A stretch of 45,343 nucleotides of DNA, from positions 1 to 45,343 of the forward strand of contig CANLKN010000020.1 in NCBI GenBank assembly GCA_947491475.1, read 5' to 3'. This document shows positions 1 through 45,343 of this stretch, one piece after another. This stretch comes from Akkermansiaceae bacterium. Its GTDB lineage: Bacteria; Verrucomicrobiota; Verrucomicrobiia; Verrucomicrobiales; Akkermansiaceae. The translations under genes were made by a program, and so were the position numbers. Every line of letters starts with the position of its first letter. Positions within the stretch are counted from its first letter, which is position 1. The notes beneath the pieces were generated by a model. The model made no database searches. It was not told the DNA's origin and saw only the letters and a list, made by a program, of their open reading frames with translations.

Positions 1-63
1 AATGAGGTTGAGAATCTGCTTGAGGACGACCACATTGGCCCGGGTTGGTGTAGTTTTGTTCAT
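1..63 (-). CDS. IS4-like transposase, N-terminal 21 codons (runs off window)
   Basis: A reading frame on the minus strand starts with ATG at 61-63 and is still open at base 1. It encodes MNKTTPTRANVVVLKQILNL followed by Ile. This resembles the N-terminus of IS4-like (DUF4372-type) transposases, which typically start with a short polar stretch followed by LKQ.xNLIP. A good Shine-Dalgarno (GGTAGGG) ends 5 bases before the ATG, which supports the start. The position, directly downstream of a truncated UAAP2 gene, is what an IS insertion would give. Only 21 codons are visible, so the family call is recognition from memory and cannot be confirmed here. The rest of the element lies left of the window. 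Confidence 0.55.
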   Translation of the reverse strand, partial: MNKTTPTRANVVVLKQILNLI

Positions 64-67
64 AACA

Positions 68-85
68 CCCTACCGAGTGGCAGGG
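68..85 (-). promoter_or_regulatory. Hairpin sequestering the transposase ribosome-binding site
   Basis: On the minus strand CCCTGCC (85-79) pairs with GGTAGGG (74-68) across the loop ACTC: seven pairs, one a G-T wobble. The 3' arm is the Shine-Dalgarno of the transposase that starts at 63. Several insertion sequences use such a structure to block translation from read-through transcripts of the interrupted gene. The pairing is seen; the role is inferred. Confidence 0.4.
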
Positions 86-116
86 ATTTCAACTCAACAC
101 CAGCCCGCTTTTTTCC

Positions 117-596
117 CTAGCTAAGCCGTCCTGTGGGACGGCTGTGAAAGAAATTGATATTGCAGGTGATGTCTCGCTTGGTGAGTTCGATGTTCCATTC
201 CTGTGCGCCACGAATGAACGAATCGCGGCAGGCGTGCATGCACTCCTTGTCGTGGGCGTAGCGCATGGTGTTGCTCTCGCGCGAGCATGCGCCGCCGAGC
301 GTGTCGTGGCGGCCGCAGGTGTCGGCGGTGATGGTCAGCAGCGCGCGGCCCTCGGTGCTCATGAGCTTGGTGCCGGTGGTCAGGTAAAGAGCGGCCTGCT
401 CCTGAATGGTGCGATCCGCGCTGTAGCGCTCGGTGGAGTCTGCGGCGCTGAAAAACAGCGTGTCGGCAGCCTGGTTGCCCTCAAGATCGAGGATGCGCAG
501 CGTCTGGCCTTGTTTGATTTCGTGAACCCACCAGTCGCCTGCGGGAATGACTTCTCGGAACACGGCGTTCTTGGGATCGAGTGTGCTTTCCTTCAT
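117..596 (-). pseudogene. Truncated UAAP2 / DUF1989 protein (carboxyguanidine deiminase-type subunit)
   Basis: The start is the ATG at 594-596, one base after the UAAP1 stop. The 159-residue frame carries the DUF1989 signature: [15 protein letters not shown], then [18 protein letters not shown] with its Cys and His ligand candidates, and [12 protein letters not shown]1 and UAAP2, once named urea-carboxylase-associated proteins, have been shown in other bacteria to form a carboxyguanidine deiminase acting between guanidine carboxylase and allophanate hydrolase. Full-length UAAP2 proteins are about 50 residues longer and continue after NINFF with a strand-rich C-terminal part. Here the similarity stops at about base 147, and the frame ends in SRPTGRLS encoded by a hairpin next to an IS. 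The gene is therefore probably broken. The expected downstream carboxylase and hydrolase genes are not visible in the window. Confidence 0.75.
124..143. repeat. Perfect 8-bp palindrome at the IS / UAAP2 junction
   Basis: AGCCGTCC, a TGTG loop, then GGACGGCT form a perfect hairpin. It sits between the last recognisable UAAP2 codon (about 147) and the IS transposase leader. There is no T-run on either side, so it is a poor intrinsic terminator. It may be the end of the insertion sequence or a REP-like element that the IS landed beside. Confidence 0.5.
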
Positions 597-597
597 G

Positions 598-1314
598 TTA
601 GAAACGCAGGGTGTGATAGGTTTGATTGTTCTCCCAGGCGCGGAGGTTTTCGGGGCGGATGGCGAAACAAGGATCCTCTGCCGTGGCGGGATCGCCCGCG
701 AGGACTTCAAGCAACACGTGGCGCTGGCGGTATTGCGAATCTGGATCGAGCGGGTGTTGGCAGGTGTTGAGCACGACGAGCGTGTCCATTTCAAAGCGCA
801 GTTCGATGATGTCGCCGGGCTTCGAGTTTCCGGGAACGAATGACAGGTGTCCCTCTTCGTCCGGTGCGGCCTTGCTGAAGAGGTTCAGGTTGGGAACAAG
901 GTCTTTTTTGCCGAGGCCCCACTTGGCGAGTTCGATGAGAAAGCAATCTCGGCCGTTTCGGTGCCAGTCGTTGCGGGCCTGCTGGAAATTGTTAGAGCCG
1001 AATTTCTCAAGCACCTTTGCGGCGTCGCTGTGGCCGCAGACCGTGTCGTGCCAACCGACGGTATCGGCGGTGATGGAGGCGAGGAGACGTCCCATGTCTG
1101 AGTGCAGGCAGTAAGGCGTGCGCAGGAAGAAGATGTGCTGGCCCTTGAGCGTGTCCGGCATGTTATAGCGCTCGCTGCGTTCGGCCGCGTTGTAGAGCAG
1201 CATCGAGACATTCGCGCCGCCATCGAGATCGGTGAAGCGCAGACGTTTGTTTTTGGAAACCACGGCCGACCACATGCCGGCCCCACACAGGGTTCTTTGG
1301 AAAATCTTCTTCAT
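598..1314 (-). CDS. UAAP1 / DUF1989 protein (carboxyguanidine deiminase-type subunit)
   Basis: A 238-residue DUF1989 protein, full length for UAAP1. Key stretches are [37 protein letters not shown] (family signature), [13 protein letters not shown], and the C-terminal part with [20 protein letters not shown]. The start is placed at MKKIFQRT; an upstream in-frame extension reads low-complexity sequence and overlaps the NikR-like gene. In characterised systems UAAP1 and UAAP2 together deiminate carboxyguanidine to allophanate and ammonia in guanidine assimilation. Here UAAP2 follows after a single base, so the two were co-translated, but that partner is truncated. UAAP1 may therefore be a functional orphan on its way to decay. 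The enzyme role is from family knowledge; the partner loss is seen directly. Confidence 0.85.
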
Positions 1315-1343
1315 CTTTAATCTACAATCTAAATCCACAATCT

Positions 1344-1802
1344 TCAATCCCTCGCCCGCTTGGCGTGCAGCGGCGGGATCAGGTGCGGGGTGAGTGTGAG
1401 CTGGGCGGTTTTGACCCCCTTGCAAGTGATGAGTTTGTTGGCGATCTCGCGCAGCGTTTTGGCCGGGCCCTGCATGAGGATCACTTCGAGCACGTGATCT
1501 TCCTCGAGCAGAACGTGCTGGGACGAGATAACCTCGGCGATGTGTTCGCGGAAAATCCGCGATAGGTCGCGCAGAAGTGCGCTTTTCGATTCGTCATAGA
1601 CCAGCGTGAGCGTGCCGGCCATCACCTCGGTGCCGATTTTTTCCAAGTGCTGCGCGGCGTGTTGATGGATCATCTCGGAAACCGCCTGCGAGCGGTTGTC
1701 GAAACCGCGCTGCTGCACCAGGCGGTCGAGCGCCTGGTAGGTTTCATCAGGCATGGAAACGGTGATCCGTTTCACGCCGTCGCTGTGGTGTTCCTTGGGC
1801 AT
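1344..1802 (-). CDS. NikR-like ribbon-helix-helix transcriptional regulator
   Basis: 152 residues from MPKEHHSDG. The N-terminal ribbon-helix-helix DNA-binding domain is clear ([19 protein letters not shown], then [12 protein letters not shown]). The C-terminal half is the NikR ACT-like domain. In canonical NikR nickel is held by three His and one Cys. Aligned back from the conserved Gly, this protein keeps one His (SSQHVLL), but the second His is Leu and the Cys is Val, with an extra His at EEDH. Nickel sensing is therefore doubtful. It lies 29 bases upstream of UAAP1 in the same direction and could control that operon, perhaps with another ligand. A longer start at 1859 (MKKNFFLHTG) overlaps the preceding ORF by ATGA and is possible but less NikR-like. 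Confidence 0.8.
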
Positions 1803-1855
1803 CGCCGGTGAGTCTGTAGCAGCGGCGGTGCCAGTATGAAGAAAAAAGTTTTTCT

Positions 1856-2137
1856 TCATACGTGCGTGGTGCGACGGATCACGCCAGCGAGGTATCGCTG
1901 GAGTTGCCAGATGGTATTCATGCCACCCATGTGGAAGCGGCCACCGGGAATCTTCAGGAAGCGGATCGAGTTGGTGACGGTGTGAATTCCGGCGGCATGC
2001 AGGCGCGTTTCCATGCTGCGGGCGATGCCATTCAAATCACGCAGCTTGGGGTAGAGAAAAGGGACCCAAAAGGGAGACACGAAAAGCGTTATGAAATTTT
2101 TTTGCTGAAAATGTTTTTGGATTTGTGAGGTGCTCAC
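1856..2137 (-). pseudogene. Possible remnant of a Y-family DNA polymerase HhH region
   Basis: A 93-codon frame whose middle reads LRDLNGIARSMETRLHAAGI followed by HTV. That resembles the helix-hairpin-helix after the palm of ImpB/MucB-type Y-family polymerases, where a motif like L.DL.GIG.SME.RL...GI.TV is usual. The residues before it (FVSPFWVPFLYPK) and after it do not look like the family, and 93 residues is far below the more than 350 of an intact polymerase. It therefore reads as a fragment. Its stop overlaps the longest NikR-like start by ATGA, which may be chance. It could also be a small unknown protein. The resemblance is from memory, so confidence is low. Confidence 0.3.
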
Positions 2138-2178
2138 CCACGTGGTGGTTGGCGGTGGTGTTTTCTATGGATGGTTAT

Positions 2179-2538
2179 CTAATTGTCTCTGCGATTATGG
2201 CGGGCAGGAAGCTGACGAGGTCGCCGATCGGCCGGATGGTTTTCCACGATCCACCGAGCCACCTCCGCAGGACCGAAGATGCGGCGGGCGTAATCCCACG
2301 GCATGGCAAGGACGGCCTGCATGATGATGTCTGGTTCGTCGTTCATTGCATGGACGAGTCCGGCGGGAGAAGCGATGAAGCCGTTGGCACGGGTGTCGTA
2401 AGGCTGCTTCCCCTTCAACCAATTTAGTAGCTTCTTTGGCGTGATGAGGCTCAATCCAGCCTCCTTCGCTGCACTGATGATGTGCTCGATGGCCTTTCCG
2501 GGCACCCCCGGCCTTTTTCCGTGACGGACTGTGAGCAT
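2179..2538 (-). CDS. Hypothetical protein, 119 residues
   Basis: I do not recognise this frame. The first 100 residues look protein-like: mixed helix-forming sequence with AIEHIISAAKEAGLSLITP, KKLLNWLKG, and the aromatic stretch MPWDYARRIFGPAEVARW. The last 15 residues are Arg-rich. The frame is open upstream of the ATG at 2538 and would add a plausible VEKAIRQ. Just upstream a different frame offers ATG-GAT-ACG followed by a stop, so a single-base slip near 2560 may have separated the original start. No partner gene suggests a role. It is either a small unknown gene or a decaying one, like its neighbour. Confidence 0.4.
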   Translation of the reverse strand: MLTVRHGKRPGVPGKAIEHIISAAKEAGLSLITPKKLLNWLKGKQPYDTRANGFIASPAGLVHAMNDEPDIIMQAVLAMPWDYARRIFGPAEVARWIVENHPADRRPRQLPARHNRRDN

Positions 2539-2718
2539 CTGACGAATGGCTTTCTCGACGTTAGACTCTCGTATCCATGTTCACTTCCGGGCAAACCGGA
2601 TTCCTCTGAACGGTATTATCCAGATGCGGACACACTACACACTTTCATGCACAGTCGGCTTGTTTGAGGCACGATGCCGAAAGCCAAAGTGCTCATTATG
2701 AGCATATTACGGCGGAAG

Positions 2719-2791
2719 TACGAGGACTGGGACTCGAACCCAGGACCAATTGGTTAAAAGCCAACTGCTCTACCAACTGAGCTATCCTCGC
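2719..2791 (-). tRNA. tRNA-Lys (anticodon TTT)
   Basis: On the minus strand GCGAGGA pairs with TCCTCGT as the acceptor stem (the last pair is G-T). D-arm AGCTCAGTTGGTAGAGC, anticodon loop CTTTTAA and T-arm with GGTTCGAGTCC are all in place; the discriminator base is A. The length is 73 nt and CCA is not encoded, so it must be added after transcription. lysS lies 21 kb away and is not linked. Confidence 0.95.
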
Positions 2792-2983
2792 GTTGATGCT
2801 CCGGCAGGCGGGGCGGGACGATTAGGGGGTGGGGATGGGACTTGCAAGCGGATAATCGGCCGGGATTCACTTTCGTGAGAAAATCTTCTCAATTTGCCTG
2901 TCTTGAGAGCGGAAAGGCCTGATTTTAATGGATGCGGCACGTCCGAAGAGGGCGGTGCCGGAAAGCCCGCGCGCCATTGGCAG

Positions 2984-3781
2984 TCACTGGCCGCCGTGGT
3001 CGCAACCGTTGCGGATGATTTCGAGGAAACTTTGCGGTTCGAGAGCGGCACCGCCGATGAGCGCACCGTCGATGTCCGGGCAGGCCATGAGTTCGGCCGC
3101 GTTGTTGGGTTTTACAGAGCCACCATATTGGATGCGAATGCGTGATGCGGTGTCGGCACCGTAGAGATCAGCGATGACGGAGCGCACGAAGGCATGGGCG
3201 TCCTGCGCCTGTTGGGAGGTGGCGGTGACGCCGGTGCCGATGGCCCAGACCGGTTCGTAGGCGACCACGGTTTCGAGCATGTCTTTTTCGGGGACGTTCT
3301 TGAGGCCATCGGTGATCTGTGTGCGCAGCACGGATTCAAGTTTGCCGGCTTCGCGCTCGGCGAGGGTTTCTCCGATGCAGAAGATGGGTTTCAAATTCGC
3401 CTCGCGGGCTTTGATGATCTTGGCGTTGATGAAGGCGTCGGTTTCGCCATAGATTGCGCGGCGCTCGCTGTGGCCTAGGATCACGTAGTGAACGAAAAAC
3501 TCGCGCAGCATGAGCACACTCACCTCGCCGGTGTAGGCGCCGGCGTCGAACTGCGAGCAGTTTTGCGCCGCGATCTGGATGGCGTGAGCGTTTTGCACGG
3601 CAGTGGCGGTGTGTAGCAGCTCTGCGAGTTTTGCCAGCGAAACAAAGGGCGGGGCGATGACGATTTCACAGGGGAAATCCTGGCCTTGGAGTTTTGAGAG
3701 GAAGCTCTTGAGGAAGTCTTCCGTTTCGGAAGCTCCCTTGTTCATTTTCCAGTTGGCGGCGAAGATCGGCTTGCGGTTCAT
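2984..3781 (-). CDS. tpiA: Triosephosphate isomerase
   Basis: A 265-residue TIM barrel, a little longer than the usual 250. It interconverts dihydroxyacetone phosphate and glyceraldehyde 3-phosphate in the cytoplasm. The catalytic residues are all visible: Lys12 in NWKMNK, the electrophile His in ILGHSERR, the catalytic Glu in AYEPVWAIGTG, and the phosphate-binding loops IQYGGSVKPNNAAEL and IDGALIGGAAL. It lies 32 bases downstream of pgk on the same strand, so the two probably form a glycolytic operon. The C-terminus NGCDHGGQ extends past the last helix and is unremarkable. Confidence 0.97.
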   Translation of the reverse strand: MNRKPIFAANWKMNKGASETEDFLKSFLSKLQGQDFPCEIVIAPPFVSLAKLAELLHTATAVQNAHAIQIAAQNCSQFDAGAYTGEVSVLMLREFFVHYVILGHSERRAIYGETDAFINAKIIKAREANLKPIFCIGETLAEREAGKLESVLRTQITDGLKNVPEKDMLETVVAYEPVWAIGTGVTATSQQAQDAHAFVRSVIADLYGADTASRIRIQYGGSVKPNNAAELMACPDIDGALIGGAALEPQSFLEIIRNGCDHGGQ

Positions 3782-3813
3782 GTGTGGTAGGATGTTGGGG
3801 ATTTGGAGATTTG

Positions 3814-5058
3814 TTAGATATCATTGAGTGCGGCCACCCCGGGCAGGACCTTGCCTTCGAGGAATTCGAGGCTTGCACCGCCGCCGGTGGAGCAATGGGT
3901 GACTCTGGAGGCCACGCCAAATTTTTTGGCGGCGGTGGCGGTGTCTCCGCCGCCGACCACGGTGATGGCTCCGGCTTCGGTGGCGGCGGCAATCGCGGCG
4001 GCCATCGACTTGGTGCCCTCGGCGAAGGCGTCGAACTCAAACACGCCGGGAGGGCCGTTCCAGATGATGGTTTTGGAGGCGGCGATGACCTTGGCGAAGA
4101 GTTCTCGGGTTTGCGGGCCGGCATCGAGGCCCATGGTTCCGGCCGGGATGTGATCGGTGGCGGAGGAAACGGTGGCATCCGGCGCGAATTTGTCGGCGGT
4201 CACGAAATCGACGGGCAGATGCAGGTTCACGCCCTTGGCTTTGGCTTTTTCGGCGAGTTCAGGGATGATTTTCGCGCCTTCGGCATCGAACAGGCTATCG
4301 CCGATTTCCCAACCATTGAGGACTTTGCGGAAGGTGAAGGCCATGCCGCCGCCGATGATGATGTCGTTGGCCTTGTCGAGCAGGTTGGTGATGAGTGGGA
4401 TTTTGTCGGCGATCTTGGCCCCGCCGAGGATGGCGAGCAGCGGGCGCTGCGGGTTGTCGAGCACGGTGGTGAAGGCGCTGATTTCCGCATCCATGAGGAA
4501 GCCGGCTGCCTTCTGCGGCAGGTCCACGCCTACCATCGAACTGTGCGCGCGGTGGGCGGTGCCGAAGGCGTCGTTCACGAACACATCGCCGAGCTTGGTG
4601 AGGCTGGCGCGGAATGCGGCGACTTTTTCGGGGTCCGCTTTGAGGGAGGTGCCGTCTTCCTGCTTGGCTTTGCCTTCTTCTTCGATGTGGAAGCGGAGGT
4701 TTTCCAGCAGCACGACATCGCCGGGCTGGATGGTGCCGGGAGCGCATGCGGCTTCCACTTCAGGGCCAACGCAGTCCGCGAGGAAGTTGACGGGTTTTCC
4801 GAGCAGTTTCGCGAGTTCGTCGGCCACGGGTTTGAGCGAGAATTTTTCGACTCGTGCGCCATCCGGACGGCCAAGGTGGGACATCAGGATGACAGACGCG
4901 CCATTTTCCAAGGCGAACTGGATGGTGGGCAGGGCGGCTACGATGCGCTGGTTGTTGGTGATGGCCCCGGTGGCCTTGTCCTGAGGGACGTTGAAATCGA
5001 CGCGAATGAGGACGCGCTTGCCGGAAAGATCTAGGTCGCAAATGGAGAGTTTGGCCAT
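3814..5058 (-). CDS. pgk: Phosphoglycerate kinase
   Basis: 414 residues from [11 protein letters not shown], a normal length. It transfers phosphate between 1,3-bisphosphoglycerate and ADP. Visible signatures are [13 protein letters not shown] (substrate binding), [24 protein letters not shown], the nucleotide-binding [22 protein letters not shown] and the C-terminal GGGDTATA. A longer in-frame start at 5136 adds 26 unrelated residues and is rejected. tpiA follows on the same strand with a 32-base gap. No glyceraldehyde-3-phosphate dehydrogenase gene is present nearby, so the glycolytic genes are split. Confidence 0.97.
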
Positions 5059-5271
5059 GGGGCGGAGATACCGCCCTACAGCCTCCCTGGTGTCAAGCCA
5101 TGCGTGGTCCGAATCCTGATCGATGAGGTAAAACATTTCATGGATGCGGGAGTGGATGAATCACGGAAAACGGAGACGGGCTTGAGAGCTCTGAATTTCG
5201 TGGATTTCCTTCTTGCGTGGTGTGGGGGATTTGATGAATGTGTTCATATGAACATAAATGTCCGAGAGAAA

Positions 5272-6039
5272 ATGCAAGAGTCTGGCAGCGCGATGGGATT
5301 TGGCAGTTCACTCATCGATGGTCCGGCGGAAGCCGCTGAGTCCACGGCGCTGCGAATTTGTGATCTGCCACAGGGCGAACGGCCGCGTGAGAAGCTCGCA
5401 CAGCACGGCCCGGCTGCGCTGGACAATGCCGAGCTCATGGCGCTTTTCATCGCCACGGGCATCAAGGGCCGCAGCGCGATCGAGATCGGCCGGGATTTGA
5501 TCCGGAAATATGGCTCGATGGGCGCACTCGGCGGGCTGCCGGTCTCGGAATTGGCCAAGGAGCATGGACTCGGCATTGCCAAGGCCTCGAAACTTGCTGC
5601 CGCCTTTGAGCTAGGCACCCGCGTGGCGCGGGAGCAGTTGCGCTGTGTTCCGCTGGACACGCCGGAGCGGATTCATGAGCTCTTTGCGCCCCAAATGCGT
5701 CACCTGGCCCAGGAACAAGTGGTGGTGGCGGTGCTGGACTCGCGGCTGCGCCACATCGGCACCACGGTGGTCTCGATGGGCACGGTGAATGAGGCCAATG
5801 CCCACCCGCGAGAGATTTTGCGGCCGGTGATCACCCGCGGCGCGCACGGATTCGTGTTGATTCATAATCATCCCTCGGGAGATCCCAGCCCGAGCCGGGC
5901 GGACGAAATCGTCACCCGCCGGCTGATCGAAGCCGCCACCATGATGCAGGTGGTGTTTCTTGATCACGTGATTATCGGCAGGCCTTCTCCCGGCCGCGAG
6001 CCATATTTCTCATTCCGCGAGGCGGGGGTGATCGGCTAG
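5272..6039 (+). CDS. radC: RadC-family JAB1/MPN domain protein
   Basis: 255 residues from the ATG at 5272. The N-terminal HhH-like part (RICDLPQGERPREKLAQHGP through LGIAKASKLAAAFELGTRV) is followed by the JAMM metalloprotease-like domain with HNHPSGDPSPSRAD. That gives the H-x-H and Asp zinc ligands, plus Glu in the preceding NEANAHPREIL. RadC proteins are widespread; the repair role once assigned is not established, and a link to transformation or DNA processing is debated. The start is uncertain: ATGs at 5248, 5272 and 5293 are all in frame. I chose 5272 because a purine-rich GAGAGA lies just before it. It converges with bioD. Confidence 0.92.
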   Translation: MQESGSAMGFGSSLIDGPAEAAESTALRICDLPQGERPREKLAQHGPAALDNAELMALFIATGIKGRSAIEIGRDLIRKYGSMGALGGLPVSELAKEHGLGIAKASKLAAAFELGTRVAREQLRCVPLDTPERIHELFAPQMRHLAQEQVVVAVLDSRLRHIGTTVVSMGTVNEANAHPREILRPVITRGAHGFVLIHNHPSGDPSPSRADEIVTRRLIEAATMMQVVFLDHVIIGRPSPGREPYFSFREAGVIG

Positions 6040-6044
6040 TCTCC

Positions 6045-6704
6045 TTACGACTGCCGCCAGATCGGTTGGCTATCCAGAAGTTTCTCCAGCACCTCCTCAT
6101 CCAGAAAATCCTGGCAATGAATCAGGTGTTCTAGCAACGGCACGCCTGTGAGATTTTCAATCACGCCCTTGTTGGTGATCATCGCGGTGTCGAGTTCGTC
6201 ATCGAGCTGGTTGAGAAACACGCCGGCGCAGGTGAGCCCACGGGCGCGGATGGCATCGACGGTCAGCAGGATGTGGTTGAGCGCGCCGAGGCGGTTGGCC
6301 GCGACGATCACCACCGGCAGGCCGAGCTCCGCCGCGAGGTCCGAGATCCGGTAGTTTGCCGCGACCGGCACTTCCCAGCCGCCCGCGCCTTCGACGATGA
6401 CCACTGGATGCGCGGCGGCGAGTTTCCGATAGCCAGCCACCAAGACCGCGGGATCGACGGTTTTGTTTTCGAGCAGGCCGGCGACGTAGGGCGCAACGGC
6501 GCTTTTCAGAAAAACCGGGTTCACCTCGTCGAGTGTGAGGCAGCCGGAGGCTTCTGCGAGGATTTGGGCATCGTCGCGGTCGCCGCAGGCCACGGGTTTG
6601 TAGCCCACGGCATTGATGCCTGCCTTGCGCAAACCATCGAGAATCAAACGGGTGACATGGGTTTTTCCAACTCCGGTATCCGTTCCCGTCACAAAGAAGT
6701 TCAT
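6045..6704 (-). CDS. bioD: Dethiobiotin synthetase
   Basis: 219 residues, normal length. It closes the ureido ring of dethiobiotin from 7,8-diaminopelargonate, CO2 and ATP. The P-loop GTDTGVGKT is at residues 7-15, followed by YKPVACGDRDDA and the switch-like VEGAGGWEVPV, where Glu and Gly contact the substrate. No other bio gene is in the window, so it is unlinked from the rest of the pathway here. Its start faces that of nadB across 96 bases, so the two may share a divergent control region. Confidence 0.95.
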   Translation of the reverse strand: MNFFVTGTDTGVGKTHVTRLILDGLRKAGINAVGYKPVACGDRDDAQILAEASGCLTLDEVNPVFLKSAVAPYVAGLLENKTVDPAVLVAGYRKLAAAHPVVIVEGAGGWEVPVAANYRISDLAAELGLPVVIVAANRLGALNHILLTVDAIRARGLTCAGVFLNQLDDELDTAMITNKGVIENLTGVPLLEHLIHCQDFLDEEVLEKLLDSQPIWRQS

Positions 6705-6800
6705 GCCCCGTGGTGGCTTCCGGCAGGCTGCCGGTCAAGTCGCAGAAACAACAAATTTACCCTTTCGTGACTGGAGGACGGCGTCCATGGTGGGCCGAGC

Positions 6801-8414
6801 ATGACAGCGGATTTCCTGGTGATCGGTGCCGGCATTGCCGGATTGTCCTTCGCGTTGCGGGCGGCACGGCACGGATCGGTGATCGTGGTGACCAAAGGCG
6901 ACGCCTACGAATCCAACACGGCCTGGGCGCAGGGCGGAATCGCTTCCGTGCTCGATGAAAACCAGCGCGACGCTGGTGATTCGGTGGAAAGCCACGTGGC
7001 GGACACCCTGGACGCTGGAGCCGGTCTCTGCAAGGAGGCTGCCGTGCGCGCCATCATCGCGGAGGGCTCCGCAGCGATCCGGGATTTGACAGACTACGGC
7101 GTGGCCTTCGACCACGACGACGATCATTTCCTGTTAGGCAAGGAGGGCGGGCACACGCACCGCAGGATTCTGCATGCCAAGGACACCACTGGTCGCGAGA
7201 TTGCCCGCGCATTGATCGAGACCGCACGCACGACGCCCAACCTCACCTTGTTGGAAGATCATTTCGTGGTGGACCTGATCACCTCTGCCAAACTTGGTGC
7301 GGTGGCGGAAGACCGGGTGCTCGGTGCTTATGTGCTCGAAACAAAAACCGGCGAGGTGAAGGTGTTCCGTTCGGACCGGGTGATTCTGGCTGCGGGCGGC
7401 TGCGGAAAAGTCTATCTTTACACCACCAATCCGGACTCCGCCACCGGCGATGGCGTGGCACTCGGTTGGAGGGCCGGCGCATCGATTGCCAACATGGAGT
7501 TCATTCAGTTTCATCCCACCTGCTTTTACAATCCTGGCGCCACTGGACCCGAAGCGCGTTCGTTCCTCGTCAGCGAGGCGGTGCGCGGCGAGGGCGGTAT
7601 CCTGATCAATGCCAAGGGTGAGGATTTCACGAAAAAAATCGACCCCCGCGGCTCGCTTGCCCCGCGTGACATCGTGGCCCGCGCCATTGATCGCGAACTC
7701 AAGCGCAGCGGCGCACCCTGCGTCTATCTGGATGTCACCCACAAGCCGAAAGGCTTCATGAAGGAACGCTTTCCTTATATTTATGCCAACTTGCTGAAGT
7801 TCGGCCTCGATTGTGAAACCCAGCCGATCCCCGTGGTGCCTGCCGCTCACTATCAATGCGGCGGCATCCTCACCGATGTGAACGGCAAGACCACCATCCG
7901 CGGACTCTTTGCCATCGGCGAGGTCGGCTGCTCCGGACTGCATGGAGCCAACCGCCTGGCTTCCAATTCGCTGTTGGAAGGCAACATCATCGCCCGCCGC
8001 GCGCTCGATGAAATCACACACGCCTACCCGCCGGGCAAGGAAACTTTCAACCCGCCGCCGATTCCCGAGTGGGAACACGGCGACGTCGCCGAGCCCGACG
8101 AACTGGTCGTGATCTATCACAACTGGGACGAGATCCGCCGCCTGATGTGGGATTATGTCTCCATCGTGCGCACCGACAACCGCCTGCGCCGAGCCGCCGC
8201 GCGACTTGCCAATCTCAACAAGGAAGTGCGCGGGTTCTACTGGGGCCACCGCGTCAATTCCGACATCCTCGAACTGCGCAATCTGGTCTCCGCCGCCAGC
8301 CTCATAGTCGAATGCGCGCTGCGCCGCAAGGAGTCCCGCGGCTTGCACTACACGCTCGATCATCCGGATACGCTCGAAAGCTATCGCACGGACACGGTGA
8401 TCCGCAGGTTTTAA
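6801..8414 (+). CDS. nadB: L-aspartate oxidase
   Basis: 537 residues, typical for NadB. It oxidises L-aspartate to iminoaspartate, the first step of de novo NAD synthesis. The FAD dinucleotide fold is at the N-terminus (VIGAGIAGLSFALRAA). The substrate/flavin region AWAQGGIASVL and the conserved QFHPT and HGANRLASNSLLEG motifs are present, and the C-terminal helical domain follows. The LASNSLLEG form and the length favour NadB over a fumarate reductase or succinate dehydrogenase flavoprotein. nadA and nadC are not in the window. Confidence 0.95.
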   Translation: MTADFLVIGAGIAGLSFALRAARHGSVIVVTKGDAYESNTAWAQGGIASVLDENQRDAGDSVESHVADTLDAGAGLCKEAAVRAIIAEGSAAIRDLTDYGVAFDHDDDHFLLGKEGGHTHRRILHAKDTTGREIARALIETARTTPNLTLLEDHFVVDLITSAKLGAVAEDRVLGAYVLETKTGEVKVFRSDRVILAAGGCGKVYLYTTNPDSATGDGVALGWRAGASIANMEFIQFHPTCFYNPGATGPEARSFLVSEAVRGEGGILINAKGEDFTKKIDPRGSLAPRDIVARAIDRELKRSGAPCVYLDVTHKPKGFMKERFPYIYANLLKFGLDCETQPIPVVPAAHYQCGGILTDVNGKTTIRGLFAIGEVGCSGLHGANRLASNSLLEGNIIARRALDEITHAYPPGKETFNPPPIPEWEHGDVAEPDELVVIYHNWDEIRRLMWDYVSIVRTDNRLRRAAARLANLNKEVRGFYWGHRVNSDILELRNLVSAASLIVECALRRKESRGLHYTLDHPDTLESYRTDTVIRRF

Positions 8415-8614
8415 ACAAGCGGATGGCGTTCATGGCAGCGAGCGCGGCGCTCGGGAGTCAGGATTTGCGCTTGGGGGACTTTGAAACGCGGGGGTGAATG
8501 ACATGCCCAGTATCCCGGTCAGACGACTGACTTGAATTTTGATTAGGGTGGTTCGCCAACGAGTCAGATGTTCAAAGAATGACTTAATTCCTCTGGCTCG
8601 CACGATTTCGAATG

Positions 8615-8643
8615 AGCCTTGATTGCGAAGGCAAACCAAGGCT
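8615..8643 (+). terminator. Hairpin followed by a short T-run
   Basis: AGCCTTG (8615-8621) and CAAGGCT (8637-8643) form a 7-bp stem with a 15-base loop, followed by TTTCGGATTTT. It lies in the 275-base gap between nadB and the LOG gene. It may end nadB transcripts or regulate the following gene; the large loop makes it a weak candidate. The rest of the gap shows only a short GC-rich dyad near 8440 with no T-run. Confidence 0.3.
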
Positions 8644-8689
8644 TTTCGGATTTTACCTTTGGGCGGCGTGTGTGTTAGGGAATCCGCGC

Positions 8690-9508
8690 ATGAAAACGCC
8701 CGATTGCCCAGAGGTTCCGCAGCACGATGAGGAACACGAGATCACCGAGGAGGAGGCCCGCAAGCTGGAACTCTTCGAGCTGGAAACCGATGACCGCACT
8801 CTGCTTTCGGGGCCCACCTCGCGATTGCGCAATCTGATGACGCTGTTCCGAGTGGGTAGGGATTTTCTAACAGCATTCCGCGCGCTGCACTTCGCAGGTC
8901 CCTGCGTCACGATTTTCGGTTCGGCGCGGGTGAAACCCGGCACGCGCTACTACGAGATGGCGCGTCAAATGGGCGCGGCCTGCGCCCGGCTTGGCTTCAC
9001 GGTGATGACCGGCGGCGGCCCCGGCATCATGCAGGCCGGAAACCAAGGGGCCCATGAGATCGGCGGACGCTCGATTGGCATCAACATCGAGCTGCCATTC
9101 GAGCAGGAACTCAATCCCTACGTCCAGCGGTCGATCACCATGCGCTATTTCTTCACCCGCAAGGTGGTGCTGGTGAAGTATTCCTATGCTTTCGTCGTCA
9201 TGCCGGGGGGCGCGGGCACCATGGACGAGATGTTTGAAACGATGACGCTCATCCAGACCGGGAAACTGAAGGTTTTCCCGATCATCCTGATGGGTAAGGA
9301 CTATTGGCAGCCGCTCATGGACTTCGTCCACCGCATGGCGGACGAGGGCATGATCAGCCCGGACGATCCCGATTTGATCTTTTTCACCGACGATGTGGAG
9401 GATGCGGCCGCCCACCTGCAGCGCCATGCGGTGCGCCAGTTCGGCCTGCGCAAGAGGCGCTCGCCGCACCCGATCAAGGCGCTCGGCGAAAAACCGCTTG
9501 CCCGTTAG
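8690..9508 (+). CDS. LOG-family protein (TIGR00730 Rossmann fold)
   Basis: 272 residues from MKTPDCPEV. After an acidic N-terminus of about 60 residues comes the LOG/lysine-decarboxylase-like Rossmann domain: VTIFGSARVKPG, VMTGGGPGIMQAGNQGA, then the family signature PGGAGTMDEMFE (PGGxGTxxE). Characterised LOG proteins cleave nucleoside 5'-monophosphates (cytokinin ribotides) at the N-glycosidic bond; the physiological substrate in bacteria is mostly unclear. An upstream in-frame extension to 8612 would read through the hairpin at 8615-8643 and is rejected. Confidence 0.88.
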   Translation: MKTPDCPEVPQHDEEHEITEEEARKLELFELETDDRTLLSGPTSRLRNLMTLFRVGRDFLTAFRALHFAGPCVTIFGSARVKPGTRYYEMARQMGAACARLGFTVMTGGGPGIMQAGNQGAHEIGGRSIGINIELPFEQELNPYVQRSITMRYFFTRKVVLVKYSYAFVVMPGGAGTMDEMFETMTLIQTGKLKVFPIILMGKDYWQPLMDFVHRMADEGMISPDDPDLIFFTDDVEDAAAHLQRHAVRQFGLRKRRSPHPIKALGEKPLAR

Positions 9509-9517
9509 AAAAAGCAC

Positions 9518-10435
9518 TCAGCGTTTCGGGATGAAAAATCCGCGCTGTTTTTCCGAGATCGGCATGCCGATTTTTTCCATCACCGCGAGCATGTCCTCCC
9601 AAAGCTGGCGCCTGGATGTGTGGTCGGCATTGCTCCGCAACAGATAACTCGGATGATAGGTGACACGCAGCGGAATGCCGCCGAACTCATGCCACGATCC
9701 GCGCAGACTGCCGAAGGTGGCAGCATTTCCCAATAGCCCTTCGGCGGCGGTGGCACCCAGCGCGATGATGCACTCCGGACGGACGATCTCCACCTCGGCG
9801 CGGATGAAAGGCAGGCATGAGGCGATTTCCGCAGGATTCGGTGTGCGGTTGTTGGTTGTCTGGCGAGGCGTGGCCGGGCGGAACTTGACGATGTTGGAGA
9901 TATAAACCTCGTCGCGCGCGAGCCCCATCGCCTTGAGGATGTCGGTGAGTTTCTGTCCCGCAGGCCCGACGAAGGGTTCGCGTTTCCGCTCTTCCTCATA
10001 GCCCGGTGCCTCTCCCACCAGCATGATCCGAGCGTCGGGATTTCCGGTCGCGAAAACCATGGTCTCGCGCAGCGTGCCCAGCGCGCGCGCGGGCTGCCAG
10101 GTTTCCGCCTGTTGGCGCAGCGAGGCGAGGAGCTCGGCCTTGCTGCTGCCTGTGGCTGTCACCGAGGTCGGAGTTTCGACGGGCCTTGGTGCGGCTACAG
10201 TAGGGGCGGGCTGGCTTGCTGCGGCCGGAGCGGTGGCGGTCGTGCGTGTCCGTTTGGCCAGACTGCGAAGTCCCTCGCGTGCGCCCTCATCGAGCATGAT
10301 GTGGGAGACTCCCCGCGCCTGTTCGGCTTGCAGGAAATCAATCACGGCATCGACTGGGCGGGTCACGGCGCTGACGCTACGGGGTCGGAGGCCGCAGTGC
10401 AATCTCGGGATTTTCGCGCTGGATGCGGCCTTCAC
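9518..10435 (-). CDS. Uracil-DNA glycosylase, family 4-like, lacking most Fe-S cysteines
   Basis: 305 residues. The C-terminal 200 match the family 4 UDG fold: VGEAPGYEEE, PFVGPAGQKLTDIL, YISNIVKFRP, NRTPNPAEIASC and the end-of-domain motif VTYHPSYLLR. It would remove uracil from DNA. Classical family 4 enzymes hold a 4Fe-4S cluster with four Cys. Here the two expected before the first motif are absent (PARALGTLRETMVF), the KC position is Phe, and only the Cys in IASC remains, so a cluster is unlikely. The N-terminal 100 residues hold an Ala/Pro/Thr-rich linker. It converges with the LOG gene, 9 bases apart. Confidence 0.85.
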   Translation of the reverse strand: MKAASSAKIPRLHCGLRPRSVSAVTRPVDAVIDFLQAEQARGVSHIMLDEGAREGLRSLAKRTRTTATAPAAASQPAPTVAAPRPVETPTSVTATGSSKAELLASLRQQAETWQPARALGTLRETMVFATGNPDARIMLVGEAPGYEEERKREPFVGPAGQKLTDILKAMGLARDEVYISNIVKFRPATPRQTTNNRTPNPAEIASCLPFIRAEVEIVRPECIIALGATAAEGLLGNAATFGSLRGSWHEFGGIPLRVTYHPSYLLRSNADHTSRRQLWEDMLAVMEKIGMPISEKQRGFFIPKR

Positions 10436-10454
10436 AAAACGTTAGCAAGCGTCC

Positions 10455-10610
10455 ATGAAATCCTGCTTCGGGCTGCTGGTGGTTCTCCTCGTTTTCACGC
10501 TGGTGATTGGCGGCGGCGGCTTGATCTGGTATCTGAGCTACAGCGCGGAATTTTCACGCAACGATGCGCCGCCGGCCGCCATCGTGGTTCCGCCAGCGGG
10601 AAGCCGTTAG
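10455..10610 (+). CDS. Small single-pass membrane protein, 51 residues
   Basis: ATG at 10455 to TAG at 10610. The sequence starts MKSCFGLLVVLLVFTLVIGG followed by GGLIWYLSYS: one strong membrane helix, then a polar tail ending in PPAAIVVPPAGSR. It starts 19 bases from the divergent UDG start and its stop overlaps the stop of the convergent J-domain gene by 2 bases. That tight packing and the membrane-protein composition suggest a real gene. No family is recognised; the function is unknown. Confidence 0.65.
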   Translation: MKSCFGLLVVLLVFTLVIGGGGLIWYLSYSAEFSRNDAPPAAIVVPPAGSR

Positions 10611-11155
10611 ACGAGGCGGGAAAACACGCCGCGCAGTGTGGCGCGCCATTTTTCGAGGAAGGCGAGGTTTCGGGCGGTGATGGATGCCGCTGCTTGATCC
10701 GGTGTCGGGGCATTCTCGTAGTCGGGAAACCACGCGCATTGCCGGCTGATCGCATCCTCCACCATCATGATGGCGCGCTCCACGTCTTCCCTGCAGCTCT
10801 GGGTTTCGCGCTCGAGCAGGGCGCGGGCAAGAACGGAGATCGTTTGATCCCGCTTGCGGACGAGGGCTTCGGCGCGCTGGCTGGTTTGCCCGACATGGGT
10901 GAACAAGTCCATGATCGCCGCATCCACCGTGCCGCGTGCTTCCGCCGTGAGGCCGCGCAGTTCGAGCCAGTGGCGCAAGCGGCGCGACGGACTGGAAACG
11001 ATCCCATACGCCTCGCGCAGTTTGGCGAAGGATTCTTCCGCGCCACCGGCATCCGGGTGCGCGAGTTTGCCTGCCTCGCGGAAGGCATCGCGCACGGCTT
11101 CTTCGGAAAGCACCAACCGCGGCTCGATTCCCAGAGTTTCAAAAGCATTCATCAT
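10607..11155 (-). CDS. J-domain protein (HscB/DnaJ-like co-chaperone)
   Basis: 182 residues. The N-terminal 70 residues form a J domain (FETLGIEPRL, FREAGKLAHPDAGG with the essential HPD, FAKLREAYGIVSSPSRRLRHWL). The rest is helical, with FTHVGQTSQRAEALVRKRDQ, and may be a substrate or scaffold-binding part. HscB, which delivers IscU to HscA, has a similar two-part layout and size, but the C-terminal half is not clearly HscB, and no isc or hsc genes adjoin. It would stimulate an Hsp70. The start may be the first or second Met of MMNAF. It is 7 bases downstream of the sulfatase start side but belongs to the same strand. Confidence 0.75.
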   Translation of the reverse strand: MMNAFETLGIEPRLVLSEEAVRDAFREAGKLAHPDAGGAEESFAKLREAYGIVSSPSRRLRHWLELRGLTAEARGTVDAAIMDLFTHVGQTSQRAEALVRKRDQTISVLARALLERETQSCREDVERAIMMVEDAISRQCAWFPDYENAPTPDQAAASITARNLAFLEKWRATLRGVFSRLV

Positions 11156-11162
11156 TGTGCTC

Positions 11163-12971
11163 TCACTCGACCCTGGCCGGGATATGGGCGGGACGTTCTT
11201 TTGGAATAGTGGCCTCCATGCCGGCGCGCCTGAGTGCGTTGGTCAGCCATTCGTAGCATTCTGCGGACATCGGCAGATCCAATGCCGCAGCCAGGGTTTG
11301 CTTTGCGACATCGGGCTCGCCCGCGGCTATGAGCGCCTCGGCGGCAACGATGCGGATGAGCGGCTGCGGGTCTTCAAGGCATTGGGTCAGCGAGGCAATG
11401 GCGGGGGCGGCTTTTTTGCCAAGCACCAGGCAGCCATGCGCCGCCCAGAAGCGGATCACCGGTTGTTCCGAGCTCAGGGCTTCGATAAGGCGCGGCAGGT
11501 TGGCGGGATCTCCGGAGGAGGCAGTGAAGGCGAGATCAAGCGCCGCCTGGTGGTCGAAATGACTACTACGCACGTAGTCACGGATGTTTCCGTCACCGCG
11601 CAATTCCGCCCACATGGGTTCGGGCACCACGCTGGTATCGTGCGTTTTGGCCATGATTTCGCGGAGTTTCCCGCGCATGGCGGCGAGGCGCCCAGCATGT
11701 GCCGGATCGGCTGCGAGATTGTTCATTTCCCATGGATCGGCAGCGGTTTCGTAGAGTGTCTCGATCGGCTGCGGGGCTTTCCAGATGGCTTGGTGGGCCT
11801 CCGCTACGCGACCGTCGCGCGCGGCATCGCGCCAGGCACTCCATGACGGCTGGCCGAGCGGATACACGCTGTAGGGTGCGCCGGGGAGTTGTGGAGTGAA
11901 GCAACGGATGTAGCGCCAGCGGCCGTCGGTAATACCACGGCGCATGCCTTCAAGTTCATCGAAGCGGTCGGCATAGAGCAACACCATGTCATCCGTCGAG
12001 GGGGAGCGGCGGTGCTCGCCGAGAAACGCGCGGCCCTGCATGGCTGCGGGTGTGGGCAGGCCGCACAAGGAGAGCAGGGTGGGGGCGAGATCGACGAAGG
12101 AAACCGGTTCATCCACCTTGCTGCCGGGCTTGAAAGGCACGAGATGCCGCCATTTTTCCGGAAGATGAATGATCAGCGGAACCCGCGTGCCGGTGTCTTG
12201 CAAATAGCGCTTGCCTCGCGCCATCGCACCGCCGTGATCGGAGTAATAAAAGACGATGGTATCCTCTGCCAGACCGGCGGCGGCGAGTTCGTCTAACAAC
12301 TCGCCCGCCTGGCGGTCCATGGCGCTGATGCAATCGTGATAGATCGCGATGTCATTGCGGACCTCGGGCAGGTCCGGCTGGTGCGGGGGCACGGTGAGTT
12401 TGGCGGGATCGAGGCGCGGGTTTTGCGGGATGGTTCCGTCCTTGCGGTTGGCGGCCACTTTATTAGGGAACAACTGGCTCTCGTGGGTGATGAGCAGGTT
12501 GAAGATGGCGAAGAAAGGCTTGCCGTCCGGGCGCTTGCGGTAGTGGGCCTTGCCGCTACATTCATCCCAGATCAAGTGGTCCTTGCCGCGGAAGTTGTAG
12601 TCGGTCTTGCTGTTGTTGGTGCAATAATAGCCGAGCCGCCGCAGATGGGTGGCGTGGGCCACGAAGTCCGCCGGGATCGGGTGGCGGCTGCGCATGTGCT
12701 GGGTGCCCTGCGTCACGGCATAAGCGCCGTTGAGAATGGTCGAGCGCGCGACCGCACAAACCGGACCGTTGGCATACGCACTGGTGAACATCAGCCCCTG
12801 CCGCGCGAGCGCGTCGAGCCGCGGGGTGGCGGCTTCGGCATTGCCATAACAACCGAGCCAATGCGCGGCGTTGTCCTCGCTGGTGATCCACAGGATGTTC
12901 GGCCGCTCCGCTGCGGCAGCCATGGTAATGGATACTGCGGCGAGCAGCAGGCGGGGCAGTTTCTGGATCAT
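11163..12971 (-). CDS. Exported sulfatase (heparan-N-sulfatase-like) with C-terminal HEAT-like repeats
   Basis: 602 residues with a signal peptide (cleavage probably after AAAA). The alkaline-phosphatase-fold sulfatase domain shows PNILWITSEDNAAHWLGCYG (metal site), the modification site region GPVCAVARSTILNGAY, NNSKTDYNF, and YYSDHGGAMARGKRY with the metal-binding Asp-His. The formylglycine motif is normally C-x-P/A-x-R; here it is Cys72-Ala-Val-Ala-Arg76, with Val at the third place. The last 130 residues contain alpha-helical repeats (LPRLIEALSSEQPVIRFWAA, IASLTQCLEDPQPLIRIVAA), HEAT-like. It probably desulfates glycans in the periplasm. The gene lies 5 bases downstream of a DUF1080 gene and is presumably co-transcribed with it. 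Confidence 0.9.
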   Translation of the reverse strand: MIQKLPRLLLAAVSITMAAAAERPNILWITSEDNAAHWLGCYGNAEAATPRLDALARQGLMFTSAYANGPVCAVARSTILNGAYAVTQGTQHMRSRHPIPADFVAHATHLRRLGYYCTNNSKTDYNFRGKDHLIWDECSGKAHYRKRPDGKPFFAIFNLLITHESQLFPNKVAANRKDGTIPQNPRLDPAKLTVPPHQPDLPEVRNDIAIYHDCISAMDRQAGELLDELAAAGLAEDTIVFYYSDHGGAMARGKRYLQDTGTRVPLIIHLPEKWRHLVPFKPGSKVDEPVSFVDLAPTLLSLCGLPTPAAMQGRAFLGEHRRSPSTDDMVLLYADRFDELEGMRRGITDGRWRYIRCFTPQLPGAPYSVYPLGQPSWSAWRDAARDGRVAEAHQAIWKAPQPIETLYETAADPWEMNNLAADPAHAGRLAAMRGKLREIMAKTHDTSVVPEPMWAELRGDGNIRDYVRSSHFDHQAALDLAFTASSGDPANLPRLIEALSSEQPVIRFWAAHGCLVLGKKAAPAIASLTQCLEDPQPLIRIVAAEALIAAGEPDVAKQTLAAALDLPMSAECYEWLTNALRRAGMEATIPKERPAHIPARVE

Positions 12972-12976
12972 GGCGC

Positions 12977-14044
12977 TCAGTCCTTTTTTACGGGAAGGAT
13001 CCAGATGTTGCGGAATTGAAGGGCGTTGTTGTGGTCTTGCAGGCGCAACGGGCCATCGCCCTGCGGTTCGGCGGAGCGTCCCGGAAACGAGTGCGAGGTG
13101 ACATGCGGGATTTCCGCATCATTGTGGATGAGCACGCCGTTGTGGCGCACGGTGATGCGCGGCGGTGAGATTTTTTTTCCGTCCTTCCACACGGATGCGG
13201 TGTAATCGATGTCATAGGTCTGCCACTCCATCGGCGGGCGGGCGGCGTTCACTTGTGGCGGGCTGGTCTTATACAATGACCCGCACTCGTTCCAATATCC
13301 ATGCAGACCGTAGGAATTGAGGATCTGCACCTCGTAGTCCTTTTGCAGGAAAAACCCGCTGTTGCCGCGGCCTTGGCCGGCTATTCCCGGTTCGACAGGA
13401 TAGCGGAATTCAAGGTGCACCCGGCAGTCACCGAACGACTGCTTGGTTTGAATGTCACCACCAATTCCGCTTTTTCTATCTTCGTCGGTTTTCGCGCTAC
13501 GCACTTCCATCGCTCCGTTTTCCAGCAGATGCCACGAGACCTCGCGGCCGCTGCCATGCTGCCAGTGATCGAAGTTTTTACCATCGAACAGGACGATCGC
13601 GCCAGACGGTGGCTTGATGCCGAGCGTCGGTGACGAGCGCGTCACTTTTTTGAGTTCGAAACGGATATCGCCACCGTGAGCGCTGGCATTTCCTGTGAGT
13701 CCGTCATTGCCGACGGCGCCCTGCCAACCATTGCCGCTGAAACGGATTTCGCCGCCCTCAAGCTTGCCGGGCCCTTCGAAATAAGGATCCGCCCGGCTGT
13801 CGTGCTGTTGATAGAAACGAAGCTGATACTCGCCTTCGCGCACGTTGATGACTTGCGCGGCGAGAGGCTTGTTGATTTCGAAGTAATGGCCTTTCGGTGC
13901 ATCGACCCATTCGCCTTCGTAATCGCCCATCAATGTTTGATCGGCTTCGGCGACTTCGGTCCATGCTGGGGAGATTCCTTCGGCGGCGTTGACGTTGGCT
14001 GCATTCAGCAGCATTGCAGTGAGAAGAATAGCGGGCGTTTTCAT
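12977..14044 (-). CDS. DUF1080 protein (3-keto-glycoside hydrolase-like), exported
   Basis: 355 residues from MKTPAILLTAMLLNAANVNA, a signal peptide; ATG at 14050 is two codons earlier and equally possible. Residues 25-140 form a beta-rich region that resembles no family I can name. The DUF1080 jelly roll follows (GAIVLFDGKNFDHWQH, VHLEFRYPVEPGI, GNSGFFLQKDYEVQILNSYG, ALQFRNIWILPV). DUF1080 enzymes act on 3-keto-glycosides formed by Gfo/Idh/MocA dehydrogenases. Together with the following sulfatase it points to breakdown of a sulfated glycan. An in-frame start at 14092 has no signal peptide and is rejected. Confidence 0.87.
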   Translation of the reverse strand: MKTPAILLTAMLLNAANVNAAEGISPAWTEVAEADQTLMGDYEGEWVDAPKGHYFEINKPLAAQVINVREGEYQLRFYQQHDSRADPYFEGPGKLEGGEIRFSGNGWQGAVGNDGLTGNASAHGGDIRFELKKVTRSSPTLGIKPPSGAIVLFDGKNFDHWQHGSGREVSWHLLENGAMEVRSAKTDEDRKSGIGGDIQTKQSFGDCRVHLEFRYPVEPGIAGQGRGNSGFFLQKDYEVQILNSYGLHGYWNECGSLYKTSPPQVNAARPPMEWQTYDIDYTASVWKDGKKISPPRITVRHNGVLIHNDAEIPHVTSHSFPGRSAEPQGDGPLRLQDHNNALQFRNIWILPVKKD

Positions 14045-14111
14045 GGTCATGAGGGCGCTATTTCTAAAAGACTCCGGCCAAATGGCAAGCAACCATCGTC
14101 AGCAACCATCG

Positions 14112-14555
14112 TCAATCGCGGTGGTAGGGCGAACCACTCTGCAGCGATGCTGCGCGGTAAAGTTGTTCCAACAATACGAGCAGCGCGAGTTCGTGCTGAA
14201 GGGTCAATGGAGAAAGCGCGAGCAGGTGGTCGGCGGAGGCGCGCAGCGCGTCGTTGTGTCCGTCCGCCGCACCGATCAGAAAAGCCACGGCCTTGATGTC
14301 ACCGCGGTCGGCAAGGGAAGTCAGTTTGGCCGAGAATGCGCGTGTGCCGAGTGATTCTCCGCGCTCGTCCATGGCGATGCGGAAGCAGCCTTCAGAACGC
14401 TCCAGCAGGCGTATTGACACTTCCTCGCTGGTGCCGGCCTTTACGGTGACGAGTTCATAGGTGCCGAAGCGCGCCAATCGTTTCAGATACTCGTCCACGC
14501 CCGCCTTGGCATAGGCGAGCGCAGGTTTTCCGGCGACGATCAGGCGGATTCGCAT
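14112..14555 (-). CDS. rlmH: 23S rRNA pseudouridine-1915 N3-methyltransferase
   Basis: 147 residues from MRIRLIVAGKP. RlmH is a SPOUT (knotted) methyltransferase of helix 69 in assembled ribosomes. Signatures: AYAKAGVDEYLKRL near the N-terminus, FRIAMDERGESLGTRAFS, the SAM-knot region AVAFLIGAADGHN, and the C-terminal EQLYRAASLQSGSPYHRD. Other RlmH proteins have FLIGGADGL; the second Gly is Ala here. A second ATG three codons upstream (14564) is possible. A 13-bp sequence is duplicated in tandem at 14088-14113, spanning the stop codon. Confidence 0.93.
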   Translation of the reverse strand: MRIRLIVAGKPALAYAKAGVDEYLKRLARFGTYELVTVKAGTSEEVSIRLLERSEGCFRIAMDERGESLGTRAFSAKLTSLADRGDIKAVAFLIGAADGHNDALRASADHLLALSPLTLQHELALLVLLEQLYRAASLQSGSPYHRD

Positions 14556-14608
14556 GGGCTGCATACGAGCTTGCCCAGTCTCCAGCGACGCGCCAGCTTG
14601 AATTCGGC

Positions 14609-14950
14609 ATGAGCAATCTCCACCTAATTCTGATTCCCGTAATTTTATGCGGCGCGTGTTCGTCCGGGCTTGGCCCGGTGGTGCCGAAAAACAAAGTTGA
14701 ACGCCAAATGATCGGATTGCTGCAAAAATTCGACCTCTGGGACGACAACGGCGATGGCGAACTCGATCACAGCGAACTGGCGATGGGCCTCGAAGGCACG
14801 GATTACAACCCGGACCGGACCATTGATTTTTATGATACCGATGGCAACCGGCGGATTTGTCTGCGCGAGGCGCAGGCCGGCTACAGCCGAGCGGAGGAAG
14901 CCGAGAAGCGCATTCAAGCACGCAAGGCGGCGGAGGGCGGCGCACGATGA
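14609..14950 (+). CDS. EF-hand lipoprotein
   Basis: 113 residues. The N-terminus MSNLHLILIPVILCGACSSG looks like a lipoprotein signal, with Cys17 as the likely acylated residue, although the -3 position (Cys) is unusual. Two EF-hand loops are clear: DDNGDGELDHSE, with Asp/Asn/Asp/Gly/Glu at the calcium positions, and DTDGNRRICLRE, with Asp/Asp/Asn and the closing Glu. The tail is charged and helical. It is likely a periplasmic calcium-binding protein. Its stop overlaps the methyltransferase start in ATGA, so the two are translationally coupled although no functional link is known. Confidence 0.8.
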   Translation: MSNLHLILIPVILCGACSSGLGPVVPKNKVERQMIGLLQKFDLWDDNGDGELDHSELAMGLEGTDYNPDRTIDFYDTDGNRRICLREAQAGYSRAEEAEKRIQARKAAEGGAR

Positions 14951-15681
14951 GTGCGGTTTACGAGACCGGCAAAGTGCTCGCCGAGTATCTGCTTTTCCAC
15001 TACGGCACCGACGAGGAAATCCTACCGCCGGATCGACCGTGGCCGGCAGGGATGCGCGAGGCTCTCGGGTTTCCGCGCCGCACCGTGGAATGCTTCTCGA
15101 GTGACCGGGTGGCGCGCGGGCTGGATCTCGGCTGTGCCGTCGGTGGCTCGACTTTTGAAATGGCTCGTTGCTGCGATGAAGCGATGGGCATCGATTTTTC
15201 CCATGCGTTCATCCGCGCGGCCGAGGCGCTGCGCCGTGGCGAACCGGTGGAATACGAGCGCTTGGACGAGGCATCCTTGAGCACTCCGCTCGTCGCGCGT
15301 GCGCCGGAATATCGCGCCGCGGATCGAATCCGCTTCTTGCAGGGCGATGCCATGCACCTTCCGGATGCCCTCGGTGAGTTTGATCGCGTGCACGCAGCCA
15401 ATCTGTTGTGCCGCCTTCCAAAACCACGGCTTTTGTTAGAAAGGCTGCCGTCTCTGGTCAAAACGGGCGGCGAACTGGTGCTGGCCACACCCTGCACCTG
15501 GCTGGAGGAGTTCACCCCGCGTGAAAACTGGCCGCCGGCCGGCACGCTCGACTGGCTCAAGGCGGTGTTGATTCCGGATTTCGAACTACTACGGAAATCG
15601 GAGGAACCGTTTCTCATCCGCGAGACCGCGCGCAAGTTCCAGTGGACGCTCTCGCTGGTCAGTGTCTGGCGGCGCGCGTGA
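14947..15681 (+). CDS. OvoA C-terminal-type methyltransferase (putative 4-mercaptohistidine N1-methyltransferase)
   Basis: 244 residues from MSAVYETGKVLAEYLLFHYG, the start being the ATG of the ATGA overlap with the EF-hand gene. The class I SAM-binding motif is LDLGCAVGGSTFEMAR, followed by AMGIDFSHAFI and DRVHAANLLCRL. The N-terminal YET.K.LAEYLLFHYG and TPCTWLEEFTPRENW are typical of the methyltransferase part of ovothiol synthase OvoA. In full OvoA this follows a DinB and a sulfoxide-synthase domain; here it stands alone with no such gene in the window. It could methylate a thiol-histidine made elsewhere or have another substrate. Confidence 0.85.
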   Translation: MSAVYETGKVLAEYLLFHYGTDEEILPPDRPWPAGMREALGFPRRTVECFSSDRVARGLDLGCAVGGSTFEMARCCDEAMGIDFSHAFIRAAEALRRGEPVEYERLDEASLSTPLVARAPEYRAADRIRFLQGDAMHLPDALGEFDRVHAANLLCRLPKPRLLLERLPSLVKTGGELVLATPCTWLEEFTPRENWPPAGTLDWLKAVLIPDFELLRKSEEPFLIRETARKFQWTLSLVSVWRRA

Positions 15682-15690
15682 GAAAGTGGG

Positions 15691-16365
15691 TCAGCGCAAC
15701 AGCCACGGGCGCTTCGCCGGAGTGATGTGCGGTGGTTTCAGATAGAACGGCTGGGGAATTGCCGCCGACCACTTGCGGCGCGTTTCCTCATGCGTGGCCG
15801 ACCATGCACGCCACAGGCGGGTGGCATCGGGGATGTCAGTTGTAACTTTTCTAACAAATTCCTCGGGAATGGGAAATCGTGCCGGATCTTCCAGGGAGAA
15901 TACCTGCAAACCATTTGCCAGAGCTTCTGATATCTTTTGTTCAAACTCAGCCGCATCGCACAGCGCCGGGTCATCCAACAAGCGGAGATTTTCGATTTCC
16001 GCTGTCCAGAAACTGCCGCGCCGGGCGTCGCCAATGGCCAGACAGCACGCGCCGTTTTCAGCCGCTGACACGGCAAGCAGTGATGGCACCGCCACTGCCG
16101 GACAACCCAGCGCGATGGCCACACCCTGCGCCGCGGCGATGCCGACACGCGTGCCGCTGTAACTACCCGGGCCGCTTCCTACAACCACCAGACCGATTTC
16201 CAGGCGTGATTTGAGATCTAACAACTCACGCAGCGGCTCAAACAGAAGCGCGTTGTGATTGCGGTCGCTGCGGAAACTGCGCTCGTCGATATCACCATCC
16301 GGTCCCACCAGCGCGATCGACGCATGGGCGGTGCAGGTTTCAATGACAAGCGAGCAGGCGGCCAT
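15691..16365 (-). CDS. tsaB: tRNA threonylcarbamoyladenosine biosynthesis protein TsaB
   Basis: 224 residues. TsaB is the ASKHA-fold partner of TsaD, needed to make t6A37 in ANN-decoding tRNAs. The N-terminal LVIETCTAHASIALVGPDG and the hallmark VVGSGPGSYSGTRVGIAAAQG are present, as is the later GDARRGSFWTAEIE. The C-terminal half is variable as usual, ending IPQPFYLKPPHITPAK. It starts 3 bases after the argH stop on the same strand and is probably co-transcribed with it. Confidence 0.93.
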   Translation of the reverse strand: MAACSLVIETCTAHASIALVGPDGDIDERSFRSDRNHNALLFEPLRELLDLKSRLEIGLVVVGSGPGSYSGTRVGIAAAQGVAIALGCPAVAVPSLLAVSAAENGACCLAIGDARRGSFWTAEIENLRLLDDPALCDAAEFEQKISEALANGLQVFSLEDPARFPIPEEFVRKVTTDIPDATRLWRAWSATHEETRRKWSAAIPQPFYLKPPHITPAKRPWLLR

Positions 16366-16368
16366 GCT

Positions 16369-17730
16369 TCAGCCGTTGTGGATCAACGCATTCCATCTGG
16401 CGATTTCCGCGCGGACGTTGGCTATGGATGGCGAACCCGGGTTGCTGCGGGATTCAAGTGCGCGCTCCAGTGAGAACACGTCGTTCGCATCCGGCCCGTA
16501 GGAGGGATCGATGGCGGCGAGGTCGAGTTGGTCCAGCGGCGTCGCAGTGGCGATGGATTCCGCGACGGCCTTACCGACGAGTTCGTGGGCGTGGCGGAAA
16601 GGGACGCCCTTTTTCACAAGATAATCGGCGAGATCCGTGGCGAGCAGCATCGGGTCGGCAGCGGCGGCGCGGCACTTGTCTTCGCGCAGTTCCACTGCGG
16701 CGATCATTTCCGTGTTTACTGCGAGGATCAGTCGCAACGTATCTACCGAGTCGAAGAGCGGTGGTTTGTCTTCCTGAAGGTCGCGGTTGTAGGTGAGCGG
16801 CAGGCCTTTGAGCGCGACTAACAGGTTGACCAGATTTCCAACGAGCCGGCCGGTCTTGCCGCGCGTGAGTTCGCAGACGTCCGGGTTTTTTTTCTGCGGC
16901 ATGAGAGATGAGCCGGTGGTGTGTGCGTCTGATAGAGAGGCGAAACCGAACTCCGCCGTGCACCAGAGGATGAGATCTTCGCTGAGTCGGGAGAGGTGCG
17001 CGCCGCAGAGCGAGATGACAAACAACAACTCCGCGATGTAGTCGCGGTCGGCGATGGCATCCATCGAGTTGTGAGTGACGCCGTCGAAGCCGAGTTCAGT
17101 GGCAATGGCGCGCCGGTCGAGATTGATGGTGGAGCCCGCGAGTGCGCCGGAGCCGAGAGGGGAGATGTTGAGGCGTTTGCGGCAATCGGCGAGACGGGAT
17201 TTGTCGCGCTCGAGCATCTCCACATAGGCGAGGAAATGGTGGCCGGCGATGACCGGTTGGCCGCGTTGGAGGTGCGTGTAGCCGGGGATCACGGTGTCGG
17301 CGTATTTTTCCGCGCGGTCGAGCAAGGCGAGTTGCAGGCTGGTGATTTCCAAGAGCAGGCCGTCGATCTCGGTCCGGCAGTAGAGGCGCGTGTCGGTGGC
17401 CACCTGGTCGTTGCGCGAGCGGGCGGTGTGGAGTTTCGCCCCGGCAGGGCCGATACGGCGGGTGAGTTCCGCCTCGATGTTCATGTGAATGTCCTCCAGC
17501 GAGGTCTTGAACTCGAAGTTGCCGCTGATGATGTCCGCTTTGATTTCCAGCAGGCCTCCTTCGATTTTTGAAAATTCCTCATCACTGAGAAGCCCGGCGC
17601 ATTTCTGAGCCCGGGCGTGGGCGATCGAGCCCGCGATGTCGTGCGCAAACAAGCGCCAGTCATAGGAGATGGATTCGCCGAACAGTTGCACGAGCGACGA
17701 AGTGTCTAGGGAGAAACGGCCTTTCCACAT
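16369..17730 (-). CDS. argH: Argininosuccinate lyase
   Basis: 453 residues from MWKGRFSLDTSSLVQLFGES. It splits argininosuccinate into arginine and fumarate. The fumarase/aspartase-superfamily signature GSSLMPQKKNPD is present, as are HTARSRNDQVATD and GYTHLQRGQPV with the catalytic-region residues. A longer frame to 18069 adds 113 residues antisense to the neighbouring transposase and is rejected. Upstream on the minus strand a TATAAT lies at 17823-17818, about 90 bases before the start; I see no matching -35. argG is not nearby. Confidence 0.96.
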   Translation of the reverse strand: MWKGRFSLDTSSLVQLFGESISYDWRLFAHDIAGSIAHARAQKCAGLLSDEEFSKIEGGLLEIKADIISGNFEFKTSLEDIHMNIEAELTRRIGPAGAKLHTARSRNDQVATDTRLYCRTEIDGLLLEITSLQLALLDRAEKYADTVIPGYTHLQRGQPVIAGHHFLAYVEMLERDKSRLADCRKRLNISPLGSGALAGSTINLDRRAIATELGFDGVTHNSMDAIADRDYIAELLFVISLCGAHLSRLSEDLILWCTAEFGFASLSDAHTTGSSLMPQKKNPDVCELTRGKTGRLVGNLVNLLVALKGLPLTYNRDLQEDKPPLFDSVDTLRLILAVNTEMIAAVELREDKCRAAAADPMLLATDLADYLVKKGVPFRHAHELVGKAVAESIATATPLDQLDLAAIDPSYGPDANDVFSLERALESRSNPGSPSIANVRAEIARWNALIHNG

Positions 17731-17868
17731 GGTGTCTGAAATCTGGGGCGGGGATTTGAACCTGCGGCAGCCCGCATGCAAACGACAAAACAACTCAAAT
17801 AAAGTGTCAGATAAATAATTATATTTTGCGCTTGCATTGGGTGGCGGGCGGCGCAGGGTGGTGGCGAA

Positions 17869-19008
17869 ATGAGACGCGCTCGCTGGCTGGCTCCGTGGAA
17901 GGACTCGTTGGATCGACCGGTGATCTACCACTGCGTGACGCGAGTGGTGGAGCGGCGCTTGGCTTTCGGACCAGTGGAGAAGGAGCAATTCCGCGCCTAC
18001 CTGCGGATGTATGAGAATTTCTCCGGCTGCCGGGTGCTCGCCTACTGCCTGATGTGCAACCACGTGCACCTGCTGCTGGAGGTGCCGCCGATGAAAACCG
18101 GCGGCCTCAGCGATGCGGAGTTGCTACAGCGCCTGCGGGCGATTTATCCGGAAGTCGCAGTGACCGCAGTGGCTGCGGAACTCTCCAATGCACGGACAAA
18201 AGTGGCGGCCGGGCTGGGTGGCGAGGCGCTGGTGACGCGCATCCACGAGCGCTACACCTACCGGATGCAGGACCTTGGGGAGTTTATGAAAGTTCTGCTT
18301 CTGCGCTTCTCACGCTGGTTCAATATCAAGCATGAGCGGACTGGTGCCCTGTGGGAATCTCGTTTCAAGAGCGTGCTGGTGGAGGAGGGAGAGGCGGCGA
18401 AAACCATCGCGGCCTACATCGATCTCAACCCGGTGCGGGCGGGGATCGTCGAGGATCCGGCGGCCTACCGCTGGAGCAGCTATGGTGAGGCGATGGGAGG
18501 AGGCTCCAAGGGCAATGGTAAAAAAGCACGTGCAGGCCTGGTGCGTGCCCTGGCCGCACACCGTGGCTTGGAGGCCGATGCGAAACATTGGGCAGGCGGG
18601 GTTTCAAGGGAATACCGGATGCTCTTGCTGGAAGGAGCGGGAGAAAAACTCAAGGAAGTGGTGAACGAAAGCGGAGAGCTCGACGTGCAAGTGATCCGCA
18701 AAGGGATGAAACAAGCGGAGGTGAATGCGGAGATTGCGACATTGGAACAGGGTCGTGATGTGGCCTTATCGAAGATGCTGCGTCATCGTATCCGCTATTT
18801 CACGGACGGGGCGGTGATCGGTAGCCGGACCTTTGTCGATGAGTTGTTTCACAGCGCGAGGGGACGCTTCGGACCGCAGCGCAAGAACGGAGCGAGGAAA
18901 CTGCGAGGCAACGGTAGCGCGGCAGCTGGACTGCTGTGGAGCGCCCGTGACTTGCGTCTCAGGATTATTGATGAGGAAGTGTTGATTACGCGGGAGAAGA
19001 ACGACTGA
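17869..19008 (+). CDS. REP-associated tyrosine transposase (RAYT, Y1_Tnp family)
   Basis: 379 residues. The N-terminal 200 are the IS200-like HUH domain: VIYHCVTRVVERR, then LMCNHVHLLLEVP with the metal-binding His65-Val-His67, and RTGALWESRFKSVLV followed by AAYIDLNPVRAGIVEDP, where the catalytic Tyr is expected. The 180-residue C-terminal extension is typical of long RAYTs. RAYTs cut single-stranded REP hairpins and spread them through a genome; they are usually single-copy and domesticated. No REP pair flanks the gene here. The hairpin elements at 124-143 and 43590-43652 are candidates for its substrates. Confidence 0.9.
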   Translation: MRRARWLAPWKDSLDRPVIYHCVTRVVERRLAFGPVEKEQFRAYLRMYENFSGCRVLAYCLMCNHVHLLLEVPPMKTGGLSDAELLQRLRAIYPEVAVTAVAAELSNARTKVAAGLGGEALVTRIHERYTYRMQDLGEFMKVLLLRFSRWFNIKHERTGALWESRFKSVLVEEGEAAKTIAAYIDLNPVRAGIVEDPAAYRWSSYGEAMGGGSKGNGKKARAGLVRALAAHRGLEADAKHWAGGVSREYRMLLLEGAGEKLKEVVNESGELDVQVIRKGMKQAEVNAEIATLEQGRDVALSKMLRHRIRYFTDGAVIGSRTFVDELFHSARGRFGPQRKNGARKLRGNGSAAAGLLWSARDLRLRIIDEEVLITREKND

Positions 19009-19069
19009 TCAAACACTGATGAAGGATTGTTTCGCTTGTTCCGCTGGTTCCGGCGGTTAGTTTTACGGC

Positions 19070-20512
19070 ATGTTCTTTCACGGCTTCACGGCGGAAACGT
19101 GGCTTGGCGTGATCGCGGTGTTGTTGTTTTACATCGTGGGTATCCTTCATGTTCTGCACGCGCTGATGCATGTGCGCACCTCGCAGGGAACCATAGCGTG
19201 GGTGATCTCGCTCGTCACCGTGCCGTTTCTGGCGATTCCGCTCTACTGGTTGTTAGGACGCACGCGCTTTGCGGGATATGTCGGTGGCCGACGCAAGAAG
19301 GACCACCGCCTTGGCAGGATCGCAAGTTCGATGCTTGAGAGTTTGCGCGCACTCGAGGTTGATATTCCGGAGGACGATGCCTTCGAGCGAGCTGCGCGTC
19401 TGTTAGGCGGGCTGCCTTTCACCCGGGGAAACCGTCTGACCCCGCTGATTGATGGAGAGGAGACTTTTGAGCGGATATTCAAAGTCATCGGTGAGGCTCG
19501 CAGTTATCTGTGCGTGAATTTTTTCATCGTGAAAAACGACACTCTCGGGGTGCGCTTCCAACAGGCGCTCATCGAGCGGGCCCGCGCGGGAGTGAGAGTC
19601 TATTTCCTGTTTGATGAAATCGGATCGCACAAGCTGCCGCGGCGTTTTCTGCGCGAACTTCGTGATGCCGGCGTGGAGTGCCATTCCTTCGGCATCAACC
19701 GCTATTGGTGGTCGCGCCTCCAGCTCAATTTCCGCAACCACCGCAAAATTGTGGTGAGCGATGGCGAGGTCGCATTGATCGGCGGCTTGAACGTGGGCGA
19801 CGAGTATCTCGGGCGCGACCAACGGTTTGGCGCATGGCGGGACACGCACTTGGAAATGCGGGGTCCGGTGGTGCAGGCGGTGCAGTTGGTGTTTCTCGAG
19901 GATTGGTTCTGGGCGGCAAACCAAGTGCCGGATCTGCACTGGGAAACCAAGCCGGAGGAGTTCGACCAAGTGGCGGCGATCATTCCCACCGGGCCGTCCG
20001 ATCCCGCGGATTCCTGGCAGTTGATCGTGGCAGAAGCGGCGAACTCGGCCCGTCAGAAGCTATGGATCGCCTCGCCATATTTTGTGCCAGACGAGGGAGT
20101 GCTCACCGCGCTTCAGGCTGCTGCCATCCGAGGTGTGGACGTGCGCATCCTGATTCCCGAACGACCTGACCACCTGATGGTTTGGTTGTCAGCGTTTTCG
20201 TATTACGAGCAATCACTGCCTTTTGGGGTGAGGATATTCCGCTATCACCGCGGGTTCCTGCATCAGAAAGTGATGCTGATCGACCAACGTCTGGCTGCGA
20301 TCGGCACAGCAAATCTCGACAACCGCTCGTTCCGCCTGAATTTTGAAATCACCGCATTTTCTACCGACAAGCGTTTTGTGCATCAAATCACGGAAATGTT
20401 GCAAGCGGACTTTGAGCAGGCGCGGGAGGCAAACGTGGGGGATTTCACGGACAGGACATTTCTATTCCGTGCAGCGTGCCGGGCGGCGCGTTTATTCGCG
20501 CCGATTCAGTGA
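19070..20512 (+). CDS. cls: Cardiolipin synthase (two-HKD phospholipase D family)
   Basis: 480 residues. Two N-terminal membrane segments (LGVIAVLLFYIVGILHVLHA and IAWVISLVTVPFLAIPLYWL) precede two PLD domains. Both HKD motifs are intact: HRKIVVSDGEVALIGGLN and HQKVMLIDQRLAAIGTANLD. It joins two phosphatidylglycerols into cardiolipin at the inner membrane. It follows the transposase by 61 bases, but there is no reason to link them functionally. It converges with the 3D-domain gene. Confidence 0.94.
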   Translation: MFFHGFTAETWLGVIAVLLFYIVGILHVLHALMHVRTSQGTIAWVISLVTVPFLAIPLYWLLGRTRFAGYVGGRRKKDHRLGRIASSMLESLRALEVDIPEDDAFERAARLLGGLPFTRGNRLTPLIDGEETFERIFKVIGEARSYLCVNFFIVKNDTLGVRFQQALIERARAGVRVYFLFDEIGSHKLPRRFLRELRDAGVECHSFGINRYWWSRLQLNFRNHRKIVVSDGEVALIGGLNVGDEYLGRDQRFGAWRDTHLEMRGPVVQAVQLVFLEDWFWAANQVPDLHWETKPEEFDQVAAIIPTGPSDPADSWQLIVAEAANSARQKLWIASPYFVPDEGVLTALQAAAIRGVDVRILIPERPDHLMVWLSAFSYYEQSLPFGVRIFRYHRGFLHQKVMLIDQRLAAIGTANLDNRSFRLNFEITAFSTDKRFVHQITEMLQADFEQAREANVGDFTDRTFLFRAACRAARLFAPIQ

Positions 20513-20524
20513 GTGAAAACAATA

Positions 20525-21169
20525 TCAACGCATCGCGATGCGTCCCAAATCTGGACGCTGGCGCACGATGTTGGCGAGCATCTGGCGGCAATGTGGGTGT
20601 TTGGTGCGCTGGCTGAGGATTTCCGCACTGCGGTTGAACGACCCCCACTGGACGATGGTCAGTTCCACAGTGCGGCGGCCCCAGAGGCTCATCACCTCTT
20701 TGCTAGGCTTATAAAGATCGACGGTGCCGGTGCCGGTTAGCGCCGAGCCGTAGTCGTCCACCACGTAAAGGTAGGGCAGGCCCTTGATGCGGAAGGTGGT
20801 GCCCACCGGATAAAACGACCAATCGGCAGCGGCGCTGCGGACGCGATTGGTATAGCGCAGCGGGGTGCCAGTAGCGTTTTTGCTGCCATAAATCAAGTGG
20901 TCGTCCTCGCTGCAGGTGTAGGCCGTGGTGCGGACGACGCGGGTCCGTTCGCTAAAGGTGTAAACTGGCATCGAGTGTTTATCGCGCGGCTTGTTTGCTG
21001 CGGCTGACATCGTTTTAGGCGAAGGGGCGGGCACGGTGAAATTGCGACCGCCGCCACTCAAGCCATGAATTTTGTCCTTGGGGACGATGGTGAGGCCGTT
21101 AGTGCCACAGCTGGTGAAAAGCACGGCAGCGATGGTGAGAGATGCAAGGGAAACGAGGCGGAAAAACAT
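20525..21169 (-). CDS. 3D-domain lipoprotein
   Basis: 214 residues. A lipoprotein signal ends in AAVLFTSC. After a low-complexity linker of about 70 residues comes a 3D domain, named for three conserved Asp: TTAYTCSEDDH, YPVGTTFRIKG, YLYVVDDYGSALTGTGTVDL. The domain is shared with MltA lytic transglycosylases and cell-wall-acting proteins. Many Verrucomicrobia carry single-domain versions, probably acting on peptidoglycan. The last 40 residues are basic and unassigned. Confidence 0.82.
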   Translation of the reverse strand: MFFRLVSLASLTIAAVLFTSCGTNGLTIVPKDKIHGLSGGGRNFTVPAPSPKTMSAAANKPRDKHSMPVYTFSERTRVVRTTAYTCSEDDHLIYGSKNATGTPLRYTNRVRSAAADWSFYPVGTTFRIKGLPYLYVVDDYGSALTGTGTVDLYKPSKEVMSLWGRRTVELTIVQWGSFNRSAEILSQRTKHPHCRQMLANIVRQRPDLGRIAMR

Positions 21170-21362
21170 GCGTCAGGGGATCAAGGGATGGTGTGGGGAT
21201 AGCGTCTGAGGAAACGACGTCTGCCTAAATGACAAGGTGCAGATAGGGTATTCTACCACCTCCGGCAAACGGAAAAATCCATTGTTAGAGTGTTTTTGCT
21301 GCGATTGTAAATACAAACGCCTCCCCAATCCATTGGAATCCGGTGGTCGCTGACAGCGAAAA

Positions 21363-21437
21363 TGGTGCACGAGGACGGGATCGAACCGCCGACCGACCGG
21401 GTGTAAACCGGTTGCTCTACCGCTGAGCTACTCGTGC
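21363..21437 (-). tRNA. tRNA-Val (anticodon TAC), CCA encoded
   Basis: The acceptor stem GCACGAG pairs with CTCGTGC on the minus strand. The D-arm AGCTCAGCGGTAGAGC, anticodon stem ACCGG/CCGGT around TTTACAC and T-arm GCGGTTCGATCCCGT are in place. Discriminator A is followed by an encoded CCA. This differs from the tRNA-Lys in this window, which has no encoded CCA. Confidence 0.95.
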
Positions 21438-21545
21438 GCGCAGACCGGGAAACTGGCTGATGCGAGGCGCGGGATCAAGCCCGGATCTTCAAACCTCGTG
21501 TTGCGGCTTGCGGGTCGGATGGGGAGGTGGTTTCCTGTGGCACGA

Positions 21546-22010
21546 ATGCACTTGCGGCTGACAGATCAGGAACTCGCGACCTTGGTGGAAATGGTCAGCC
21601 TTGCGGCCAATGTGGCTTCGTGGAACCAGAAGGAATCCGCCAGTGATCGAATTTCCGCTTATGAGGATCTTGAGAGCAAGATTCTGGAAAAAGCCGGCCA
21701 TTCGGGGCTTGGCGACTGGATCGAGTTTGACGAGGAAAGCCAGCGCTTCCGGGTGAAGCAGGAGATGGAGGAGCGCTTGTTTTACCACGAGTGCTACGAT
21801 GAATTCCGCAATGAAAGTTTTTGGGACGAGCTGGCCGTGCGCCTTGCAGACCGGGATTTGGCCCGCGCCATCGGATTTGCGGCATGGGAGAAGCTCAGTG
21901 AGGAAGATCGCCGTGCCCGCACCACGGCATGGGAAAAGCGCTACTGGGAGGAATTCACCAAACACGGCGTCGAGCGTGTGGTGGTGATCACCCCGCCGGG
22001 TGAGGGTTGA
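21546..22010 (+). CDS. Hypothetical protein, 154 residues
   Basis: The start is taken at MHLRLTDQELATLVEMVSLA; an in-frame extension begins 16 codons earlier in the tRNA-proximal gap. The protein is acidic and helical, without a signal peptide or membrane segment. Its first 100 residues read as two amphipathic helix pairs (ATLVEMVSLAANVASWNQKE; RISAYEDLESKILEKA), followed by FDEESQRFRVKQEMEE and YDEFRNESFWDELAVRLADR. I recognise no named domain. Codon use is like that of the neighbours, so it is probably a lineage-specific cytoplasmic protein. Confidence 0.75.
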   Translation: MHLRLTDQELATLVEMVSLAANVASWNQKESASDRISAYEDLESKILEKAGHSGLGDWIEFDEESQRFRVKQEMEERLFYHECYDEFRNESFWDELAVRLADRDLARAIGFAAWEKLSEEDRRARTTAWEKRYWEEFTKHGVERVVVITPPGEG

Positions 22011-22031
22011 TTCGCTTTTGGGCCCATCAAA

Positions 22032-22481
22032 TTACTCCGGACCTGCGGGAACAATCAGCGTGGGAACGGTGGCTTTGCGCACCATGCCCTCGGCCACGCT
22101 GCCCAAGAGCAAGGAGGCGATCGCGCCGTGACCGTGGGAACCGAGCACGACAAAATCGGCACCGACCTCCTTCACATAATCGAGCAGCGAGTGCAGCGGG
22201 CTGCCCTCGGCGATTTGGCAGGCAGCGTCGGTGACGCGGGGTTTGACCGACTCAAGCAGGGCATCAAGTTTGCCGGAGGCGCGGCGTTTTGCCTCTTCCT
22301 GATAGGCGTGCAGCGCCGGAAACTCGTCGGGAGTGAAGCCGTAGGCGGTGTAGCTGGGCTCCGGCTCCACGACGTGAAACAAACGCAAACGGGCCGAAAA
22401 AGCCGTGGCAAGTTGACTGGCCATAGCGAGCACACCGGTGGTGGCGTTTGAGAAATCGACTGCAACAACAATGGTTTTCAT
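22032..22481 (-). CDS. Universal stress protein (UspA family)
   Basis: 149 residues from MKTIVVAVDFSNATTGVLAM. It has the Usp fold with the ATP-binding signature G-2x-G-9x-G-S near the C-terminus (VVLGSHGHGAIASLLLGSVA) and the closing VPTLIVPAGPE. The ATP-binding type is therefore intact. It is an orphan here. An in-frame start five codons upstream (MVKCA) is possible. It converges with the hypothetical gene at 21546. Confidence 0.92.
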   Translation of the reverse strand: MKTIVVAVDFSNATTGVLAMASQLATAFSARLRLFHVVEPEPSYTAYGFTPDEFPALHAYQEEAKRRASGKLDALLESVKPRVTDAACQIAEGSPLHSLLDYVKEVGADFVVLGSHGHGAIASLLLGSVAEGMVRKATVPTLIVPAGPE

Positions 22482-22565
22482 AGCGCATTTAACCAAGCAT
22501 TTCCGCCTGCCAAATGCAACAGATTTTGCATCAATCTTCTATCATGAGCGGCCGCAGATGCCCAA

Positions 22566-22597
22566 AAACGCCCTGCCGCCTGAGCGGGAGGGCGTTT
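22566..22597 (-). terminator. Strong intrinsic terminator of the small lipoprotein gene
   Basis: AAACGCCCT (22566-22574) pairs with AGGGCGTTT (22589-22597), and inside it CCGC pairs with GCGG around CTGA. On the minus strand the stem runs into TTTTTGGGC. It lies 33 bases after the stop of the 53-residue lipoprotein gene, so it is well placed to end that transcript. Confidence 0.75.
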
Positions 22598-22629
22598 GAA
22601 AACATCAGCAACCCGGCCGGAGTGGCGGC

Positions 22630-22791
22630 TTACTTTGATGAATAATGCACTTCAGGAGCCGGCGCGGCCGGGAGTTCCTGGAATTGCGGAAGCGGACGCA
22701 GGCCGGGGGGCTTGCTATCGCTGGTGCAGCAGCACGAGGCGGCAAGCAGCGTGAACGAGGATACGATGAGTGCGGAAACGATGCGGATCAT
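22630..22791 (-). CDS. Small cysteine-rich lipoprotein, 53 residues
   Basis: The protein starts MIRIVSALIVSSFTLLAASC followed by CCTSDSKPPGLRPLP and ends VHYSSK. It has a lipoprotein signal peptide with lipobox LAAS-C, then a short Pro-rich mature chain that begins with three Cys. A strong terminator follows. It looks related to the 35-residue gene upstream: both share xLAASC-C and a Pro-rich tail ending in SK. The function is unknown; such entericidin-like tiny lipoproteins are often stress-linked. Confidence 0.65.
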   Translation of the reverse strand: MIRIVSALIVSSFTLLAASCCCTSDSKPPGLRPLPQFQELPAAPAPEVHYSSK

Positions 22792-22885
22792 GGTGTGATA
22801 AAGTTGTGGATTGGAGAAGGGTTCCCGTGCGTGCCGAATGCCAGAAATGTTCTCCGGTGCGGCAGGAAACACGGGTGGATGAAAC

Positions 22886-22993
22886 TTATTTCGATGGCGC
22901 GACGTAGCTCGGTTGGCTTGGAGCGGGTGCGCTGCTAGGGCAGCAGGAAGCGGCGAGAAATGTGGCGGCAGCGGCAATCAAGGCGATTTTCAT
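22886..22993 (-). CDS. Tiny lipoprotein, 35 residues
   Basis: MKIALIAAAATFLAASCCPS, then SAPAPSQPSYVAPSK. It has a short signal peptide, lipobox LAAS-C and a Pro/Ser/Ala-rich tail of 18 residues. The layout mirrors that of the 53-residue lipoprotein 94 bases downstream, and both end in Ser-Lys. It is too short for confident gene calling. The similar lipobox and composition of two adjacent genes argue that both are real. Confidence 0.5.
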   Translation of the reverse strand: MKIALIAAAATFLAASCCPSSAPAPSQPSYVAPSK

Positions 22994-23143
22994 CGGGTGG
23001 ATAAGGTTTGATGGATGCAACCGGCATGACTCACAAGCCAGTCGTCGCGCAGAGACTAGCGGGAGCTCCTGCCCCTGCAAGGCAAAAGACAGGCAAATGA
23101 TGAGCCGATTTCCTTGCGTTAGAAAACCATCTGGCGGCGTAGT

Positions 23144-23803
23144 TCAATTCCCGCGGGCGGTTTCAAAGCGCTTCCACAGCCGGGCGGCTCCCTGGTTGGT
23201 GGCGCTGCGCACCGATGCCCATGAAGTCCCGGCGGTCGCCTCGCGTTTCACTCCAATGCGGTGGTCGATCAGCGCGCTGATGCGCTCACCGGTCACGGAG
23301 TCGAGGATTTCACCTTCAAAAGAGACATTGGAAACGAAGGCCGCCACTTCGGCGGAGCCGAGTTGACCACTCAATCTGGCCTGAGGATTGGAATGCACGG
23401 TGGTGATTGCGGGGCCGGCCTTGACGCCTTCGATCACGTCGGTGAACGCGGTGCGCACACGCAAGGTAGTGGCTCCGGGCGTATTCACCACTCTGATGTT
23501 GCCGGATACCTGCGAGCGCAGGGAAGCCGACAGGTAGGCGGCGAGCTGCTCCTTGACTTCGGTGCTGATGCCGGTGGTGGCCACCACGGTGGTGACGGGG
23601 TCAAACATCACGCTGTCATATTTTTGCAGGTTCACACCGGGTTTCAAAAACGAGGCCACGGTGTCGGCGGTGCCATAGCCAAGATCGAGCTGCGAGTAGT
23701 TGTCGAGGAATCCCGAGGGCGAGCGGCCTCCGGTCGAGCATGAGGAAACGGCGAGCGATACAACCGCAGTGAGAGCGGTGGCGATGAGATGAAATGATTT
23801 CAT
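23144..23803 (-). CDS. DUF3313 family lipoprotein
   Basis: 219 residues. A lipoprotein signal ends SLAVSSC, followed by STGGRSPSGFLDNYSQL, matching the SGFL.DYS.L opening of DUF3313. The rest is mixed alpha/beta with YDSVMFDPVTTV, ATTLRVRTAFTDVIEG and a C-terminal amphipathic helix (GAARLWKRFETARGN). DUF3313 lipoproteins are common in Proteobacteria and Verrucomicrobia; no function is established. A possible periplasmic or outer-membrane location is inferred from the signal. Confidence 0.8.
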   Translation of the reverse strand: MKSFHLIATALTAVVSLAVSSCSTGGRSPSGFLDNYSQLDLGYGTADTVASFLKPGVNLQKYDSVMFDPVTTVVATTGISTEVKEQLAAYLSASLRSQVSGNIRVVNTPGATTLRVRTAFTDVIEGVKAGPAITTVHSNPQARLSGQLGSAEVAAFVSNVSFEGEILDSVTGERISALIDHRIGVKREATAGTSWASVRSATNQGAARLWKRFETARGN

Positions 23804-23975
23804 AAGGAATGGGGATGCGGATAGATCGTGAAGGAAATCGCGTGCGCGGCTTCCGTCGCGCGTGATTCTGTGGCACGCCTGCTGCCAAAGGTCAAGAACG
23901 CGGGTTGGGAGCCGCTGGAGTCCGATAACGGAGGGCGTCTGATGGAGACTTGGATGCCCGCCAGGGTGGGGGCCG

Positions 23976-25460
23976 TCACTCCTTGCGCTTCAGCAGCGGA
24001 AACAACACCACATCGCGGATGGTCGGTGCGCCGGTGAGCATCATGACGAGGCGGTCGATGCCGATTCCGATTCCGCCGGCAGGGGGCATGCCGTGTTCGA
24101 GGGTTTCGATGAAATCGTAATCGACCTTTTGTTCCTCCTCGCCGCCGGCCTGGTGTTCGAGGCGCTGGCGCTGGACGTCGGGATCATTGAGCTCGGAGTA
24201 GCCGGGCGAGATTTCCTGGCCGTTGATGATGAGTTCATAAACTTCCACGGTTTTTCCGCCGGGAGTGACTTTGGCAAGCGGAATGAGCTCGCTGGCCACG
24301 CGCGTGACGAAGCACGGATCGAAGGTGTGTTCTTCGACTTTCTTTTCGAAAACCTGCTGGATGACCTCGTAGTCCTCCATGGCATCGGACAACTGCACGC
24401 CGAGCTCCTCGCACTTGGCTCGGCGCTGGGCGGCGGTGATGTCGAAAAAATCATCGCCGGCCACCTGCTTGATGAGATCGTGATAGCTTGCGCGCCGCCA
24501 TGGTCTTGTTAGATCGATGGTGCGAGTGACATTGCCGTCCTCGTCTTTGTGCTCGATTTTCAGGCCGCCGCAGAATTTTTCCGCGAGATGACAGGTCATT
24601 TCTTCGACGAGATTCGCCATCTGCTCGAAGTCGGAGAAGGCCCAGTAGGCTTCGAGCATGGTGAACTCCGGATTGTGGCGGCGCGAGATGCCTTCGTTGC
24701 GGAAGTTGCGGTTGAGTTCGAAAATTTTGGTAAAGCCGCCGACCAACAGACGCTTGAGAAACAGCTCGGGCGCGATGCGCAGCGTGAGTGGCATGCCGAG
24801 CGCGTTGTGATGGGTTTCAAATGGCCGGGCCGCCGCGCCGCCTGGAATGTCCTGCAGCATCGGGGTTTCCACTTCGAGGAATCCACGCTCGTGCATGAAC
24901 TTGCGGATCTCGGCGAGCATCAGCGAACGGGTGACGAAAAGCGTGGCGCTGTCCGGATTGCCCATCAGATCGAGGTGGCGCTTGCGGTATTTCGTTTCGC
25001 GGTCGGCGAGGCCGTGGAACTTGTCGGGCATCGGCCGCAGTGATTTGGAGAGAACGGTGAAATTTTCCACTTTCACGGTCGGCTCGCCGGTGCGGGTGAG
25101 GAATGTTTCGCCCTCGATGCCGATCCAGTCACCGCGGTCGAGGCACTTCCATGCGGCGGCTTGTTCCTCACTGAGATTCTTGATGCCGACATAGCCTTGG
25201 ATGGAACCGAGCACGTCGCCGAGTTGGAAAAACACGGACTTGCCCATGTCGCGCAGCGCGGTGATGCGGCCCGCGACTTTCACCTGCCTGCCTTCTGTGA
25301 AATCAGCTCGCAGCTCGCCCGGTGTGGTGGATACCTCGAACCGTGAGCCGAAGGGATCGATCCCGAGCTCGCGCAGCTTTGCGAGTTTCTCGCGGCGGAC
25401 GGCGATTAACTCTGCTTCCGTGGACTGGACTGGCGCTGTGGCTGGGGCGGCTTCGGTCAT
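23976..25460 (-). CDS. lysS: Lysyl-tRNA synthetase, class II
   Basis: 494 residues from MTEAAPAT. The N-terminal OB-fold anticodon-binding domain is around [20 protein letters not shown]. The class II catalytic core has motif 1 near [10 protein letters not shown], motif 2 [20 protein letters not shown] and motif 3 [15 protein letters not shown]. It charges tRNA-Lys. An in-frame Met three codons upstream is also possible. The first 20 residues are Ala/Pro/Glu-rich and probably disordered. No associated gene is on either side. Confidence 0.97.
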
Positions 25461-25625
25461 GGCCCGCACGGCTTAGGTGGAGGAAGCCTCGCCCGCAAGA
25501 GCCGAAACAGAAACCGGACGGGAAATTCCCTTCAACCAGCAACTGGCACTGAAAAAAATGCCTATCCCGGCATTCGCTCTCAAATCGAAAGCAGAGTCGC
25601 ACAGGTTCGCCTCAAAATTACTGAA

Positions 25626-25646
25626 CCGCTGAGAACCATTCAGCGG
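25626..25646 (-). terminator. Hairpin overlapping the stop of the outer-membrane barrel gene
   Basis: CCGCTGA (25626-25632) pairs with TCAGCGG (25640-25646); the stop codon of the barrel gene lies inside the arm. On the minus strand it is followed by TTCAGTAATTTTG, a weak T-rich tract. It may be an intrinsic terminator, but the T-run is poor. Confidence 0.35.
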
Positions 25647-26845
25647 ACTTCGACGTTGCTGCCAAGCGCGATGTTGAGTTGCAGCCAGAGCGAGTGCTCG
25701 TCGTCATGGCTGGCGATGGAGTCGTAGTTGTATTGTGCGCGCAGACCGATGCGCCGGGCGTCGTCGAACCACCACGAAACCGCGGGAGAAATCCGCAGGC
25801 GCTCGTCCTGGCCGAAGTCATCGACGCCTTCCACCCAGCCGATTCTCAAACCGCTGTCGAGCCGCGCGTTCCAAGTATAGATCGCATGGGTGTAGAAGCC
25901 CCACTCGTTGTAGTTGCCGCGGAAGGTTTCGTCCTCGTCCTCATGATAAGTCGAAGCCTGCACATCGCGCCAGAGCAGTTCATTACGCCAGCGAAACGCG
26001 CGACCGCCGGGCTCCAAGCCATTCTCGCGCCAAAGGTATTCGGCGTCGAAACCGGTTACATGGGTGTCGCGGTCGAATCCATTCTTCCCTCCGGCCCACG
26101 AAAAACCGGCGCTCACCGCATGGAAGTCATCGAAACGGTAACGCCCCATCAAGCGCGCCGTCCACACATCATCTGTGAGCACGGATTCCTCGCCTTCATG
26201 CAGCACCTCGTCGTGCTCGTTATCATCGCCGTGAGCATGATCATGTTCCCGCGCATCACCGAAACCTAGCGACGCCACGCTCACGAAAGCCGGGTCCATG
26301 CCCAATGGCAGCGTCCAGCCCAGCTCGCCGCCGCGCAGCAAAAGGCCGTCCTCGCCTAGAAAGCGGCTGCGCGCCATTTCCGAATCCACGAAGTCCCAAG
26401 CATGCAGGTGCTTGTCGTTGAGTGCGCCAAAACGTGTGAGATACTGGCCGCCCTTGAGCTCGAAACCACCAGGGATGTTGACGATTTTTCCGAAAGCCTC
26501 TTCCAGTTCACCATCCCAGTCACCATCGCCATCTTGGAACCACAGATAGTTGGCGAAACCTTCCAAATATTGCGTTCTGAGCGAAACTCCCGGCTCGATC
26601 GCCTGCGCGGAAAACTCCTGACGCTGCGGATCGTGGCCGCCGCTGGCGAGTTCCTCCGTTTCACCGGAAGTGAAACCTCCCACTCCATGAAGGTGAAGGT
26701 TCGGAAACAAAACATCGCCGATACTCCAGTCGTTGATACGCTCCCAAGCGTCTGGGGAGACGGCAGTTTCGTTTGCGGCGTGCAATGGCAAGGCAAGCAA
26801 TGGCAGGGTGAGCAGTGGGAGCAGTGGGAGCAGGTTTGACTTCAT
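25640..26845 (-). CDS. Outer-membrane beta-barrel of the zinc-regulated receptor type
   Basis: 401 residues with a signal peptide (LPLLALPLHAANE). Alternating amphipathic strands run to the C-terminus, which ends SLWLQLNIALGSNVEVR. The stretch LEEAFGKIVNIPGGFELKGG, QYLTRFGALNDKHLHAWDFV is typical of proteins annotated as zinc-regulated TonB-dependent receptors, although this family has no plug domain. A His/Asp-rich loop (DHAHGDDNEHDE) at about residue 200 fits divalent-metal capture. It may be an outer-membrane channel for zinc. Two inverted repeats upstream could be a metal-regulator site. The metal specificity is inferred. Confidence 0.72.
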   Translation of the reverse strand: MKSNLLPLLPLLTLPLLALPLHAANETAVSPDAWERINDWSIGDVLFPNLHLHGVGGFTSGETEELASGGHDPQRQEFSAQAIEPGVSLRTQYLEGFANYLWFQDGDGDWDGELEEAFGKIVNIPGGFELKGGQYLTRFGALNDKHLHAWDFVDSEMARSRFLGEDGLLLRGGELGWTLPLGMDPAFVSVASLGFGDAREHDHAHGDDNEHDEVLHEGEESVLTDDVWTARLMGRYRFDDFHAVSAGFSWAGGKNGFDRDTHVTGFDAEYLWRENGLEPGGRAFRWRNELLWRDVQASTYHEDEDETFRGNYNEWGFYTHAIYTWNARLDSGLRIGWVEGVDDFGQDERLRISPAVSWWFDDARRIGLRAQYNYDSIASHDDEHSLWLQLNIALGSNVEVR

Positions 26846-27269
26846 TGGTAAGTTGCAGAGTGCGCAGCGTAAATCTTTAGATGCAATTGTTTTGCAAGAG
26901 TAAATTCAGTTTTTTTGCTTATTTAATGCAAATTCGGGTTGGGGGAGGGGGGGGAATCTTTGCGGTTGCAGCCATTTCGGTCAAAGCAATGCTTGGGATT
27001 GGACAAGCGGTAGGTGTGGCCATGAACCACACGAACTGCCCGTAAGGTGCACGAAGGCGGTTCAAAAGACGAACGAACGCAAGTATCCCAATGAAATCAA
27101 GGGATTACACGTAACCTACTCATTATCTACCAGATGTTCGGGTAGCTGGTGTTCTGTCCGCTTATCCATTTGCTTCGATCTGTCGCTTTTTGTTCTTGGA
27201 ATAAGGTCTCGGGATTCGCAATTTTTCAGCCCCGTTTGCCGCAACCCAGCCACAAAAAAAGCCAGACAG
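26846..27269. other. 424-base intergenic region between divergent genes
   Basis: This gap separates the minus-strand barrel gene and the plus-strand tandem DUF1080 gene. It contains the two dyads described separately, a run of G at 26940-26955, and an unassigned hairpin GTGTGG/CCACAC (27014-27019 and 27027-27032). Frames in it are short and unconvincing. I see no RNA gene I can name. Confidence 0.5.
26882..26932 (-). promoter_or_regulatory. Two AT-rich dyads upstream of the metal-type barrel gene
   Basis: TGCAA-N5-TTGCA (26882-26896) and TTTGC-N9-GCAAA (26914-26932) are perfect inverted repeats, 37 to 87 bases before the barrel start. AT-rich dyads of this sort are typical binding sites for Fur/Zur-type repressors. 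Neither matches a textbook Zur box, so the regulator is not known and the claim is inference. Confidence 0.4.
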
Positions 27270-28667
27270 ATGAAATACCGATGCCTGATAGCCGCTCCGC
27301 TTCTCGCCATGAGTTTGTGCCACGCACAACCCGCCGCAGTGGATCTTTTCAACGGCAAGGATTTCACCGGTTGGGCCCAGCGCGGCGGCAAGGCGGAATA
27401 CACCATTGAAAACGGCGAAATCGTCGGCACTTCCGTGCTGAACACTCCCAACTCGTTCCTCTGCACGGAACGCGAATACGGCGACTTCATCCTTGAGTAT
27501 GATTTCAAAGTGGATGGGCGGCTCAATTCCGGTGTTCAAATCCGCAGCCTGATTTTCAACAAACCCATGGAATACGAGTTCGACGGCAAGACCTTCAAGG
27601 TGCCCGCCGGCCGATTGCATGGCTACCAGGTTGAAATCGATCCGGACATGAACCGCAAGCGCATGTGGTCGGGCGGTATTTACGACGAGGGCCGCCGCGG
27701 CTGGTTGTTCCCCGCCGCCAACGATGAAAAACAGAAGGCGGCTTTCAGCGGAACAGGCCTGCGTGTTTTCAAGCAGGAAGATTGGAACAGCGTGCGTGTC
27801 GAAGCCCGTGGCGATTCGATCAAGACCTGGCTCAACGGCGAACCAATGGCCGACCTCAAGGACTCAGTGACCGCAAGCGGATTCATCGGCCTGCAAGTCC
27901 ACAGCATCGGCAACAAGGATCACGAAGGCACCAAAGTGCGTTGGCGGAACCTGAAAATCACGGATCTCGATCCACCAGCGAACACCCTGAGCGCGCAAGA
28001 AAAAGCCGTCGGCTGGAAATTGCTCTGGGACGGCAAGACCACCGACGGTTGGCGCGGCGCGAAGTCCGACTCGTTTCCCACCAAAGGCTGGGAAATCAAG
28101 AATGGCGTGCTTACCGTGCTGGCCAGCGGTGGCGCGGAATCCGCTGCCGGCGGCGACATCATCACCCGCGATCGCTACTCGGATTTTGAACTCAAGATCG
28201 ACTTCAAAATGACACCCGCCGCCAACAGTGGCATCAAATACTTCACCCAACCAAACCTCGATCCGATCACCGGCACCGGCTCGACCACCACCACCGGATC
28301 GGCCATCGGCTTGGAATACCAAATTCTTGACGATTTGCGCCACCCGGATGCCAAGATGGGCAGGGATGGCAATCGCACACTCGCCTCGCTCTATGACTTG
28401 CTGACGGCCGCTGCATCGAAAAAGCCGAATGCGATCGGCCAATGGAACCAAGCTCACCTGATCGTGCGCGGCAACCACGTCGAACACTGGCTTAACGGCG
28501 AAAAGGTGCTCGGATACGAACGCGCCACACCGGAATTCCGCGAAATGGTGGCAAAGAGCAAATATCATAACATCCCCGGCTTCGGCGAATGGACCGATGG
28601 CCATATTTTGCTACAGGATCACGGCGATCACGTTTCATTCCGCAACATCAAGATCCTCGTGCGATGA
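27270..28667 (+). CDS. Exported protein with two DUF1080 domains (3-keto-glycoside hydrolase type)
   Basis: 465 residues. A signal peptide ends CHAQP. Two DUF1080 jelly rolls follow: residues 24-235 start AAVDLFNGKDFTGWAQRGGK and residues 248-465 start GWKLLWDGKTTDGWRG. Each has the family's strand set, ending VRWRNLKITDL and VSFRNIKILVR. DUF1080 enzymes hydrate or hydrolyse 3-keto-glycosides produced by Gfo/Idh/MocA dehydrogenases. The gene overlaps the following dehydrogenase by ATGA, which fits a coupled pair acting on one substrate in the periplasm. Many homologues have a single domain; here the duplication may give two specificities. The preferred sugar is not visible. Confidence 0.88.
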   Translation: MKYRCLIAAPLLAMSLCHAQPAAVDLFNGKDFTGWAQRGGKAEYTIENGEIVGTSVLNTPNSFLCTEREYGDFILEYDFKVDGRLNSGVQIRSLIFNKPMEYEFDGKTFKVPAGRLHGYQVEIDPDMNRKRMWSGGIYDEGRRGWLFPAANDEKQKAAFSGTGLRVFKQEDWNSVRVEARGDSIKTWLNGEPMADLKDSVTASGFIGLQVHSIGNKDHEGTKVRWRNLKITDLDPPANTLSAQEKAVGWKLLWDGKTTDGWRGAKSDSFPTKGWEIKNGVLTVLASGGAESAAGGDIITRDRYSDFELKIDFKMTPAANSGIKYFTQPNLDPITGTGSTTTTGSAIGLEYQILDDLRHPDAKMGRDGNRTLASLYDLLTAAASKKPNAIGQWNQAHLIVRGNHVEHWLNGEKVLGYERATPEFREMVAKSKYHNIPGFGEWTDGHILLQDHGDHVSFRNIKILVR

Positions 28668-30061
28668 AATCCATCCATTCCCGCCGCCATTTCCTCAAGA
28701 CCGCGCTCGCCACCGGTGCCGTCCTGCCTTTCGTCACACGTCCGCTTTTCGCGCAAGGTTCTCCGAACGCCAAAGTGAACCTCGCCTGCATCGGCATCGG
28801 CAACCGCGGCGCGGAAATCATCAATGAATTAGCCAAGACCGGCCTCGCCAACATCGTCGCGCTCTGTGATGTGGACATGGGCGCAAAACAAACGCTGCCA
28901 ATTCTAACGAAATATCCCGATGCCCCGCGCTTCCAGGATTTCCGTCAAATGTTCGACAAGATGGGCAAGGAGATCGACGCTGTCTGCATCGGCACTCCGG
29001 ATTTCTCGCATTTCCCGATTGCCATGCTCGCCATGTCCCTTGACAAACATGTCTATGTCGAGAAACCGATGGCCCACAGCTTCAAGCAGGTGGACCTGAT
29101 GGTGGCCGCCGAGAAAAAATACAAGGTAGCCTGCCAGATGGGCAATCAAGGGCATTCCGAAGCGAATTTCTTCCAATTCAAAGCCTGGACCGAGGCCGGC
29201 ATTGTCAGTGACGTCAAGAGCATCACCGCCTTCATGAACAATCCGCGCCGTTGGCATGGCAAGGTTTTCGATGACTTCCTGCCCGCCCAGCCGATACCGG
29301 AAACCATGGACTGGGACTTGTGGACCGCCACCGCCCGCAAACATCCTTTCAACAATGGCTATCACAATGGTGAGTGGCGCTCGTGGTTTGATTTCGGCAA
29401 TGGCGCGCTCGGCGACTGGGGCGCACACATCATCGACACCGCGCACCGCTTCCTCAACCTCGGCCTACCCACCGAAGTAATTCCAACCCTCGAAGGTCAC
29501 AGCCGTTTCATCTTCCCGCAGGCATCCACGCTGGTCTTCAGGTTTCCGGCACGCGAGGGCATGCCGGCACTCGACCTGACCTGGTATGACGGCACGGAAA
29601 ACCTGCCGCCACTGCCCGAAAACTTCGGAGCAGCCGTGGTGGACCCCAACATTCCGCCGCCAAGCACCGGTGCCATCGACACCAAGCGCAACCCGCCGGG
29701 CAAGGTGATCTATGGCGGCGAGTTGACATTCAAGGGTGGCTCGCACGGGACCACACTTGTTATCCTGGAAAAGGACAAGGCGAAGGATCTCGCCAGCAAG
29801 ATGCCGGAAGTTCCCAAAAGCCCTTCGAACCACTTCAAAAACTTCCTGCTTGCCTGCAAGGGCGAGGAGGAGTGCCGCTCGCCATTCCACATCGCCGGCC
29901 CTCTGTGCCAGGCCATGGAACTCGGCATCATCGCCCAGCAGGTGAACAGCAAGCTGGTCTTCGATCCCAAGACGCGCCGCATCACCAACCATATCTTCGC
30001 CAACGAACTGCTCGACGGACCGCCGCCGCGCAAGGAGTGGGAGCAATTCTACAAGTTGTAG
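28664..30061 (+). CDS. Tat-exported Gfo/Idh/MocA family oxidoreductase
   Basis: 465 residues from MKSIHSRRHFLKTALATGAV, a twin-arginine signal. The NAD-binding Rossmann half shows LACIGIGNRGAEIINELA and the family motif VYVEKPMAHSFKQVDLMV, with the Glu-Lys-Pro characteristic of the family. The C-terminal half holds GALGDWGAHIIDTAHRFLNL, with the catalytic-region His. It probably oxidises a sugar or glycoside at C3. The Tat route fits a folded, cofactor-loaded protein. The start is the ATG of the ATGA overlap with the tandem DUF1080 gene, so the two proteins should be made together. Confidence 0.92.
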   Translation: MKSIHSRRHFLKTALATGAVLPFVTRPLFAQGSPNAKVNLACIGIGNRGAEIINELAKTGLANIVALCDVDMGAKQTLPILTKYPDAPRFQDFRQMFDKMGKEIDAVCIGTPDFSHFPIAMLAMSLDKHVYVEKPMAHSFKQVDLMVAAEKKYKVACQMGNQGHSEANFFQFKAWTEAGIVSDVKSITAFMNNPRRWHGKVFDDFLPAQPIPETMDWDLWTATARKHPFNNGYHNGEWRSWFDFGNGALGDWGAHIIDTAHRFLNLGLPTEVIPTLEGHSRFIFPQASTLVFRFPAREGMPALDLTWYDGTENLPPLPENFGAAVVDPNIPPPSTGAIDTKRNPPGKVIYGGELTFKGGSHGTTLVILEKDKAKDLASKMPEVPKSPSNHFKNFLLACKGEEECRSPFHIAGPLCQAMELGIIAQQVNSKLVFDPKTRRITNHIFANELLDGPPPRKEWEQFYKL

Positions 30062-30071
30062 CTTTGTCAGG

Positions 30072-32078
<2,007 letters not shown>

Positions 32079-32094
32079 CGGAAGAGTGATGGTT

Positions 32095-32205
32095 TCAGCG
32101 AAACGCGGAGGCGCGGAGAATGCGGAGGAAAGCGCTGAGGTTTGGTTTGAAAGAAAATTACCAATATGATCTCCGCTATTACCTCCGCGAACTCAGTATC
32201 TCCGC
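32095..32205. repeat. GCGGAG-rich imperfect inverted repeat between lysA and yyaL
   Basis: One side (about 32100-32135) contains GCGGAGGCGCGGAGAATGCG and the other (about 32172-32205) its partial complement CTCCGC...CCTCCGCG...TCTCCGCG. Repeats of the GCGGAG unit facing each other across an AT-rich centre recall dispersed intergenic elements seen in many bacterial genomes. The copy number elsewhere cannot be judged from this window. Confidence 0.4.
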
Positions 32206-32213
32206 GCTTCGAT

Positions 32214-33503
32214 TCACAACTCCCCTTCGATGAGATCCTCCAGCGATTGGCGCTTGCGGATGACGGTGGCGGCGTCGCCCTCGACGAGAATTTCCGCAGG
32301 CAGCGGGCGTGAGTTGTAATTTGAGGCCATCACGAATCCATAGGCACCGGCAGACATCAATGCGATGAAATCACCGGGTTGGAAATCCGGCAGTTCGCGG
32401 TTTTGGCAGAAGAAATCGCCACTTTCACAGATTGGTCCGACGACATCCACGGCGACGCGCTCGTTGGATTGCGGTTGTTTGAGTGGCACGATTTCGTGGT
32501 GGCCCTCGTAGAGTGCCGGGCGGATCAGGTCGTTCATGCCGGCATCGACGATCTTGAAGGTCTTGGCGCGGCCTTTTTTCTCATAGAGGCAGCGGGTGAG
32601 CAGCACGCCGGCATTGCCGACGATGAAACGTCCGGGTTCCAACAAAATTCTGAGTCCAAGGTTCTTGAGGCGCGGAACGATTTCGCGGCCGTATTGCTCG
32701 ATGGTCAGCGGGCGTTCCTGTTCGGGTTGGTTCTCCCACCAGTCGATGGTGCCGGAGGCTAGCGATTCCTGATAGATGATGCCGATGCCGCCGCCTATGG
32801 ACCAGAATTCGATGCTGTGTTTTTCTTTCAGTTGTTTTGCCAGCGGTGCGACTTTTTCCACCGCTTCGATGAAGGGCGCAATCGAAGTGAGCTGAGAGCC
32901 GATGTGCATTTGCAGGCCGCGCAGCTTGATGTGGGGGAGTTCCTTGGCCGCGCGTTCGTAGAGGCTGGGGATGGCTTCGAAGTCCACGCCGAACTTGTTT
33001 TCGGACTTGCCGGTGGAGATATACTTGTGGGTTTTCGCATCCACGTTCGGGTTCACGCGCACCGCGGCGGGAGCGATGACGCCGAGTTCGCCGGCCACCT
33101 CGTTGAGGTAGCGGAGTTCCTCCTCGCTCTCGACATTGAACGAGTAAATTCCCTGCTCGAGCGCATAGACGATCTCCTCGCGCGTTTTGCCGACGCCGGC
33201 GAACGTGCAGTGCGCCGGATCACCGCCGGCCTTGATCACGCGGAACAACTCGCCGCCGGAAACTATGTCGAAACCCGCGCCCTCATTGGCCAGCAGGCGC
33301 AGCACCGAGAGATTCGAATTTGCCTTCACGGCGTAGGCCACCTCGTGATCCACGCCGGCCAGCGCGGCATCCAACCGGCGGTAGTGGTCCAGAATGGTGG
33401 TGGCGGAATAGACGTAAAGCGGCGTGCCATGCTCGGCCGCCAGTGGGGCCAGATCGACGTCGTCGCAGAAGAGTGAGGCGTTTTTGTAGGAAAATCCGTG
33501 CAT
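32214..33503 (-). CDS. lysA: Diaminopimelate decarboxylase
   Basis: 429 residues. It converts meso-diaminopimelate to lysine, the last step of the pathway. The PLP-binding Lys is in HEVAYAVKANSNLSVLRLLA; the barrel continues with GAGFDIVSGGELFRVIKAG, the PLP phosphate loop region SIGGGIGI, LLEPGRFIVGNAG and the substrate/C-terminal site GPICESGDFF. The CESGD form is the diaminopimelate-type signature. It is upstream of and on the same strand as the DUF255 gene, but the 135-base gap contains a repeat, so co-transcription is uncertain. Confidence 0.95.
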   Translation of the reverse strand: MHGFSYKNASLFCDDVDLAPLAAEHGTPLYVYSATTILDHYRRLDAALAGVDHEVAYAVKANSNLSVLRLLANEGAGFDIVSGGELFRVIKAGGDPAHCTFAGVGKTREEIVYALEQGIYSFNVESEEELRYLNEVAGELGVIAPAAVRVNPNVDAKTHKYISTGKSENKFGVDFEAIPSLYERAAKELPHIKLRGLQMHIGSQLTSIAPFIEAVEKVAPLAKQLKEKHSIEFWSIGGGIGIIYQESLASGTIDWWENQPEQERPLTIEQYGREIVPRLKNLGLRILLEPGRFIVGNAGVLLTRCLYEKKGRAKTFKIVDAGMNDLIRPALYEGHHEIVPLKQPQSNERVAVDVVGPICESGDFFCQNRELPDFQPGDFIALMSAGAYGFVMASNYNSRPLPAEILVEGDAATVIRKRQSLEDLIEGEL

Positions 33504-33636
33504 TTCGGCAGGGACTTAGCCGCCATCGCGCCCGGGGTAAAGCCCGGATCAAGCGAGATTTCACGTGCAACTCTGATGATATTGCCGGAGGATCATTGAA
33601 AGATGGCGGTTCTAACCCGCGTAAGCGCATTTTCAC

Positions 33637-36600
33637 ATGAAATCCAGCCTACCTACCCATGATTCATCCGCGCTGCGGCGGCGGAATTTCCTCAAGCTCT
33701 CCGGCCTGACCTTTGCGGGCATGGCATTTTCCCGCTCTCCCGCGGTGGCAGGGCCGTTCGAGGCCACGGACTTCCGCTACTCGCTGATTCCCGCCGACAA
33801 GAAACTCTCGCGCGAGTGGCTGGCCTCGCTGGTGGCGCGTGGGGAACCGGCGGAGTATGCCGGCAGCGAGCTGAATTACATCGGCATGCCGGTTGGCGGA
33901 TTCTGCACGGGCCAGGTCTATCTCGGTGGCGATGGCCGCCTGTGGCACTGGGATGTGTTCAATGCCGAACTGCTTGGCAAAGCGCATTACACGGAACCCT
34001 TGATTGCGAGTTCACCCATCGAGCAGGGCTTCGCCATCAAGGCAAACGGGCAGGCCCGCGCGCTCGACCGGACTGCATTTCCAGGCGTGACTTTCCTCGG
34101 CCAGTATCCCATCGGAACGGTGACTTATCGCGACAATGCCTATCCGTTGGAGGTGGTGCTCGAAGCCTGGTCGCCGTTTATCCCTCTGAATGCGGAGGAC
34201 TCGGGGTTCCCGGCCACGGTGATGGAATTCACGGTGCGCAACCGGACCGATGCCGCCGTGGATGCGGAGCTCGGCGGTTGGCTGGAAAATGCGGTCGGTC
34301 GCTTTTCACCGGGCTCCGTGGGTTTGCGCAAAAACCGGAATTTGCGCGAGGGCGAAACATTGATGGTGGCATCCTCCGCGCGGAACAACGATGTATCTAA
34401 CAACCCACGGCGGGAAGACATCCTGTTCGAGGATTTCGAGGGACCGGACTACGCCGGATGGACGCGCGAGGGCGACGCCTTCGGCAGCGGCCCGGCGCGG
34501 CTTGAGACGATCCCGGCGCACCAGGCTCCGGCGGCAATGAACGTGTATGGCAAGGGCACGGCCAACAGCCACGCGTCGGCACCCGGCGCCACTTCCGAAG
34601 AGCGCGACAAGGCCACCGGGCGGCTCGTGAGCAAACCCTTCCGCATCGAGCGCAACTACATCAAGTTTCTCATCGGTGGCGGCAATGCCCCCGACCGGCT
34701 CGGGATGCGACTTCTGATAGACGGCGCCGCCGTGCGCTCCGCGACCGGTCATGACGCCACCGCGATGCGCCAGGAAATCTGGGATTTGCGCGAATTCGAT
34801 GGCCGCGATGCGGTGTTAGAAATTTCCGACCAGCAAAACGCCGGTTGGGGCCACATCGGCGTGGACCGCATCGTGTTCACCGATGACGACGGCGTTGCGC
34901 GGCCGGTGGAAGAGGCTCCTGATTTCGGGACCATGGCGCTCGCGGTTCTGGGCGAGGCAGACGGCCGCGCGGTCGCCGTGATTGCCGGCGCGGCAGGTGC
35001 CGAGTCCTTGTTTCAATCCATCGCAGCCGCCAAGGATTCCAATGAAGTGGAAAAACCACTCGGCGTCCGCATCAGCGGCGGCCTGGCTGTGCCGTTTCGC
35101 CTCGAACCGGGAGCGGAGCGGAAGATCACGTTCGTCATCGCATGGCATTTCCCGAGGGTTCAATACTCCGCCGTGCGGATGCCCGGATGGGACACCATCC
35201 AGGACCTCGGCAAACTCAAGCGCTACTATGCCAAGCGCTTCGCCGACGCGCCCGCCGTGGCGGACCACATCGCGCGGAATTTCCAGCGGCTCTCCACAGA
35301 CACACATCTCTGGCGGGATACATGGCATGACTCAACTCTGCCCCACTGGCTGCTCGACCGCACGCTGCTCAACATTTCCACACTGGCCACCGCCACCTGC
35401 CACCGCTTCGACAACGGCCGCTACTGGTTCTGGGAGGGCTTATATTGCTGCCAAGGCACCTGCACCCACGTATGGGCCTATGCTCAAAGCATCGGCAGGT
35501 TGTTTCCAGAGATCGAGCGTGATCTGCGCGAGCGTGTCGATTACGGCATCGGTTTCGTGGAGAACAGCGGTGCCATCCTCCAGCGCGCGGAGGCCGAGGC
35601 CTCCACGCTCATCGCAGTCGATGGCCATGCAGGCACGATCCTTCGCACCTTGCGCGAGCATCAGATGTCAGCCGATGCCGCGTTCCTCAAACGCGTCTGG
35701 CCGAAGGTGAAAAAAGCCGTCGAATGGTTGGTGACCCAGGACGGCGATGAAGACGGAGTCATCAGCGGCGCGCAGTTGCACACCCTCGACCAACCATGGT
35801 TCGGGCACATCTCATGGATCAGCTCGCTCTACGCCGCCGCGCTGAAAGCCGGTGCCGTGATGGCCCGCGAGATGAACGATGATGCATCTGCCGCACGATG
35901 GGAGAAAATCGCCGGCATGGCCTCGCAGCGCATTTCCGAAGACCTCTGGCACAAGAAACAATTCTTCATCCAGAAAGCGCCGCCAGACAAACTGAATGAA
36001 CTCGGCGCGGGATACGGTTGTCACATCGACCAAGTCTATGGCCAAAGCTGGGCCTGGCAGGTCGGCCTGCCGCGCGTGCTGCCCGAGGATCAAACTCGCA
36101 AGGCGCTCGAATCACTTTGGAAATACAACTTCACCCCGGACGTCGGCCCGTTCCGCGAGGGCTCGCCGATCCCCGGCGGCCGCTGGTATGCGATGCCCGG
36201 CGAGGGCGGACTGGTGATGTGCACTTTCCCGGACCCCGAACACTCGCGACCCACCGGCGACGGCTTCCACGCATTTTACTTCAACGAGTGCATGAGCGGC
36301 TTCGAATATCAGGTGGCCGCGCACATGATTTGGGAAGGCGGAGATCTGTTGGAAAAAGGTCTCGCCATCGCCCGCATGATCCACGACCGCTATCATGCCA
36401 CCCGCCGCAATCCGTGGAACGAAGTCGAGTGCGGCGACCACTACGGCCGCGCGCTGGCCAGCTATGGCGTCTTCACCGCGGTATGCGGATTCGAATCCGA
36501 CGGGCCGAAACAACATCTCGGTTTCGCCCCGCGGCTCACACCGGAGGATTTCAAGGCACCGTTCACCAGCGCCGAAGGCTGGGGGACGTTCAGCCAGAAA

Positions 36601-36813
36601 ATCACCGGCGGCACAATGGAAGCAAAACTCGCCGTGAAGCATGGTAGAGTTCCGCTCAAGACCATCGCGCTCGCCACCCATGCCACCAAGGTGAGCGCAA
36701 GCCTCGCCGGCAAGCCGATCCCGGCGACGGTCACCACCACCGACGGCCGGGCGATCGTTTCCTTGGACGTCACCATCGAGTCCGGCCAGGAGTTGGTGCT
36801 GAGCCTGAGTTGA
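33637..36813 (+). CDS. GH116-like glycoside hydrolase (GBA2 type), Tat-exported, with internal beta-sandwich insertion
   Basis: 1058 residues. Tat signal ALRRRNFLKLSGLTFAGMAF. The GBA2 N-terminal beta domain begins at about residue 60 and is split by a foreign module (residues about 261-415: ILFEDFEGPDYAGWTREGD to IVFTDDDG, with FLIGGGNAPD). The (alpha/alpha)6 catalytic domain follows. By alignment with human GBA2 and bacterial GH116, Glu600 in WEG is the likely nucleophile and Asp718 in TLDQPWFG the likely acid/base; His611 in THVW is also conserved. Retaining beta-glucosidase activity is expected. The 3' 243 bases are nearly identical to those of the next gene. It lies 38 bases before that gene, so they are probably co-transcribed. 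Confidence 0.88.
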   Translation: MKSSLPTHDSSALRRRNFLKLSGLTFAGMAFSRSPAVAGPFEATDFRYSLIPADKKLSREWLASLVARGEPAEYAGSELNYIGMPVGGFCTGQVYLGGDGRLWHWDVFNAELLGKAHYTEPLIASSPIEQGFAIKANGQARALDRTAFPGVTFLGQYPIGTVTYRDNAYPLEVVLEAWSPFIPLNAEDSGFPATVMEFTVRNRTDAAVDAELGGWLENAVGRFSPGSVGLRKNRNLREGETLMVASSARNNDVSNNPRREDILFEDFEGPDYAGWTREGDAFGSGPARLETIPAHQAPAAMNVYGKGTANSHASAPGATSEERDKATGRLVSKPFRIERNYIKFLIGGGNAPDRLGMRLLIDGAAVRSATGHDATAMRQEIWDLREFDGRDAVLEISDQQNAGWGHIGVDRIVFTDDDGVARPVEEAPDFGTMALAVLGEADGRAVAVIAGAAGAESLFQSIAAAKDSNEVEKPLGVRISGGLAVPFRLEPGAERKITFVIAWHFPRVQYSAVRMPGWDTIQDLGKLKRYYAKRFADAPAVADHIARNFQRLSTDTHLWRDTWHDSTLPHWLLDRTLLNISTLATATCHRFDNGRYWFWEGLYCCQGTCTHVWAYAQSIGRLFPEIERDLRERVDYGIGFVENSGAILQRAEAEASTLIAVDGHAGTILRTLREHQMSADAAFLKRVWPKVKKAVEWLVTQDGDEDGVISGAQLHTLDQPWFGHISWISSLYAAALKAGAVMAREMNDDASAARWEKIAGMASQRISEDLWHKKQFFIQKAPPDKLNELGAGYGCHIDQVYGQSWAWQVGLPRVLPEDQTRKALESLWKYNFTPDVGPFREGSPIPGGRWYAMPGEGGLVMCTFPDPEHSRPTGDGFHAFYFNECMSGFEYQVAAHMIWEGGDLLEKGLAIARMIHDRYHATRRNPWNEVECGDHYGRALASYGVFTAVCGFESDGPKQHLGFAPRLTPEDFKAPFTSAEGWGTFSQKITGGTMEAKLAVKHGRVPLKTIALATHATKVSASLAGKPIPATVTTTDGRAIVSLDVTIESGQELVLSLS
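36571..36813 (+). repeat. Direct repeat copy 1: shared 3' end of the two GH116 genes
   Basis: This segment, from GCCGAAGGCTGG to the stop, matches 39780-40022 over the same 243 bases with about 25 mismatches by hand alignment, near 90 percent identity. The sequence just upstream of it is strongly diverged between the two genes. Confidence 0.9.
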
Positions 36814-36851
36814 CGAGAATTAACCGCCCTACAACATTGAACAACACTGAT

Positions 36852-39800
36852 ATGAAACCCCGCACGTTATTATCCTATTTGTCCGCCTTGACCGCTCTGG
36901 TTTTCCCGGCCGCCGTATTTGCCGAGACGGTGCGCTTTGATTTCGAAACCGGTGATCTGAACGGCTGGAAGATCATGGAAGGCAGTCTGGGGGCCGCGGT
37001 TTGCAGCCGGGACACCTATCACAATGTCTCGCTCGGTCCGAAATACCACAAGCAGGGGAAATACTTCATCAGCACGCTCGATACCGCCAACGGCGTCATG
37101 GATATCAACCAGATGGCGGTGATCGAGTCGCCGGTGTTCGTTTTGGAAGGTCCGGAGATCTCGTTTCTGATCGGTGGCGGTATGGAGTCCAACACCTACG
37201 TAGCGCTGTGCACCGAGGACGGGATGGAAGTCCTGAAAGCCAACGGCGGTGAAAAGGAGATCACGCAGCGTGTCACATGGGATGCCTCGGAGTTCGTCGG
37301 CAAGAAGGTATTCGTCACGCTGGTGGACAAGGAAACCGCGGGCTGGGCGCATGTGACATTCGACGATTTCACCGCCACCGGGCGGATCGAGCCGCAGGCC
37401 ACCGAGGCGCTGCGTGCTTCTTATGCGCAACGGCAGGAGAAAAAGGCGGAGTTGGCGCGGGCAGCCATGGCTAAACTTGATGCGAACCGCGCGAAGCGCC
37501 TGACTGAGTTGATGAACGAAGAACGATTGTTTGCCCGTGGCGAGCGACGTGTGTATGAGGGCGATCATCTCGGCGCGATCAGCATGCCGATCGGTGGCAT
37601 CGCCGCCGGACCAATCCAGATCAATGGCCAGGCGCGCCGCCACATCTGGCAGATTTTCAAGAACTACAAGGCCATCGACCTGCCGCATTCGTTTTTCGCC
37701 GTGCGTGCGAAAGCCGCCGGCCAACCCACGGTGGTGCGTGCTTTGCAAACCGTGAAGGAAGGCCCGTTCGAAGCGATGAAATCACTCAAGTTCAGCGGTG
37801 AATATCCGTTCGGTTGGTTCACCTTCGAAGATCCGGTGCTGCCGGTGGCGGTGAGCATGGAATGCTTCAGCCCGCTGATCCCGCTCAATGAGAAGGATTC
37901 CGCCATCCCCAGCGCCATTTTCAACCTGACTGCGGAAAACAAGGGCAGCGAACCGGTCGAGGTCAGCTTTCTCGGCACGCAGCAAAACGCGGTGGGAGCG
38001 GATGCGAAGCAGGCGATCACCGGCCGCACTTCACCGGCTTATGGTGGCAATGTGAACCAAGTGCTCAGAGAGCCGGGCGCGACATTGTTGCATCTCACCA
38101 CCAACAAGCCGAAAGACGCCGCCAACTTTGGCGACATGGCGCTGGCGGTGCTGGATCAGAATGCATCAGCCACGGCCACTTGGGAGACTCACGAAAACCT
38201 GCACGCGGAGTTTGCGGAATCCGGCAAGGTTTCCGGCGACGAAAGCTCTGGTCCCTCGCCTGCGGGGCAAACACTGGATGGCGCGTTGGCTGTGCCGTTC
38301 ACCCTCATGCCGGGCGAAAAGCGCACGGTCACATTCATACTCGCATGGCATTTCCCGAATGTGGCTCTACCCGAAGGGCACGTTGGAAACATGTATGCCA
38401 ACTGGTGGCCGGATGCCGCTGCGGTGGCCCGCGATGTCTCCAAGCGGCTGGACACTTTGTCGGCCCAGACGCATTTGTATAACAAGACCCTCTACTCGAC
38501 AAATCTGCCATACTGGCTGCTGGACCGCATCAGCTCACAGGTCGCCATTCTCAGCGCCATGACGTGCAGTTGGTCGAAAGACGGCTTTTTCTATGCATGG
38601 GAAGGCGTCATTCCGGACAACGGCAGTTGCAATGGCAACGCCACCCATGTCTGGGGCTATTCGCAGGCCCATGCACGGTTGTTCCCGGCCATCGGCCGTA
38701 AAATGCGTGAGGAAGACGCGGCGAATGTGCGACCGGAAGGCATGTTGCCCGTGCGCTTCTGCCTGAACTTTCCCGCCTTCGACGGCCAGTGCGCCTTTGT
38801 CATGAGTTCCTACCGCGAGCACTTGATCAGCAACGATGGCGAATGGCTCAAGAAACACTGGCCCACCGTCAAGCGCGCGATGGATTACACGATCGCACGC
38901 TGGGATGCGCCCACCGATTCGGAAACAGAAGGTAAAAACAACGGCATTCCGGATGGCATGCTCACCGGTCCCCAACACGCGATGGATGGCGACCAGGGCG
39001 GCACCACATCATGGCTCGGCAGCATGTATCTCGGCGCGCTGGCCGCCGCCGCGCAAATGGCCGACCTCCAGGGCGACGCCGCCTCGGCCGCGCGCTACCG
39101 CGCCATCCTCGCCAATGGCAAGGCCAACCAGGACAAGGCGCTTTTCAATGGCGAGTATTACATCCAGGTGCCCGACGCCACGCCGCACCAGGATTATGGC
39201 AACGGTTGTTATATCGACCAAATGCTCGGCCAATGGTGGGCCCTGCAGATCAACTGCGGCTGGATCTATCCGCAGGAGCATGTGCGCTCGGCGATGGCCG
39301 CGCTTTTCAAGCACAACTTCCGCGCGAATTTTCACGGCATCCCGCAGATCCCGCGCAAGTATGTGGATGAGCCGGACGCTGGCATGCAGCAATGCACCTG
39401 GCCCCGCGGCGACAGACTGGGCTCGCACATGAAAGGCGAGATCGGCTACGCCGACGAGGTGATGAGCGGGTTCGAATACGCCGCCGCCGCGATGATGATG
39501 AAGTCCGGATTGTTGAAGGAGCCGTTCACCGTGCTGCGCGCCGCCGCCGACCGCTATGACGGCCGGCTCCGCACGAATCTCTCCACCTGGGAATACGCCT
39601 CCTGGGGCTACAGCGGCAATCCCTTCGGCGACGACGAGGCAGGCAAGTTCTACGCCCGTGCCATGGCGATCTGGTCCACGCTGCTGGCGTCCCAGGGATT
39701 CAGCTACGATGGCCCGGCGCAAAGCATCGCTTTCGCTCCGGTGTGGAAACCGGAAGACCATCAATCGTTCTTCACCGCCGCCGAAGGCTGGGGCACATTC

Positions 39801-40022
39801 AGCCAGAAAATCACCGGCGGCACGATGGAAGCAAAACTCGCGGTGAAGTTCGGTAAAGTTCCGCTCAAGACCATCGCGCTCGTCACCCATGCCACCAAGG
39901 TGAGCGCCAGCCTCGCCGGCAAGCCGGTCCCGGCATCGATCACCACCACCGATGGCCTGGCGGTCATTTCCTTGGACGTCACCATTGAGGCAGGCCAGGA
40001 ACTGGTGCTGAACCTGAATTGA
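36852..40022 (+). CDS. GH116-like glycoside hydrolase (GBA2 type), Sec-exported, with N-terminal beta-sandwich
   Basis: 1056 residues from MKPRTLLSYLSALTALVFPA, a Sec signal. The start at 36810 is a TTG in the previous stop region and is rejected. Residues 26-180 form a beta-sandwich module (TVRFDFETGDLNGWKIMEGS to WAHVTFDDFTATGRI, with ISFLIGGGMESN) of the same kind that is inserted inside the first GH116 protein. The GBA2 N-terminal domain starts near residue 220 (LGAISMPIGGIAAGP). Likely nucleophile Glu584 in WEGVIPD and acid/base Asp712 in HAMDGDQ; THVWGYSQA is conserved. The Tat signal of its neighbour is absent. It is a paralogue of the preceding gene with a homogenised C-terminus. Confidence 0.88.
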   Translation: MKPRTLLSYLSALTALVFPAAVFAETVRFDFETGDLNGWKIMEGSLGAAVCSRDTYHNVSLGPKYHKQGKYFISTLDTANGVMDINQMAVIESPVFVLEGPEISFLIGGGMESNTYVALCTEDGMEVLKANGGEKEITQRVTWDASEFVGKKVFVTLVDKETAGWAHVTFDDFTATGRIEPQATEALRASYAQRQEKKAELARAAMAKLDANRAKRLTELMNEERLFARGERRVYEGDHLGAISMPIGGIAAGPIQINGQARRHIWQIFKNYKAIDLPHSFFAVRAKAAGQPTVVRALQTVKEGPFEAMKSLKFSGEYPFGWFTFEDPVLPVAVSMECFSPLIPLNEKDSAIPSAIFNLTAENKGSEPVEVSFLGTQQNAVGADAKQAITGRTSPAYGGNVNQVLREPGATLLHLTTNKPKDAANFGDMALAVLDQNASATATWETHENLHAEFAESGKVSGDESSGPSPAGQTLDGALAVPFTLMPGEKRTVTFILAWHFPNVALPEGHVGNMYANWWPDAAAVARDVSKRLDTLSAQTHLYNKTLYSTNLPYWLLDRISSQVAILSAMTCSWSKDGFFYAWEGVIPDNGSCNGNATHVWGYSQAHARLFPAIGRKMREEDAANVRPEGMLPVRFCLNFPAFDGQCAFVMSSYREHLISNDGEWLKKHWPTVKRAMDYTIARWDAPTDSETEGKNNGIPDGMLTGPQHAMDGDQGGTTSWLGSMYLGALAAAAQMADLQGDAASAARYRAILANGKANQDKALFNGEYYIQVPDATPHQDYGNGCYIDQMLGQWWALQINCGWIYPQEHVRSAMAALFKHNFRANFHGIPQIPRKYVDEPDAGMQQCTWPRGDRLGSHMKGEIGYADEVMSGFEYAAAAMMMKSGLLKEPFTVLRAAADRYDGRLRTNLSTWEYASWGYSGNPFGDDEAGKFYARAMAIWSTLLASQGFSYDGPAQSIAFAPVWKPEDHQSFFTAAEGWGTFSQKITGGTMEAKLAVKFGKVPLKTIALVTHATKVSASLAGKPVPASITTTDGLAVISLDVTIEAGQELVLNLN
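39780..40022 (+). repeat. Direct repeat copy 2: shared 3' end of the two GH116 genes
   Basis: This is the partner of 36571-36813, with equal length and the same reading frame. Both encode the C-terminal strand segment starting AEGWGTFSQKITGGTMEAKL and continuing to the stop. Confidence 0.9.
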
Positions 40023-40081
40023 CGCCCAATGCAGGTATCCCTGCCGCCATGTGTTGCAAGTCAAGGATCATGGATCCCACT

Positions 40082-41716
40082 TCATTCCGGCCGGCTTTCA
40101 ATTTCAATTCCCAGCAAGCAGACGTCGTCGTCGAATTGGCGGGCTTGGGAAAAGGAGAGCACGCTTGTAAGGATGTTGTCTAACAAGTGATGGAGAGGAT
40201 CGCCGGAATTGCCGGCGATGATCTCGATGAGGCGGTTTTCAAAAAACGGTTCACCCTGTTGGTTTTCTGCCTCCAGCACGCCATCGGTAAAGAGAATGAT
40301 CCGGCGGATCGAATCCAGCTCCATGGTGTTGGACACATAGCTTGCATCGCGGCTGAGGCCCAGCCCGGGGCCGCGTTGTTCGCGTGCGGTGGCGATCTGG
40401 CGCACGCCGCCCGGGCCATCGATCATCGGCCCTGGATGGCCGGCGCAGGAATAGTCGAGGGTGCCCGCGCAGAGGTCGATCACTCCGTAAAATGCGGTGG
40501 CAAACATGGTGGTGCCGGCGCGTTCAAGGATGGCGGCGAGTCCTTCGTTGAGGCCCTGTAGAAAAGCGCCGGGATCGCTGGCCAGCGCGCGTTGTTTCTC
40601 TAACAAACCGCGCAACATGGCCACGACCAGTGCCGAGCGCACGCCGTGGCCCATCACATCGCAGATCAGGATGCCCGCGCAGTCGTGGCGCAACGGAATG
40701 ACATCGAAAAAATCTCCAGCCAGGCCGGAGATCGGCACGTAGCGCGAACCGAAGTCGAGCTGCCGCGCGGAGTCCGCGATGAGCGGGAAATCCCGTGTGG
40801 TGAAAGAGTATTGGATCTCACGCGCCAGTTGCAGTTCCTCCTCGTAGATCTCGTTTTTCTGCTGCAGCTGGTGGGCAAGTCCGGTGGCCTCCCGCTGCGC
40901 CCTGATGATGCGCGTCACATCGCTGGAAACGCCGAAGGTCCCCTTGATATGGCCATGACGGTCGCGCCATGGAAACTTCGAAGTCATCACCCACGTTTCC
41001 TCGCGGTCCGGCCAGACCTCGTGTTCGAGCTGATCGGTCATCGGCTGGCCGGTGGCGATGATCCGTTGTTCATCCAGTTCGGCGGGTTTCCAGTGATCCT
41101 CATCGAAGAAGTCCCGGTCGTGCTTGCTTACCAGATCCGCACCCTCGTTGAGGCCCACCCATTCGGCCATGCCCTTGTTAGCCATCAGGAAACGTGAGGC
41201 CAGATCCTTGAAATAGACATGCACCGGGATGTGATCGATCAATTGCCGCAGTAGAAAACGTTCATCTTCCACTTGTGCCTCGGCCTCCTTGCGGCGGCTG
41301 ATGTTGATGATGGATCCGGCGATGCGGCAGGCCTTGCCCGCGCTGTCGCGCACGACGGTTCCGCGGATGCGCAGCCAGCGCCAGTCACCGCTGCCGGTGT
41401 GCACGCGCGCGTCCACCGCGAGGTTGTCCGGCCCGCCATCCTGCAGCGCTTGAGTCACCGCCAGCTCCACCGCGCGGCGCTCGTCCGGGTGGATCGATTC
41501 GAAGGGCGGCAAAAACAAATGCGGGGCGCAGTTCTTGCCGCATTCGAGAAATTCCAGAATGCGCCGCGAGTAATAGATTTCCCGCCGGTCAGTCCACCAA
41601 TCCCAGATGCCTTCGTTGGATGCCTTGAGCGCGAGTTCCAAGCGCTCAAGCTTGACCGCATCCCGATCACTTAAAACGCGCCGCGCATCGTCCATAGTGT
41701 TTGGAAAATGGCTCAT
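40082..41716 (-). CDS. PAS-PAS-SpoIIE/RsbU serine phosphatase
   Basis: 544 residues from MSHFPNTMDDARRVLSDRDA. Two PAS domains (residues about 20-150, with IWDWWTDRREIYYSRRIL, and about 160-290, with HVYFKDLASRFLMANKGMAE) are followed by a short coiled coil (AQREATGLAHQLQQKNEIYE) and a PP2C-like domain. The metal-binding Asp residues are in SGLAGDFFDV and ICDVMGHG; FTDGVLEA is the later signature. RsbU-type phosphatases control anti-sigma-factor antagonists; no such partner is adjacent. Its substrate and signal are unknown. An upstream in-frame start at 41737 (TTG) is less likely. Confidence 0.9.
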   Translation of the reverse strand: MSHFPNTMDDARRVLSDRDAVKLERLELALKASNEGIWDWWTDRREIYYSRRILEFLECGKNCAPHLFLPPFESIHPDERRAVELAVTQALQDGGPDNLAVDARVHTGSGDWRWLRIRGTVVRDSAGKACRIAGSIINISRRKEAEAQVEDERFLLRQLIDHIPVHVYFKDLASRFLMANKGMAEWVGLNEGADLVSKHDRDFFDEDHWKPAELDEQRIIATGQPMTDQLEHEVWPDREETWVMTSKFPWRDRHGHIKGTFGVSSDVTRIIRAQREATGLAHQLQQKNEIYEEELQLAREIQYSFTTRDFPLIADSARQLDFGSRYVPISGLAGDFFDVIPLRHDCAGILICDVMGHGVRSALVVAMLRGLLEKQRALASDPGAFLQGLNEGLAAILERAGTTMFATAFYGVIDLCAGTLDYSCAGHPGPMIDGPGGVRQIATAREQRGPGLGLSRDASYVSNTMELDSIRRIILFTDGVLEAENQQGEPFFENRLIEIIAGNSGDPLHHLLDNILTSVLSFSQARQFDDDVCLLGIEIESRPE

Positions 41717-41792
41717 GCTGCGGGCCACGGCAAGCAAGAGTTCCCGCAGCGATGCCTTGCGGGATGACCGCCGGGGTGTTTGCCTCGCTGCC

Positions 41793-42704
41793 GTGACGGT
41801 CCACTCGGAAAATCAACTGCTCAAGGGGGTATCGCGCTCGTTTTATCTCTCGCTGCGGCTGTTGCCGCCGCCGATGCGCGACGCTGCCAGCCTCGGCTAC
41901 CTGTTGGCCCGCACCAGTGACACGCTCGCCGACACCGCCGCCGCTCCGGCGGACATGCGCATTCACAGCCTGGATGATTTTGCCCGCGCGCTGGATGGCG
42001 GCGGGCGGGTGCCATGCTGGCCGCTGGAAATTCTCCATGCGCCAGCCGATGCGCGGGAGCGGGTTTTATTGGAATCCACCGGGCATTTGTTCGCATGGCT
42101 CGCACGTTTGCCCGCAGCCGAGGCGATGCTGGTCCGCGAGGTGGTGGGCATCATCATCGGCGGGCAAAAACTCGATCTCGATCGGTTCGGCGCGGCGGAC
42201 GGCGGAAATCCGGTTGTTTTAACAGATGACATGGAGCTCGAGGATTACGCCTGGCGCGTGGCCGGTTGCGTGGGAGCGTTCTGGACCAAGCTCGGGCTGC
42301 TCACACTGGGCGAGGGGTTTTCCAAACAAGACAGCGGATGGCTCATGGAGCGTGCCGTGGCCTATGGCAAGGGCTTGCAACTCGTCAATATCCTGCGCGA
42401 TTTCACGGTGGATCTCGCAAACGGCCGCTGCTACCTGCCGCTGGCGGATCTGCACAATGCCCAGCATCTGTTAGATGAACGCAGGCGCTGGCTGGACCGC
42501 GCCGCCGGATGGGTGGGGGAGGGCTTCGATTACGCAGAGACGCTGGTTTCCCGGCGGCTGAGGTCGGCCTCCGTGTTGCCGGCGATGTTGGCCATCGAAA
42601 CGCTGAACCTACTGCGTGAAGCGCCGCTGGAAGTGCGAGTGAAAGTGCCTCGCTCGCGGGTTTACCTTTCCCTCATCGGTGCCTTCACCGGTCGTGTGCG
42701 CTGA
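41793..42704 (+). CDS. Squalene/phytoene synthase family protein
   Basis: 303 residues if it starts at GTG 41793 (VTVHSENQLLKGVSRSFYLS); no in-frame ATG is closer, and earlier Mets lie inside the divergent RsbU gene. The head-to-head prenyl synthase fold shows both Mg-binding Asp motifs: DTLAD (Asp43, Asp47) and NILRDFTVDLANGRCYLP. The form of the second motif, with GRCYLP, recalls squalene synthase. Whether it makes squalene, dehydrosqualene or phytoene cannot be told. No other carotenoid or hopanoid gene is in the window. It is divergent from the RsbU-type gene (77 bases) and convergent with tmk. Confidence 0.82.
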   Translation: MTVHSENQLLKGVSRSFYLSLRLLPPPMRDAASLGYLLARTSDTLADTAAAPADMRIHSLDDFARALDGGGRVPCWPLEILHAPADARERVLLESTGHLFAWLARLPAAEAMLVREVVGIIIGGQKLDLDRFGAADGGNPVVLTDDMELEDYAWRVAGCVGAFWTKLGLLTLGEGFSKQDSGWLMERAVAYGKGLQLVNILRDFTVDLANGRCYLPLADLHNAQHLLDERRRWLDRAAGWVGEGFDYAETLVSRRLRSASVLPAMLAIETLNLLREAPLEVRVKVPRSRVYLSLIGAFTGRVR

Positions 42705-42708
42705 TCCG

Positions 42709-43350
42709 TCACGGTGCCTCATGGAAAGTGGAGCCGTCATCATGCCCGATGCCCGGCAAACCGAGTTTGACCGCCGTGCGGATTCTTTCGCCCACCTCAT
42801 CAAGCGGCGCGTTCGAATCAATCACGCGGACGAACGGTTCGTTCTTTAGCGAGAGGAAAATTTCGCGGCAGCGCGTGAGGCTTTCGTGTTTTTCAAACTC
42901 ATTGGTCGAATCCCCGCGGTGGCCGATGCGGGCGTGGGCGGTGTCCACGTCGAGATCCAGGATAAGCAGCAGGTCCGGCACGGGCGCGAACTCCTCGTTC
43001 ATGCGCCGGATTTCCGCAGGATCGAAACCGCGCGCGCCCTGATAGGCCATGGTCGAGAAATAATACCGGTCGAGGATGACAACCTTCCCCGAGGCCAGCG
43101 CGGGCTTGATTTTCTCCTCCACGTGCTGGCGGCGGTCGTTGAGGAAATATTGAAGTTCATCCTGTGGCGAGAGCCGGCCGGTCGCGGCGGATTCGCGGAG
43201 TTTTCTTCCCCACGGTCCGTCGGTCGGTTCGCGGCTGAGAACGACTTTTCGGCCTTGGTTCTCAAACCACTCGCCAAGCCTCCGCGCCTGGGTGGACTTG
43301 CCAGTGCCGTCGATGCCTTCGAGGACGATGAAGAGGCCGGGTTGCTGCAT
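42709..43350 (-). CDS. tmk: Thymidylate kinase
   Basis: 213 residues from MQQPGLFIVLEGIDGTGKST, with ATG at 43348-43350; a start ten codons upstream (MCQPQ) is possible. P-loop GIDGTGKST, the DR(Y/H) motif in VVILDRYYFSTMAYQGARGF, the LID-region GHRGDSTNEFEKHE, and REPTDGPWG for the nucleotide-monophosphate site. It phosphorylates dTMP to dTDP. The start lies next to the 3' end of a decayed Clp gene. The usual neighbour holB is absent. Confidence 0.94.
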   Translation of the reverse strand: MQQPGLFIVLEGIDGTGKSTQARRLGEWFENQGRKVVLSREPTDGPWGRKLRESAATGRLSPQDELQYFLNDRRQHVEEKIKPALASGKVVILDRYYFSTMAYQGARGFDPAEIRRMNEEFAPVPDLLLILDLDVDTAHARIGHRGDSTNEFEKHESLTRCREIFLSLKNEPFVRVIDSNAPLDEVGERIRTAVKLGLPGIGHDDGSTFHEAP

Positions 43351-43411
43351 GGTTGTTGGTTCGGTTTGCGGTTGGCACATGGGTATTGGAAAAGAATGAG
43401 TTGGATTGAAA

Positions 43412-44010
43412 TCAGAGGGAAGGGAAGTGTTGAAATTGAATCCGGCCATCGACTGCTTCGAGCCGAATCGTCTGGCCCGCTGTGATTTGCCCACTCAACA
43501 GGGCCTCTGCGACCAAGGTGCCTATCAAGCGATCCATCACCCGCTCAAGATTTCTCGCGCCGCCACCGCCGCCGCAATCCCGTCTCTCCCCACCACCAAG
43601 TGGTGGCTGGGACTACCAGTCCCAGCCCGTGGAAGGGACAACCTGTCCCTTCTTTTCTGCGGCGACAACGTCGCAAACCTAACCTGCGCACAAGCCTGGT
43701 CCACCCAATCCAACGCCTTGTCCGGCAACCGGAAATCACTGGCCGATCCTGCTCCCAGCAGCAAGTGGATTTCATCGATGAAAAGAATCGGTTTCGGCTC
43801 CCGTTCTTCGCCAAGGCTACGAACGGCTCCGCACTGCGACGCCGCGCGCACCACCGCTTCCAGCCGTTCCTCAAACTCACCCCGATACTTCGTCCCCGCC
43901 ACCAGCGAGGTCAGGGAAATCTCTATCACCGCCGGCCGCCAGCTCCTCCGGCACGCTCCCGGCGGAAACCAACTGGGCAAATCCCTCAACCAGTCCAATT
44001 TCTAACAATA
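43412..44010 (-). pseudogene. Decayed ClpA/B/V-family AAA+ chaperone
   Basis: Three pieces in different frames. First, minus-strand 44005-43930: [20 protein letters not shown], the helix after Walker A; the P-loop itself is not recognisable. Second, after a frame change: [20 protein letters not shown] and [15 protein letters not shown] (Walker B), joined almost at once to [18 protein letters not shown], so about 150 residues of AAA-1 are deleted. Third, from about 43560 to the stop at 43412: [20 protein letters not shown] and LLSGQITAGQTIRL, the C-terminus of the second AAA module, joined across a triple hairpin. The middle domain and most of AAA-2 are missing. ClpV of type VI secretion and ClpB are both possible sources. 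The gene is not functional. Confidence 0.85.
43590..43652. repeat. Triple-hairpin REP-like element inside the Clp pseudogene
   Basis: Three perfect stems follow each other: CCACCAC/GTGGTGG (43590-43606, loop CAA), GGCTGGGACT/AGTCCCAGCC (43605-43627, loop ACC) and GAAGGGACA/TGTCCCTTC (43632-43652, loop ACC). Clustered small-loop hairpins are the hallmark of REP/BIME elements mobilised by RAYT transposases, one of which is encoded at 17869. It sits exactly at the junction of two Clp fragments. Confidence 0.75.
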
Positions 44011-44251
44011 ACGAGCCAGATCGACTTATGTCACATATCACCAACGGCTACTGCACCGCCGGATTTCGCGCCTCTTGTGTTTCGAAAAAAATCTGGTTTT
44101 CTTTGTCGATGTCGGCTCTGTCCTCGCTCTTTCCAAGTATTCCTGTGCGGCAATTTCGCACTCGGCAGCTCGGGTGGGGTGCCGGACAGCCGAGATTCAG
44201 CCATAAACCAGTAGAGCGTCCTAGCGACTTTGACCGGGAGCTGTTCCGCAT

Positions 44252-44551
44252 GCTTTGCCTTGATTCAAAATCCGATGGGAGCATCCTAGATCCATCCACG
44301 ATGAGCTCCGCTTCCAGGCTTTGCCTTGATTCAAAATCCGATGGGAGCATCCTAACGCAACAGCACCCAAGCAATGTGCCGACGCTTTGCCTTGATTCAA
44401 AATCCGATGGGAGCATCCTGGTGCCGGTCAAATCCCACGCCACCAAGTTGCTTTGCCTTGATTCAAAATCCGATGGGAGCATCCTAGAGCCTCGTGCCAC
44501 GTGGCCGTCTCCTTGGCTTTGCCTTGATTCAAAATCCGATGGGAGCATCCT
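44252..44551. CRISPR. CRISPR array: five identical 36-nt repeats, four 30-nt spacers
   Basis: Repeats start at 44252, 44318, 44384, 44450 and 44516, a strict 66-base period. Each repeat begins GCTTTGCCTTGATTC and ends CCGATGGGAGCATCCT, without mismatches between copies. The four spacers are unrelated and exactly 30 bases long. A 36+30 layout is typical of type II (especially II-C) arrays. No cas gene, no convincing tracrRNA anti-repeat and no clear AT-rich leader lie on either side within the window. Since the last repeat is as good as the first, the orientation cannot be read. cas genes may lie right of the window, or the array may be an orphan. All six reading frames over it are shadows. 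Confidence 0.95.
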
Positions 44552-44556
44552 GGTGT

Positions 44557-44685
44557 CTTGCTGACAAAGCCGCCTTCGACCGTAGGGTCAAGAGCGTCAC
44601 CAATCCTGAAATTCAAAACACTGCCATGACCCTCGCCCAACAATACCGCCAGGAAGGTCGCCAGGAAGGTCAGATTCCCGCGCAC
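44557..44685 (+). pseudogene. Fragment of an Rpn/PD-(D/E)XK-type nuclease C-terminus
   Basis: Beginning 5 bases after the last CRISPR repeat, one frame reads LADKAAFDRRVKSVTNPEIQ, then NTAMTLAQQYRQEGRQEGQ. This matches the end of Rpn (recombination-promoting nuclease / YhgA-like) proteins, where a VTHPELE..AMTLAEQ.xQEG segment precedes a repeated EGR tail. No nuclease core is present. The frame continues into unrelated sequence and probably ends in rearranged DNA. The family resemblance is from memory. Confidence 0.5.
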
Positions 44686-44695
44686 AGCGCCAGCC

Positions 44696-44980
44696 TCAGT
44701 CGGCGACAGGAAGTATCTCGAAATACCCCAGTGAAAATTCCATGCCGGGTTTTTCTTCCAGAGTGATGCAGGCCCAGCTTGATGCCAGCTCGATGGTCTT
44801 GAGCGTGTAAACCGCGCCAACGGTCAATTCGCGGTCTGCGTTCTCGGCCATATCGGTGTAGGGGAAATCATGGCTCTGCTTGAAGCGCAGCCTGGCCCCG
44901 GCTTTCGGGAACCGGCGATAGGCCGCGGCGTAAGGATCTTCGATGTGGTTGGAATTTGACCGGTGTGTTTCGTCATTCAT
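44696..44980 (-). CDS. Hypothetical protein, 94 residues
   Basis: Start at MNDETHRSNSNHIEDPYAAA; the frame is open further upstream but without a better start. The sequence after residue 20 looks like a small beta-rich domain: RFKQSHDFPYTDMAENADRE, then LTVGAVYTLKTIELASSWAC and ITLEEKPGMEFSLGYFEIL. No signal peptide or known motif is visible. It lies to the right of an Rpn fragment and may belong to the same accessory region. I do not recognise a family. Confidence 0.6.
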   Translation of the reverse strand: MNDETHRSNSNHIEDPYAAAYRRFPKAGARLRFKQSHDFPYTDMAENADRELTVGAVYTLKTIELASSWACITLEEKPGMEFSLGYFEILPVAD

Positions 44981-45343
44981 ATGTGTGGGAAGAGTGAGAA
45001 TTTGCTTTTGGAGTGAGCCTCGTGAGAAGATCCACGTGCCACTACTCCTTGATGCGCTCGCCACGCTCCAGAACCGCCATGACAAGAACTCGGGATTCAA
45101 GGTTCTCTTAGTGCAATTTGTAATAACTGCTGCGCCTGGATACGATTATAGGAACCTGAAATTAAACAAACCCATGTTCGATATAATCCCTTATTTAATT
45201 CTACTTAGTTAAATTAAATTATTGACTTTTTCTGGGACAATTTGCACTTTTTGGCCGCACCTTAAACCAAGGCGGGACATTAAAAATACCGCCAAATAAA
45301 AAATGACACTTCCTCTCTGTGCGGAATAACGTCCGCGTTCATG
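44981..45343. other. Non-coding right end, AT-rich from about 45110
   Basis: No convincing gene is seen. From about 45110 the base composition drops to strongly AT-rich (TATTTAATTCTACTTAG, AAATTAAATTATTGAC), in contrast to the GC-rich rest. A small hairpin GCGGA/TCCGC lies at 45321-45336 and another, GGCGG/CCGCC, in the 30 bases before about 45295. It could be a promoter region, a CRISPR-associated leader, or the edge of an island. Confidence 0.45.

Follow-up and report, generated by a model that had tools for sequence, protein, structure and literature searches.

A CRISPR array near the right end of the DNA analysed here (45,343 nt, the window, which is the entire contig C20 of its assembly, apparently from a Luteolibacter-like bacterium) probably represents the trailer-side part of an ordinary type II-C locus of Akkermansiaceae, recently cut off from the leader and the cas operon. 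The array occupies 44252-44551 and, in agreement with the preliminary description, combines five identical 36-nt repeats (44252-44287, 44318-44353, 44384-44419, 44450-44485 and 44516-44551) with four 30-nt spacers (44288-44317, 44354-44383, 44420-44449 and 44486-44515, spanning 44288-44515) at a constant period of 66 nt. Shuffling the window 100 times gave a mean of 0.00 repeat matches. The spacers are identical to each other at only 6-14 of 30 positions and are thus unrelated. A 36-mer scattered singly through the genome, which the preliminary description had named as the sign of a non-CRISPR repeat, was not seen: no further copy with up to three mismatches exists elsewhere in the 3.89 Mb assembly (182 contigs totalling 3,892,403 bases, with 96.63% completeness). 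The array is crossed by open frames of 178 aa (+ strand) and 166 aa (- strand), which could suggest a tandem or coding repeat, but both strands stay open because 66 nt equals 22 codons, so that a stop-free unit remains open. Given also the unrelated spacers and the existence of homologous Cas9-linked arrays, which already refute it, a coding repeat has practically no probability, and the array is confirmed as a genuine CRISPR.

To place the repeat, the region 43960-45343 was compared by BLAST with 59 genomes (its own and 58 relatives), which revealed similar arrays with a 66-nt period in two congeneric genomes. A 16-nt core of the repeat, GCTTTGCCTTGATTCA, searched at one mismatch, matched 16 of 73 genus genomes including its own, and in six of the 73 it lies within arrays: G000 (the genome studied here), G018, G027, G438, G441 and G463. 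All five arrays in the other genomes adjoin genes for Cas9 (TIGR01865) and type II Cas1 (TIGR03639, cas1_NMENI). Cas2 was recognised by TIGR01573 in both genomes tested with that profile (G018 and G027), and the Cas2 proteins of the other four relatives are 69-76% identical to that of G018. The order in all five genus relatives is tracrRNA, cas9, cas1, cas2, a leader of about 60 nt and the array. The nearest repeat is that of the Cas9-linked array of G463 (33 of 36 positions identical, three differences), followed by those of G441 (five differences), G018 and G027 (six each) and G438 (ten). The remaining ten core-bearing genomes contain one or two single matches each, and inspection of these loci showed mostly one-mismatch matches without a repeat-like continuation. 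One exact lone copy of the core is present in G022 (L059) and in G036 (L061, L069), where a second, one-mismatch copy lies near a contig edge; such copies could be strays or repeats in decay. A long Cas9 frame is lacking in G022, whose lone copy is perhaps a further-decayed relic, or chance.

The repeat of the window shares the start GCTTTGCCTTGATTC with the 36-nt repeats of II-C loci in Luteolibacter pohnpeiensis KCTC 22041, LJ_bin-2047, UBA1315 and UWPOB_VERRUCO3, which likewise have spacers of mostly 30 nt and a 66-nt period; a CATCCT hexamer is common to the window, LJ_bin-2047 and UBA1315. The assignment to type II-C, which the preliminary description had based on the period, is therefore supported by homology as well, since the 5' half of the repeat is common to Cas9-linked Akkermansiaceae arrays. 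Those loci possess a leader, cas2, cas1, a cas9 of about 1100 aa and a tracrRNA, whereas leader, cas1, cas9 and tracrRNA were sought in the present genome and none was found. In searches for the repeat, its own was the only genome with a match among 59 genomes and, for a 27-nt repeat core at up to three mismatches, among 387 genomes of the phylum; neither draw included G463, so its close repeat was missed. There were no matches to 32 nt of the repeat (exact) in GTDB genome contigs or to the 27-nt core in IMG/VR.

A scan of named genomes with aligned Cas9 proteins gave 15 loci, all from Verrucomicrobiota by title. Shortly ahead of cas9 in 14 of these 15 loci (L083 being the exception) lies an anti-repeat, CTTTGTCTTGATTC, with up to two mismatches, and it matches the 5' half of the repeat. 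In the alignment, this anti-repeat forms the beginning of an RNA of about 115 nt, which lies on the opposite strand to cas9 and contains a conserved stem as well as a hairpin resembling a terminator. Because the anti-repeat matches the 5' half of the repeat, and because leader and cas2 lie at the 3' end of the array in five relatives, the crRNA strand of the array in the window was taken to be the + strand. Passages of an earlier report describe how a match to an anti-repeat can assign arrays distant from cas genes to type II-C (PMC9067536). In all 14 aligned sequences, including those of Akkermansia relatives, the anti-repeat has an A where perfect pairing with the repeat needs a G, so that the predicted duplex of crRNA and tracrRNA carries a C-A mismatch conserved across these loci.

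The partners of the array were then sought in its own genome. A Cas1 search of the 3.89 Mb assembly found none, while the same search was positive in 30 of the 73 genus genomes. Cas9 was found neither with TIGR01865 nor with an alignment of five genus Cas9 proteins at E values up to 10, the latter a search without an internal control; the Cas9 family search was positive in 28 of the 73 genus genomes, 11 of which have a frame of at least 1076 aa, the rest giving short HNH-like matches. Within the window, tblastn with six proteins from the cas loci of relatives gave a best E value of 0.18, and a single cas2 query gave 0.39, which bears out the earlier statement that the 44 kb to the left of the array contain no cas gene; to the right, the contig extends for 792 bp. 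The preliminary description had also counted a genome with neither cas genes nor expression as evidence against its account, and the cas half of this is what was observed, in that searches of the assembly recovered neither cas1 nor cas9.

The tracrRNA was sought in two ways. The tracrRNA model, at E values up to 1, matched 7 of 11 genomes, with five strong matches (E 8e-22 or less) that all come from genomes in its training set under named records, and weak ones in G460 (6.6e-4) and G004 (0.88). It missed G023, G034 and G451, all of which have a Cas9, and so alone proves little. In the present genome it gave no match among the 150 of 1046 first-look candidates that were scored, and in the window it gave weak hits only (E 0.42 or more), five of them the repeats of the array itself. 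Since so few candidates had been scored, a pattern search for the anti-repeat GAATCAAGACAAAGTT was added. This sequence is exact in seven of the 73 genus genomes, all seven among the 11 with a long Cas9 frame, and is present at one mismatch in five further genus genomes; it is absent from the assembly studied here. As cas9, cas1 and tracrRNA normally sit together, their joint absence counts as one event and not as three.

This absence has to be weighed against the state of the assembly. With 96.6% completeness and a contig end only 792 bp from the array, a cas locus could simply be missing, which speaks against the reading of the array as a severed remnant. The main rival explanation, which we regard as possible but rather unlikely, is that a cas locus exists on unassembled or unbinned DNA, past the insertion sequence described below or on a plasmid, and serves the array in trans. 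The contig does end in a repeated element, an estimated 3.4% of the genome is missing, the repeats do not differ from one another and retain a 5' half matching the anti-repeats of relatives, and the assemblies of G441 and G463 likewise break within such arrays. Nevertheless, no Cas1, Cas9 or tracrRNA was found in the 3.89 Mb that were assembled, and even with a hidden cas locus the array would be leaderless. The option of an isolated array served in trans, raised in the preliminary description, gains no support from the organism's own assembly.

The missing leader is evident from comparison with complete loci. In all five genus relatives, the distance from the end of cas2 to the last repeat is about 60 nt, and the leader in this interval opens with the 3' half of the genome's own repeat in inverted form. 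An exact inverted copy of 9-16 nt was found in 10 of 12 Cas9-linked arrays, compared with 3-8 nt when leaders were paired with the repeats of other genomes, and none of 2000 shuffles reached the observed sum. Two arrays depart from this pattern: L082, and L076 with its mutated last repeat. In L087 only two repeats are present, at the edge of a contig, and L083 has its array ahead of cas9. At the 3' end of the array in the window, the longest such copy is 4 nt, and neither leader nor inverted copy is present at the junction where they should begin (44552-44561). The 3' flank scored 17 against the leaders of relatives, compared with a mean of 16.6 and a maximum of 22 for shuffled sequences, although this score is a weak test, because 21 pairs of relatives score 19-72 and three of these 21 reach 22 or less.

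What stands in place of the leader is a fragment of an Rpn/YhgA-type gene (44562-44669, + strand), which comprises the C-terminal part only. The fragment itself has no Pfam match; its family, PF04754, was assigned via a full-length relative. DNA homology to the rpn genes of relatives begins at 44562, about 10 nt past the last repeat, which confirms the Rpn fragment named in the preliminary description. In protein alignments, the match starts at 44560-44563 in five of nine rows and later in one, while three rows (two genes) extend back into the array; we took these as probable chance extensions. Further right are a 134-aa open frame without a Pfam match (44696-45100, - strand) and the left end of an insertion sequence (45194-45343, + strand) with a 22-bp terminal inverted repeat, a relative of which encodes a DDE_5 (PF13546) transposase. 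The contig terminates inside this element, at the inferred start codon of the transposase, 792 bp from the array. Over the 642 bp that precede the insertion sequence, the earlier suggestion that the array might be the tail of a cas locus to its right does not hold. No plasmid match was found for the right flank. The other end of a copy of this insertion sequence opens contig C116 of the same genome (155-176); a join of C20 and C116 across the element was rejected, as no target-site duplication linking the flanks was seen by eye.

On the left, the last intact gene encodes a thymidylate kinase (42709-43494, - strand; PF02223, E 2.7e-48). Between it and the array lies the relic of a ClpB/ClpC-type AAA+ gene, of which a D1 fragment (43537-43998, - strand) matches the structures of ClpB, ClpC and ClpA and lies amid stops and frameshifts, in keeping with the dead Clp gene noted earlier. 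A putative C-terminal piece of the same relic in another frame (43412-43561, - strand) was recognised by eye, from a Clp-type motif in its translation and not from a database hit. Over the whole window, Rfam returned two tRNAs only. In G004, too, a thymidylate kinase gene (L041:562-1104) lies near a II-C-like locus, at a distance of about 7 kb, but the repeat there is a different one; the proximity in the two genomes may be chance.

The junction between array and rpn fragment could in principle be unreal, through an assembly chimera or a mis-binned contig end. The assembly is fragmented, CRISPR repeats, rpn genes and insertion sequences would all be prone to misjoining, and the 36-nt repeat is itself a possible bridge. 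We consider this improbable, as the contig continues 44 kb leftward, no repeat of 12 nt or more lies at the junction besides those of the array, and the matches of 43960-45343 to its own genome, among the four listed of six, are the contig itself and three stretches of 24-37 nt.

In a whole II-C locus, new spacers are inserted by Cas1-Cas2 at the repeat next to the leader, and every repeat gives rise to a transcript; the tracrRNA pairs with the 5' half of the repeat, and Cas9 uses the product. In the severed-locus model, a rearrangement would have broken such a locus right after a leader-side repeat, leaving the rpn fragment and the insertion sequence beside the array, while leader, cas2, cas1, cas9 and tracrRNA would have been lost. 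The remaining array would be unable to gain spacers and would have no effector in its own assembly. Of the alternatives in the preliminary description, a relic fits best, given that no Cas1, Cas9 or tracrRNA was found in the assembly and that the array lacks its leader side. Its argument that identical repeats speak against long neglect also holds, in that the identity of all five repeats, over 180 nt, suggests simply that the array was stranded a short time ago. Both the reality and recency of this loss and the absence of a cas locus from unassembled DNA are inferred. That the break should lie no more than about 10 nt from the end of a repeat is a mild coincidence that counts against a severed remnant, and no close strain with a whole locus was found.

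Because the acquisition end is gone and the tested partners were not found, the array is most likely inactive. Transcription of the array may continue, as its repeats keep the promoter-like hexamers of Cas9-bearing relatives (TTGATT-16 nt-CATCCT, identical to those of G463 and G441). Spacer gain at the last repeat and a promoter within each repeat are described for II-C arrays in parts of PMC12080349, PMC12814883 and PMC13187072. A severed array could even act as a frozen, leaderless memory that outlives the machinery, transcribed from its repeat promoters and exploited by a Cas9 present only at times, whether carried on a plasmid or exchanged among Luteolibacter, although we give this little credence.

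The spacers gave no indication of their targets. The array had no phage match, and exact 20-nt spacer ends (the 3' ends of all four and the 5' ends of three) had no match in IMG/VR. Three hits to Sphingobium plasmids (E 0.9), which straddle spacer 1 and the next repeat, were judged to be chance. Elsewhere in the window, no spacer match rose above the level that shuffles give in the cas loci of relatives. The absence of protospacers is weak evidence, since Verrucomicrobia viruses are likely to be undersampled, according to passages of PMC6920513. Orphan arrays that act as guards, such as the I-F array of E. coli with spacers that target incoming cas genes, do exist, as described in part of PMC12814883. 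A similar role here is very improbable: the four spacers matched 21 loci, mostly around the cas genes of relatives, at 19-21 of 30 positions at best, compared with 19-23 for shuffled spacers, and no effector was found in the genome's own assembly.

The array fits the already known class of isolated or orphan arrays, which are well described in the relevant sections of PMC5294841 and PMC12814883. Like those of PMC5294841, it is a true array with diverse spacers. Of the 10 kb on either side that should be free of cas genes in an orphan array, the left is covered by 44 kb without a cas gene and the right by the 792 bp up to the contig end. In contrast to isolated arrays served in trans, no partner Cas1 or Cas9 was found elsewhere in its genome, in an assembly that is 96.6% complete. 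II-C loci are patchily present within Akkermansia muciniphila, as part of PMC8278651 indicates. If the loss is real, the window would offer a snapshot of a dying II-C locus, in which an array with intact repeats outlasts its leader, cas genes and tracrRNA. An orphan array is also known from another species, the CRISPR2 of Enterococcus faecalis reportedly being one.

Three further features were observed in the relatives. A 211-aa open frame without an NCBIfam match lies between cas9 and cas1 at L038:9841-10476. At the old end of the array in L040 (its 5' flank), a half repeat stands ahead of the first complete one, which fits decay of the oldest repeat. Finally, the inverted copy in the leader, seen at L038:11771-11812, L044:325-366 and in eight other Cas9-linked leaders, covaries between species. 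A role of this repeat-matched hairpin could be to terminate transcripts of the array or to mark the site of integration. At the first repeat, hairpins formed by leader and repeat are known from type VI and II-A systems (PMC13187072); for II-C, a study of the upstream end states that none were identified (PMC12080349). The repeat-matched leader copy provides a practical test to distinguish complete from broken acquisition ends in the II-C arrays of Akkermansiaceae.
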